DNA from: Basidiobolus meristosporus CBS 931.73
Taxonomy: Eukaryota > Basidiobolomycota > Basidiobolomycetes > Basidiobolales > Basidiobolaceae
Assembly (NCBI GenBank): GCA_002104905.1
Contig: MCFE01000001.1
Location: 186,001-250,000 of the forward strand
Reading direction: 5' to 3'
Length of the DNA: 64,000 nucleotides
The notes under the pieces are model-generated. The model had not been told where the DNA came from. It searched no databases and was given only the letters and a program-made list of their open reading frames with translations. Made by a program: the position numbers and the translations under genes. The number at the start of each line of letters is the position of its first letter. The stretch's first letter is position 1. Shown here piece after piece: positions 1-64,000 of the stretch.

Positions 1-77
1 GCCCTGCAAAATTGCCTGAAAGATGAGTCTCAGGGCCTTGTAGCAGCTGTAGAGCACAGAACTGTAAATGAGACTTC
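1..77 (+). pseudogene. copia-A gag fragment, left part
   Basis: This stretch resembles the gag region of the copia-A elements further right (around 46540-46620), including the segment encoding the end of the helical gag domain. It is interrupted by copia A1 and resumes after 4122. It is a remnant with no open frame. The family assignment rests on nucleotide similarity seen by eye. Confidence 0.6.
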
Positions 78-82
78 AAATT

Positions 83-431
83 TGCTGTAAGAGACTTGGA
101 GAAATTGGAGGTGATTAGGAAGACAATCAGACTATGTGGTTTTCATTTAATGATTTAATGAGTGTAAAAGTAGTATTTATACTTTTACATGGTCTTGGCA
201 TAACAAACATGTAGAATTGGTTTAGGAAGGTCCCAAGTATATGCTTGCAAAGCTTGGGGCTGATTGAACAACTTAGTGAATTCTCATGCTCTGGGTACCT
301 GATATTTTGGTGAATATATTCTGAATGAATCCCAACCAGGGATTTGGTCAGTATTCTCTAGGATCTGAAGGTAATGATCTAAGTGACTAGGCTAGCTGAA
401 TATTTAGGTGAAATTGCAAGCTCTTACAACA
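83..431 (-). repeat. LTR of copia A1 (3' LTR)
   Basis: It begins TGCTGTAAGAG and ends TTACAACA, matching the family termini TGTTG...CAACA with one change. It lies downstream of the RNase H end of the minus-strand coding region, so it is the 3' LTR. Confidence 0.9.
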
Positions 432-442
432 CAGCCACTCAA

Positions 443-3400
443 CTAAATGTTCATACTGACTAGTCCTAATTTTGACCTATGATATTCAAACTTGTCTCTA
501 GCTAACAGTTTGCTGAGTACACCTGCAATCATATCATCTGTGGGACAGTAAGCTAAGTCAAACAGGTTATCCTCTATAGCTTCACATATGAAATGGTGTA
601 TAATATATATGTGCTTAGTTCTAGCATGAAAAGTTGGATTTCTACCTAATTATATACATCCTTGTTCATCTTGAAATAAAGTAATAAGTGTTTTTTAACA
701 TAAGCCTAATTCTCTAAAAAGCTTCCTTAACCACATTGCTTCTTTTGTAGCTTCACAGGCTGTTATATTACTCTGTCTCTGTGGTAGAAAGTGCTACAGT
801 TGGTTGCTCTCTTGAATTCCATGAAATTGCTCTTTCAGGGTAAAGAAAGGTGTATCCAGTGGTGGATCTTCCATCTTCTAAATTTTGTCCCCAATCAGCA
901 TCAGAGTATCCTGCAAGATCTTGTTCTGACTCCTTATAGGTGTACCCTAAGCAGATATCAGCAGTTTCTCTTAGGTATTTAAAAATACACTTAACTGCTA
1001 CAATAAGATCAAATCCATAGTTCTGATTTTGCTGGCTGACAACTCCCTCTGAATATGAGATATCTGGACATGTTCCAAGCATGATATACATCAGTCTGCT
1101 GACCATAGACTTATTAGAAAACTCAGGGCTTTCAGACAAGACCAAGCCCACTTGATTTGGTTGAGCTTTGACCAAGTTAAGGTTTGTCTCCATTGGGGTA
1201 GCTGCTGGTTTACAGTCTGCCATTTGGTGCTTCTTTAGTATATCTTAAATATACATGGATTGGCTTAGGGTGATAGTTTGGGTACTACTATCTATGGAGA
1301 ACTTTATCCCTAAGTAGCAGCCAACTTCTCCTAGATTGGCCATCTCAAACTCTTTAGATTGGCTGGATTTAGTCTTTTTGAGTGTTTCTAGGTTATTGGT
1401 GGCTATAATAGGATCATTCACATCAAGAGCTAATAGAACTGGACTTGCTCTATCTAGCTTATAGTAAATACTATAGTCAGCATTACTCCTTTGAGACTCA
1501 AAGATTTCAAATAAGAATCTATTTTGCAATTCCAGGCTAGTGGTCATTGTTTGAGTCCACATAGAGACTTTTCAAGCTTGCAGACAATGGGGGTAATCTT
1601 GGTTAGCATATCCATCAGGCTGGTGCATTTACACGTCCTCATCAAGTTTTCCATTCAAAAATGTAGTTTTTACATCCATTTGATGAATAAAAAATTATAT
1701 TTGGCTGCAATAGCCAATATTAATCTGAAGGAATTACGCTTGGCTACCAGTACAAAGGTCTCAGTGTAGGCAAGTCCTTCTGCCTGAGAGAATCCTTTGG
1801 CCAGAAGTCTTACTTTGTATCTTTCAGTTGAACCATCAGCCATGTTTTTATCTTGAAGTCCTATCTACATCCAATTGTTTTTTGGTTGATTGGTAATATG
1901 ATTAAGTCCCATGTTTGATTTTTCAATGGGCCTGATATTACTCTGTTCTTGCAGATCTCCAAAGTTTTGTCTGAGGGCTATTTAGGGCCTCTTTTACATT
2001 CTGAGGTTTATCAATATGGACTGAATAGGCATAGGCTAAGTTTGTACCCTCACTGATATAATAACTTGGGCTATTTCTTGTCCAATTGGATCTCTGGGCA
2101 TTTGATACTGGAATAATCACTTCTGGAATATTCCTGGGCACTGATTCATGCTGAACCACAGTTTTAGGGTCCTCTGGAGTGAACAACACATCACTGTTTT
2201 GCTCTGACTCATTCCTGTAAATTGGTGGACATGGAATCAGATATTTGTCATCATCTGATGTCATTTTATGAGAAGATTTTGAATTTTCATCATGAAACAC
2301 ATGCCTGTACCTGCTCTGCTTCTTGCTTTGGTATTGCAGAGTGTGTATGCATTACTCTCATTTCAGTAGTCCAAAAATATGCCTTTACACTTTTTGGTTC
2401 AATGATTGACTGATTTCCAGGCAGTTTCTTGGCATGTGCTCTACACCTATATATTCTTAGATGTCCTGCACTTGATGTGCATCCACACCATGCTTCAAAT
2501 GGAGTAGCATCACAAAATATTCTGTTATAACTCATATTTTAGGGTATACAACTGTGGCAACTGAATCCACCAAAATATCATAGGATAATTTTTGATCATC
2601 AATCAGAGATCTTGCCATATCTATAATTGATCTGTTAACATGTTCTGCAACTTCATTTTGCTGTGGGGAGTATGGTAGAGTAGTCTCTTGCTTTATCCCA
2701 TGAATTTTGCAGTAGTGGATGAGGAGTTTGAGGTATATTCCCCACTGCTGTCAGTATATTTTCATGATTTTTTCACTAGTTTTTCTTTCCACCATGGCTT
2801 TAAGCTCCCTGAACTTAGACAAAGCTTCTTCATTTTTCTCCATGAAGTGGGCCCCCGTGTTTCTTGCATAATCATCAATAAAAGTGTTTCAATATTTCAT
2901 TCCACCTGAGGATAACTTATGCATAGGGCCACACACATCAGAGTGAATTAGATCTAGTTTTTTCTCAGTTTTAATTAGCCCAGAGCTCTTGAAAAGTTGT
3001 CTGGCATGTTTCCTATGTATCCAGGCTTTATAGTGCTCCCAATTAGCTGGACAATCAACTGTACTCTGGAAACTAGCTGATCCTGGATCATTTTACAAAA
3101 ATAATTAAAACTGATGTGTCCAAGTTTTCTGTGCCAAAACATCAATGCTTCTTCATTTAAGTTACTAATATGGGCTTGCAGGTATGAAGGAATATATTTA
3201 GTCCGTGAATGACTTGATTCTTCATCCAGGGGCCTTCTATATATGCAATTTAATGTGAAATCTTCAGCTCTGGACTCTAGGGCTGATACAAGGCCCTGAA
3301 ACCTGTCTCTCAGGCTATTCAGGATGGCCACTATCACATACATCTCAGTGGTTGGTACACCCATAGAATCCATCTTGTACACCAGCAAGGTAACTGTGCT

Positions 3401-3740
3401 ATCAAATTTATTCTTATCCTCCTGGCAGCATCTTTGTATTAAAGAAACTTTATCCAAGAAACATTCTCTTAGCAGCTGAAGATGACCAGTATGGCTCTTC
3501 TGATGCCTTCCAGACATTCTTTTCCATTGAGGCAAATGCCATCAAAGGCACTTGTTCTTACTCCTGGTACTCCAAGGATTCCTCTACTACATTGTTGGGA
3601 GGGTATTTTTCTCTCATGTCAATATCCAAAAGGCCTCTTTCTTGTAGCAGCATCTTCATCTTCACCTTCCACATTTGGTGGTCAGATCCATCCAACCATT
3701 CAGCAGAGGGAAAAGTTTCAGTAATAGCAAAAGTAAACAT
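443..3740 (-). pseudogene. copia A1 gag-pol remnant
   Basis: Read from 3740 down, the conserved gag start is followed by gag, a pre-integrase region near 3130, an integrase core around 2600-2960, and then the linker. Reverse transcriptase (1245-1900) and RNase H (530-1223) follow. RNase H keeps the GYSDADWGQ and ALSTTE motifs. The reverse transcriptase box that reads LALYVDD in copia A6 is LALDVND here (near 1410-1440), so a catalytic aspartate is lost. Many stops and frameshifts separate the open pieces. It cannot make a working polyprotein. The stop at 443-445 matches the family's usual end. Confidence 0.9.
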
Positions 3741-3771
3741 TGCAGAGAGTATGAGCTTGGCAGTCATTACC

Positions 3772-4117
3772 TGTGGTAAGAGACTTAGAGCTATTGGATG
3801 TGATTGGGAGGATAAGTGATTATGTGGTTCTTACTCAATGACTTATTGAATGTAAAAGTGGTATTTTTATTTTACATGATCTTGGCATAGCAAGTGCATA
3901 GAATAGGCTTAAAAGGTCCCAAGAACATGTGTGCAGAGTCTGGAGCTATTTGGACATCTTTGAGAATCTTCATCTGCTGGGTGCCTGATACTTTGGTGAA
4001 AGTATTTCAAGTAAATCCCAACAAGGAATATGGCCAGTATTCTCTGGGATCTGAAAGCAATGATCTAAGTGACTACACTATGTGAATATTTAGATGAAAC
4101 TACAAATATTTACAACA
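3772..4117 (-). repeat. LTR of copia A1 (5' LTR)
   Basis: It begins TGTGGTAAGAG and ends TTTACAACA, about 346 bp. On the minus strand the adjacent primer-binding site (3760-3771) is GGTAATGACTGC, a decayed form of the family GGTTATGAGCCC. Confidence 0.9.
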
Positions 4118-4445
4118 AAATTAGGTCCTGTAAGGCTCCTGGTGAATATCAGCAATACTCAAGACCTAGCAGTTCTAAATTATTTTAGTTCATGGGCAAC
4201 CAAGTGCACAAAAGTATCATCTATATTCCAAGTTCCACATATCTTGTAAGAACTACAAATGAAAGAAGCAACCTTTTGTGTGTCTACTGTGATAGGAAAG
4301 GAAGCTGATCACACCAGTCCCTCAAAAGAGAGATACCTATGGAAATAGCTTGGTCCCATGGGTGGACCTCATCTAATTCAGCCATCTAGATGCTGCAAAG
4401 ATGCCATCATGGTGCCAGCTGATTTGAAATGTTTACCCTTTTTAC
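4118..4445 (+). pseudogene. copia-A gag fragment, right part, and unassigned spacer
   Basis: This continues the fragment at 1-77 after the AAATT duplication. Around 4275-4330 there is a decayed zinc-knuckle region (the Cys-x2-Cys part is visible, followed by a stop) and the Lys/Arg stretch that follows it in related copies. From about 4330 to 4445 nothing further is recognisable. Confidence 0.5.
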
Positions 4446-4792
4446 TCTTGTAAACACATGTAAATCCCACTAAGTACTCACCTAAGTTAGTCACTTAGAT
4501 CATTACCTACAAATCTTAGAGAAAAACTGACCAAATTCCATGTTGGGATTCACCTGGATTTTTTCCCCCAATATCAGGCGCTCAAACATGACACTTACAA
4601 AGTTTTCTAAGCAGGCCCAAAATTTGTATACACTTTCTTGGGGTATTCCCAAACTTAATCTGTGTGTTTGTTATTGCAAGAGAATGTTGTGATATAAATG
4701 CTACCTTTACATTCAATATATCATTCAGTGAAAACCACCAAATCTACTTATCCTTCCATATCACTTCCAGTATCTCCAAGACACTTACAACA
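4446..4792 (+). repeat. 5' LTR of copia A2
   Basis: It starts TCTTGTAAAC (family TGTTGTAA) and ends ACACTTACAACA, with the same internal blocks as the other A LTRs. It lies just upstream of a primer-binding site and gag, so it is a 5' LTR. Confidence 0.85.
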
Positions 4793-4804
4793 GGTTATAA
4801 GCCC
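4793..4804 (+). other. retrotransposon primer-binding site, half-tRNA type
   Basis: GGTTATAAGCCC directly follows the LTR. It differs by one base from GGTTATGAGCCC in the sister copy at 46175. That sequence is complementary to the anticodon arm (CAU) of initiator tRNA-Met, not to a tRNA 3' end. Drosophila copia is known to prime from such an internal tRNA fragment. Confidence 0.75.
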
Positions 4805-4822
4805 AGAGCTGTACTCTCTGCA

Positions 4823-6000
4823 ATGTCTACTACTGTTATTACTGCAATTATTCCCTCCGCTGAAAAGTGGGAAGATTCTCTCTATCAAATATGGAAGTTG
4901 AAGATGATGATGCTGCCGCAAGAAAGGGGCCTTTGGGATATCATCATGGGAGAAGAATGACCTGCTCAGAACACAGGAAAGGAGGCCTCAAAGTACTGCA
5001 AAAAAGAATAAAGTGCCTTTTACAGCATTTGCCTCAACATTAATGACAAATTGCTAATTCAATTCTCAAGGGCAAAACTAGCAAAGAATGCCTGGAAGGC
5101 ACCAGAGATACATACCAGTTATTTTCAGCTGCTAAGAAGTGTATCTTAGACAATTTTTCTTTAATACAAAGATGCTGCCAGGAGATGAAATAAAAAATCT
5201 AATTACAAAATTACCCTGCAGGAGAATGAGATGGAATCTGCAGGTGTACCAGCTACTGAGTAGGAGGTAATACTTACTATCCTGAGTAGCCCAGCAGACA
5301 AGTTTCAGGGCTTTGCATCAGCCCTAGAGTCAAGAACTGAAGATTTCACCTTGAATTACATACTTGGAAGGCCCTTGGATGAAGAATTAAGAGAATTAAG
5401 TGCCAATAAGAATGAAGAGGAGGATGCTTTAATAAGCAATGATAACCAACAAAGAACATACTCAGGAACCTTTAAAGGCAATAGCAACCTGTTTTGCTAC
5501 CACTGCAAACAGAAAGGACACATATTAGACAGGTGCCACCAAAAGAGAGATATAAGCAGAAAATACCTAAGTATGGCAATGCTGCAACAACTGAAGATAG
5601 ACCATTCATATCTGCACTAAGTATGACCACAAACAAAAATTCTGCAAAGTGGTACACTGTCTAGAGAGTATCTTAAAACTTTACACACCAGAAAGTTCTT
5701 TTTACAAAATATCAAGTAGTTCCAGTTGAGAAGGGTTTCATGGGTGACATTAGAATGCTTGTTGCAGTGGGAGAAGGAACTATCCTAGTAAGCCTTAGAA
5801 GCAGAGAAGGAAGCCACACACTTACCAACAAAGAAGTGCTCTATGTATCAGAAATATCCAAGAACCTACTATCTGTAAGCAAGGCCACTGCAGAAGGACT
5901 CAGTTTCAGCTTTGACAATTCTGGATGCAAGATCACTGATCAAAATGGTGCCCATATTGCTTTGGGTATTAGAGATCAGAATCTATACAAGTTGACTTAT
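4823..6000 (+). pseudogene. copia A2 gag-protease region
   Basis: The conserved gag start is at 4823. Gag is broken by stops and frameshifts. A zinc knuckle of the CX2CX4HX4C type is intact near 5495-5540 (C-YH-C-KQKG-H-ILDR-C). The segment at 5740-6000 matches the region after the protease that precedes the pre-integrase domain (NLLSVSKATAEGLSFSF). The element then breaks off at about 6000, where Tnp2-element sequence begins. Copia sequence of the same orientation resumes at 9790, so the Tnp2 element may have inserted here, but both junctions lack recognisable ends. Confidence 0.8.
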
Positions 6001-7742
6001 CTTCAGAATGCCACCTAAATAAATACATATCCAGGTCATCCAGTCTTTGCATTTGTATTGTTACATATGTGTATGAATATTAATTGAAGCCTGTGAGAAG
6101 TACTTAGGGTAGCAGATACTCTGTAATATCTTGCCAATTTTTTCAAATTTCTCCGGTATCTTGAAGGGCTCATTTAGCTTGAAATGCCCTATGTACAACT
6201 TGGTCATCAGTATAGGGATATTATTGAAAGCAAATGCATTGCTCCCAGTTGAAAGCTTTTTCTCCAACAGTTACCCTTTATCTTAAGTATCTCCAGTTTC
6301 CAGTTGATTCCATATTCCGGCCAATGGCTCATAGCTTGCCAACTTTGCTGCAATTGCATGCTGACTTCTGTACATTCTCTCTGTGGGAAGATGATGTTCT
6401 TAGTGCTGGTGTTTGAGTGATAATAATGTGTGAGAGTTATGGAGTAAGTCCCATGGATTTCATACATTTGACAGCAATACAGTTCAATGTGCCCACAAAA
6501 ACCTGCTATGTTGCTGATGGCTGGGGTATCTCCAATGTAGATAATAATATGTGCTTTTGCACAATGGCCATTTACTGTTATCCTGCTGGAAAGCATATAA
6601 ATCCATTCAGCAATGGATACAGGTACCTATCCAGGTTGGACAGTGATTTAGGTCTAAATACCAGTGACACTACCATCAGATTATGGCTCTGGAACCATAA
6701 GATGGGTAGCAGAATCAGATTGATGAGAATCCATGGCCAGCAGGATTTGCTGGTAGAGTGCTTGTTCAATGAGACCCCATCAAGTGCAAAGACAAAGGCA
6801 TGGTCATACATACCTTCAAAGTAGCCCTTGCTTCTTAGCTGTTTGTAATGTTTGCCATCAAATATATTGGATATGCTAGTGCTTGATTAATACTGAGTGC
6901 GGTACTGTATAGCTTTGCAATATTTGTTGGACTTCATCAGCTTCCTCAAATAGGGTATGACCAGAATGTATCTGGAGTGTGAACAATGTTTTCCCTCAGT
7001 GGTGGTGAATTCCTGACAATTTGGACTTGTTGCAATGGTAGCATTTTTGGATGTGAATGCCATACAACTGTTAACACATGCTGGAATCAGGACAGTCTCT
7101 GCATCATATGTTGCCAGCCTCATAATGGTTGTCCACTTGTACCATGTACATAGTAAGTTGCATCCTGGAATGATTTTAGTATGAAGTAGTAATAAATCCT
7201 CAAAGCCTCCATTACTGATATTAGCAGAAATGCGCCACTTCTCTAGCCACAACATTACATCACTCACCAGTAGATGGATTACTGAGCTCACTTGGCTCCA
7301 TAATGTATCCTTGGCATTTGTCTCAATGGGTGTTGTCTCATTGAATATTGGGATTTGACTAGGCTCATACATTGTACTGTTGTTAAGGGAGATAGGCTCA
7401 CAATCCGTCAGTGAACCTTCTTTGTCAGAGCTATCACTCTGTGTGCCATATTCAGAAGGCTGAGGTGTGCCTAAAGGCATCACAAACTCATTTGACTCAG
7501 TTTGCGCAAGGTGACAAATACAGCTGGGTGCCAATATAGAAATATTAACTGGCCAACAAGATAATATTGGTAAGATAGTGACCAATGAATGGTCAAATAT
7601 GAGTTGTGTGGCAGAACACCAGCCATGATCCTTGTAATACTCCTATGCTGTCTGCATGCTTCATGGCTGAGAGGCTTGCTACAATAGCCATATGGCTTTT
7701 TTCTCTTCTCTTATGGTGTAGAGTCAAAGTAGTCTTGACCAT
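6001..7742 (-). pseudogene. Tnp2-type transposase (CMC/EnSpm), copy A, C-terminus missing
   Basis: The minus strand encodes the transposase that is more complete at 58813-61504. The start ATG is at 7742, inferred by alignment with copy B. Recognisable blocks are the acidic linker (PLGTPQPSEYGTQSDSS, near 7440-7480), the KISANIS/GGFEDLLLLH block near 7180-7230, and ALDGVSLNKHSTSKSCW near 6740-6800. The last block keeps the aspartate (ALDG) that copy B has lost. Further on are the GDTPAIS motif (near 6505-6530) and the FNNIPILMTKLYIGHFKLNEP block near 6170-6230. Several frameshifts break it. It ends abruptly at about 6001 inside the C-terminal region. Confidence 0.85.
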
Positions 7743-7963
7743 GAGACAAACAGTTTGACTTTCAACAATGTAACACTATCATATCACTTTTTGGTCAATA
7801 CTCCTGTGAATTTAAGGCAGTCTTGTGTTTGAGACATTGCACCTACATGAATGTAAGATTCAATGATGACCCACCATAGTAAGCATTATAAATAAAGTTG
7901 TGGCACCACATACACATGCATATGTAACACTACTTTCCCTTTGTTTGACTCACTTTCATACAT
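7743..7963. promoter_or_regulatory. intergenic region between divergent genes of Tnp2 element A
   Basis: This short gap separates the divergent start codons of the transposase (minus) and companion gene (plus). The same arrangement occurs at 58591-58812 and, split by Harbinger-2, around 38360-43055. It presumably contains a bidirectional promoter. No defined motif is claimed. Confidence 0.45.
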
Positions 7964-9789
7964 ATGCCGCCAAAAAATAAAGCAAAGTTGTCTGGTTCCC
8001 AACCACCCCACCACTGACAGCAACAGAAGAATGGTTGGACAACAGCTTGCTTTGACATTCAGTGCAACAAGCAGGACCACATCCAAAAAAGGCCATGTTA
8101 ACAGTTTGCCCACTGAAGGTAATAATGTGGACTTGTCAGGCTCTCAGTCAAGTAGGCAATTGAGAACCTCTGTAGAGCCACATGCTTACGGCTATGCTCA
8201 GGCAGATGAGAATGTAGTAAATGTAGTACCCTTGGTTGAAGACCAGCAAGTGTCCAACACAACACCACTACCACCCATATTACCAAGTATGTTGTCAGCT
8301 CATACTAAAGCAGTAATGAAGCAATCAGGTGCAGTGGCTGATGGGATAGATGCACTGGCCCAGATAAATCAGGAAATAGTACAGAAACAGGATGAGTGAA
8401 TAATATGTGTAGAGCAATCAATATCCCAGTTAGAGAAAGCAGTATCTTTGCTGCAAAGAAGGAACTCAAGTAGCTCAATGTCATAGCAAAGAATTGAGTC
8501 ATTTCCCAATGTAACAGCAGAGGAACATTGTACAGTCTTTGAAACACAACAATAGTGTTGAAAGATAAAGCCCACAGCAAAACTAATCACAGTGTGGGAG
8601 GGAGACAATGAGGTGTTTATACCAAAGCATAAAAATCAAGAGATATTGAAGATCTGTGCAGCCATTGAGTGCAACAATAAAGAGCAGGCTAATATTCAAG
8701 AGGCTGTCAGAAGTCTAGCATGCTATCATCTCAGGGCCAGCATATCATGGGACCATCAGGAACTCAAGGCCAAGCAGAAGCACTTGACTTGTTCCATGAG
8801 CATTATCCCAAATTCAAACAGGCATATGGATTTTGGGCAGTATTGGTGTGCTAAGAGAGTATCTTGAGAATAGCAGAAACCAGCAAAGGCAGAAGTACAA
8901 GGGTGCCATGGCTAAAAACCAGTCACCTCCACAAGAGCCTGTTACAAGCAGGGCCAAAGCTCCAGACAAGTGTCAATGAGATGTCAGGTAGCTAGAAGAG
9001 TGCCAATTAGGGACAAGCAGGCAGACATGGATGCACCAGCACAACATTTATCAAGGAAAAAGCATAGTACTACTCAAGAAGCATTCAGTCAAAGTAGCAG
9101 TGAAGGACCTGGCAGCAACAAAAACCAGTGGCTCTTACAGGAGCCTGTCACAACTACAGTTGAGAGCTCAAAACAAGCAGAAAAGAAACATCAGGTTGCC
9201 AGAAGAGTGCCAGCAAGGGACAAGCAGGCCAAAACAGATGCATCAGAGCAGAACTTATCAAAGAGAAAATGTATTTCATTAAAAGAAGCACTCAGACAGA
9301 GTAGCAGTGAGAGACCTGGCAGAGAAAAAGGAAATGGCAAAGGGAAAAATGTCAACCCAAGCCTGAGACAGGGAGGTATGCAAAAAAACTGCAGTTTTGG
9401 CCAATCAATGATGCAAGCCCAGAACACACTGATTTCCATCATAGCTCAGAAGAATTTTCAACAAGAAAACAGCTGTTCTCACAAGAGTTGGATGCGCAGC
9501 CAGTTGAGCTACACTCCAGCCAGGTAGATGAGTCTGCAGAAAAAGGCAATTTGTCTACCACAGCCTCCACATCTTCCATTGGTGACAGAGTGGAAGTCCC
9601 ACTGACAGGCAAGACTACAACATCAAGAGCTCAAAAGACAATCTCAATGCCTTCAATGGAGTTTTGGAGTGTTAATAGGCACACCAAGAGGTTGCAGCAC
9701 TTCTTCAAGAGCAGTGCTCAAGAAATGCACTTGAATATTGCAAAGATTTACTGCAAATACTGGCAGATGAGGTGGTAGACCTTGCAGTG
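7964..9789 (+). pseudogene. companion gene of Tnp2 element A
   Basis: It starts at an ATG at 7964 (MPPKNKAKLSG in frame) and carries frameshifts and stops. The N-terminal part is Ser/Thr/Gln-rich (AQINQEIVQKQDE near 8370). A conserved helical block follows (AIECNNKEQANIQEAVRSLA, near 8660-8720). Next come two copies of a basic ~70-residue repeat with cores RRVPIRDKQAD and RRVPARDKQAK, each ending in a SQSSSE-PG type motif. The C-terminal block is FWSVNRHTKRLQHFFKSSAQ (9660-9720). I do not recognise the family. By position it would be the second protein of a CACTA-like transposon, comparable in role to TnpA; that role is inference. Confidence 0.75.
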
Positions 9790-10120
9790 CACCAGCTTGG
9801 AAGCTACAAAAGAAGCAATGTGGCTAAGATGGCTTTTTGAAGATTTAGGCTTATGTAACAAAGCACCTATTGCTTTACATCATGATAATCAAGGATTCAT
9901 ACAATTTGGTAGAAATCCAAATTTTATGCCAGAACTAAGAGCATAAATAATGCACATCATTTCATATGTGAAGCTATAGAGAATGACTAGTTAACTTTGT
10001 ATACTGGCCTACAGATGAAATGAGTTCAGACATATTTACCAACCCATTTGATGGAAACAAATTTGAATATCTTAGGCCACAAATAGGACCAGTCAGTATG
10101 AACACTTAGTTAAGTGGAAG
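9790..10120 (+). pseudogene. copia-A RNase H 3' fragment
   Basis: It encodes ATKEAMWLRWLFEDLGLCNK and the following HHDNQGFIQFGRNPNF, the C-terminal end of copia RNase H, with later stops. It ends in a purine-rich tract (AAGTGGAAG) directly before an LTR, the expected polypurine tract. It is probably the 3' end of copia A2, separated from its 5' part by Tnp2 element A. Confidence 0.85.
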
Positions 10121-10415
10121 TGTTGTAAAATTTGCAATTCTACCTAAATACTCACCTAAGTTAGTCACTCAGATCATTACCTTCAAATCTTGGCAACTAT
10201 TAGCAAATTCATTGTTGGGACTTATAATATTTTCACCAAAATATTGGGTTCCCAGAGCACAAAAAATCTAGAAGTTGTCCAAGCAGCCCCAAGCTTTGCA
10301 CACATGCTCTTGGGACCTCCTTAAGCCTAATCTATATGCTAGTTATGCCAAGACTATGTAAAAGTATTAATACCACTTTTGCACCCAATAAGTCATTAAG
10401 TGAAAATCACATAAT
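10121..10415 (+). repeat. copia-A 3' LTR, left part
   Basis: It starts TGTTGTAAAATTTGC after the polypurine tract. It is interrupted at 10416 by Harbinger-1 and continues at 13828. The joined parts have the usual LTR length of about 345 bp. Confidence 0.88.
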
Positions 10416-11157
10416 AGACTTGTTCCATTGTACTGTCCAGGGTGCATGGCACAATCCATGGTCTCTAAGAACAATTGGGCACAATATTTTAGCTACCAGT
10501 AGGCAGGATTGCTCTTGGACAATTTTGTACCATGTGGGATGATCTTGCCCACTATTGCACAACCTGACACAATGAGGTTGACACGGATGATTGCACCAAC
10601 TTGTACTGTTTGCAGCATGTGCACAATTAGATACTGCTATTATGGTAGGTATAATCTGGTATTTGGATACGTTTCTTTAATGCAAATGGAGATAAATGAG
10701 TATCACACTATAAACTACACTGATACTTACCATTTTGGTTGCCATCACTCTAATTGGATGGTATCTCAGCGGTTAATTGGTCCAAAAGTATCCTGAAGCT
10801 GCAAGTCCCCAATTGGCTCTTTGGCCAATACACAAGCTACCTGATTTGACATTAAGTATCCCATTTTGCCTATTGAGCAAGTAAATCCCTGATCCTAGTG
10901 ATTCAACAAGGCATCATAGCCAGCATGCAACCAATCAAGCAGATGCAAAATGGATCAAATGGCTACACTGGTGTAACAGATGATATATATATATGTATGG
11001 TGTTTATTTATAGGAGTTCTGTCTCAAATGTGAGACAACCTCAATATTGCTTATATCAGAGTTTTAGTGATCACTGATTTGCGGTGGCCTGAGTTGGATT
11101 GCAAAAAAAATGAGTTGTTTGGATCATGACAAATAATATCAATTCAATGCAGTTGCA

Positions 11158-12310
11158 TAATCTTCTCCTAGGTTTCTCCCTCACAGAGATTACTACTGAA
11201 ACATTTGGTAGTGATTCACTTGGCACACCAAAACTACTTCCTTGTTGAATATCCTCTTGGCTACTTATGTATTTGTAGTCAGTATTTTGCCTCCTAGTTG
11301 ATGAGTGCATGATGCAGCTTGGCCATGCTTAATTGCTCCAGATGATGCTGCTGAGCCAGCCTGCAGTGCTATGCACTGATGTATTCTTTTACTTGCCAAA
11401 GGCTCTGGAGGCAAAGGAACTTCATGTGGGTCATCATCAGTCAGTTCACCAGAAGAAGCTCACTGATGGTCAGGTGTAATGGCATGCACAGGCGCAACTT
11501 GATGTGCTAGCAAGGCCCTTGGCTGAGTTTGATATGATGCTGCTTATTGACACAACTTGGCCTGCTCCAATGGACCTGTGTCCAAATGAGCAGCTTGGCA
11601 AGTTCTAGTGGTTTTGCTCTGAAGCGCATGCATTGACCCAACATGTATTTACTCAATGCAGAGTGCTCTTGTGAAGGGTGTTGGAGTAGTTTGAACTGAG
11701 GTGTGCTGGTGCGCTGAAATTGCAGGGGATGTTAATGAATTCAGCTAGGAGTGCTGGTGCAATCTACACGCTGCTGCTTGTGGTATGTATTCTTCCTCTT
11801 GAAGCTCACCTTTTGATTCCTCAAGGTATTCACTTACCCTCTGTCTGATACTTTGAAGTATTGCCTGGATGAGTCCTGTGTATATTGCTCTTGGAAGCCA
11901 CTTAACTCTGTTAATATATCATATAATACATTAGTCATTTGAGGCAAAAACTTACTCAAACGCTCTTTGGTTCCCAAAGTTGACGCACATGCAGACATGT
12001 CTGGCCTGTACTGTGTAAATTGCGTGCAAAACTGTTCCTGTGTGGATTCCTCATCAAATCACCACACTCTCAGCTCATTCTTGATTTCAAAACTTGTCTT
12101 GTTATAGGTCTTCTTACATACATCCACTGGCATCCTTATGTTGAACTCATGCCACAGCATTCTACTCAGGTTCTTCCATTTCTGTTGACTCTCTGAGGTA
12201 TATAGTTCTGCTAGATTAATGAGTAATGCCCAAATATCTGTATGAAGGCTCATCATAGACACTTGGGCTATACTAAAATCATTTGGCAAGAACTTGAACA
12301 AATTTGACAT
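11158..12310 (-). pseudogene. Myb/SANT-like protein of Harbinger-1
   Basis: It starts at 12310. The first 83 codons have the tryptophan spacing and helices of a Myb/SANT-like domain: DIWALLINLAEL, then QQKWKNLSRMLWHEFN, then TYNKTSFEIKNELR. The frame then stops near 12059. Debris of the rest continues, with GFQEQYTQDSSRQ near 11880 and a basic C-terminus (KPRRR) near 11165. Its ancestral stop, kept in Harbinger-2, has been lost. Such a partner protein is known in PIF/Harbinger elements, where it helps bring the transposase to DNA. Confidence 0.78.
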
Positions 12311-12779
12311 TTACTTCCCTGGTTGGGACTGTTCTTGTGAACTGGGGGATGGGTTTTGTCTGGGTAGTACTAAAGATGAGTGGAGACTTGGTATAGGGAT
12401 CATAGTGCCGGATTTGGATACTTATACAGTAGTATATTGGTATCAACCTGGTCTTATATGAGATATATGTGAAAACTAATGTGATTATTGAGTTTTCCAT
12501 ATATTGTGCATGATGCATCTTGGATTGCATTGACACGGATCGGATTCCATCAATTGCAGATTTCCTAGTTGATTATAGACTTGTGAGTAATGCATCAACA
12601 AAAATAATAAGTCATTGTTTGAGGATGATTTTTGCAACATAATGTTGGAATACATGGCAATTGATGCAGATTTAATCATAATGCAATGAGAATTAGATAC
12701 ATAATAATAATTGCACCAAATCAAATCAATTTGCCTTAGCCCAATCACCTACCAAATTTAATATGACTTACTCATTGAA
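12311..12779. promoter_or_regulatory. divergent intergenic region of Harbinger-1
   Basis: These 469 bases lie between the divergent Myb-like and transposase genes. The matching interval in Harbinger-2 is 39504-39955. It probably serves both promoters. No coding signal or motif was identified. Confidence 0.4.
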
Positions 12780-13645
12780 ATGGTCTTTTCTCATCATCCC
12801 ATCATTATCACTGCATTTCCATTTGACATACTAGAGGAGATCTATACCAATTATTGTGGACCATTTACCCCAATCTACTCAAGGAGATCCTTGTTAAGCT
12901 TCTCTGCTATTACAAGAACTATTGCCCAACAAGGTTTCATCTTGTCATCCATGGCAAATAAAGTCCTAGAAGCTTTCATTTGCAGCTGACAGCAATGGAG
13001 AACCTCCTTGCAGAGGGTACAAATGACTTAGAGCAAGCTTGGAATACTAGGTTCAGAAGCTCCAATAGACTTCCATATCCCAGAGTGCTCAACAACAGGT
13101 TCTATATAAGGAGTATTTTGGATACCTTTCCAGTCAGGATTAACAGACCTTCCAGAGGTCAGAGGCACTTTTTTTCTGGTAAGTACAAGGCACACTGTGT
13201 AAAGTTACAAGCACTGTCTGACATTGAGGGTAACATTATCAGGTTTAGTGGGCCATTTGCTGGAAGTAGGCATGACAAAGCACTTGGGGTAGAGAATCAT
13301 TCAGAATTCAGTGGAGGGGAGAAATGTATGGCAGACTTAGCTTGTATACAAGAGAATTGTCAGAGATCAGGATGCATTACAGCATGTAGGAAGACAAGGA
13401 ATGATGTGCTTAGCAGGAAGCAGAACCTCTACATTGAGATATTTAATCATTTCAGAGTGAGGGTAGAGCATACATATGGATATCTGAGGAGATTTAGCAT
13501 ATATGCTGGTAAATACAGAAGAAATGCATGTATAGGAGAAAATAGCAGAATAGGTAAAATAGTTAAGATACTTATCAATGCACAGTATATTTATACAAGA
13601 AGACATCCATTGAGAGATATGTGTCTGGAGCATTATGAAGAGTAA
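12780..13645 (+). pseudogene. PIF/Harbinger-like DDE transposase, Harbinger-1
   Basis: This is about 290 codons with a frameshift near 12890-12980. The second segment (12980-13645) is open and shows the DDE_Tnp_4 pattern: DTFPVRINRPSRGQ (first Asp), SGKYKAHC, SGPFAGSRHDKAL (second Asp), and RVRVEHTYGYLRR (Glu). The presumed catalytic triad is therefore still present here, while Harbinger-2 has lost both Asp positions. The upstream part matches the N-terminus of the copy at 38622-39503. The frameshift makes it inactive. Confidence 0.88.
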
Positions 13646-13827
13646 ATAAAGCAAAGAAAGTGCTACTCTAAGCAACATAAGTAAGATTGAATTAATTACC
13701 AGTAACTATATCCTACCACTGTCATTATGGTAGAAATTCTAGTGCCAGATAGTGCTGTAGAGTGCTGGATTGATCCAGCACTATAAACAGGCTGGCACTA
13801 TGTGGCACTATCTAACGGAACAAGTCT

Positions 13828-13877
13828 AATCTACTGCCCTCCCAATCACCTTCAATATCTCCAAGACTTGTGCAACA
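13828..13877 (+). repeat. copia-A 3' LTR, right part
   Basis: This completes the LTR begun at 10121, after the AAT duplication, and ends GTGCAACA. It joins Tnp2-companion sequence directly at 13878, and the base after the LTR does not match the left flank of copia A2. The overall copia A2 assignment is therefore tentative. Confidence 0.85.
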
Positions 13878-14575
13878 CTGCAGTGCTACCTTGACTGAGA
13901 GCTTCCTGAATAGAAGTACTCTCTTTCCTTGATAAATGTTGCGCTTGTTCATCTGTGTATACTTGCTTTTCCCTAACTGTTACTTTTCCCACTACCTGAT
14001 GTTTCTTTGATGTTTGTTTAGAGCTTTTTGCCTGCGGAAACTGCTGGTTTTAGCCTTGGCACCCATATTCTTCTGAGTTTGATAGTTTCTTCTACTCTTG
14101 TAGTACTTTCTAAGCATACCAATGCTGGTGTAAAGTATGTTTTCTTACTTGATTCCAGGTTAATGCTCATGGAACAGGTCAAGTGCATTCTGCTTGGCCT
14201 AGAGTTCCTGATAGTTCCATGGTATGTTAGCCTTGGGGTGATGCTGTGCTAGACTTCTTACAGCCTCAGCAATATTAGTGCACTCTTCATCTTGGCACTC
14301 AATAGCTTTGTGGATATTCAATGTCTTGTGATCTTTGCACTTAGGTATAGAGATCACAGTCTCTCCCTCTCATGCTGTGATAGGTTATTTTGTGGGCTTT
14401 ATCTTTGGGCACTGTTGGAGTGTTACAAAGACTGTAAAGTGTTCCTCTGCAGTTACATTGGGATATGGCTTAATTCTTTGCTCTAACACTGAGCTACTTG
14501 ATTTCCTTCTTTGTAGACTAGATATTGCATTCTTTACCTTGCAATGTGTCCTTCACATATGCAACTACATACCAG
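13878..14575 (-). pseudogene. Tnp2-companion gene fragment G
   Basis: It matches the companion gene of element B (57440-58140) on the minus strand. It covers the first basic repeat, the conserved helical block and the preceding Gln-rich region, with many stops. It is truncated on both sides by the copia LTR and the degraded Harbinger copy. Confidence 0.75.
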
Positions 14576-14810
14576 TATTATTGCAAGTCAAATTTGGTAT
14601 AGTGACATGTTTGTTCAATACAAATGGAAATTAATGTGTATCACCCTATAAGCTATCCTAACATTTACCATTTTAGTTACCATTGCTCCAATAGAATAGT
14701 ATGTTAGTGATTGATTGGTCTAAGAGTATCCTGAAGCAGTGAGCCCCAATAAATGAGTTGTCCATACACAAGCTACCTAATTTGCCAGCAATTATCCCAT
14801 TTTGCCTATT

Positions 14811-15544
14811 AGACTTGTCCTGTTGGATAGTGCCACATTGAGCCATGAGTGCCATATGATGCTATAGTGTGCCAGAGAGATCAAGTGAACCTATACTTGG
14901 CCACAGAGTGTGAAGCTTAGCTCTGCATCTTCATGCAAAACCGCACCTGTGTTTCACCCTTTGTGTTGGAGAAAATCAATTTTTGGACGTTTTTTTGTGG
15001 ATCAATGTTATGCAGGATATGTAAGTGCACAGAAGAACTGAAGACTTGCATCAGGTACTCAATACCCATGGCACTCTGAATCTAGCTCTTGTGGCTTGTA
15101 ACATGTCACAAAAAATGCATGGCACTATCTTGGTCCACTGGTACTATCTGGCACTATATTTAATTATTAGCCCCAAAGTAAGATCAGTACAAAGCACTTA
15201 TAGTGTCAGATAGTACCAGTGGACCAAGATAGTGCCATGCATTTTTGTGACATGTTACCAGCCACAGGAGCTAGATTCAGAGTGCCATGGGTATCAAGTA
15301 CCAGATGCATAACTTCAATCCTTTTGTGCTTTTACACATCCTTCACAACATTGACCTGAAAAAAAAGGTCAAAGAGTGGATATTCTCCAGCACAATGGGT
15401 GAAACACAGGGATGCTTTGCATGAAGATGCAGAGCTATGCTTGACACTCAGTGGCCAAGTATAGGTTCAGTTGGCCTCCCTGACATACTATGGCATCATT
15501 TGGCACTCATGGTGCAATGTGGCACTATCCAATGGAACAAGTCT
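14811..15544. mobile_element. 734-bp fold-back MITE of the Harbinger family
   Basis: It starts AGACTTGTCCTGTTGGATAG and ends CTATCCAATGGAACAAGTCT, flanked by ATT on both sides (14808-14810 and 15545-15547). The host sequence without insertion is visible at 10870-10880. Nearly the whole element is one inverted repeat. The arms meet around a loop of about 40 bases (15159-15198), and arm segments such as the one at 15117-15158 recur inverted at 15199-15250. Both ends resemble the transposase-side end of Harbinger elements. It encodes nothing and would depend on a transposase in trans. Confidence 0.92.
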
Positions 15545-15547
15545 ATT

Positions 15548-16675
15548 GCGCAAGTAGCCACCTGACTTTGGTAATTGGACAAAGTATCATAGCTGGCATG
15601 CAACTAATTGGGTTGCTGCATAATAGTTCAAATGGCTGCACTGGTGTCACAGATGTATGCAGGGTATTTACTCATAGTGGTTCTGTTTCATTGTTGACTA
15701 TCATCTTGGCCACCAGTATACTCATAGTCAGTATTCAACTTACTGGCTGATGTGCGCAATGCTGCTGCTTGGCTGCACTGAGGTGCCCCAGAGGATGCTA
15801 TGGAACCTGCCTAAAGTGCCACGTGCTGGCATATTCTTTTTCTTGCCAAAGGCTCCTGTTGTGGAGGTACCTCCAGTGGGCCTTTGTTAGCTACATATCC
15901 AGAAGTAACATGCCAATGGTCTGGTCTAAATGCATGCACAGGTGAGTCCTGATGTTACAACATGGCCCTTAGCTGAGCTCAATGCAATGCCATGTGTAAA
16001 TTCAATACAGCCTATTCTGGTGGACATATGTTGAATTGAGCAATTTGATAAGTTCTGTAGCTTTGTTCTAGTGCACACATGATGACCTGACACATGTCAT
16101 ATTGGTTTGTAGTACCCTGGTAAAGTTGTTGGCATGGGTTGGACTCATGTGCACTGGTGTGCTGACATTGCAATGCTTAGCGCAGAATCCAGCAGGGCAT
16201 GCTGGTGCAATCCTTACCCAGTTGCTCATGGTTAGTATTCTTCCTCTAGAAGCTCACCTTCTGATTCACAAGGTACTTACTACCCTCTGACTCATAAATC
16301 AAAACTGCTGCATTCATGAGTCTTGTGAATATTGCTCTTGGACTCCACTTGGCACTAGTAATATATCATGCAGCACACTGGTCATCAGAGGCAAAAACTC
16401 ACTCAAAATCTCCTTGGTTCCCAAAGCTGGGGCACAAGTGGATGCATCTGTACTGTACAGCACAAGTTTCATGTGGAATTGCTTGCACACAGCTGCCTCA
16501 TCATATCACCTCACTCTCAGCCCAATAATGATTTCAATAATGTCTTGTAAGTATCTTCTTACATAAATCCGCTGGCATCTAGATGTAGATCTCTAGCCAC
16601 AACTTTCTACTTGGACTCTTCCATCTCTGTCAATTCTCTGAGTATCCTGTTCTGCTAGATTAGTGAATAGTGTTG
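15548..16675 (-). pseudogene. Myb/SANT-like gene remnant of Harbinger-5
   Basis: This is a nucleotide match to the Myb-like gene side of Harbinger-1 (10880-12220) on the minus strand. It includes the basic C-terminal region near 15840 and the Myb-domain DNA near 16530-16670. No useful open frame remains. Confidence 0.6.
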
Positions 16676-16677
16676 TG

Positions 16678-17225
16678 CATCAACATTTAAACCTCAGCCT
16701 ATTTTACTCCAATAGATAATCTAGTACACTAACTAATTTTCCCTAACCCAAACATAACTAATCCCTGTAATGTTTTATTTTATTACGTCTCAGAATCTGC
16801 TTTCAGCTGTCAGACCTGAGGAATTTTCATGTGGTCTTTATGTCCTGTACTGATATGCTAAGCCTTTCCAAGTGATTAGTCATCTGAGATCCATCTTACA
16901 CTTAGTAATTGCCAAGACATCAGCTGACTAATGGTGTAATTTTTCACTTATCTTATGCACCTATCAACACCCCAACAGATTGCAATTAGTCCAGTATCTT
17001 GGCACTTTCTAACTCAGCTTGATCAGAAAAGTATAAACAAAGTTTACTGAACCTTTTGGCTTAGTGTGTCCTCCAACAAAATCAAGATTATATCTCAGCT
17101 AAATTAAGAACTCAACAATTACATTCTAGTCTTTACCTAAGCCTAGCATATCTAACACTCCCAAGAAAACCAAGCTAAGCCTACATAGCAAACCAGCACT
17201 GTTACCATTATAGCTAAGCACAGCT
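16678..17225. other. unassigned insert in Harbinger-5, possible solo LTR
   Basis: These ~550 bases interrupt the Harbinger alignment. They have no counterpart elsewhere in the window and no open frame. They start near TGTGCATCAAC and contain a TATA-like AGTATAAACAAAG. A solo LTR of another family is possible, but no target duplication was found. Confidence 0.35.
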
Positions 17226-17699
17226 ATAGAAAAGTCCAATATTGGACCAGAACCTCTCTGCTAATATTTCTGCAATTCCCTGACCATTCCAAGATACTGC
17301 ACTTGGTTGCCACTTGGGTTCTGCTAAACAATTCAAGAGTTTTAGTACACTTTTCTCTTGCATGCAACATTTTTTACTAAAATAGCAGTACATTGGCATC
17401 AACTTTGTCTTATACAGAATACATATGAAAACTAAGGTGATCATTGAGTTCTCCATATGTTATACATGATGCATTTTGGATTGCACTGACACAGAAAAAT
17501 AACATCAGTTGCAGATTTCCTATTGGAATCAAGACTACTGAGTAATTCATCAAGTGATGCACCAAGTCATAACTAGAAGAAGATTTTTGCGGCATACTGA
17601 TGGATATATGCTATAGTTTGAAATTTAATTATAATGCATGAAAAAAACAGATAAATTAAGCTGATTATGCCAGATCAACTGAACTCATCCCACTGCAAT

Positions 17700-18295
17700 C
17701 ATATACAAATCTTGATATGCCTGACTCATCTGAATGGTCTTTTCTCATATATCCCATTACTACCGCTGGATTTTCTTTTGACACATTATAGGAGAGCTAT
17801 ACTAAGTACTGTGGAAAATTTACCCCAATGTACTCAAGGAAATCCCTAGTTGAGCCTCTCTACTATTACAAAAGCTATTGCTCTGCAAGGTTTCAACTCA
17901 CATTTCATGGCCACACAAGTCCTAGCTGCTTGCGGTTCCAGCTGACAGCATTGGAGAACCTCCTTGCAGAGGGTATGAATGGCTTGGCACAAGTTTGGAA
18001 TACTAGGTCCAGAAGCTCTAATAGACTTTGATACTGCAGAGTACTCAGCAGAAGGCTCCATAGCAGAGGTATTTTTGATTAATTTGCTGTGAGAATTAAA
18101 AGACCTTCCAGAGGGTGGAGATACTTTTATTCTTGCAAATGCAAGGCACACTTTGCAAAGTTTCAAAAACTGTCTAACATTCAGGGTAAAATCTTCTGGT
18201 TCAGTGGGCCCTTTGCTGGAGCTAGGCATGACAATGCTCTCAGGATAGAGAATCATCCAGAATTTAGTAGAGGGGAGAAATCTATGGGAGACTTT
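17700..18295 (+). pseudogene. DDE transposase remnant of Harbinger-5
   Basis: It resembles the transposase of Harbinger-1, with the N-terminal block near 17735-18030. The RIKRPSRGWRYFYSCKCKAH and SGPFAGARHDNAL blocks lie at 18090-18240. The second Asp is kept, but frameshifts and the truncation at about 18295 remove the C-terminal Glu region. Confidence 0.78.
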
Positions 18296-19285
18296 CTGAT
18301 CCTGAACACTCAAACTCCCACATTTGTGGATGCTGATTGGTTATTGCCTCCTTTTCACACAGCTTACTTCCTGACTTAACTGTTTTTCTTACTTTTCATG
18401 CATACAAATTGATTTATTTCTGTTGAAACTTCTGTTGTACCTCAATTGCCAGTTGCATTGATCTATGGAAGTCCCTATGCCCTACACAATCATTAAGCCC
18501 AGCTGCACCCTCAACACGCAACTCCATTGAAATTGACTATTCATCAAGTATTTCTGCTATACTACCCTTTCTCCTTAACTTTGGTGGGAACCCCACAGCT
18601 TTATGCCATTACACATTCTCTGGTTCCCATGTGTCCTGGCCTCCAGCCAATACTGTAAGGTCTAGCACCTCATCTGCCAGTCTTTACAATAAATCCTTCC
18701 AATATTTGAGCCCATTTTCTTGAGCACCACTCCTGAAGAGGTGCTGCAACCTCTTGGTGTGCATAGCAACGCTTGAATATTCCACTGTAGGCATTGTGAT
18801 ATTCTTATGAGTACATGATGTTGTTGCTTTGTCTGTAAGTGGGTTCTCAGCTCTGTCTACAATGGATGATATGGAGGCAGCAGTAAGAAGTTGCTTTTCT
18901 CTGCAAACTCATCTACTTCACTGCGGTGTAGTGCTGCTGGCTGAACCTTCAACTCTTGAGTAAATTGCTGTTTTCTTGTTGGTAATTCTTCTTGGCTATG
19001 ATGGAATGCTGCCTATTCTGGGCCAACAGGGATGACAGATGGGATATGCAGCTTTTTACATATTACACTCACCTGTATCTGGCTTGGGTAGACTTTTTTT
19101 TCTCCACCTTTGCGTTTATAACTGCCAGGTCTTTTGCTACTACTTTGACTGAGTGCTTCTTGTATTTTACACCACTTTCTTCTTGATCAATGCTGCACTT
19201 GAGCATCTGTTTTTTGTTTGCTTGTTCCCTGCTGGTACTGTCCTGGCAATCTAACTTCTCCTGACATATAACCCAGTGGACATCT
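18296..19285 (-). pseudogene. Tnp2-companion gene fragment H
   Basis: It matches the 3' half of the companion gene in element B (55980-57440) on the minus strand. It holds the 3' flank, the conserved C-terminal helical block (near 18640-18760) and part of the basic repeats. It is heavily mutated. At about 19286 it jumps to the opposite-strand transposase gene, implying an internal deletion that removed the divergent starts. Confidence 0.72.
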
Positions 19286-19425
19286 TGATACTAACATGTG
19301 TTAGCAGTTGCATGGCATTCACATCAGAGAATACCAGCATTGCAGGTGTTCAACTTCTCCAGAATCCACTACTACAGGAGGAAAACACAGTTCACACTCC
19401 AAATATGTTCCAGTAGTAGTGATAA
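19286..19425 (+). pseudogene. Tnp2 transposase fragment
   Basis: It matches 59480-59600 of the element B transposase (the VNSCMAF block and following residues), with changes. It is followed by AT-rich DNA, and transposase sequence reappears at about 20066-20120. Confidence 0.65.
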
Positions 19426-20065
19426 ATTTTGTTTTTATTCTGCAAATATGTGCCATTCATATTTAAACAATCTTTGTACAGGTTGCCCAAAAAGAAGCTT
19501 TAATGTCAAAAAATATCCCTCTGGTGAAGGTTTGGAAATTCCAGATGAAGAAGATTGTAGAAAAGTCTTTTGTTGTTTACTTTTATTAGGAAATTATGCC
19601 ACAACAATGAATCCCATCTATTAACATACTCACATCCTATATAATCCCACCACTTAAACCTTCCCATCAAATATAAATCTAAGCCGGTTTGACAAAAATT
19701 TTTTTTTAAAAACTTTTTTCTTCCAATATGCAAATCTAATTTGGTTTGATGAAATTATATCGGAAAATTTTTTATATCAAATCTAAATTTGCTTTAACAA
19801 AAAACCTTTTCGCTTGACAAACTATTTTTTAAAAACTTTCTTATCTCAAATATAAAAATCTAATTTGGTTTGATGAAATTATTTCTAAAAGTTATTTATC
19901 TCAAATCTAAATTTGCTTTAACAAAAAAACTCTTAGCTTGACAAACTATTTTTTAAAAACTTTTTTATCTCAAATATAAAGATCTATTTTGGTTTGATGA
20001 AATTATTTCTTAAAGTTATTTATCTTAATCCAAATTTGCTTTAACAGAAAAACTTTTAGCTTGAT
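19426..20065. repeat. AT-rich insert with a 124-bp tandem repeat
   Basis: About 2.9 units of 124 bp occupy roughly 19690-20060. The anchor TTGGTTTGATGAAATTA recurs at 19741, 19865 and 19989. The units contain runs of A and T and alternate TAATTTGGTTTGATG with AATTTGCTTTAACA. The preceding 19426-19690 has a short open frame (ending near 19624) with no recognisable family. The block sits inside Tnp2 debris. Confidence 0.85.
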
Positions 20066-20120
20066 GGGATTCAAGCAGCTATACTACAGGCATAAAGCTG
20101 AAATTGTTGATATATGCGGC
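20066..20120 (+). pseudogene. Tnp2 transposase fragment
   Basis: It matches 60685-60740 of element B (the FERLYYKHRAELVD block) with substitutions. It is cut at 20121 by a family-X LTR. Confidence 0.7.
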
Positions 20121-20675
20121 TGTGGTGGTGGATAAGTCAAATGGGGAAATACATCAAACACTTCTCAAGTGTTCTGTGCATGGGTGTTCACCGGGTGTAA
20201 TAATTGTTGGCAGAAGCTTGCTAGAAATACTTGAGTTTTTTCCCTACTCTAATGTGAAGAGGAATAATGCTACAAGCTTGACAAGGGAGAACTATTGAGC
20301 TACAATCCCCAATTTAGTAAGCATCTTAACAAGTGTATGTGCTGGGCTCAGTGTCCTTTGCAATAATGATGTACTAAAGCTTCCAAAGTCAAAATAACCG
20401 TATACTCCAACAGCAGGGACTTAATAAGATTGCAGCTGTGGCAAGTATTTACAAAGCCAGAAAAGTATCTTTGCTTGTGCATGTAAAAACTTGGGAAAAA
20501 ATCAAACATAAAAAAAGATACTAACTCTGGGTATTTTTAACCAGTAGTGCCTCCATGGTCAGTTGGCTGTCAGCATGGCTTCCTGGGAGTGTCCTGTGGC
20601 CTTAAATTGGGGGTTCAGTTAGTAGCAGGTATCTACAAGTAGCATTGATCACACTGATCAACAAGCTGTTATAAT
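20121..20675 (-). repeat. family-X LTR, first part
   Basis: It starts TGTGGTGGTG in this orientation and is collinear with the complete solo LTR at 40609-41679. It is interrupted by Harbinger-3 at 20676 and resumes at 25740. The strand is taken from the complete copy, read as TGTAGTGGGG...CACCACA on minus. Confidence 0.75.
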
Positions 20676-20931
20676 AGACTTGTTCCACTGTACCATGCCA
20701 GGGCACACAGTGCAATCCATGGTTTCTAAGAACAATTGGGTGCAATATAATAGCCACCAGTAGGCAGGATCACTCTTGGACAATTTTGCACCATTAGGAC
20801 AATCTCACACACTTTTCTGGTGATATAGTCTTATCAAATCTCTGCTCCATCTTTTATTTGCTTTGAAATACTTTGGTCTGAGCCGCTTGACATCTTTGTT
20901 CCAGCTGCTGGTGTCTACTTGGCTGACCAAG

Positions 20932-23900
20932 TTAATCTTCTAAGGTGTCTGTAAGCTTTGGTTGTGTGAGATCTTGTGGAATGCTTGGTTCACATCCATA
21001 CACCACGTAAATTGGCCATTGTTGGGTGGTGTTGTGTACACTGACTCTGCATGCAAAGAGTGCTTGGTCTATATACTCATCCCATCTACTGACAACACCT
21101 TTTGCATACTTGGTCGGCATTTTACCCAAAAATCCATTGAACCATTCAGTTACTCCATTAGTTTGGGGGTGAAATGCCAAGGTTTTGAAGTGTTTGATCT
21201 GCTGCATTTCCAGGTAAGCTTCCAATGTCTTTGCCATAAAGTTTTCACCTCTATTGGATACAATCACTTCAGGGCATCTACACTTCATAAGGACTGTATG
21301 GTAGATGAAACTTGCAACTTCTTGTCCACTGGCTATAGCTACAGCTTTAGCAACTGGCCATTTGGGGGCATGGCCAATTGCTACTAGGATCCAATGGTCA
21401 CATTTCCTGGTAGTTGGCAGTCTTCCAATAGAGTCAATTCCCCATCTTTCAAATGGTTTTACAGGCTCCAAGGGGAAGAGTTAAGCAATTCTCTGTGGTT
21501 GGCCTTGGTTGGTTTGGCAATTTGGGCATTTTTTCACTAGCTTCTTAATGTCATGTTTCACTCTGGGCCACCATGCTCTGGCTTTCACAAGGCTATAGGT
21601 TCCTACAATACCAAGATGTCCATTTCCATTGTGTAGCATATGTATTAAATCCAGGCAAGCAACATAAGGGCAATAGGCAATAAGGCTTCCATCAGCAATT
21701 TGGTAGAGTGTTTTATCCTGAACCACAAATTTGCTGGCTTCATCCCAGAATATCTTCTTGATATCTTCATCCACCTCATTAGGAATGGCTTGGTCCTCCA
21801 AGTACTTTGGTAATAGGCTAGGCCAATCTGATTCATGCACCAAGTTGAGTTGTGAAACTTGTTCTAATCTTGATAAGGCATCAGCAACTGTGTTGCTTTT
21901 CCCAGTGCAGTAGACAATCCCCAAATCAAATTGCTGAATATATTCACTTCAGCTTGTCATTCATCTAGAGAGTACCTTCCAAGTAAATATATACCTTAGG
22001 GAGGCATGATCAGTCTTCACGGTGCATATGACTCCTTCTTTATTGCATTTCCATGTCTTCAAACAGTGTATTATAGCAAGCATCTCCTTCTCATGCACTG
22101 AATAGTCTTGTTCTGCTGAGTTCTGTTTCTTGGATTCAAAGGCAACTGGGTAGTCCTTTCCCTTGTGTTCTTGGCTCAGCACTTCACCAATTGCATAGTC
22201 TGAAGTACTGGTGCACAGAGTAAACTCTTTTCTGAAGTCTATGATTCTTAAGCTTTGTAGCTTAGCAAGTTCATTCTTGAGTGTCTGAAAGGCAGTCTCA
22301 CAAGCTATGTCCCACTGGTAGGTATTGTCTTTCCTGAGGATATCAGTTAAAGGGGCTGCAATACTTGCAAAGGACTTGACAAATCTCCAATAATAGGAGA
22401 CTATTCCAAGGAATGATCTGAGTTCTGCTATGCTATGGGGCTGCTTCAGATTCTTGATAACTTCAACCTTCTTAGGGTCTAAGGTTACTCCTGTGCTAGT
22501 CACTATGTGTCCCAGATATTCAACATGTTCCTTGAGGAATTCACACTTGGGTAGCTTGCCATTAAGCTTGTTCTCTCTTAGCTTGTTCAAGACCTTTTCA
22601 ATGTGTACTAACAATCATCTTCTGTTGTGCTGTATACTGATATGTCATCTAAGTAGATGGTTCCAAACTGATCCAAGTACTCCTGGAAGACAGTCTGCAT
22701 CAGGGTCATGAATGTTACAGGGGCATTGGTGAGGCCAAAACTCATGACTAAGTACTTGTAATATCCATATCTGGACCTGAATGCTGTCTTAGGGATGTCT
22801 TCTGGCTTCAACCTAGTCTGGTTGTATCCTGACATGAGGTCACTCTTGCTGAATATAGTGGCTCCATTGAGTTGGTCCAAAAGCTCATCAATCTAAGGTA
22901 TGGGGTACTTATTCTTCACGGTAACTGAGTTAAGGGCTCTGTAGTCAATGCACATCCTAAGTGCTCCATCCTTCTTCTTCACAAAAAGTACTAGTGCTCC
23001 CCAAGGTGACTTGGTGGGTCTGAAATATCCTTGCTCCAATTACTGATCTATTCTTCTCTTCATCTCTTCCAACTCCAATGGACTCATTTGGTATGGTGTC
23101 TTACTCATTGGAGGGCTATCTCCTGTGTCAATGGCATGATCCACATCTCTGACTGGTGGTAGGCTTACAAGTTCATCTGGAAATACATCTGAATATTCCT
23201 TCAAAAAAGTCTGAATTTTCTTTGGTACTGGAGTAGAGGAATCCCCCTGTAGTACTGCCCTGAGGAATATCTGGGTGCCTTTTCTGAGTGCTATACAAAA
23301 CTGTGTCTTGCTAAGTTCACTTGTTTCACACACACTGGAATTGACCAAGTTGAAATCCAGTCTGGCTGGTAATAGCTCATAGGTCTTGTTGTCCTTCTGG
23401 ATCTTAGTAGCATGGGTTCTCCAGTTGATTGACGTATTACTACAAAATAGCCAGTTTCTTCCAAGTACAAGATCAAACTTGCAGTTCCCAAATATATAGG
23501 CCTGTAGGTCTTCTTTGTAGTCATTGAACTTCAACCTTACTGGCTGAGTAATATGGTTGATTATGTGAGAGTTCCAATCAGCTATTGAGACTAAAGTTGA
23601 TTTGGTGGGTTCCAAGTTGATTCCAGCATTCCAAGCAAATTGCTCTGACATGTACTATTGTGATGCTCCTGAGTCAATCATGATCTTGGCAGGTACTTCA
23701 TTGATTACTCCATTCAAGTATAATTGCTTTCCTGAGTTTGAGGTCATCTGTGATAGGTATTCTTGTGTCATATGGAAGGTGAGTTATGAGTCTTCTTCAG
23801 GTTCATCCTCCGTGCTACTATGCTCCACAGCTTCAATATGGCTAAAGGCTCTTGATGGCTGGTGTCCATTTCTTCTCTGAGGGCAGTACTTTGCAATATG

Positions 23901-24691
23901 TCCCGGCTAATGGCAACTAAAGCAAAGTCTCTTCTTCTTACATTCTTCTGAGGTAGGATTCTTCTGCATAGCATCTATTTCCATTGGCACTGCTTCTTAT
24001 TGTCTCCTTTCATAGTTACTGTAGCCTCTCTGATCCGCCATTGTGGGCTTCTCAACTACAAACATAGCTGAGTCATAGTCAATGGCAATATTGATGGCTT
24101 CTTCTATAGTCTGAGGTCTCCAATAATTCACTTCCTTACAAGTTCTTTCTTTCAACCCATCAATAAAGTATTCAACTTGATCCAGAGAGTCCATTCTTTC
24201 AATTTGTCCAGGTAGATTTCTATAAGCATAGATGTACTCTTTGAGCATCCCTTTCAGTCTGAGTGTCTTCAACTTTCTTCTTAGTAGTGTCAGTTGGTGT
24301 GGGAGTTCAAAGGCTTCTTGAATTTCCAACACAAACTCATATCAGGTAGAGATTGTAAAGCATCCCTTCATGGTGACTGACCTGATCTTGTTGTAGTACC
24401 ATTGTAAAGCTGCATCTGCCAGGTAAGAGGCTGCATAATGTAACTTGCTTTCTGAAGCAATTTTCTTAGCCTTGAAAGCTTCTTCAATCTGGAAGAGCCA
24501 AGTTCCCAGGTTTTCATTGACTCTACCATGGCACTGGTTGACCTTCACACTAAAGTTACTCTTGACAGGGTTTGCTGGCTTTGGGCTGTGGTAGTCATTC
24601 CTTGTTGCTGCTGGCTAAGGATCAGGAGTAACTGTTGCTGTTGGGCTAGGATTTGCTGCATAGCATTCTTCCATTCTTAATTTTCAAACAT
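20932..24691 (-). pseudogene. gypsy gag-pol polyprotein remnant
   Basis: The gag start is at 24691, followed by a Gln-rich coil (ILAQQQQ, near 24630) and a gypsy gag domain. The zinc knuckle CFSCH-stop-PGHIAKYC has a stop inside (near 23905). The protease motif is IDSGAS (near 23670-23690) with a DLVLGRNWL flap region at 23445-23475. Reverse transcriptase has FGLTNAP and YLDD (near 22630-22760). RNase H ends with NTVADALSRL near 21880, and the zinc-binding HLGIVG...CPNC follows. In the integrase core the second Asp is Asn (VSNRGENF, near 21260-21290), while Glu is kept (NGVTEWFNG). A few stops and frameshifts remain, so it is relatively well preserved but inactive. Confidence 0.9.
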
Positions 24692-24749
24692 CTTGAGGGA
24701 GGTTTCTTCTTTCTTCAGGTGGGAGGTTGCTGGTTATTGCTGCTACTAA

Positions 24750-25119
24750 TGTTACAAGTCTTGGTATAAGAGTTGTAGAGGAATAGGGAGTTAAGCAAGT
24801 ATTGTATTCACTAAAACTTGAACTGATTTTTATGGAGGTTCCAACAGCTCCTTACATATATTTTTCCAGATCAATTGCTGACTAATTGTACCTCCTAATG
24901 TAGGCTTTGGCTGATGACTCATTTAGTTGCATCATCATCACCTAATAAGATCCTACTTAATATATCTAATTCTGTCAGATAAGGATCTGCTGATACATTT
25001 GCTGACTAATGCTACTGATTTGATAGATTATACTGATATACTGGTAGGCTAAACATATAACTAGTTGATTTGACTAAGAAACTGATCTAACTTAAACATT
25101 CAAGCGGTAGGTCATAACA
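24750..25119 (-). repeat. gypsy 5' LTR
   Basis: It runs from TGTTACAAG to GTCATAACA on plus, so TGTTATGAC...CTTGTAACA on minus, 370 bp. It matches the 368-bp solo LTR at 36961-37328, which independently fixes the ends. Confidence 0.88.
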
Positions 25120-25560
25120 CAGCACTGTATGACATTGAGGGTAATATTATCTGGTTTAGTGGGCCATTTGCTAGAAGTAGGCACAACAAAGCACTCTGGG
25201 CAGAAGATCATCTGGAATTCAGTAGAGGGGAGAAATGTTTAGTAGACTTAGCTTATATAGGAGAGGATTGTCAGAGATTTGGATGTATTACAGCATATAG
25301 GAAGCAAAGGAATTGTGTGCTTTGCAGGAAGCATAAGCTCCACAATGAGATATTTAATCATTTCAGAGTGAGGGTAGAGCATACATTTGTATATTTGAAG
25401 AGATTCAGAATATTGACTGGAAAATTTTGAGGAAAGTCATATATGGCAGAAAGCAGCAGAAATGGTAAAAGAGTTGAGATACTTATAAATGCACCGTTTA
25501 TTCATACAAGAAGACATCCACTGAGAGAAATGTGTTGGGAGCATTATGAATAGTAAGTAC
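25120..25560 (+). pseudogene. DDE transposase remnant of Harbinger-3
   Basis: It matches 13210-13645 of Harbinger-1 at the DNA level: the ALYDIEGN, SGPFARSRHNK and FRVRVEHTF region. The codon for the second Asp reads Asn (AAC). The segment upstream was lost to the gypsy insertion and deletion. The non-coding right end (25561-25739) has the GTGCCA-rich subterminal repeats seen in the other copies. Confidence 0.78.
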
Positions 25561-25739
25561 AGCAAGGAAAGCACTATTCTGAGCAACACAAGTAAGATTG
25601 AATAAAGTTACCACTAACTATATCCTACCACTGGCATTATGGTAGAGATTATAGTGCCAGATGGTGCTGTAGAGTGCCAGATCAATCCACAACTATTGGC
25701 AGGCTGGCACTATGTGGCACTATCCAATGGAACAAGTCT

Positions 25740-26025
25740 ATTGATGAAAGTGATGATCATTTACAGCTGAGGGACTGCCTCCATTAATACTTTTCTCACC
25801 AGCTGAGTGATCACTAATCATGGTGTTCCAGAAGGTTCCAGAGATTAACAGAAATATTGATGACCTTTGAATGAGCAAAGAAAATTTTAAGTACATTCCA
25901 GATGGCTCTTAGTGGCACATCACATCCAGCCAATCAAGGAGCAGTATTCTGAAACCTGTGTAACACAGGGATACCATTATATGCAATGAAAAAGGTAGGG
26001 ATGGCAACATGGTCTGATCATTTGC
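25740..26025 (-). repeat. family-X LTR, second part
   Basis: It continues the LTR begun at 20121 and is collinear with 41150-41435 of the solo LTR. It breaks off at about 26025, short of the expected end. Confidence 0.72.
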
Positions 26026-26029
26026 ATTA

Positions 26030-27540
26030 TGCCAACAACTTAGAACTGTGGTTCCACTTCACAAATATATGGGAGGATTGTGAAAGTGTTTGCTGTTTTT
26101 ACTGTAAAACTTGATAGTGTCTTAATTATCCCTTAGGGGGACTTCAATGGCATTCTGATGCTCTTAATACCTTCTGCATTTATTTAAGTCTACCCAATTA
26201 GCCAATGATTGCAAATGCATTATAGATGAAAAGACCTATTGGTGTTCCGCTGGCCTTAAAGTGTACCTCTGAGGGCATTGTCTTGGCAGTACAGCAGCCT
26301 ACAGAGAATAGCCCAAAATACTTTAATGCCAGCTCACCAAATTGTACTATACTTTTCACCTCCCTTTGCACCATTATTATATTTTACTACCAATTTCCCT
26401 ACTTATTTGGATACCCGTACTACCGTGGGCATTTCATTTAGAGTAAAGATAACAAGTTTATGACCTCCTGATCACCTACTTCTCTGTACAGGTGCACAAG
26501 CTGCCATCAATACACTACTATTGCAATAGCTTTGCTGCTCTTCAGTGTGCTTCTTGCAAATTTGTCAAAAACCTTCTATTGCTGAATGCATGTACTTCTT
26601 GCAAACACATGCATATTTATCACTACTCTTGCCATAAATACCTCATCAATACTTGCAAAATACTTTTCAGTACTATGCCAACATATCCTTTCTCCCTGCT
26701 GGACTCTCTCCCCACTTATAGGCAAGCTCTGGGCCTTGTTGTGCCTATTCTATATCAACAAGCAACAGAATGGGCTTTTACTCAGGAAGATCAGACACAC
26801 TAAGAACAGTAGTCCTAATGGAAATAGTTGCCTGCAGCATTTCACTCAAGCTAACAATACTCTGCTATTTACATGCATACTCACACTGCTTAGCTTCTTG
26901 ATACCAAAGTCATAGGTCCTCTGATTTATATTGTTGTGCTTAGAGTTTTCTAATTCTTCCAGGCTGTCTTCCATGTGCAAACCCAGCACATCCTAATGGA
27001 CCTGAAACTAATATTTATGATGAGATTGAGATATTGCAGTTCTTGCAGCCCCAACTGGCTACCTGGCTACACATAGATCTGATCCATTGAAACTCCCTAA
27101 AGGTAAAGCATGGTTCAATATTTTCCACACATCAAGCAAGATAAAGTACAGAGTGCATTCAGTAATGGCTGGGATCTCCATATTCAGCCTTAAGTTTGGA
27201 TGTAGCTGCTCATTTCCTTACTCAAACTCCCTGCACAAGAGCTGTAGATATGTTAATTTGGCATTGGTAAGCTGCTTCTGGATAAACATTCTTCTAATCA
27301 GAGCACATAAATCCAAATACCTTCATTGACCCAGTGTTAATACTTTTGCAGTGTGTAACTTGAGAGCTACTTACCCAGTTCTTCCAGTGGTTGCATTGGT
27401 ATTGTTGCATATTTGTAGCCAATGTGGATACTTTGATCAGTAAGAGTGTTGGAGAGTTGTTGATTCCACCCTAATATTTGCCTAGCTTATCATCTCATTT
27501 CTCCTCCCAATCATTTCTAACACCACCAGGGAGTTTACAA
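26030..27540 (-). pseudogene. Tnp2 transposase C-terminal half, copy E
   Basis: The reverse complement follows element B from about 60470 to 61830. It includes the block around the 60660 stop, the NIEPCFTF-EFPMEQ region (near 27075-27130), the ILLVNIQEVFI-like region near 26650-26720, and the 3' flank near 26090-26340. It is much diverged with no long frame. Plus-strand open frames here are antisense artefacts. Confidence 0.72.
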
Positions 27541-27866
27541 GAGAGTTGCACCTCTTTAATTGCTTACACATTACTACCATGGGCATTTCATTAAAGCCAC
27601 AATGGGAATAAGTGATGGCTTCCTGCTTACCAACATTTACATATGCATATACCCACTGCAACTAGCACAGATCCATTACCTTGACTTTATACTATTAGGT
27701 ATGATACTTTCAAAGTTGCAACATACCTTGTTTCTCAATACAATCCTTCACATTGCTGAGGTCATGTCTCTATTATAGGAGTAAACTGACACCTTTTGTG
27801 CAAATTTTACATTGAAAGATGCAGAAATTTGCTAGTACTAAGAAGAAAGCTGGGGTACTATAACAA
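27541..27866 (-). pseudogene. Tnp2 transposase C-terminal fragment F
   Basis: A second, shorter match to the same C-terminal region follows copy E in the same orientation. Shared blocks include the CACATTACTACCATGGGC stretch (27568-27585) and the segment near 27690-27740 that matches element B around 61340. It is a separate remnant. Its right part, next to the solo LTR, is unassigned. Confidence 0.55.
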
Positions 27867-28240
27867 AGTTTGAAGAAATATGCTTATCATGTGGTGTTGT
27901 GCAGCAGCTATAAATTGACTTAGCAATTCCAGACTAGTATCAGTCACTACAGGACTAGTTGACATTGTTAAGTTTGCCACTCTTTCTCAGATCTATGGTT
28001 CTATGATTATTCCCCTACAGTTATTATCAAGTAGGACTTTGACCATGCTTCATGTATTGACCCTAAGACTTTTACAGTAAGATCCTGAATATCAAGAAGT
28101 TCTTCCAAGTTAGTGTTACAGATGTATTACTTTTACAATGATATAAATACTGAGGAATTTTATGAAATAATAACAGCTCAACTATTAGCATTGCTTGCTG
28201 ATAAGTACCTTATATCCAAAACACTTCTGAAATTGCAACA
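27867..28240 (+). repeat. old copia-B solo LTR
   Basis: It aligns over about 370 bases with the reverse complement of the copia-B LTR at 30055-30422. Shared blocks are GATTATTCCCCTA, GTGTTACAG-TGTATTACTT and the terminal TTGCAACA. It is much more diverged than that pair. No clear target duplication was found. It lies at the 3' edge of the RPB2-like pseudogene. Confidence 0.75.
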
Positions 28241-30054
28241 TATCAAGATTGATGAGAATTAGGGGCTTACATTGATACATAGTCATCATTTAATTTTATA
28301 TTCATTAACATGCACTGCCTCATATAGAACTGTCTTAAACACACAGAGTAGATGGGCATATCCTGTCTGTTAAGATTTTGTGGCTCAGGAATAACAGCAC
28401 TGTATAAGTGGAATGGAACTTCTTGAGGAGGGGTTCAAGCTAGTTCCAACAGAGTGCTCACAACACCCATTGTATATCTTTCATACATTTGTATGCATCT
28501 GCTGTAAATGGTGTTCCATCTTTTGTCTATCCATGTATAGAACAATCTTTACCAACCAAAACCTTCCAAAAGTTGGTCAATTGTCATATGTCCAGGAATA
28601 GCATGTGGACTAATAAATATATCAGGCACAATACCTTCTTCAGTATATGGAAAATCTTCCTGTGGTAGAATAATTGTGACAACACCTTTCTGCACATGTC
28701 TAGAAGCAACTTTGTCACCAACTTCAATGTATTTATGAAAATTGAAATAACCTTGACATGCAAGTGTTTAGAATGTGAAATCTTGGTGGCCTTACCCTTA
28801 TGACATTTGACAACCCAAATTTTTGTTGGTAATTGCATCAAATATGGTACATAATAAGTCACCATCTTCCAGTATGCCACCAACTGTTGAAACACCATTT
28901 ACGTATTTAGTTTCATCAAAAATATCCTGGTTACAATAATTGCAGATTTGTTACCCAAAAGTTCACAAACATTGACATGTTGGGTAAAAGATTGAAACAA
29001 ACCTTGGTCAACAGCAGCTTTGGAAATAATAACACCATCTTTTTGGTTATATCCAGTATAAGATTGTATCATGACAACTAATTTAACCCTGTTGGGTTGT
29101 TTATCCATTTTTAATAGATCATAAGCAAATGTATTGACCAATGGCACCTGGGCAGATTCCAAGAAGTTTGTATCTCCAGAAGCTATGGTAGAAGGGGAGT
29201 GAAGTTGCATACCTTGTTTGATCATGGCAGAAGCAAAGACATTACACGCAGACTGGTTGTGGTTGCCATTGGGGACCATAGAGGCTGGAATACCCATCAT
29301 TACCCAGGGATGAATTTTCATGTGAGTATACATATGATGGTGTCCATGATATCCAATACCACCCAGGGTGATCTGGGATTGTTCACCAGGATTGACAAAT
29401 TCTATCTTACCAGGTTCTAAAAGAAAATCCCAGGAGAGAGAATTTAACTTGTTTCAATCTATTGGTGTACCAAAGAGTTCAAAAGGTGGTCTCATAAATT
29501 GGTCAGAAGAATTTTTGATGTAAATAATTCTGGGGATGGGTTTGTAATAGAGGACAAAGATCATGGGATGAATTTGTTTAAGTTTTTTTTGAAGATGTGC
29601 CAAGGTGCCACCATAAAAGCCAATGATGTACCTGTCTAAGAGAACAGGATGTTTGACGTCACAATTGTTGAAGGATAAATTATTTTTTAGCCAAGTTTGC
29701 GCTTTGCAAAATTTTTCATTGGAGATGGTGGGAGCAAACAAGTGAGGGAGAGATGTTAAATAATACCAACAATTTTGCCTTCAGGGGTTTTGTAGAGACA
29801 GATGTAACCCAACTGGCTGGGGTGAATGGCTTGCATGTGAATGTTAGAAGTGCTTTTGTCACAGGGGACATTAATTTTGCAAACCATGGAGAGCTTGTCA
29901 ATGGTGGATTTGCACAAGACCAAGTCAACCATCTTGGAATAGATTTTGTTGTTTATAATTTGTTGACCTTCTTTAGCATGGTAAAGAGTTTATCCTCCAA
30001 AAAAGCTTGCAGACAACTTCTTATGCCAGAGAGTTTGATGGCACAAGAAAAGAT
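28241..30054 (-). pseudogene. RPB2-like RNA polymerase subunit, C-terminal two thirds
   Basis: On the minus strand, in the order of the second-largest subunit of multisubunit RNA polymerases, these signatures are visible. HPSQLGYICLYKTPEGK is near 29770-29830. GTLAHLQKKLK and the external-domain segment are near 29540-29620. NHNQSACNVFASAMIKQ is near 29215-29270, YTGYNQKDGVIIS near 29015-29060, [12 protein letters not shown] near 28683-28720, and [18 protein letters not shown] near 28588-28645. A weaker clamp-proximal region continues to about 28260. In cellular subunits these motifs line the active site and hybrid-binding region. Stops and frameshifts (for example near 29758, 29745, 28915 and 28755) show it is dead. 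No introns are evident. Viral, plasmid or divergent host origin cannot be settled from this sequence alone. Confidence 0.88.
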
Positions 30055-30422
30055 TGTTGCAATTTAAGAGGTGATTTGGATACAAGGAAAGTATCAAGAA
30101 ATAGTGCTAGTAGTTGAACTGTTGTTTATTAGTAAAGAAGCTCAGTATTTATACCTTTGTAGAAGTAATACAGCTGTAACACTAAGTAAGGAGGGTTTCT
30201 CAGTATTCAGGAGCATTTTGTAACAGTTTCAGGGTTAGTACATAATAGTTAGTATTAGTGCTAATTTGATCCTGACTATAGGGGAATAATCATAAGATCA
30301 TAAATCTGAAGAAAGGGGCAAAGTTAGAGCTGCAAATTAGTGTCACAGTGACCAAGACTAATCCAAAATTGTCAGTAAGTTTTTAGCTGCAGAATGATAC
30401 CAAATAGTCCAATACTTCAACA
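30055..30422 (-). repeat. copia-B 3' LTR
   Basis: The termini TGTTG and CAACA are perfect inverted repeats. It is very similar to the LTR at 34015-34383, with scattered substitutions, mostly transitions. Confidence 0.93.
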
Positions 30423-30433
30423 CTCCGCCTCAA

Positions 30434-33400
30434 CTAAATAATTTCTTAATCTTGATTCCTCCCTGAGATTCTCAAATCGTGTCCTAGCTAGTGGCTTTGT
30501 CAATATATCTGCTATCATTTTGTTAGTTAGGCTGTACACTAACTCTACTAAGTTATTTTCTACAGCTTTCCTCACAAATTAATGATGTATATCAATGTGC
30601 TTAGTTCTGGTATGATTAGTAGGATTTCTAGCTAATGAAATACAACTTTGATTATCCTTGTAAATACATGTTGGCTCATGTGAATTAAAACCTAAGTCTT
30701 TGAGTAATCTTTGTAGCCATATAGCCTCCTTAGTTGCTTTACATGCAGCCGTATATTCTGCTTCAGTTGTAGATAGGGCCACAGTTGGTTGTTTCTTGCA
30801 ATTCCAAGTAATTGCTGCACCAGCATAGAGAAATACATAGCTTGTGGTAGAGCGTCAGTCAATCAGATCCCTACCCCAATCTGAATCACTACAACCATCA
30901 ATTTTTTGCCTATTAGCTGCTCCAGAGTATTCCAGTACCATATTTATGGTACCTTGTAGATATCTGAAAATCCACTTAACTACTACAATTTGATCTGACT
31001 CATAATTCTGCAGGAATTGAATGACTATTCCAACAGCTACTGCAATATCTAGACATGTAGACACCGTCAAGTACATTAGACTACCCACAATTGATTGATA
31101 GGGAGAGTTTTGGTCCACATTTGAGCCATTTTCATCTATAACTGGCTGAGATTTGCTTAATTCCAGGTTATTGTGCATAGGGGTAGCTGATGGTCTGCAA
31201 TTTCCATTTAAAGCATCTACTAGTATCCCTGATGTAGTTGGACTGATTTAGCACAATATTCTGCATAGGGATGTCAAATTTGACCTCAATTCCAAGAATA
31301 TAGCTCAATTTTCCAAGATCTTTCATCTCAAACTCGCTGAAGAGATCTGATTCTTATTTTTAAGTGCCTCTTGGTTACTTGTAGCTATAATTAGGTTGTC
31401 CACATAAAGAACTAGGATGATCACACCCATTGTGAGCTGTTTCACGTACATAATGTGATCTGCAGTGCTTCAAGAGTACCCAGTTTCCTGTAGATATGTG
31501 TCAATCTTGTTATACCATGCTCTAGGTGCCTGCTCAAGCCCATACAACAATTCTCTAAGTTTGCACACCTTATGGGGGTCTTTTGGATTGGTAAAACCTT
31601 CTGGTTGCTCCATATATATAGCTTCTTGCAAATCCCCATTTAGAAAGGCAGTTCTGATGCCCATTTGGTGTAGATCTAAATTGTGTACAGCTTACAGGGC
31701 TAGAACTGTCCTAATGGAGTTAAACTTGGCAACTGCGGCAAATGTTTCCTTAAAATCTAGTCCCTGGAGCTGGGAATAGCCTTTAGCCACCAATCTAGGC
31801 TGGTACTTATTAATGGCACCATTTGAAGTTATCTTGATCTTGTAGACCCATCTACATTCTATTGGCTTTCTCCCATTTGGTATATCTACCAGTTCCCACA
31901 TTTTTGTCTTGATCAATGTTTGGTACTCCTCCTGCATGGCTTGTTGCCACATAGTAGCATCTGGACTTTGCATTGCCTGTTCCAGATTCTGAGGTTCAGC
32001 ACATAAGGCAAGACAAGCTTTGTCATGATCATTGGATGACTGCTACCAGGATCCAGGGGCATTTCTTATTCTGGTGAATCTCCTAACTAGGATAATCCTG
32101 AGGTGCTGGAGATCTGGTTTTTTGCCTGTATATGCTTCAAAGGGTGTAGAATCACATAGTGCTAGGTGTGTGGTCTTGATGTATATTGAGGTAGCAACAG
32201 ATTCAGCCCAAAACTTGTAGTCCATTCCCTTATCATGTAGCTTATATCTTTCCATCTCTACTATTGTTCTATTTGCATGTTCTGCTAATCCATTTTGCTG
32301 TGGAGTATAAGAACTGTGGTCTGCTGAAGTGTACCAGTAGGCAAGCAGTATTTTGCAAACTCCTCTGAGCAGTATTCTCCTCCATTGTCACTTTGTAGTA
32401 CTTTCAATTTACACCCAGTTTGTGTTTCTGCCAGGTTCTTGAAGTGCTTAAACGTCTCTAAAGCTTCATCCTTTGTCTTGAGGAAGTACACCCATGTATA
32501 TCTTGTTTTGTCATCAATAAACATCATAAGATTTCACTTGGCTGCAAGGGATACTGTTCTCATTGGGCCACATATGTCTGAGTGTACAATTGCCAATATT
32601 TTGGTGGTATTGAAGTCTTCTGAGCTTTTGAAATGTTGCCTAGCTTGTTGCCATTTGAACATCCCTTGCAAACATTCAATTTGATTGGAATTGAGTATAA
32701 TAGGCCCAAAACAAGCTGATTTCTCACCAATTTGCTCATTTTCTGTTCCCCAATTTGTCCAAGCCTCCTATGCCACATCTCCCAGTTGGTTTCATCAGTT
32801 TCAGCAATTTTGACATCCATACTGATTCCCAAAGCTAATTTTTGTCCAATCTCACTCAATATTGAGCAGCTCTTCCTAGTAAAAACAAATTTTAGTCCCT
32901 GAGCAGTTGCTTTACTGACTGAGAGTAGGTTCTTAGCTATTACAGGTACATAGAGTACATCAGCAAGTCTTGCTGTTGTTGCCCCTGACCTATTGCTCAT
33001 ATTTGGTTGTATAGACCCACTTGCGGTAGCTTCCAGAGCAGAGTTCTCTCCCAGATAAACCTTTCTTAAAGGACTAGTGCTTAAGTTGCTGAACCACTCC
33101 TTTATACCACAAATATGCTGTCATGCACCAGAGTCAATATACCACTCATAACTTTGGTTACTTGCACTCTCTTGTACAGTTACAAGTAGCTGCTCATCAG
33201 TAGTTATATGGTGTGCCTGCTCTAGTTTCTGTTTTTTGCCTGTTTGTTTCTTCTTGCATTCTCTTGCCCAGGGTCCTGGCTTTTTACAATATATGCAGCA
33301 ACCAGGTTATCTTTGGTTTTGTTGCTTTCCCTTCTTTTCTGTGTGCCTCTCTGAACCAAATAAAGCATTAACTTCAGTTTTTTCTGCTTGATCATTATGT

Positions 33401-33978
33401 CTGAGTTCTTCATGGAGAAATCTTCCTTTGGCATAGTCTAAAGTCAAATTGTCTTCTCTGCATTCAAACAAGAGTACAAGTGGCTCATACTTGTCTGGTA
33501 GGCTGCAAAGCAGACAGAGTATCTTTTCATCATCATCTACACCAGCATTAATACTGTAAAGATCTTCTGCAAGAGTCTCCATATTGGTAACAAGTAGCAG
33601 CATGTCATCATCTGGCTTCTTCCTCATGTTGAAGAACTTTTGTTTTAAATAAAGCTTGCTTGATACTGACTTTGCTCCAAAGATCTTCACTAAGGATTCC
33701 CATGCTGCTTTGGCAGTATTTGAAGCATGGATTTGTCCAATGTAGGAATCTTGCACATTGATATATATGGCATTAAAGGCCTTTCTCTCCTCTTGAAGCT
33801 TCTCCACTTGTTCTGCTGTTCCTTTGGGCTCAACTTCTTTTCCTGTTACTATATTTCAAAGCTTCCTTTCCTCAAGGTGGATCTGCATCTTAATTCTCCA
33901 AAGTCTGTAGTTCTTTCCATCAGACCTCTCCTTTACAGGTAAGATGTTTGTGTTGTTCTGTTTACTGGTAGAAGTCAT
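30434..33978 (-). pseudogene. copia-B gag-pol polyprotein remnant
   Basis: The start codon is at 33978. The gag domain runs to about 33300 with a Trp-to-stop change near 33870. The knuckle CIYCKKPGPWAREC (near 33250-33300) has its His replaced by Pro. Protease keeps YIDSGA (near 33130-33150). The pre-integrase domain is EMWHRRLGQ (near 32770-32795). Integrase shows FIDDKTRYTWVYF and the catalytic LQSDNGGEY (near 32370-32395). Reverse transcriptase spans about 31370-31975 with VLYVDN in place of YVDD (near 31400). RNase H has DSDWGRDL and ALSTTEAEYTAA. A handful of stops and frameshifts separate long open stretches. Confidence 0.92.
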
Positions 33979-34002
33979 CTTTAGAATAGATTAAGGCAAT
34001 TG

Positions 34003-34014
34003 GGGCTCATAACC
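34003..34014 (-). other. copia-B primer-binding site, half-tRNA type
   Basis: On the minus strand GGTTATGAGCCC follows the 5' LTR with no gap. It is complementary to the anticodon arm of initiator tRNA-Met. Copia A3 has the same 12 bases at 46175-46186. Confidence 0.85.
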
Positions 34015-34383
34015 TACTGCAATTAAAGTAGTGATTTGGATATAAGGAACTTATCAAGAAATAGTGATAGTAATTGAGCTGTAGTTTATTAGTAAAGAAG
34101 CTCAGTATTTATACCTTTGTAGTAGTAATACAGCTGTAACACTAAGTAAGAAGGGTTTCTCAATATTCAGGAGCATTCTGTAACAGCTTAAGAGTTAGTA
34201 CACAATAGTTAGTATTAGTGCTAATTTGATCCTGACTATAGAGGAATAATCATAAGATCATAGATCTGAAGAGAGTGGCAAAGTTAGAGCTGTAAATTAG
34301 TCTCACAGTGACCAAGACTAATCCAGAATTTTCAACTAAATTTTCAGCTGCAGAGTGATACCAAATAGTCCAATATTTCAACA
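34015..34383 (-). repeat. copia-B 5' LTR
   Basis: It ends CAACA on plus, directly followed by AAGAT. Its other terminus has decayed from TGTTG to TACTG. It is the partner of 30055-30422. Confidence 0.93.
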
Positions 34384-35224
34384 AAGATTTGGTCTCAAAA
34401 GATGTTGGAAGATTTGCCAAGTTTGCTTCCATAATCATCACAATCCATGGGTTGGAGAAGATCCATAGAGGTCATAAGGGCAAGTTAAAATAACAGGGCA
34501 AGGGTATAGACAATGCTAATTTTAGCTTGCATGGGGAAATATTTGGATCCTAGAATATGTGGATCTTTGGGGGAGATGATGTTTTCAGAGTTGATCATGG
34601 TGGCCATGAAGATGGTGGAGAAAGTATTTACATGAAAATGGTTGGCATCAAGGAGGGCATGTATTTTGTAAATTTTATTGAAGTCAAAATCAAGATTATT
34701 CAGGATCCAATAGAGCCATAAAGATGGGTAGAGGAGATGTCTAGATAAAGGTCAACGGAATTTTCAATGCAAGCACATAATGGGAGAAGGGAGTCCCTGA
34801 AGCGGTTTTTGCAGGAGACAACATTATCAGCAGCGGAGATGTAAGGGACAACAATGTTGCATAATTTTGAATTAGAGGTACATGTTCAATGCCATCAATG
34901 AAGTAGTATCCTCTGTGGTTAATAAGGGGGAGTTTGCAGACAAGCTGGCTGTTGTGGTGCATGGGATGTCCTTTCCAAGTTATACGTTGAGCAATTGCAT
35001 CATGAGGGTGAATTTTAGGGGGAATAAATTTTGTGTCATGACCAAATTTTTCCTTGAGCTAGATTTGAATTTTTGCAAGACATAAGTGTGGGAGTGGGAG
35101 ATGTTAGCATTGAAACCATATTTGTCAAAAAATTCTGTAGGATGTTGGTACAGGTATGGAAGAGAGAGGGGTGCATGATAACCTGATGGATATGAGTGGT
35201 TAAGGGTAATGTCATTTAATCCTT
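34384..35224 (-). pseudogene. RPB2-like RNA polymerase subunit, N-terminal third
   Basis: This continues the pseudogene across the copia-B insertion. GYYFIDGIEHVPLIQ near 34870-34920 is the protrusion/lobe signature (cellular form G-Y-F-I-x-G-x-E-K). It is preceded by a stretch matching the usual N-terminal region. DDYGSKLGKSSN near 34405-34440 corresponds to the DDRDxxGxKR motif before the fork. The spacing between these two motifs is about 160 codons, shorter than in cellular subunits. With the other part, about 885 codons are preserved, against roughly 1,100-1,200 in cellular RPB2. Stops occur near 34700 and 34530. The 5' end is lost at the gypsy fragment. Confidence 0.82.
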
Positions 35225-35665
35225 ATACACAAGAGAGCATTGCCATTGCATATTTCTAACACATTATTGACCATCCTCTGAAATGTAATAGTGGCATGGC
35301 ACAAGCCAAAGGCAAGTTAAATGCATCTGAATAATTCAAACCATGTTGTGAAAGCAGACTTAGGGTGACCATCTGGGGCTACACCTGTATTCAGTATCAA
35401 GAGACCAAATCAAGAGTGCCAAAATATTTAGCCCCAACTTACCTGTCCAAGAGTTGGTCTATCTGTTACAGTGGATACATATCTTTCCCAGTGACTATGC
35501 TCTCTTTCTGATAGTTGATGCAAAAACATTGCTTTTCATCCTTCTATGGGAACTATCATTGTGGGGTAGGCCCACAAAGAGTGGTCTAGATAGTGAGGTC
35601 ATCCTTTGATAAAGTTTCCATTATTTTTTTGACATAAGTGGTGTCAGTTTTTGCTTTACTTCAGG
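35225..35665 (-). pseudogene. Ty3/gypsy reverse transcriptase fragment
   Basis: On the minus strand the order is CFCINYQKES (near 35515-35545), a D-x-YPL block, KSAFTTW near 35340-35360, and AFGLCHATITFQRMVNNVLE near 35245-35310. This is the gypsy fingers/palm series ending in FGL-NAP-TFQR. It is a different gypsy lineage from the element at 20817-25119. It has stops and is truncated on both sides. Confidence 0.75.
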
Positions 35666-35669
35666 TCTA

Positions 35670-37610
35670 GGTGCCGTGGCTGATTTGATAGAAACAATGA
35701 CCCAATGAAATCAGGAAATAGTCCAGAAACAGAATGAGTGGGAAATACATGTAGAGCAATCTATATGCCAGGTAGAGAAAGCAGTATCTTTGCTGTAAAG
35801 AAGGAACTCAGGTAGCTCATTGTCACAGCCAATAATTGAGCAATTTCCTGGTGTAACTGCAGAGGAACATTGTACAGTCTTTGTAGCACAACAACCATTT
35901 CCAAAGATAAAGCCCACAGAAAAACCAATCACAGTATGGGAGGGAGACAATGCGGTGTTTATACCAAGGCATAAAAGTCAGAAAACATTGAAGATCTGTG
36001 AAGCCATTGAGTGCAATAATGAACAGTGGTCCAATATTCAAGAGGCTGTCAGAAGTCTAACACACAATCACCTTAAGGCTGGCATACAATGGGACCATCA
36101 GGAACTCAAGGCCAAGCAGAATGCACTTGACTTATTCCATGAGTATTATCCTGGATTCAAACAGGCAAACAGATTTCTGGCCAGCATTAGTATGCTAAGA
36201 AAGTATCTTATGAGTAGTAGAAACTATCAAAGGCAGAGGAACAAGGGTGCCATGGCTAAAAACCAGCAGCTTTCTCATGAGCCCATTACAAGCAGGGCTA
36301 AAAGCTCCAGACAAGTGTCAAAGAGATGTCAGGTAGCTGGCAGAGTGCCAATTAGGGACAATCAGGTGGACACAGATGCTCTGGCACTACATTAATCAAG
36401 TAAAAAGCATAGTACCACTCAAGAAGCACTCAGTCAAAGTAGCAGTGAAGGACCTGGCAGTGATGACACCAGTGTCAATTACAGGAGCCCATCACAGCTA
36501 CAGTTGAGAGCTTGAAACATATGGAAATGAAACAACAGGTTGCCAGAAGCGTACCAGCAAGGGACAAGCAGGCCAAAACAGATGCATCAGAGCAGAATTT
36601 ATCAAGTAGAGAATGTAGTTCTTTACAAGAATCACTCAGACAAAGTAGCAGTGAAAGACCTGGCAGTGATAGAGGAAAAGGTAAAGGGAAAAATGTCTAT
36701 CCAAGCCTGAGACAGGGAGGCATGCCAAAAAACTGCAGTTCTTGCCAATTAAAACCACAAACCCAGAACAGACTGAATCCCACCATAGCCAAGAAGAATT
36801 ACCAACAAGAAAGCAGCTGTTTTTACAAGAGCCTGAAGCCTAGCCTGCTGGGTTATACTCCAGCAAGGTAGATGAGTTTGCTGACAAAGGCAATTTGTCT
36901 ACCACAGCCTCCACATCCTCCATTGTTGAGAGAGTGCAGATCCCACTGACAGACAAGGCTTTTATGATCTACTGCTTGAGTGTTTAAGTAAGATCAGTTT
37001 TTAGTTAAATCAATTAAGTATATGCTTAGCCTACCAGTACATCAGTGTAATCTATCAAATCAGTAGTATTAGTCAGCAGATGAATTAGCAGATCCTTATC
37101 AAACAGAAATAGTTATATTAAGTAGGATCTAATTGGGTGATGATGATACAGTCAAATGGGTCATCAGCCACAGCCTACATTAGGAAATACAATTAGTCAG
37201 CAAATGATCTGGCAAAATGTATATAAGGAGCTGCTGGAACCTCATTAAAAAGCAGTTCAAGTATTAGTGAATACAATACTGACTAAACTCCCTATTCCTC
37301 TACAACTCTTATACCAAGACTTGTAGCAAGGCTACAACATCAAGAGCTCAAAAGACTATCATAATTCCTTCAGTGGAATTTTGGAACACCAATAGGCATA
37401 CCAAGAGGTTGCAGCACTTCTTCAAGAGCTGTGCTCAAGAAAACACACTGGAATATTGCAAGGATTTATTGCAAAGACTGGCAGATGAGGTGCTAGACCT
37501 TGCAGTGCCAGCTGAAGACCAGGACATGTGGGAATCAGTGAATGAACAGTGGCATAAAGCCATTGGGTTCCTGCCAAAGTTGTGAAACCAGAGCATTATA
37601 GCAGAAATGC
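35670..37610 (+). pseudogene. Tnp2-companion gene, copy C
   Basis: It lacks the N-terminal ~110 codons. An open stretch (35820-36395) encodes the helical block AIECNNEQWSNIQEAVRSLT and the first basic repeat. The second repeat (RSVPARDKQAKTDASEQNL) follows near 36540-36620. The Gly/Lys tract GKGKGKN follows near 36680. A gypsy solo LTR interrupts at 36961-37328. The C-terminal block (MEFWNTNRHTKRLQHFFKSC and following) is open at 37373-37585. Because it is better preserved than other copies, it shows the C-terminal half clearly. Confidence 0.78.
36961..37328 (+). repeat. gypsy solo LTR
   Basis: It matches the gypsy LTR at 24750-25119 in the opposite orientation and ends TTGTAGCA. A perfect 5-bp duplication AGGCT flanks it (36956-36960 and 37329-37333). 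No internal gypsy sequence remains, so it arose by LTR-LTR recombination. Confidence 0.93.
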
Positions 37611-38041
37611 TTATTGAGTGTGGGGTGGGCTTAATGTAAGTGCAGAGTAGAGGGACTTGTATAGGTTAATATAATTGGTAATTGAGGTACAACTGAAGTT
37701 TCAATAGAAGTAAATCAATTTGTATGCATGAGATGTAAGAGAAACAGTTGAGTCAGGAAGTAAGGAGTATGAAAAGAGGCACTAGCCAATCAATGCACAC
37801 AAATATAGGAGGTGACAGAGTGTCCTGGATCAGAAAGTGAGCAAATTGGCAGGGTACCAATCAAAAGCTACTTATACATTGTTGTGATAAAAATTTTTGA
37901 CCAAGTTTTTTGTAAAATTTGGGGTGCAATTATTTTTCAAAGGTCTCTGGACTGTGTCCTGACAGAATCAGTACCTCTTAGTCACAAGACTTTAACTTTG
38001 CAATGGCCTTTTGATGGGATCATTGCAATAATTTTTCATAT
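37611..38041. repeat. terminal region of Tnp2 element copy C
   Basis: This non-coding end follows the companion gene. It shares with the other copies the block GGCCTTTTGATGGGATCAT (near 38003-38021) and ends ATAATTTTTCATA, the decayed terminal repeat. It runs straight into transposase DNA of another copy, which suggests insertion of one Tnp2 element into another. Confidence 0.7.
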
Positions 38042-38438
38042 GGTCTGCACATTCTCTCTGTGGGAAGATAATGTACTTAGAGTTGGTGTTTGGGTAATAA
38101 CAATAAGTGTGAGTTATGCAGCAAGGTGCCAATATAGAATTATCAACTGGCTGGCAAGATTATATTGGTACAGTAATTACCAATGAATTGTCAAATATGA
38201 CTTGTGTGGCAAAACACTTTACTGTGATCCTTATAATACTTCCTATACTGTCTGTGTGCTTTGTGGCTGAGTGGCTTGCCAAAATAGCCAAATGGTCTTT
38301 TTTTACTTTCTTACAGTGTTGAATCAGATTAGTCTGGTCCATGGGGCAAACAGTTTGACCTTTAACAATGTAATGCTATTAAATCACTTTTTGGTCAATA
38401 TTCATCTGAATTTAAGACAGTCTTGTATATGAGACATT
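38042..38438 (-). pseudogene. Tnp2 transposase fragment, element D
   Basis: It matches 6360-6430 and then jumps to the N-terminal part (7530-7800) of copy A, so an internal deletion removed the middle. The start region (near 38335-38345) is recognisable. It is cut at 38439 by Harbinger-2. The sequence after that insertion, from 42926, continues the divergent intergenic region. Confidence 0.75.
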
Positions 38439-38621
38439 AGACTTGTTTTGTTGGATAGTGTCAAATAGTGCCAGCCTGTTTATAGTGCTGGATCAATCTG
38501 GCACCCTACAGCACTATCTGGCACTATAATTTCTACTATGATGCCAGTAGTACAACACAGTTACTGGAAATTTTACTCAATCTTACTTATGTTGCTCAGA
38601 GTAGTGCTTTCCTTGCTTTAT

Positions 38622-39503
38622 TTACTCTTTATAATGCTCCAGACTCATTTCTCTCAGTGGATGTCTTGTATAAGCATACTGTGCATCAATAAGTATCTTA
38701 ACTACTTGACCTATTCTGCTGTTTTCTCCTATATATGACTTTCCTCTGTATCTACCTGCCAATATGCTGAATATCTTCAGATATCCAAATGTGTGCTCTA
38801 CCCTCACTCTGAAATGATTAAATATCTCATTGTAGAGCTTCTGCTTCCTGCTAAGCACATCATTCCTTGGCTTCCTATAAGCTGTAATACATCCTAATCT
38901 GTGACAATCCTCTCCCATATAGGCTAAGTTCGCCATACATTTCTCCCGTCTATGGAATTCAGGATGATTCTCTACCCAGAGTGCTTTGACATGCCTACTT
39001 CCAGCAAATGGTCCACTAAACCAGAAGATGTTAACCTCAATATCAGACAGTGCTTGAAACTTCACACAGTGTGCCTTGTACTTGCCAGAATAAAAGTGCC
39101 TCTGCCCTCTGGAAGGTCTGTTAATCCTCACTGGGAAGGTATTTAAAATACTCCTGGTATGGAACCTGTAGCTGAACACTCTGGGATATGGAAGTCTATT
39201 GGAGCTTCTGAACCTAGTATTCCACGCTTGCTATAAGTCATTCATACACTCTGCAAGGTGGTTCTCCATTGCTGTCAGCTGGGAATGAAAGCTTCTAGGA
39301 CTTTTGTTGCCATGGATGGTGGGATGAAACCTTGTAGGGCAATAGTGCTTGTAATAGCAGAGAAGCTTAACAAGGGATCTCCTTGTGTAGATTGGGGTAA
39401 ATGGTCCACGGTACTTGGAATAGATCTCCTCCAGTGTGTCAAAAGGAAATCCAGTGGCAGTGAACGGATTGATGAGAAAAGACCATTCAGATGAGTAAGT
39501 CAT
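38622..39503 (-). pseudogene. PIF/Harbinger-like DDE transposase, Harbinger-2
   Basis: This is 294 codons in a single frame from 39503, broken by one stop at 39231-39233. It has the N-terminal block GPFTPIYTRRSLV, then NTFPVRINRPSRGQ, SGKYKAHC, SGPFAGSRHVKAL and RVRVEHTFGYLK. Compared with Harbinger-1, the first Asp is Asn and the second is Val, so only the Glu of the triad remains. This gives the best view of the full protein length. It ends LEHYKE. Confidence 0.88.
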
Positions 39504-39955
39504 ATTAAAATTGGTGGATGATTGTATGGGGGTGGTTTGAATTGATTCAGCATAATCTGCATTATTTATCTGATTTTTAATGCATTATGATTAAATCTTC
39601 ATCAATTGTCATGTATTCCATCATTATGTTGCAAAAATCTTCTGCAAACAATGCCTTGGTACTTTTATTGATGCTTTACTCATAGGTCTATAATCAAATA
39701 GGAAATCTGCAATTGATGTGATCTGATCTGTGTCAACACATTCCAAGATTCATCATGCATAATGTATGGAATATTTAACAATCACTTTAGTCTTCATATA
39801 TATTTCATATAAGACCAGATTGATGCCAATATACTGCTGTATAAGTATCCAAATCCATTCCTATAGTCCCCATACCAAGTCTCAACTCACCTTTAGTACA
39901 ACAGAGACAAAACCCATGCCCCAGCTCACAAGCACAGTCTGGACCAAAAAAGTCA

Positions 39956-42184
39956 ATGTTGGATCCATTTGAGTTGTTGCCAAATGATTTTAGTATGGCC
40001 CAAGTGTCTATGATGAGCCTTCATACAGATATTTGGGCACTACTGATTAATCTAGCAGAACTAGATACCTCAGAGAGTCAACAAAGATGGAAGTATTTGA
40101 ATAGAAGCTGTGGCATGAGTTCTACATCAAGATGCCAGCCAATGTATGTAAGAAGATATATAACAAGACAAGTGTTGGAATCAAGAATGAGCTGAGAGTG
40201 AGGGGATTTGATGAAGAAGCCATGCGGGATCAATTTTGCGCGCAATTTGCACAGTACAGGCTGGACGCGTCTGTTTGTGCCTCAACTTTGGAAGCCAAAG
40301 AGATTTGGAATGAGTTTTTGCCTCAAATGACTATTGTACTACATGATATAGTAGTAGAGCTAAGTGGCTTCCAAGAGCAATATACACAGGACTCATCCAG
40401 GCAACAGCTCCAAAGTATCAGACAGAGAGTAAGTGAATACCTTGAGGAATCAGATGGTGAGCTTCAGGAGGAAGAATACAGACCAAAAGCAACATTGTCC
40501 AGATTGCGCCAGCATGCCTTACTGGATTCCTTGCCATCTCTTGCAACCACAGCGCACTGGCGCACATCAGTCCAGACTACGCCAACACCCTTTACCAGAA
40601 TGCCCCGCTGTGGTGGTGTATAAGTCCAAGGGAGAGATAGGTCCAACACTTCTCAAGTGTTTTGTGTGTGGGGTGTTCACTGGGTGCAATAACCTCTGGC
40701 AAAAGCTTGCTAGGAATACTTGGGTTCTGTCTCTAATCTAATGTGAAGGGGAATAAAGCCACAAGCTTGTCAAGGGAAAACTATTGAGCTACAATCCCCA
40801 ACTTAGTTGGTGTCTTAACAAAAGTATGTGCTGGGTTCAGTGTCCTTTGAGATGACAATGTACTAAAGCTTCCAAAGTCAAAACAACTGTAAACTCCACC
40901 AGCAGGGACTTGATAAGAATGCAGCTTTGGCCAATAGTTACAAAGACAGAAAAGTATCTTTTCCTGTACAAGAACAAACTTGGGAAAGAATCAAATATAA
41001 TAAAAGATACCTACTCTGAGTATTCCTCACAAGTAGTGCCTCCAAGGTCAGTTGGCTGTCAGCGCGGTTTCCTGGGAGTGTCCTGTGGTCTAGGGTTGGA
41101 AGTTCAGGTAGCAGCAGGTAGCAGTGATCACACTAATCAACAAGTTGGTATATTGATAAAAGGGATGATGATTTATTGTTGAGGGATAGCCTCCCTTATA
41201 TACTTTTCTCACTGGCTAAGTGATTACTAATCATGGTGTTCCAGAAGGTTCCAGAGACCAATAGAAATCTTAATGACATCAGAATGACCTAAGAATGTTC
41301 TAAGTAGGTGCCGGAAGGTTCTAAGAGGCACAGCACATCCAACCAATCAGGAAACAGTATTCTGAAACCTGTGTAACATAGGGATACCATATATGGTATG
41401 GAAATGGTAGGGATGGTGACACGGGCTGATCATGTGTCATGGGTACTGGCGCGGGTACTTGCCTAATATAGAAGTACTTATAGCTAGTAATCTTACATAA
41501 AGTGAGGGGTAACTTATGCAATAAGGTAAGCAGGTGTGATAGTCAACCGGCTTATGGGATAGTACTGATTGGGTAAGACAAATGGGATAAAACTAAAATA
41601 AGTGTAGTAGAGTTATAGGGAAGTAGAAAATAAGGGAATGAGCACATCTGTCAGTGGGTGTCACTGTCACCCCACTACACCGCATTGAGACAATGTGTGT
41701 TGGGTCAATGTGCATGCTTCAGAGCAAAACTACCAGAACTTGCCAAACTGCTCATTTAAACACAAGTCCATTGAAGCGGTCCAAGTTGTGTCAACATGCA
41801 GCATCACATCAAACTCAGCCAAGAGCCATCTCAACATGTCAAGTTGTGCCTGCACATGCCGTTTTGCCTGACCATCAGCAAGTTACTTCTGGTGAACTGA
41901 CTGATGATAACCAACATGAAGTGCCTCAACCACCAGAGCCCTTGGCAAGTAAAAGAACACGTCAGCGTGTGGCATTCCAGGCTGGTTCAGGTGGTTCAGA
42001 CGGAGCAATTCAGCGTGGCCATGCTGCAGCATTGCACTCATCAACTATGAGGCAAAATACTGACTACAAATACACAAGTAGCCAAGAAGATAGTCAGCCA
42101 GGAAGTAGTAAAGGTGTTCAGAGTGAGTCACTACCAAGTGCTTCAGTAGTAATCCCTGTAAGAAAAAAACCCAGGAGAAGATGA
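39956..42184 (+). pseudogene. Myb/SANT-like protein of Harbinger-2
   Basis: It starts at 39956. The Myb/SANT-like domain (DIWALLINLAEL, QQRWKYL, YNKTSVGIKNELRVRGFDEE) is split by a frameshift near 40110. The downstream part is open: a helical region (EIWNEFLPQMTIVLHDIVVELSGFQEQ) and an acidic stretch (EYLEESDGELQEEEY). A family-X solo LTR sits at 40609-41679. After it, 41684-42184 continues with a Gln/Ser-rich segment and the basic C-terminus KKPRRR before a stop. The protein would be about 385 codons. It probably binds the transposon ends with the transposase. Confidence 0.8.
40609..41679 (-). repeat. family-X solo LTR, complete
   Basis: It runs from TGTGGTGGTG to CCCCACTACA (on minus TGTAGTGGGG...CACCACCACA), 1071 bp, with a 4-bp duplication CCGC (40605-40608 and 41680-41683). 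It interrupts the Myb-like gene in its coding part. The TG...CA ends argue for an LTR. No internal region remains, so the superfamily is unknown. Confidence 0.85.
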
Positions 42185-42925
42185 TGCAATTGTTTTGAAT
42201 TGCTATTATTTGTAATGATCCTGGCAACCCATTTTTTTTGCATTCCAAATCAAGCCATTGCAAATCAGTGATCATTAAATTTTTGTTGTAAGTAGTATTA
42301 AGGTTGTCTCACATTTGAGACAGAACCCCTATAAACAATACCCTGCATATATATACATCATCTGTAATACTAGTGCAGCTATTGGATCTGTTTTGCACCT
42401 ACTCAATTGCTTGAGTGCTAGCTATGACATCTTGTCCAATCACTAGGATCAGGGATTTACTTGCTCAATGGGCAAAATAGGATATTTAATGGTGAATCAG
42501 GTAGCTTGTTTAGTAGTCAATGAGCCAATTGGGGGCTGCCAGCTTCAGGATACTTTTGGACCAATTAACCACTGAGATACCGTCCAATTGGAGTGATGGT
42601 AACCAAGATGGTAAGTATCATTGTAGTTTATAGTGTGATACACATTTATTTCCATTTACATTAAAGAAACATATCCAAATATTGGGTTTACCTGCTATAA
42701 TAGCGGTATCCAATTGCGCACATGATGCATACATTACAACTTGGCGCAATCATCTGTGCCAACCTCATTGTGTCAGATTGTGCCATAGTGTACAAGATTA
42801 TCCCACATAGTGCAAAATTGTCCAAGAACAATTCTGCCTACTGGTAGCAATAATATTGCACCCAATTACTCTTTACAACCACAGATTGTGCTGCGTGCCC
42901 TGACATGGTACAATGGAACAAGTCT

Positions 42926-45100
42926 ATTGCACCTGCATTAATGTAAGATTCATTGATGACCTATCATAGTAAGCATCAAAAATAAAGTTGTGGCACCACA
43001 TACTCATGTATATGTAACACTATTTCTCCTTTGGTTTGACTTACTTCCATATATTTACCGCCAAAAAACAAAGCAAAGTTGTCTGGTTCCCAAGCAAACA
43101 TCACTGCTGATAGCAGCAGAAGAACAGTTGGACAACAGCTTGCTTTAATGTTCAGTGCAACAAGCAGGGCTACATCAAAAAAAGGTCATGTTGACTGTGT
43201 GCCCACTGAAGGTAATAATGCAGACTCCTCAGGCTCTCAGTCAAGTAGGCAATTTAGAATTTCCACCAAGCCACAAGCTCTCCATTATGGTCAGGCAAAT
43301 GAGTATGTAGCAAACACAGTACCCTCACTTGAAGACCAGCAAGTGGCAGTCATAATATAACCACCACCTATATTAGCAAGTATGTTGTCAGATCACACCA
43401 AAGCATTGATGAAGCAATTAGGTGCATTGGCTGACAGGATAGATGCAATGGCCCAGAGAAATCAGGAAATAGTCCAGAAACAGGATGAGTGGTAAATACG
43501 TGTAGAGCAATCTATATGCCAGGTAGAGAAAGCAGTATATTTGCTGCAAAGAAGGAACTCAGGTAGCTCAATGCCATAGCCAAGAACTGAGCCATTTCCT
43601 GGTGTAACAGCGGAGGAACACCATACAGTCTTTGAAGCACAACAATAGTGCCTAAAGATAAAGCCCACAGAACAGGCAATCACAGCATGGGAGGGCAACA
43701 GTGTGGTATTTATACTAAAGCCTAAGAATCAAAAGTCATTGAGGATCTGTGAAGCCATTGAGTGCAATAATGAAGAGTGGGCTAACATTCAAGAGGCCAT
43801 CAGAAGTCTAGCATGCCATCACCTTAAAGTTGGCATACCATAGGACCATCAGGAACTCAAGGTCAAGCAGAATGCACTTGACTTATTCCATGCACATTCT
43901 CCTGGTTTCCCAATGGGCAAACAGATTTTGGGCCAGCATTGGTATGCCAAGAGAGTATCTTAGAATAGCAAAAATCATCAAAGGCAGAAGAACAAGGGTG
44001 TCATGACTAAAAACCAGCAGCTTCCTCAAGAGCCAGTTACAAGCAGGGCCAAAAGCTTCAAGCAAGCTTCAAAGAGACATCAGGTAGCTGGAAGAGTGCC
44101 AATAAGGGACAAGCAGGCAGACACAGATGCAACAGCACAACATTTATAAAGGAAGAAGCCTAGTACCACTAAGGAACTCAGTCAAAGTAGCAGTGAAGGA
44201 CCTGGCAGTGATAAAAACCAGTGGCTTTTGCAGGAGCCCATCACCACTATGGCTGGGCACTTGAAATACACAGAAAAGAGACGTCAGGTTGCCAGAAGAG
44301 TGCTAGCAAGGGACAAGCAGGCCAAAACAGATGCATCCAAGTAGAATTTATCAAGGAGAAAATGTAGTTCATTACAAGAAGCACTCAGACAGAGTAGCAG
44401 TGAAAGACCTGGTAGTGATAGAGGAAAAGGTAAAGGGAAAATGTTCACCCAAGCCTGAGACAGGGAAGCATGCAAAGAAAACTGCAGCTCTTGCCAATTA
44501 ATGCCGCAAGCCCAAAACTGACTGAATCCCATCATAGCCAAGAAGACTACCAACAAGATTGCAGCTGTTTTGACAAGAGTTGGAAGTGCAGCCAGTTGAG
44601 TAACACTCCTGCAAGGTAGATGAGTTTGTAGAAAAGGCAATTTTTCTACTACAGTCTCCACATCCTCCATTGTTCATGGAGTAGAGATCCTATCAACAGA
44701 CAAGGCTACAACATCCAGAGCTCAAAAGATTATCACAATGCCTTCAGTGGAATTTTGGAGCATTAATTGGCAGACCAAGAGGTTGCAGCACTACTTCAAG
44801 AGCAGTGCTCAAGAAAATACACTTGGATATTCAATGGATTTACTGCAAACACTGGCAGATGAGGTGCTGGACCTTACAGTGCCAGCTAAAGACCAGGACA
44901 TGTGGGAACCTGTGAATGTACAGTGGCACAAAGCTGTGGGATCCCACCAAAGTCATGGAACCAGAGTGTTGCAGCAGAAATACCTATTGAGTGGTGGATT
45001 CTAATGGAGCTACTTGCTGAGTGTGGGGTTGGGCTTAATGTTAGTGTAGGGTTTGGGGACTTGTATAGTTCAATACAATTGGCAATTGAGGTATAACTGA
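42926..45100 (+). pseudogene. Tnp2-companion gene, element D
   Basis: Coding would begin near 43056, but the start codon is mutated (TTACCGCC where other copies have ATGCCGCC or ATGCCACC). Blocks in order are the Ser/Gln-rich N-terminus (43079-43360), the helical block near 43740-43830, two basic repeats (RVPIRDKQADTDA, RVLARDKQAKTDA), GKGKGK near 44430, and the C-terminal block (MPSVEFWSINWQTKRLQHYF to IEWWILMELLAE, 44738-45070). Frameshifts and stops abound. Confidence 0.78.
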
Positions 45101-45437
45101 AGCTTCAATGGAAATGAATCAATTTATATGCATGAGAAGTAAGAGAAACTGTTGAGTAAGTAAGTAAGGAGTGTGAAAAAAAGGCAATAGCCAATCAATG
45201 CACATATATATAGGAGGTGATAGAGTGTCCTGGATCCGAAAGTGAGCAAATTGGCAAGGAACCAATCAAAAGCCACTTATTTATTGTTGTGATGAGAAAT
45301 TAGACTACGTTTTGTGAAATTGGGGGAGCAATTATTTTTCAACAGTCTCTGCACAGTGTCCTGATGGGATCAGTACCTCTCAGTCACAGGACTTTAAATC
45401 TGCAATGGCCTTTTGATGGGATCATCTTGGTAATTTC
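45101..45437. repeat. terminal region of Tnp2 element D
   Basis: It is collinear with 37660-38041 and with the reverse complement of 55769-56100. It contains GGCCTTTTGATGGGATCAT and ends TAATTTCTCTTAAGG, a diverged terminal repeat. It abuts minus-strand copia sequence, so the element inserted into a copia. Confidence 0.72.
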
Positions 45438-45823
45438 TCTTAAGGTTTTGGTTGGCTGATAATTTACCTAACTACAAAGTTTGATTTTCCATCAGGGCCT
45501 GACACTCCTCAATTATTGCAGATCTCTAAAACTCTGACTGTGCGCCACTTTGGGCCTCTTTTACAGCTTGGGGCTTATCTGTATGGACTGAATAGGAATA
45601 GACCATGCATGTGTCATCACTAATAAATTAATATGGGCAATATTGGGTCTGGATGGTTCTGCTGGCTTGTGATACTGGAATGATCACTTCTGGGATATTC
45701 CTGGACACTGATTCAGGCGGCACCACAGTTGTAGAGCTCACTGGAGTCAAAAAGCGTCCATTGTTTTACACCGCTCCCTTTGTAGCTATTAGTAGACTTG
45801 AGATCAGGTTTATGTCATCAACT
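45438..45823 (-). pseudogene. copia-A fragment (integrase to RT linker)
   Basis: It matches 1880-2250 of copia A1, encoding the spacer before reverse transcriptase (the IPEVIIPVS and YAYSVHI regions). It is cut at 45824 by copia A3 and probably belongs with the minus-strand copia at 49744-51322. Confidence 0.72.
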
Positions 45824-48800
45824 TGTTGTAAAAACTCAAAATTCCACCTAAATACTCATCTAACTTAGTCACTTAGATCATTACCTTCAAATCCAAGAGA
45901 ATACTGACAAAATTGCTTGTTGGGACTTACTTAGAATATTTTCACTAAAAATACCAGGTACCCAGAACATGGGAATTCTCAAAGTTGTCCAAATAGCCCC
46001 AAACCTTGAACACATGTTATTGGGACCTACCTTAACCTACTCAACATGTTGGTTATGCCAAGACCATGTAAAAGTATAAATGCTATGCTTACATTCAATA
46101 GATCATTGAGTGAAAACCATATAATCTACTTGTTGTCCCAAATCACTTCTAATATCTTGAAGACTCTTACTATAGGTTATGAGCCCCAAGCTATCACTCT
46201 CTGCAATGTCTACTACTGCTATTACTGGAATTTTTCCCTCTGTTGAATAGTTGGATGGATCCAACTACCAAGTGTGGAAAGTAACAATGAAGATGCTGCT
46301 GCAAGAAAGAGGCCATTGGGATATTGCCATGGAAGAAGAATGCAAAAATGGCAAAGAATGCCTGGAAGGCATTAGAAGACACCTACCAGTCATGTTCAGC
46401 TGCTAATAGAATGTGTCTGAGATGAAAATTCTTTACTACAAAGATGCTGCCAGGAGAAGAAATGAAAAATCTAATCAACAGAATTACCCCACTGGTGGAT
46501 GAGATGGAATCTGTGAGTGTAACAGCTACTCATGAGGATGTGATAGTAACCATCCTGAATAGCCTGACAGACAGTTTTCAGGTCCCTGTATTAGCCCTAG
46601 AGCTCAGTACTGAAGATATGATCTTAGATTACATAAATGGAAGGCTCCTGGATGAAGAGTTCAGAAAATCAAGCAGCAATAAAAAGGAAGAAGTCAATGC
46701 TTTAATAAGCAAAGATAACCAACAAAGAAGGTACCCAAGACCTTACAAAGGCAACAGCAGCCTGTTTTGCAACTACTGCAAAAGGACAGGACATACATCA
46801 GACCGGTGTCTCAAAAAGAGATCTAATCAGCTAAAGAAGCCTGAATATGGAAATGCAGCAACAACTGATGATAGACTATTCATATCTGTACTAAATATGG
46901 CCACAAACAAGGATTTTCAGTCATGGTTCATTGACTCTGAAGCATCTCAACACTTTACACACCAAAAAGAACTTCTTACCCAATATCAAGAAATTCATAT
47001 TAAAAAGGCTTTCATAAGTGACAATAGAACACTGATGCAGTGGGAGAAGGAACTATCCAAGTAAACCTTGGAAGCAGTGAAGGAAGCCATACACTGACCT
47101 TTCAAGGAGTACCTTATGTGCCAGAAATAGCCAAGAACCTATTATCTGTAAGCAAGACCCCTGCAGAAGGGCTCAGTTTCAGCTTTGACAATTCTGGATG
47201 CAAGATCACTGATCAAAATGGTGCCCATATTACTTTGGGTATCAGAGATCAGAATCTTTACAGATTGACTTATATTCCATCATACTTGGAAGCCAATATA
47301 AGAGACTTTAAAGAAGAAACACCAATGCTTTGGCACAGAAGATTTGGACACATCAATTTTGATTATTTGCGCTAAATGATCAAAGATCAGGCAATTTCCG
47401 GAGTAAAATCAATCTCCCAGCTAATTTGGAGCACTGTGAAGCCTACATACTTGGAAATCAAGCCAGACAACTGTTCAAGAGCTCTGGGCTAATCAAAACT
47501 AAGAAAAAATTAGATCTAATTTGCTCAGATCTGTGTGGACCTATGAAAAATTCATCCTTAGGTGAGATGAAGTATTTGGTCACTTTTATTTATGATTATA
47601 CAAGATACATGTGGGCCTACTTCATGGAGAGAAAGGAAGAAGCTCTGTCTAAGTTCAGGGGGCTTAAAGCCATGGTGGAGAGAGAAACTGGTAAAAAATC
47701 AAGAAAATATGCTGTGACAATGATGGAGAATACACCTTAAAACTCTTAATCCACATCTGCAAAATTCATGTGATAATATAAAAGACTACTGTACCATACT
47801 CACCACAGAAAAATGGAGCAATAGAATGTGCAAAGAGATCAAAAAATGATATGGCAAGGTCCTTGATCCATGGTCAAAATTTATCCCATGCTTTTTGGGT
47901 GGAATCAAACTTGAGACTTAGTCACATTACCAATTAACCAAAAATCACTTGGATGTAGATGGGTCTTTAAGACAAAGTATAAGGCTGATAGTACAATAGA
48001 AAGTCACAAAGCAAGACTTGTGGTCAAAGGATACTCTAAAACCAATGGACTTGACTATACTGAGACCTTTGGACCAGTAGCCAAGTTTGATTCCATTAGT
48101 TTGATATTGGCTACTGCAGCCAAATATAGGTTTTTTATTCATCAAATGGATGTAAAAACTGCATTCTGAATGAAGAACTTGCTGAGGATATGTATATGGA
48201 CCAGCCTGATTAGTTTGTTGACCAATACAACCCCCATTTGGTCTGCAAGCTTAAAAAATCTCTATATGGTCTTGAACAATCACCAAGAGCCTGGAATCGC
48301 AAGATAGATTCTTATTTAGAATCTCTGAGCTTCAAAAGAATTAATACTGACTATAGTATATACTATAAGCCAGATAGAGCAAATCCAGTTCTATTAGCTC
48401 TATATGTGGATGATCCTATTATAGCCACCAATGACCTGGAAACATTGGAAGAGACTAAATCCAGCCTATCTAAGGAGTTTGAGATGTCCAATTTAGGAGA
48501 AATCAGTTACTACTTAGGGATAAAGCTCTCCATATACAAATGTACCAAGACTATCCCCCTAAGCCAATCCAAGTATATTTAAGATATACTACAGAGGTAC
48601 CAAATGGAAGACTGTAAACTGGCAGCTACTCCAATGGAGACAAACCTACACCTGGTCAAAATGCAACTAAGTCAAGAGAGCTTGAGGCTATCTGAAAGCC
48701 CTGACTTTCCTTATCAATGTATGGCAGGCAGTCTGATGCATATTATGCTTAGAACACTTCCAGATATTACATATTTAGTAGAAGTTGTCAGCCAGCATAA

Positions 48801-49743
48801 TCAGAACTAAGGATCTGATCATATTGCAGCAGTTAAGCAGATTTTTAGATACCTAAAATGAACTGCTGATATCTGCTTAAGATACACTTATTAGTATTCA
48901 GAACAGGATCTTGTGGGATACTCTGATGCTGATTGGGGACAAAATGTGGAAGACAGGAGATCTATCACAGTATACACCTTTCTTTACTGTAAAGAAGCAA
49001 TTTCATAGAATTCAAGAAAGCAACCAACTGAAGCACTTTTCACCACAGAGGCAGGGTTTATGACAGCCTGTAAAGATACAAAAGAAGTAATATGGTTAAG
49101 AAAGCTTCTTACAGATTTGGGTCTATGTCAAAAAATGCCTGTTGCTTTATTTCAAGATAATCAGGGATGTATATAATTAGGTAGAAATCCAACTTTTCAT
49201 GCTAGAACTGAGCCCATAGATATTAGACATCATTTCATATGTGAAGCCATAGAGAATAACTTAGTTAGCTTAGTTTACTGTCCTTCAGAGCAAATGATTG
49301 CACACATATTTACCTCACCATTAGCTAGAGACAAGTTCAAATATCTTAGGTCAAAATTAGGACTAGTCAGTATGAGCATTTAGCTCAGTGGGAGTGTTGT
49401 AAAAAATTGTAATTCCACCTAAATATTTACCTAACTTAGTCACTTAGATCATTACCTTCAATTACTAGAGAATACTGACCAAATTCCTTGTTGGGATTTA
49501 CTTAGAATAATTTCTCCAAAATACAGGTGCCCAGAACATGGGAATTATTAAAGTTATGCAAATAGCCCCAAACCTTGCATGCATGTTCTTGGGACCTTCC
49601 TTAACCTACTCAACATGCTTGTTATGCCAAGACCATGTAAAATTATAAATACTACTTCTACATTCAATGGATCATTAAGTGAAAACCACATTATCTACCT
49701 GTCCTCCCAAATCACTTCTAATATCTCCAAGACTCTTACAACA
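45824..49743 (+). mobile_element. Ty1/copia retrotransposon A3
   Basis: LTRs lie at 45824-46174 and 49395-49743 with a plus-strand gag-pol between them. The primer site at 46175-46186 is GGTTATGAGCCC. The polypurine tract (AGTGGGAG) abuts the 3' LTR. The 5-bp flanks (CAACT and GAATC) do not match, so a clean target duplication is not visible. An internal deletion joins integrase to reverse transcriptase. Confidence 0.9.
46206..49383 (+). pseudogene. copia A3 gag-pol remnant
   Basis: An open stretch at 46444-47064 holds the gag domain, an intact knuckle CNYCKRTGHTSDRC and the protease motif, changed to IDSEAS (Gly to Glu). The pre-integrase LWHRRFGHINFDYL lies at 47330-47372. The first integrase Asp is in CSDLCGPM (near 47525), and the second is lost to a frameshift near 47710. 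At about 47895 integrase jumps to reverse transcriptase. YVDD survives (ALYVDDPII, near 48400-48425). The RNase H region (48830-49370) has many stops. Confidence 0.9.
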
Positions 49744-51322
49744 GAATCTTTGGTTCTGGACTCTAGGCCTGATACAAGGCCCTTACCACACATCTGATGC
49801 AATTTTCTGTGAGAATTTTGAGTTTTCATCAAACAACATATCCCTGGACTTGATCAGCATCTTTGCTTGGATATTATAGAGTCCATATGCTTTACTCTCA
49901 TTGCAGTAGCACAAAAATATATATTTTGCACTCTTTGGCTCAAATTTTGCCTGATTACTGAGTAATTTCTTGGCATATGCTGCACACCTAAATATTCTTG
50001 GTTGTTGTGCACTTGGTCTGTATACATACCATGCTTCAAATGGAGTAGAATTGCAAAGTATTCTGCCATAACTTCTATTTTTAAGATATAAAGCTGTGGC
50101 ATCTTAATTTGGCCAAAATCAAAGGATAATTTTTGATCATGAATCACAAATCTTGCCATATGAATTATTGATTTGTTTACATGTTCTGCTAGTCCATTTT
50201 TCAGTGTGGAGTATGGTACAGTAGTCTCTTGCTTTACCCCATGAATTTGCAGAAGTGGATGAAGAGTTTGAGGTATATTCTCCACCATTGTAAGAGCATA
50301 TTTCTTGATTTTTTCACCAGTTTCTCTCTCTACTATGGCTTCAAGCTTGCTCAGCTTAGACAGAGCTTCTTCCTTTTCTCCATCAAGTATACCCACATGT
50401 ATCTTTCATAATCATTGATAGAGATGATTAAATACTTCATCCAGCCTAAGGATGAATTTTGCATAAGTCCGCACAGATTGGAGTGAATTAGATCAAATTT
50501 TTTCTTAACTTTGATAAACCCAGAGCTCTTGAACAGTTGCAGGGCTTGATTCCCATATATGCAGGCTTAGAGTGCTCCAAATTAGCTGGGATATCAATTT
50601 TACCCCAGAAATTAGCTGATCTTTGATCATTTTTACAAATAATCAAAATTAATATGCCCAAATCTCCTGGGCCAAAGCATTGGTGCTTCTTCTGTTAAGT
50701 TACTTATATTGGCTTCTAGATGTGATGGAATATAGGTCAACTTACGCAGATTCTGATCTCTGATACCCCAAGTAATATGAGCACCATTTTGATCAGTGAT
50801 CCTACATCCAGAACTGTTGAAGCTGAAACTGAGCTCTTCTGTTGTGGTCTTGCTTACTTATAGTAGGTTTGTGGCTGTTTCTGCTACATAGAGTACTTCT
50901 CTAAAGGTAAGTGAGTTGCTCCCTTCACTGCTTCTAAGGTTTACCTGGATAGTTCCTTTTCCCACTGCATCAAGTGTTTTATTGTCACTTATGAAAGCCT
51001 TTTCAATATGAATATCTTGATACTAGGTAAAAGGTTCTTTTTGGAATGTAATATATTGAGATGCTCTAGATAAAATATGCCATATTTGAGGATCCTTGTT
51101 TGTGGTAATATTTAGTGCAGATATGAATAGTCTATCTTCAGTTAGTGCAGCGTTCCCATATTTTTGCTTTTTCTGCTGGCTATCTCTCTTTTAGAGGCAC
51201 CAGTCCAATGTGTGTTCTTTCCTTTGCAGTGGTTGCAAAACAGGTTGCCATTGCCTTTAAATGGTGTTGGATATCTCCTCTGTTGGTTATCATTGCCTAC
51301 TAAAGTATTCTCCACTTCCTTT
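49744..51322 (-). pseudogene. copia-A minus-strand gag-integrase remnant (A5)
   Basis: It contains gag zinc-knuckle DNA near 51190-51260, post-protease sequence near 50780-50960, pre-integrase near 50650-50710, and an integrase piece at 49854-50396. The stretch 49744-49790 matches gag and is out of order, so the fragment is rearranged. It is probably the host into which copia A3 inserted, since 45438-45823 is the same strand. Confidence 0.78.
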
Positions 51323-51692
51323 TGTTTTAAAAATCAGAAACTCCACCTGAATATTCACCTAACTTAGTCACTTAGATCATTACCTTCAAATCCTAGTAAA
51401 TACAAACCAGATTCCTTGTTGGAATATTTTCACCAAAATACCTTGTTTACTTAGAATTTTCTTACCAAAATAACAGGTACCCAGAATATGGGGATTCTCA
51501 AAGTTGTCCAAACAGCCCCAAACTTTGGGCCCATGTTCTTGGGACCTTCCTTAACCTATTCTCTGTGGTTTTTATGCCAAGACCATGTAAAAGTACAAAT
51601 ACTACTTTTACATTCAATAAATCATTAAGTGAAAACCACATAATCTACTTGTCCTCCCAATCACTTCCAATATCTTCAAGACTCTTACAATA
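51323..51692 (+). repeat. copia-A solo LTR with CCTTT duplication
   Basis: It starts TGTTTTAAAAATC and ends TTACAATA, flanked by CCTTT (51318-51322 and 51693-51697). It has a short internal duplication around 51410-51475. It sits in copia-A gag of the opposite orientation, which continues at 51698-51744. Confidence 0.92.
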
Positions 51693-51744
51693 CCTTTGGG
51701 TTGGTGCTTGACTTTCTTAATTCTTCATCCAGGTGCCATCTATA

Positions 51745-52093
51745 TGTTGCAATATTCTGAGGAGTATTGGAAGTCATGTGGAGAACTAGAGGATTTACAT
51801 GTTATTCACTTGTAGGTTTATTGATCAAAAGTGTGGTATATATACTTATAGATAAAGTAGAGCAAGCAAACATGTAGAGCTTGCTAAGGAAGGTCTCAAG
51901 AGTATGTGTGCAAAGTTTGGGGGCTTTTGGACAACTTTGAGAATTCCCATGTTCTGGGTACCTGGTATTTTGGTGAAAACATTTGAAGTAAATTGCAACA
52001 AGAAATTTGATCAGCACAGAATGCTAATCAAGGAATAAGATCTATGTGACTGAGTTAGCAGGAATATTTAGGTGACAACTTAATAATTACTAC
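51745..52093 (-). repeat. copia-A LTR, diverged
   Basis: It starts TGTTGCAATATTC and aligns with the family over its length, ending near ATTACTACA. It carries more differences than the other copies. The right edge is uncertain by a few bases. Confidence 0.72.
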
Positions 52094-52979
52094 ACTATAT
52101 ATGTAACTTAAGGTCAAATATTCAGTTTTGAACTCTAAGGCAAAAAAAGAAAAAGAAGAAAAAGGGAAAATACTACTACCACAACTTGGGGTGCTTCCAA
52201 AATGGAGCCAAAGCCTATGTATGCTATATTTGGACTATCTGGCAATGCAGATATGTTCCATGGAGCAATTTGTACAAAGTTCTCATGCCAGAAACCCCAG
52301 AAGATCCTTGAAACCTCAACAAGATCTGTCAGATAGTGTAGTATATATTGGAGCAGATTATCTAATGCAGAGTCTTGATGTCTGCTGTCTATGGAGCTGA
52401 AAGAAAAAGGTCAAGGAGTAACCAGATGGTTTTTATGGACTTTAAGACAATGATAACTTCAGCTAAACTTGCAAACCATGTCCAAGGTTGAAAATAACCA
52501 TCAGGAGAATAAGGATAATCAAAGCCCTTATTAAGGAGAGTTTCACTACCAGAAAAGCACAATTGCTACTCTACAAGTGTATTCTGATAAGACAAAAGCA
52601 GCTGCATCAATCCAAATCAGTAGAAGCAATCTAAAAACAGCTACCAAGCAGCCTATGGTACTCTCAGATACCAAACTGGGTAAATCAAGAAGCAAATGGA
52701 CTCTGAATCCACAATCAATGAAGTAATCAGTCCAAAAAATAGTTACTCCTACTTAAGGAAGACAAAGAACACCATTTTAGACCATTTTTGTGGATTTGAA
52801 TCACTAAACAGATGTGGTTCAAGTGGTAGCAGACCATCTCAGCTCAGAGTAGATCAAAAATCTTTTTTTTGGCAATGTCATATGTGCCATAATGCCAGGA
52901 AATGAGGGTAATCTGGATCAGGCATAAATGACAAGACCTTAACTTAGCCCAATATAGGGCATTTCTTTTACCTCATATA
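52094..52979 (+). other. unassigned region with a possible zinc-finger remnant
   Basis: This resembles no other segment of the window. Short plus-strand frames occur at 52128-52400 and 52696-52905. The second contains ILDHF and, further on, FFWQCHMCHN, a W-x-C-x2-C arrangement reminiscent of BED-type fingers found in hAT transposases. The downstream His pair is not seen, so this is only a suggestion. Nothing else was recognised. Confidence 0.3.
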
Positions 52980-53322
52980 TGTTGCAAGAGTCTTGAAGAT
53001 ATTGGAAGTGATTAGGATAACAAGTAGATTATGTGTTTTTCACTCAATGATTTATTGAATGTAAAAGTAGCATTTATACTTTTACATAGGCTTGACATTA
53101 CAAACACATTGAATAGGTTAAGGAAGGTCCCAAGAGCATGTGTGCAAAGCTTGGCACTGTTTGGACAGCTTTGAGAATGCTCTGGGTACCTGGTATTTTG
53201 GTGAAAATATTCTAAGTAAATCCCAACAAGGAATTTGGTCAGTATTCTCTAGGATTTGAAGGTAATGATCTAAGTGACTAAGTTAGGTAAATATTTAGGT
53301 GGAATTACAATTTTTTACAACA
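52980..53322 (-). repeat. copia-A solo LTR with ATATA duplication
   Basis: It starts TGTTGCAAGAG and ends TTTTACAACA, 343 bp, flanked by ATATA (52975-52979 and 53323-53327). It is close in sequence to the LTR at 62308-62653. Confidence 0.93.
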
Positions 53323-53414
53323 ATATAGAGTTTATATGAGAAAATTGATTGTCCCTGAGCCTAAAATGGACATACAGTGAAGTTGTCCAAATGAATTAGA
53401 CTGTTGCCTGGAAA

Positions 53415-55768
53415 TAAGGATATCAAGTGCCAATAAGAAGGAAGAAGAAAATGCCTTAATAAGCAACGATAACCAACAAAGAAGGTACCCAAGACCTTAC
53501 AAAGGCAACAGCAACCTGTTTTGCAACTACTGCATGAGAAAAGGACATACACCAGACCAGTGTCTCAAAAACAGAGATAATCAGCAAAAGAAGCCTGAAT
53601 ATAGAAAAGCTGCAACAACTGAAGATAGACTATTCATATCTGCACTAAATATGGCCACAAACAAGGATTCCCAGTTGTGGTGTATTGATTCTGGAGCATC
53701 CCAACACTTTACATGCCAAGAAGAACTTTTACTGAATACTAAGAAACTCCAGTGAAGAAGGTTTTCACAGGTGTCAGTAGAACACTTGATGCAGTGGGAG
53801 AAGGAACTATCCAAGTAAACGTTAGAAGCAGTGAAGGAAGCCGTACAGAGACCTTTAAAGAAGCACTTTATGTATCAGAAATAGCCAGAAACCTACTATC
53901 TGTAAGCAAGGCCACAGCAGAAGGACTCAGCTTCAGCTTTGGCATTCTGGATGCAGGTTCACTGATCACAATGGTGCTCATATTACTTTGGGTATCAGAG
54001 ATCACAATCTGCATAAGTTAACTTATAGTCCATCATATCTGGAAGCCAATATAAGTAACTTGAAAGAAGAAACAACAGTGCTTTGGCACAGGAGATTTGG
54101 GTACATCAATTTTGATTATTTGTGCAAAATGATCAGAGATCAGCTAATTACCGGAGTAAAAATTGATCTCCCAGCTAATTTGGAGCACTGTGAAGCCTAC
54201 ATGTTAGTGAATCAAGCCAGGCAACTGTTCAAGAGCTCTGGGCTAATCAAAACTAAGAAAAGAATAGATATAATTCACTCAGATCTGTGTGGGCCTGTGC
54301 AAAATTCATCCTTAGATGGGATGTGTTGTAAAAATTTGTATTTCCACCTAAATATTCACCTAACTTAGTCACTTGGATCATCACCTTCAAATCCTAGAGA
54401 ATACTGACCAAATTCCTTGTTGGCATTTACTTAGAATATTTTCACCAAAATACCAGGTACCCAGAACATGAAAATTCTCAAAGTTGTCCAAACAGCCCCA
54501 AGCTTTGCACACATGTTCTTGGGACCTTCCTTAACCTATTCTACGTATTTGTAATGCCAAGACCAGGTAAAAGTATAAATACTACTTTTACATTCAATAA
54601 ATCATTAAGTGAAAACCACATAATCCACTTGTTCTCCAAATCACTTCCAATATCTCCAAGACTCTTACAACAGGATGAAGTACTTGGTCACTATTATTGA
54701 TGATTATACAAAATACACATGGGTCTACTTCATGGATACAAAGGAAGAAGCTCTGTCTAAATTCAGGGAGCTTAAAGCCATGGTGGAGAGAGAAACTGGT
54801 GAAAAAATCAAGAAAATACACTCTGACAATGGTGAAGAATACACCTCAAAACTCTTCATCCACTTCTGCAAAATTCATGGGATAAAGCAAGAGACTGCTG
54901 TACCATACTCCCCACAGCAAAATGGAGTAGCAGAACATGTAAACAGATCAAAAATTGATACGTCAAGATCCACAATCCATGATCAAAAATTATCAAATGA
55001 TTTTTGACTGGAATTAGTTGCCACAGTTGTATACCTTAAAATAGGAGTTATAGCAAAATACATTGTGATTCTACTCCATTTGAAGCATGGTATGGGTACA
55101 GACCAAGTGCAGAACATCCAAGAATATTTGGGTGTACAGCATATGCCAAAAACTGCCCAGAAATCAGTTAAGATTTGAGCCAAAAAGCAAAAAATATATA
55201 TTTTTGGGCTACTGCAATGAGAGTAAAGTATACAGACTTTACAATACCAAAGCAAAGAAGCTTATCAAGCTCAGGGATGTGATATTTGATGAAAATTCAA
55301 AATTCTTACAAGAACTGACATCAGATGATGACAAAAACTTGATCTCAAGTCCATCAATATTGAGGATTAAATCAGAGCAAAACTATGAAAGCTTTTTCAC
55401 TCTGGAGGACTCTACAAACATGATTCAGCCTGATCCAGCTCCCAGATATATCCCAGAAGTGATCATTCCTGTATCAACCTCCTGGAGATCCAACTGGACA
55501 AGAAATAGCCCACATTACTATATAAATAAGGGTACAAACTTAGCCTATGCCTATTCAGTCCATATTGATGAGCTCCAGACTATAAAAGAGGCCCTAAAAA
55601 GCCCTAAGACAAGGTTTTGGAGATCTAAAATGATTGAGAAATATCAGGCTCTGATAGAAGGTCAAACTTAGGACTTGGTCAAAATACCTATCAACCAAAA
55701 ATCAGTTGGATGCAGGTGGGTCTTTAAGACAAAGTATAAGGCTGATGGTACACTTGAAAGATACAAAA
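53415..55768 (+). pseudogene. copia A4 gag-integrase-RT, interrupted
   Basis: It begins inside gag; the 5' LTR and the start are missing. It has the knuckle CNYCMRKGHTPDQC and an intact protease motif CIDSGASQHF (near 53680-53710). The pre-integrase LWHRRFGYINFDYL and IHSDLCGPV follow. A solo LTR at 54324-54672 interrupts integrase, which resumes at 54675 with IHSDNGEEY and PQQNGVAE. All three integrase acidic residues are therefore present. The linker (55087-55671) is open. Reverse transcriptase begins (GCRWVFKTKYKADGTLERYK) and is cut at 55769 by Tnp2 element B. Confidence 0.9.
54324..54672 (+). repeat. copia-A solo LTR inside copia A4 integrase
   Basis: It starts TGTTGTAAAAATTTG and ends TTACAACA, flanked by GGATG (54319-54323 and 54673-54677). 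The integrase reading frame lines up exactly across the duplication, so this is a clean insertion of the family into itself followed by LTR-LTR recombination. Confidence 0.95.
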
Positions 55769-56100
55769 CCCTCTAAAAAATTATAGAGATGATCCCATCA
55801 AAAGGCCGTCACAAAGTTAATGTCCCATGACTGAGAGGTACTGATCTTGTCAGGACACCGTCTAGAGACCATTGAAAAATAATTGCACCCCAGATTTCAC
55901 AAAAAACTTTGTCAAAATTTTTCATCACATCAATGTATAAGTGGCTTTTGATTGGTTCCCTGCCAATATGCTCACTTTCTGATCCCAGACACTCTATTGC
56001 CTCCTACGTTTGTGTGAATTGATTGGCTATTGACTCTTTTCACACTCCTTACTTCCTGACTCAACTGTTTCTCTTACTTTTCATGCATACAAATTGATTT

Positions 56101-58590
56101 ATTTCCATTGAAACTTCAGTTGTACCTCAATTGCCAATTGTATTGACCTATACAAGTCTCTATGCCCTAAACTAACATTAAGCCCAACCCCACACTCAAC
56201 AAGTAACTCCATTAAAATCCACCACTCAATAAGTATTTCTGCTGTAACGCTCTGGTTGCACAACTTTGGCAGGAACCCAACGGCTTTATGCCACTGTTTA
56301 TTCACGGGTTCCCACATGCCCTGGTCTTCAGCTGGCACTGCAAGGTCTAGCTCCTCATCTGCCAGTCTTTGCAATAAATCCTTGCAATATTCCAGCGCGT
56401 TTTCTTGAGCACTACTCTTGAAGAAGTGCTGCTGTTATGAATAGACACAAGGCAGGAGGAAAAGCTAGGCACAGCAGGAAAGGACTTAGGTGTGGACCAT
56501 CAAGGCAAGACAGGATTCAAGGCAAGGCTGTTTATTCAAGACCTGTGTTTATCAGACTGAAGAATACTTAAGGGGGGATAGGACTATATATACATTTTGG
56601 CTATACTGATGCCAAGAGATATTAGCTAACACTAATGGGGTTGTGGGTCTCCATATATGGTACTACACTATGAAAAATACAATGGGTAACTTCCATGGAA
56701 TGTTCCATTGTGTAACAATGGTTTGGAATGGTCAGGAACTTTCTGGAAGGTGGTAGAAGGTTCCAGAAGGAATCTCTTAGAAATTGAGCTAGGAAGCTGA
56801 AACTTGGTATGGGTGTTCATGGTGGTCATGTGATCATGACAGCTACAACCTCTTGGTGTGCCTATTAATGTTCCAAAACTCCACTGAAGGCATTGTGATA
56901 GTCTTTCAAGCTCTTGATGTTGTAGCCTTGTCTGTCAGTGGGATCTCCACTCTGTCAACAATGGAGGCTGTGGAGGCTGAGGAGGCTGTGGTAGACAAAT
57001 TGCCTTTTTCAGCACACTCATCCACCTTGCTGGAGTGTAGCTCAACTGGCTGCACTTCCAACTCTTGTGAAAACAGCTGTTTTCTTGTTGGTAATTCTTC
57101 TTGGCTATGATGGGATTAAGTCTGTTCCTGGCTTGCGGTGTTAATTGGCAAGAACTGCAGTTTTTTTTGCATGCCTCCTTGTCTCAGGCTTGGGTAGACA
57201 TTTTTCCCTTTACCTTTTCCTTTATCACTGCCAGGTCTTTCACTGCTACTTTGTCTGAGTGCTTCTTGTAAAGATCTATGTTTTCTCCTGGATAAATTCT
57301 GCTCTGACACATCTGTTTTGGCCTGCTTGTCCCTTGCTGGCACTCTTCTGGCAACCTGACATTTCTTTTCAGCTTGTTTTGAGCTCTCAACTGTAGTTGT
57401 GACAGGCTCCTGTAAAAGCGGCTGGTTTTTAACACTGCTAGGTCCTTCACTGCTACTTTGACTGGGTGCCTCTTGAGTGGTACTACGCTTTTTCCTTAAT
57501 AAATGTTGTGCCGGTGCATCCATGTCTGCCTGCTTGTCCTTAATTGGCACTCTTCCAGCTGCCTGATGTCTCTTTGATGCTTGTCTGGAGCTTTTGGCCC
57601 TGCTTGTAACAGGCTCTTGAGGAAGCCGCTGGTTTTTAGCCATGGCACCCTTGTTCTTCTGCCTTTGATAGTTTCTGCTATTCTTAAGATACTTTCTTAG
57701 TATACCAATGCTGGCCCAAAATCTGTTTGCCCATTTGAATCCAGGATAATGCTCATGGAACAAGTCAAGTGCATTCTGCTTGGCCTTGAGTTCCTGATGG
57801 TCACATGGTATGCCGGCCTTAAGGTAATGGTGTGCTAGACTTCTGACAGCCTCTTGTATATTAGCCCACTCTTCATTATTGTGCTCAACGGCTTCACAGA
57901 TCTTCAATGTCTTTTGATTTTTAGGCTTTGGTATAAACACCACATTGTCTCCCTCCCATGCTGCAATAGGTTTTCTGTGGGCTTTATCTCTGGGCACTGT
58001 TGTTGTGCTTCAAAGACTGTACGGTGTTCCTCTGCTGTTACATCCAGAAATGGCCCAATTCATGGCTGTGACATTGAGCTACTTGATTTCCTTCTTTGCA
58101 GCAAAGATACTGCTCTCTCTACCTGGGATATTGATTGCTCTACACATATTATCTGCTCATCCTGTATCTGGACTACTTCCTGATTTCTCTGGGCCATTGC
58201 ATCTATCCTATCAGCCACTGCACCTAATTGCTTCATCAATGATTTGGTATGAGCTGACAACATACTTGCTAATATGAGTGGTGGTGATAACATCATGGCC
58301 ACTTGCTGATCTTCAACAGAGGGCACTGCGTTTGCTACATTCTCATCTGCCTGAGCATAATGGTCAGCTTGTGGCTCCACAGAGGTTCTCAATTGCCTAC
58401 TTGACTGAGAGCCTGAGGAGTCCGCATTATTACCTTCAATGGGCACACTGTCCACAGGGCCTTTTTTGGATGTAGCCCTGCTTGTTGCACTGAATGTCAA
58501 AGCAAGCTGTTGTCCAACCATTCTTCTGTTGCCATCAGCAGTGGGGTTTGGTTGAGAACCAGACAACTTTGCTTTATTTTTTGGTGGCAT
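56101..58590 (-). pseudogene. companion gene of Tnp2 element B
   Basis: The start at 58590 (MPPKNKAKLSG) is the clearest of all copies. The first frame (58060-58590) covers the Ser/Gln-rich N-terminus and a predicted coil (QNQEVVQIQDEQIICVEQ). A frameshift follows; the second frame (57116-57997) covers the helical block, two ~70-residue basic repeats (GRVPIKDKQADMDAPAQ and RRVPARDKQAKTDVSEQ), each with a QSSSE-P tail, and GKGKGKN. After the solo LTR, the C-terminal block is open to 56099 (EDQGMWEPVNKQWHKA, EILIEWWILMELL). The protein would be about 690 residues. Function is unknown; a DNA-binding TnpA-like role is inferred from the basic repeats and position. Confidence 0.8.
56433..56841. repeat. 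solo LTR of another family inside the companion gene
   Basis: It runs from TGTTATGAATAG to ATCATGACA, 409 bp. Flanks are GCTGC (56428-56432) and GCTAC (56842-56846), one base apart. The uninterrupted site is seen in other companion copies (for example near 9690). It contains a TATA-like ACTATATATACA. It has no other copy in the window, so orientation is unknown. Confidence 0.8.
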
Positions 58591-58812
58591 ATATATGGAA
58601 GTGAGTCAAATCAAAGGGGAAATAGTGTTATCTATACTTGTATATGTGGTGCCATAACTTTATTTGTAATGCTTACTATGGCAGGTCATCATTGAATCTT
58701 ACATTCATGTAAGTACAATGTCTCAAATTCAAGACTGTCTTAAGTTCACATGAGTATTGACCAAAAAGTGATATAATAGCGTTAAGTTGTTGAAGGTCAA
58801 ACTGTTTGCCCC
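58591..58812. promoter_or_regulatory. divergent intergenic region of Tnp2 element B
   Basis: This 222-bp gap separates the start codons of the companion gene and the transposase. It is conserved with 7743-7963 and the D copy. It presumably contains a bidirectional promoter. Confidence 0.5.
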
Positions 58813-61504
58813 ATGGACAAGACTACTTTGACTCAACACTGTAAGAGAAGAGAAAAAAGACCATGTGGTTATTGTGGCAAGCCTCTCAGCCATGACGCAC
58901 GCAGACTGCATAGTAAGTATTACATGGATCATGGCCAGTGTTTTGCCACCCAAGTCATATTTGACCATTCATTGGTTGCTACTGTACCAACATTATCTTG
59001 CCAGCCAGTTGATACTTCTATATTGACACCTGGCCATCTTTATCACCTTGTGCAAACTGAGTCAGGTGAGTTTGTGATGCCTTTAGGCTCACCTCAGCCT
59101 TCTGAATATGGCACACAGAGTGATAGCTCTGACAAAGAAGGTTCAATGATGGATTTTGAGCCTATCTCCCCTAACAGCAGTATCACGTATGAGCCCAGTC
59201 AATTCCTTTTATGCAGTGAGACAACACCTGTTGAAACAAATGCTAAGGATACTTTATGGGGCCAAGTGGGCCCAGTAATCCATCTATTGGTGAATGATGT
59301 AATGTTGTGGCTAGAGAAGTGGCGCATTTCCACTAATATCAGTAATAGGGGCTTTGAGGATTTATTACTACTTCTTGCCAAAATCATACCAGGATGCAAC
59401 TTACTATGTACATGGTACAAGTGGACTACTGTCATGTGGCTGGCAACATATGATCCAGAGACTGTCCTGATTCCAGCATGTGTTAACAGTTGCATGGCAT
59501 TCACATCTAAAAATGCTACCATTGCAACATGTCCAAATTATCAGGAATCCACCATCATTGAGGGAAAATATTGTTCACACTCCGGATATATTCCGGTCAT
59601 ACCCCATCTGAGGAAGCTGATGCAGTCCAACAAATATTGCAAAGCTATACAGTACCGCACTCAGTATCAATCAAGCTCAAACATATCTGATATATTTGAT
59701 GGCAAACATTACAAACAGCTAAGAAGCAAGGGATACTTTGAAGGTGTGTATGACCATGCCTTTGCTTTAGCACTTAAAGGATTCTCATTAAACAAGTACT
59801 CTACCAGCAAATCCTGCTGGCCACTGATTCTCATAAATCTGAATCTGCTGCCCATCTTACAGTATCAGAGCAATAATCTGACGGTAGTCTCACTGGTATC
59901 TGGGCCTAAATCACTGTCCAACCTGGATAGCTGCCTGTATCCATTACTGAATGAATTTTGTATGCTTTCCAGCAGGATAACAGTGAATGGCCATCATGTA
60001 AAAGCGCATATTGTTATCTGCATTGGAGATACACCAGCCATCAGCTAGATAGCAGGTTTTTCCGGGCACAATGGATGGTATTGCTGTCAAATGTGTGAGA
60101 TCCAGCAGATTTACTCCATAACTCACACACATTATTATTATCCAAACACCAGCACTAAGAACATCATCTTTCCACAGAGAGAATGTACAGAAGTAAGCAT
60201 TTAATTGCAGCAAAGTTGGCAAGCTATAAGCCATTGGCCAGAATATGGAATCAACTGGAAACCAGAGATACATAAGATAAAGGGTATCTATTGGAGCAAA
60301 AGCTTTCCACTGGGAGCAATGCATTTGCTTTTCAACAATATCCCTATACTGATGACCAAGTTGTACATGGGGCATTTCAAGCTAAATGAGCCCTTCAAGA
60401 TACCGGAGAAATTTGAAAAAATTGGCAAGATATTACAGAGTATCCGCTACCCTAAATACTTCTCATGGGCTCCAATTAATATTCATACTCATATGCAACA
60501 ATACAAATGCAAAGACTGGATGAGCTGGATATGTATTTATTTAAGTGGTGTTCTGAAGCCATTCCTACCAAGACAACATTGGAGGCATTGGGAGTCATAT
60601 GTGGACATTGTAGGAATACTTATCCAGAAGCAGATCACCAATGCCAACATGACTCATCTATAGCTGTTGTGTGAGGAGTTTGTGACGGGATTTGAGCGGC
60701 TATACTACAAACATAGAGCTGAACTTGTAGATCTCTGCCACTACTGTATCCATTCTCTACTCCATCTTGCATGGTGTGTGGAGAATATTGAGCCTTGCTT
60801 CACCTTTTGGGAGTTTCCTATGGAGCAGATGTGTGGGGAGATAGGAAGACAAGTCAAGTTGCAGGCACTACCATATTCCAATCTCATCAAGAATATTACC
60901 TTCAAGTCAGTCATGGATGTGATGAGTTGGCAAATGGAGGACAGCCAGAATGAGTTGGAAAATACTGAGGACAAATGTGCACATGGAGACACCTATGCCT
61001 ATGGCATTAAGAAGCTAAGGAGCCCCAATGCGTGGGTAATCAGTTAAGTAATGCAAAGTTGGGTTGGGTGCAACAAGCAACTAATTTTTATCAGGAAAAC
61101 TCCACCAAGATATGCCGGATTTCTTGTGGTCACAAGCCAACTTCTACACCATTCAATACGGAACTCACACAAACAAAAGCCAGAGCACACCTATAAGGGG
61201 GACTAGAATCCAGCAGGGAGAAGGAATATATTGGCTAAATACCAAGAGGCTCTTTGCCAATATTCAGGAGGTATTCATAGCAGAAGTGGCAACAACCAAG
61301 CATATGTTTGCAAGATGTATATGCTACCAGCAGTACAAGGTATATGGCAACTTTGCAAGTATCACACCAAAAAGCCATAAAGCTGAAGTGATAGAAGTAT
61401 GTCAATTGCGGCAGGAGTGCGCATTTGTAGAGGTTAGTAAGCAGGAGGCCATAGTTTTTTTTGATTCAAACTATATGTGGAATACCCAAGGTAGTAGTGG
61501 GTAA
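58813..61504 (+). pseudogene. Tnp2-type transposase, element B, near full length
   Basis: From 58813 the frame is open for 411 codons to a single stop at 60046. A second stop lies near 60202 and a third at 60661. A frameshift near 61050-61110 separates the last 130 codons. Blocks in order: a zinc-finger-like CGYCGKPLSHDARRLH (residues ~18-33), an acidic Ser-rich linker, the KISTNIS-type block, YSSSSNISDIFDG-like DNA-binding flank, GFSLNKYSTSKSCWPLILIN, SGPKSLSNLDSCLYPLL, and GDTPAIS followed by SGHNGWYCCQMC. This series is typical of fungal Tnp2 transposases (usually ~900-1,000 residues; here ~895). The Asp expected before GF (LALxGF) is Lys in this copy. Confidence 0.87.
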
Positions 61505-61981
61505 GCAAATAAAGAAAGGTGATTCTACAGTGGTATATATGAAATGCACAAGGGGAGGTAGAAAAAGGAAATACCATTTGGTAAATTAGTACGGTAGCAT
61601 TATACAGAACCAGTGGCAGGCTGTCATACTGCCAAGAAAAAGCCATCAGAGTCTTGCTGTGAGGCCGTCAAAATACTGTCATGTTTCTTGCTATATAAGG
61701 CAATTGGAAGTCCTGTCCAACTGGATCCACTTAAATAGTAATAGAGCGCTGAACAATCGCAACAATGCCATGCATATATTGTCACTGCACCAATCAAAAA
61801 TTGTCAAGTTTTATCCCTTTATTTGGCTGTAAAATTTGCAAAACACCATCATGATCTTGTTATAAGATCATCAGGAGGGTCACTAATCCCAAGCTGCTGT
61901 TATTATGATGGTCTCTAAATGGGATCTTGACGGATGATCCGGATTGGATCCACCTGTGGGACCAAATTATTTTTCATAGGG
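61505..61981. repeat. transposase-side terminal region of Tnp2 element B
   Basis: This is the non-coding 3' flank and right end. It contains several GATCATC/GATGATCC-type motifs in both orientations (61850-61945). These may be binding sites for the element's proteins, because the other end carries the same core (ATGATCCCATC at 55788-55798). Confidence 0.6.
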
Positions 61982-62051
61982 AAAACAAGACTTGTAGCCA
62001 AAGGATACTCTCATACAAAAGGACATGATTATACTGAGACCTTTGCACCAG
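61982..62051 (+). pseudogene. copia A4 reverse transcriptase, continuation
   Basis: It encodes ARLVAKGYSHTKGHDYTETFAP, exactly the continuation of the reverse transcriptase that stops at 55768. It is cut at 62052 by a family-X LTR. Confidence 0.88.
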
Positions 62052-62307
62052 TGTGGTAGGATAAACATACCTCCCACAGACAAGTTTATTCATATAGTCA
62101 TTATGATATACTAATCCATTTTTATCTTATCAGTATTATCCATTCTTCTTTTGCCCATATTATCAGTATTATCCCCATATGATGTTTACCCTGATTAGTT
62201 ATTAGCATTAGTTATCCCAGATGTTATTCAGCCTTGTGATCAGTATATGTATCTACATAAGGCAAGTACCCGTGTCAGTACCCATGACACATGACCTAGG
62301 TCTGTAT
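62052..62307 (+). repeat. family-X LTR, 5' part
   Basis: It starts TGTGGTAGGATAAAC. Its last 80 bases match the solo LTR at 40609-41679 in reverse orientation (the block around ACCCGTGTCAGTACCCATGA at 62268-62287), while the first part is diverged. It is cut at 62308 by copia A6. Confidence 0.7.
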
Positions 62308-62653
62308 TGTTGTAAGAGTCTTGGAGATATTGGAAGTGATTTGGAGAAGAAGTAGATTATGTGGTTTTCACTTGATGATTTATTGAATGTAAAAGTAGTA
62401 CTTATACTTTTACCTGGTCTTGGCATTACAAATACGTAGAATAGGTTAAGGAAGGTCCCAAGAACATGTGTGCAAAGTTTGGGGCTGTTTGGACTACTTG
62501 AGAATTTTCATGTTCTGGGTACCTGGTATTTTGGTGAAAATATTCTAAGTAATCCAACAAGGAATTTGGTCAGTATTCTCTAGGATTTGAAGGTAATGAT
62601 CCAAGTGACTAAGTTAGGTGAATATTTAGGTGGAAATACAAATTTTTACAACA
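62308..62653 (-). repeat. 3' LTR of copia A6
   Basis: It starts TGTTGTAAGAG and ends TTTTTACAACA, perfect family termini, 346 bp. The 5-bp left flank is TGTAT (62303-62307); the matching duplication lies beyond the window. Confidence 0.93.
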
Positions 62654-64000
62654 CTCCCACTCAGCTAAATGCTCATACTGACTAGTCCTAATTTTGACCT
62701 AAGATATTCAAACTTGTCTCTAGCTAATGGTTTGGTAAATATGTCTGCAATCATTTCATCTGTAGGACAGTAAACTATGCTAACTGAAGTTATTCTCTAT
62801 AGCTTCACATATGAAATGATGTCTAATATCTATGTGCTTGGTTTTAGCATGAAAAGTTGGATTTCTACCTAATTGTATACATCCTTGATTATCTTGAAAT
62901 AAAGTAATGGGCGTATTTCGACATAGGCCTAAATCTGTAAAAAGCTTTCTTAACCACATTGCTTCTTTTGTAGCTTCACAGGCTGCCATGTACTCTGCCT
63001 CTGTGGTGGAAAGTGCTACAGTTGGTTGCTTTCTTGAATTCCATGAAATTGCTGCTTTACAGTGAAGAAAGGTGTATCCTGTGGTGGATCTTCTGTCTTC
63101 TAAATTTTGTCCCCAATCAGCATCAGAGTATCCCACAAGATCCTGTTCTGAGTCCTTATAAGTGTATCTTAAGCAGATATCAGCAGTTCCTTTTAGGTAT
63201 CTAAAAATCCGCTTAACTGCTGCAATATGATCAGATTCATAGTTCTGATTATGTTGGCTGACAACTGCCACTGAATATGAGCTATCTGGATGTGTTCCAA
63301 GCATGATATACATCAGACTGCCAACCATAGATTGATGAGGAAAGTCAGGGCTTTCAGATGGCACCAAGCTCTGTTGATTTGGTTGAGTTTTGACCAAGTT
63401 AAGGTTTGTCTCCATTGGGGTAGCTGCCGGTTTACAGTCTTCCATTTTGTACTTCTTTAGTATATCTTGAATATACTTGGATTGACTTAGGGTGATAGTC
63501 TGGGTACTTCTGTCTATGGAGAACTTAATCCCTAAGTAGTAACCAAGTTCTCCTAGATTGGACATCTTGAACTCCTTAGATAGGCTGGATTTAGTTTCTT
63601 CCAATGTTTCTAGGTTATTGGCGGCTATAATAAGATCATCTACATATAGAGCTAATAGAACTGGATTTGCTCCATCTGGCTTATAGTATATACTATAGTC
63701 AGCATTACTCCTTTTGAAACTCAAAGATTCCAAATAAGAATCTATCTTGCAATTCCAGGCTCTTGGTGATTGTTTGAGACCATATAGTGACTTTTTAAGC
63801 TTGCAGACCAAGTGGGGGTTATCTTGGTCAACAAACCCATCAGGCTGGTCCATATACACATCCTCATCAAGTTCTCCATTCAAAAATGCAGTTTTTACAA
63901 CCATTTGATGAATAAAAAACTTATACTTGGCTGCAATAGCCAATATTAATCTGATGGAATTAAACTTGGCTACCAGTGCAAAGGTCTCAGTATAGTCAAG
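62654..64000 (-). pseudogene. copia A6 reverse transcriptase-RNase H, open to window edge
   Basis: The minus-strand frame is open from the window edge to 62780, the best-preserved copia coding in the window. It has TAFLNGELDEDVYMDQP, KKSLYGLKQSPRAW, the intact catalytic ALYVDDLII (near 63630-63660), and RNase H motifs GYSDADWGQNLEDRRSTTGYTF, ALSTTEAEYMAACEATKEA and HIDIRHHFI. One extra base near 62785 shifts the last ~35 codons out of frame before the normal end near 62665. It could encode working enzyme domains if the part outside the window is intact. It is the youngest copia-A copy judged by frame preservation. Confidence 0.9.

Follow-up and report, generated by a model that had tools for sequence, protein, structure and literature searches.

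The minus strand of positions 28497-35200 in a stretch of 64,000 nucleotides of the Basidiobolus meristosporus CBS 931.73 genome (hereafter the window) is occupied by a decayed gene for an RPB2-like RNA polymerase subunit. This gene falls in a separate clade, made up of RPB2-like proteins with a short length (~900 aa) that come from metagenomes and Mortierellaceae, and several other copies of it are present in the same genome. Broken RPB1, RPB5-like, primase-like and PolB-like genes are also found in this genome, and a similarly built pair of primase and RPB1 genes lies on a contig from a virus collection. These pieces very probably go back to a lineage of large dsDNA viruses, or to a virus-derived element, that became endogenised and is now scattered in the genome; it resembles the Nucleocytoviricota without being placed among them.

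The decayed gene and its copies in the genome

The seven RPB2 signatures that the earlier note had described around a copia insertion were confirmed by a motif scan: all are on the minus strand, in the correct order, flanking the copia element on both sides. Five of the seven patterns were absent from every frame of 200 base shuffles of the segment, DDYG being seen in 1 shuffle and NHNQ in 6. The piece covering residues 1-208 (Table 1) carries GYYFIDG and DDYG together with 2 in-frame stops. That covering residues 208-728 is fragmented by changes of frame, contains 5 in-frame stops and carries HPSQ-GYIC-TPEGK, NHNQ, GYNQKD (a Lys replacing the Glu of the GYNQED motif), GDK-ASRH-QKG and GIVPD-PHAIPG-MT. 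The profile search recommended in the same note gave RNA polymerase family matches above cut-off in 3 of the 8 open pieces of the window scanned with Pfam, namely RNA_pol_Rpb2_6 at 28552-28767 (92.2 bits) and 28902-29453 (62.8 bits) and Rpb2_3 at 29759-29989 (32.5 bits), all on the minus strand. The fork, hybrid-binding and C-terminal domains of Rpb2 were found in order, as Rpb2_3, Rpb2_6 and Rpb2_7 in a paralogue on contig C180 and as Rpb2_3 and Rpb2_6 in the window.

Altogether the window gene shows 7 in-frame stops, frame changes, the copia insertion and the loss of its C-terminus, the last ~150 codons being absent. Its gene-like sequence (~28497-30054 and 34386-35200) amounts to roughly 790 codons instead of the ~885 initially proposed, and 713 codons are alignable with the C180 paralogue. 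The DNA homology to C180 upstream of the C180 open frame stops at ~35200, short of the place of a neighbouring 213-aa gene. The latter is an orphan with a single relative in the protein database; it had no Pfam match over cut-off and its ORF had no match in the window. Eleven other element proteins or protein pieces, compared with the window, gave no match either.

Table 1. Features of the window related to the RPB2-like gene (residues in C180 numbering)
Feature	Position	Strand	Evidence
N-terminal part of decayed RPB2-like gene	34987..35200	-	blastn, window 34384-35200 vs L010:4113-4954, 85.5%
RPB2-like residues 1-208	34386..34986	-	tblastn, three alignment pieces, 73-85% identity
RPB2-like residues 208-728	28497..30054	-	Pfam, tblastn, motifs
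copia-type LTR retrotransposon inside RPB2-like gene	30058..34383	-	LTRs 92% identical over 300 nt
LTR-like stretch	27969..28237	-	blastn, 73.7% over 270 to copia LTR
Segment common to window and contig C662	26025..34248	.	93-96% DNA identity

The two copia LTRs (30058-30357 and 34018-34317) have diverged by 8%, and the isolated LTR-like stretch starts ~260 bases past the end of the gene homology. The copia LTR joins the gene at an identical codon in the window and on contig C662; either the segment shared by both was duplicated later, or C662 is an allelic contig.

The C180 paralogue has a nearly open frame of 879 codons in which the conserved motifs are retained, with Rpb2_3, Rpb2_6 and Rpb2_7 above cut-off and the last of them at the end of the frame. 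Its N-terminus is cut off, a stop codon separating the open frame from its own N-terminal stretch, and the protein predicted by NCBI from this locus has 485 aa. Further RPB2-like fragments lie on contigs C662, C539, C514 and C476. The dN/dS ratios are 0.10-0.22 between the two copy lineages (0.10-0.14 for C180 against the C539, C514 and C476 copies), 0.78 and 0.94 within lineages and 0.56 for C180 against the window gene, which indicates purifying selection between the lineages and an almost neutral divergence within them. Contig C842 (30.2 bits) was discarded as a possible copy, the C180 protein matching nothing there, and C683 and C602, the latter of the RPB1 family, were treated as copies of host type. 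PF00136 matches of the sixth level, on C578, C1116, C538, C427 and C598, were assumed to be host polymerases.

Placement and length of the short RPB2-like proteins

Phylogenetic analysis put the short family, C180 and one window piece on one side of a branch with support of 100/100. Constrained trees that forced C180 and the window piece to join the host were rejected, whether for all three host rows (p-AU 2.23e-10) or for host row B alone (p-AU 7.77e-82), which goes against the placement inside the host RPA2, RPB2 or RPC2 clade that the earlier note had set against its own reading. Identity of the window family is ~30% to all three host rows and 31-47% to its relatives from metagenomes and Mortierellaceae.

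A normal length in better copies, also foreseen as a counter-indication, was not observed, the 879 codons of C180 being matched by a median of 919.5 aa among the C180 relatives listed (P0002-P0113). The overall shortness claimed for the gene is real, but the distance between its first two motifs shows it only weakly, being 154-180 residues in 11 short-family rows and 168-202 in 15 rows of archaeal type or from virus contigs. Other regions are the shortened ones. The residues preceding motif 1 number 77-140 in 10 short-family rows (C180, whose frame starts late, being left out of this count) against 139-250 in the comparison rows. From DRDDYG to HPSQ there are 93-96 residues in the short family against 112-136 in the archaeal-type and virus-contig rows, and from GYNQED to GDK 57-113 against 124-148. 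The lobe domain model Rpb2_2 had no match in C180 (E up to 1) or in any of the nine relatives scanned (E up to 0.1). The predicted model of the relative P0002 can still be superposed on Pol II and Pol III subunits along ~800 residues, and the short family may keep a diverged or trimmed lobe.

Scans of IMG/VR with C180, P0005 and P0052 retrieved no relative. Among the 20 loci of profile A1, all 15 put in the tree fell outside the short clade, L029, L035, L039, L044 and L047 being left unplaced. Against prokaryote genomes, 80 of 80 among the matches listed for this profile carry archaeal titles, with 29-35% identity, and some of its archaeal loci served as RPB1 outgroups.

Associated genes in the genome and on a virus contig

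Primase-like, RPB1 and RPB5-like frames stand in a row on one strand of contig C367, and C575 keeps the order primase then RPB1. The C367 RPB1 is short and broken into two frames separated by a stop. The RPB5-like match of C367 is unsplit, unlike those for the RPB5 of the host itself (C375, C391), which fall into exon-like pieces. Decayed pieces of a B-family DNA polymerase also occur elsewhere in the genome. A small ORF is common to C367 and C476, where it lies ~1 kb from the RPB2-like fragment, and the RPB2-like P0086 and the primase-like P0126 each report an NCBI contig of 37,136 bp. On the basis of this shared ORF and of the equal size of the reported contigs, RPB2, RPB1 and primase may come from one element. 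The identification of the primase is putative and motif-based: a DxD, a histidine and a third acidic motif, which we take to be those of the archaeo-eukaryotic primase superfamily, were matched by eye, and the motif-like residues are invariant in six of six sequences. The protein had no Pfam match, and comparison with solved structures gave three weak matches, to unrelated proteins, the predicted model being poor (pLDDT 44).

On an IMG/VR contig of 17,169 bp, a relative of this primase-like protein (33-35% identity to three Basidiobolus-type proteins, 45-48% to P0125 and P0126) adjoins an equally short RPB1 of 629 aa. Each of the two Basidiobolus RPB1 frames can be aligned with this protein over almost the whole length, and it stops at the same place. 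In the RPB1 tree, one Basidiobolus piece joins the virus contig with support of 100/100 on long branches, and the other piece is not resolved. The other genes of the contig include an open DNA polymerase, a helicase, TFIIS and a uracil-DNA glycosylase. For its PolB, matches to PF00136 and to the exo1 domain are listed and none to PF03175; it aligns with the C573 piece at 33% (103 bits). The RPB1 and PolB identities between Basidiobolus and the contig are only 29-33%, and the contig is perhaps not the very element that reached Basidiobolus. No RPB2 match was found on it, and its capping-like protein has no relative in the Basidiobolus genome. Scanning for PolB, and for the primase with A7, gave nothing beyond this already known contig; the profile A4 scan gave one long subunit of 2453 aa.

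Possession of RNA polymerase subunits and of a B-family DNA polymerase, a trait of Nucleocytoviricota, is found in the genome pieces and in the IMG/VR contig genes. The models for the double jelly-roll major capsid protein (PF04451) and VLTF3 had 0 matches in this genome, where only broken pieces remain; both absences are uninformative since no control was matched either (0 of 14 genomes for VLTF3). The A32 packaging ATPase and the D5 primase-helicase also had 0 matches among the broken pieces, their controls being matched in 2 and 3 of 14 genomes, respectively.

Origin and comparison with known systems

The separate clade and the rejection of a host placement support the proposal of an endogenised viral or plasmid gene. 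A virus-like origin is favoured over a linear plasmid on the basis of the separate RPB1, RPB2 and RPB5 genes, the primase-like gene, and the primase relative, short RPB1 and ordinary PolB of the IMG/VR contig. The RPB2 of a large dsDNA virus or derived element would have entered the Basidiobolus nuclear genome. In the free element, the short RPB2 would have been paired with the short RPB1 and the RPB5-like subunit to constitute the element's own RNA polymerase, alongside the primase-like protein and the B-family DNA polymerase; after entry, the pieces would have been scattered, duplicated and broken by transposons, and would now be drifting. We infer a single source element for all the pieces, a capsid-bearing one that infected the fungus and whose subunits assembled into a working polymerase. 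More tentatively, and with a little less than an even chance in our view, the source could be a still-extant dsDNA virus lineage of soil fungi (Basidiobolus, Mortierellaceae), given no family assignment here, with a stand-alone primase-like gene and a pared-down RNA polymerase, from which Basidiobolus took up members of two sublineages. In this same tentative picture, the polymerase would combine the short RPB2 with an RPB1 ending early in its fifth domain, the rest being lost or split off.

Cytoplasmic linear plasmids, such as those of yeasts, are fungal DNA elements carrying an RNA polymerase, a capping enzyme, an SF2 helicase and a DNA polymerase; their RNA polymerase large subunit is a fusion of RPB2- and RPB1-like parts and their DNA polymerase is protein-primed. 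The remains of such a killer-type plasmid, trapped in the nucleus with its own RNA polymerase, would fit the overlap in gene content and the lack of a detected capsid gene (by a model without control match). This origin is nevertheless unlikely, given that RPB1, RPB2 and RPB5 are separate here (the C180 frame ends with Rpb2_7 and RPB1 is on another contig), that a primase-like gene is present and that the PolB of the contig, which may not be the very element of Basidiobolus, has PF00136 and exo1 matches and none listed to the protein-primed family PF03175. Moreover, members of the family report contigs of up to 137,086 bp (P0046), perhaps more than the element alone.

Explanations centred on the fungus are weaker still. 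Domestication of a virus-derived gene, with C180 as the working copy and the window gene as its dead duplicate, could account for the long open frame with its motifs, for the NCBI prediction and for the low dN/dS of C180 against C539, C514 and C476, which could reflect host selection. It is rendered quite improbable by the stop severing the C180 N-terminus, by the near-neutral within-lineage pairs and the intermediate value for C180 against the window, and by the RPB1-like frame being broken as well. An origin of the gene as a decayed paralogue of the host RPA2, RPB2 or RPC2 is hardly credible: the genome does contain extra host-type copies, such as C683, which groups with host row B in the tree, but the window family stands in another clade, with its closer relatives in metagenomes and Mortierellaceae.

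The virus-like origin can be compared with the giant endogenous viral region, related to Asfarviridae, of Rhizophagus irregularis (PMC10640383). That region likewise brings a viral PolB and large and small RNA polymerase subunits into a fungal genome, and the major capsid, A32 and D5 genes were not found there either. It differs in forming one 1.5-Mb block with a VLTF3 gene, whereas Basidiobolus, from another fungal phylum, has small, scattered and broken pieces, its RPB2 belonging to a short clade, its RPB1 ending early and its primase-like gene standing alone. NCLDV-like genes were also reported in Gonapodya, Allomyces and Rhizophagus (PMC5294986), again early-diverging fungi, but that work deals with different hosts and different markers, and its text has 0 occurrences of Basidiobolus and Mortierella. 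Mriyaviruses, small viruses related to the giant ones and found for the most part in metagenomes, are without RNA polymerase subunits and DNA polymerase (PMC11253617), both of which are present here.

The 2023 Rhizophagus paper states that to date no dsDNA virus was known to infect fungi, and makes its case from genomic fossils (PMC10640383). Basidiobolomycota would now join the fungi with such fossils, here tied to a set of proteins from metagenomes and Mortierellaceae and to a contig of a virus collection in which the DNA polymerase and RPB1 genes are open; these ties provide concrete markers with which living DNA viruses of fungi can be sought. The reduced size of RPB2 and the early end of RPB1 are also relevant to the question of the minimal multisubunit RNA polymerase.

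That shortened RPB2 subunits are typical of giant viruses stands only in part. The best BFVD match of the P0002 model, the RPB2 of the nucleocytoviricot Pithovirus LCPAC104, shares its fold (Foldseek E 1.9e-60) but has 22% identity and 1171 aa, the short family being reduced in three regions, and several Nucleocytoviricota orders are matched at 17-22% identity. The nine best viral structure matches measure 1094-1433 aa; shorter ones exist lower in the list, such as an RPB2-like protein of a nucleopolyhedrovirus (846 aa, rank 36, 10% identity).

The RPB2-like gene of the window and its copies in the genome

All seven RPB2 motifs that the earlier note had read on both sides of a copia insertion are present in the window in the correct order, and Pfam RPB2 domains lie above cut-off in three open minus-strand pieces. 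The window copy can be aligned over 713 codons to a nearly open paralogue of 879 codons on contig C180; 7 stops interrupt its frame, which also shifts in places. It lacks about the last 150 codons, and an LTR-like stretch follows ~260 bases past the point where gene homology ends. The LTRs of the inserted copia element are 92% identical. Where C180 and C539 have the acidic pair ED of GYNQED, the window has KD and the C662 copy ND. The window gene is dead.

A Rpb2_6 search of the genome of B. meristosporus, assigned to Basidiobolomycota in the NCBI taxonomy, gave 15 matches. The long frames on C793, C462 and C1024 were taken as the host subunits, as an RPA2/RPB2/RPC2 set without individual labels, and C683 groups with one host row. 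Members of the short family, a clade of ~900-aa RPB2-like proteins, were recovered by tblastn on C180, C1 (the window), C662, C539 and C476, and the C514 copy was found beside its neighbour gene, this count being a lower bound; the Rpb2_6 match on C842 was assigned to neither the host set nor the short family. Residue for residue, the NCBI protein P0001 (strain CBS 931.73) matches the C-terminal 485 amino acids of the C180 frame. Since the copia LTR meets the gene at the same codon in the window and in C662, with high DNA identity (see table), the segment they share was either duplicated later or lies on an allelic contig.

Placement and structure of the short family

The C180 protein search returned 551 matches among 8000 candidates scored, and the relatives described here are the best 120 of these. 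Among them, P0002-P0113 (690-1101 aa, median 919.5) show 31-47% identity to the C180 protein and are mostly metagenome proteins, the named ones coming from Linnemannia elongata, Podila clonocystis and Mortierella sp. GBA30; P0114-P0120 are longer. In a 49-row tree taking in 22 of the 112 shorter relatives and the seven longer proteins, these 22 together with C180 are set apart from the remaining rows, all seven longer ones among them, by a branch with SH-aLRT 100. The same split was obtained at 100/100 in a careful 23-row tree, which also groups the 184-aa piece of the window with C180 at 100/100. Forcing C180 and the window piece together with the host rows was rejected, which makes the decayed host paralogue that the earlier note had kept as its alternative very unlikely. 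No deeper branching order is claimed from these trees, whose rows are without named virus references, because of the long branches of host row C and P0107.

The shortness of the subunit had been ascribed to the interval between the first two motifs; this was not borne out, three other regions accounting for it. A match to Rpb2_2 (lobe) is absent in C180 and in all nine relatives scanned, and a 19-row alignment of the family keeps the GDK-SRH-QKG residues and much of GYNQED. The structure model of P0002 (pLDDT 78) aligns over ~800 residues to the B subunits of Pol II and Pol III, and its top nine matches in BFVD are Nucleocytoviricota-type or ascovirus subunits (1094-1433 aa, 17-22% identity).

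Putative companion genes and an IMG/VR virus contig

On C180, C539 and C514 the RPB2-like gene is adjoined, in divergent orientation, by a 213-aa orphan ORF with one database relative, P0121, on a Logan contig. One strand of C367, the contig to which the NCBI protein P0122 corresponds, encodes a primase-like frame of 305 codons, an RPB1-like stretch divided into two frames by a stop, and an RPB5-like frame; the matches to RPB5 of the host itself are broken up in exon-like fashion. The 10 primase-like matches are spread over eight contigs of the genome, the order primase then RPB1 is preserved on C575, and a 73% relative, P0124, is a Basidiobolus ranarum protein. P0086 (RPB2-like) and P0126 (primase-like), both reported from a contig of 37,136 bp, are taken to share it. 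PF00136 pieces occur on C573, C377, C757, C127 and C1248, besides matches assumed to be host polymerases; the PolB-like pieces of the two contigs read, out of five, are 53% alike over 152 residues.

The IMG/VR record IMGVR_UViG_3300046454_001203 (17,169 bp) holds an open 629-aa RPB1 followed directly by a primase-like gene, whose product stands at 45-48% to P0125 and P0126 and at 33-35% to the Basidiobolus-type proteins. Both Basidiobolus RPB1 frames align nearly end to end with this RPB1 (29-31% identity), and they share its stopping point, early in Rpb1 domain 5. In RPB1 trees one Basidiobolus piece joins the IMG/VR protein at 100/100, both branches being long, and the other is without a resolved placement. 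Further products of the contig are a PolB (279.6 bits), an SF2 helicase, a uracil-DNA glycosylase, a TFIIS zinc ribbon and a 592-aa protein resembling a capping enzyme by eye, its Pfam matches all sub-threshold. No RPB2 match was found on the 17,169-bp contig, and no relative of the capping-like protein in the B. meristosporus genome.

Coordinates of features on Basidiobolus and IMG/VR contigs (L, retrieved locus)
Contig	Coordinates	Feature	Remark
C1 (window)	26025-34248	Segment shared with C662	93-96% DNA identity
C180	L010:8116-9621	DDE_Tnp_4 transposon near RPB2-like copy	92-96% DNA identity among the three
C514	L022:1-1507	DDE_Tnp_4 transposon near RPB2-like copy	Abuts second half of 213-aa ORF
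C539	L015:3807-4625	DDE_Tnp_4 transposon near RPB2-like copy	
C514	L022:2382-3320 (minus)	Adjoining 119- and 193-aa frames near RPB2-like copy	No Pfam match; possibly element parts
C683	4188-5493 (L005, L013)	Further host-type RPB2 copy, with host row B	Pieces in several frames; decay or introns
C602	187054-187675 (L051, L053, L054)	RPB1-family match in pieces	With TAG
C679, C425	L048, L049	Two host RPB1-type genes	Nearly identical
C367	L056:1581-1922	Small ORF with Cys/His-rich motif	No Pfam match over cut-off
C476	L016:3042-3341	Small ORF, 95% alike to that of C367	No Pfam match over cut-off; ~1 kb from RPB2-like fragment
IMGVR_UViG_3300046454_001203	L153:4094-7510	1138-aa open lectin-like frame	B_lectin match just over cut-off; perhaps a surface protein
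Another IMG/VR contig	L154:6173-13534	2453-aa RPB2 frame with long insertions	Intein-like by eye

Proposed history and origin of the element genes

By Nei-Gojobori counts, dN/dS of C180 is 0.14 against C539, 0.13 against C514 and 0.10 against C476 (the comparisons with C476 being made against C180), with a rough dS of 1.1-1.25, and that of C1 and C662 against C539 and C514 is 0.19-0.22. Within lineages it is 0.94 (C1-C662), 0.78 (C539-C514), 0.56 (C180-C1) and 0.57 (C180-C662). The simplest reading of these sequence comparisons is that the RPB2-like gene would have been functional in replicating elements during the divergence of two sublineages, then entered the genome at least two times and drifted afterwards; alternatively, selection may have acted within the host, before the copies were duplicated. 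In RNA polymerases generally, the active centre is built from RPB2 and RPB1, with RPB5 at the jaw; the short subunit would have served in transcribing the element's own genes.

The main claim of the earlier note, a decayed RPB2-like gene possibly endogenised from a virus or plasmid, is supported, and the choice it had left between virus and plasmid is mostly, not fully, settled for a virus, a capsid gene still missing. The find is real and informative: a fungus with fossil genes from a large DNA virus-like lineage. Gong et al. 2020 reportedly described fossils of dsDNA viruses from several phyla of fungi, so some of the finding may have been published before. No paper on this element was found among the matches listed for Basidiobolus or Mortierella and giant viruses. 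Two articles do treat large DNA virus fossils in fungi as known (PMC10640383, PMC5294986), mriyaviruses are described as devoid of both RNA polymerase and DNA polymerase (PMC11253617), and a gene of a fish iridovirus was reported to find its best match in a Basidiobolus HIRAN-domain protein (PMC6563503).
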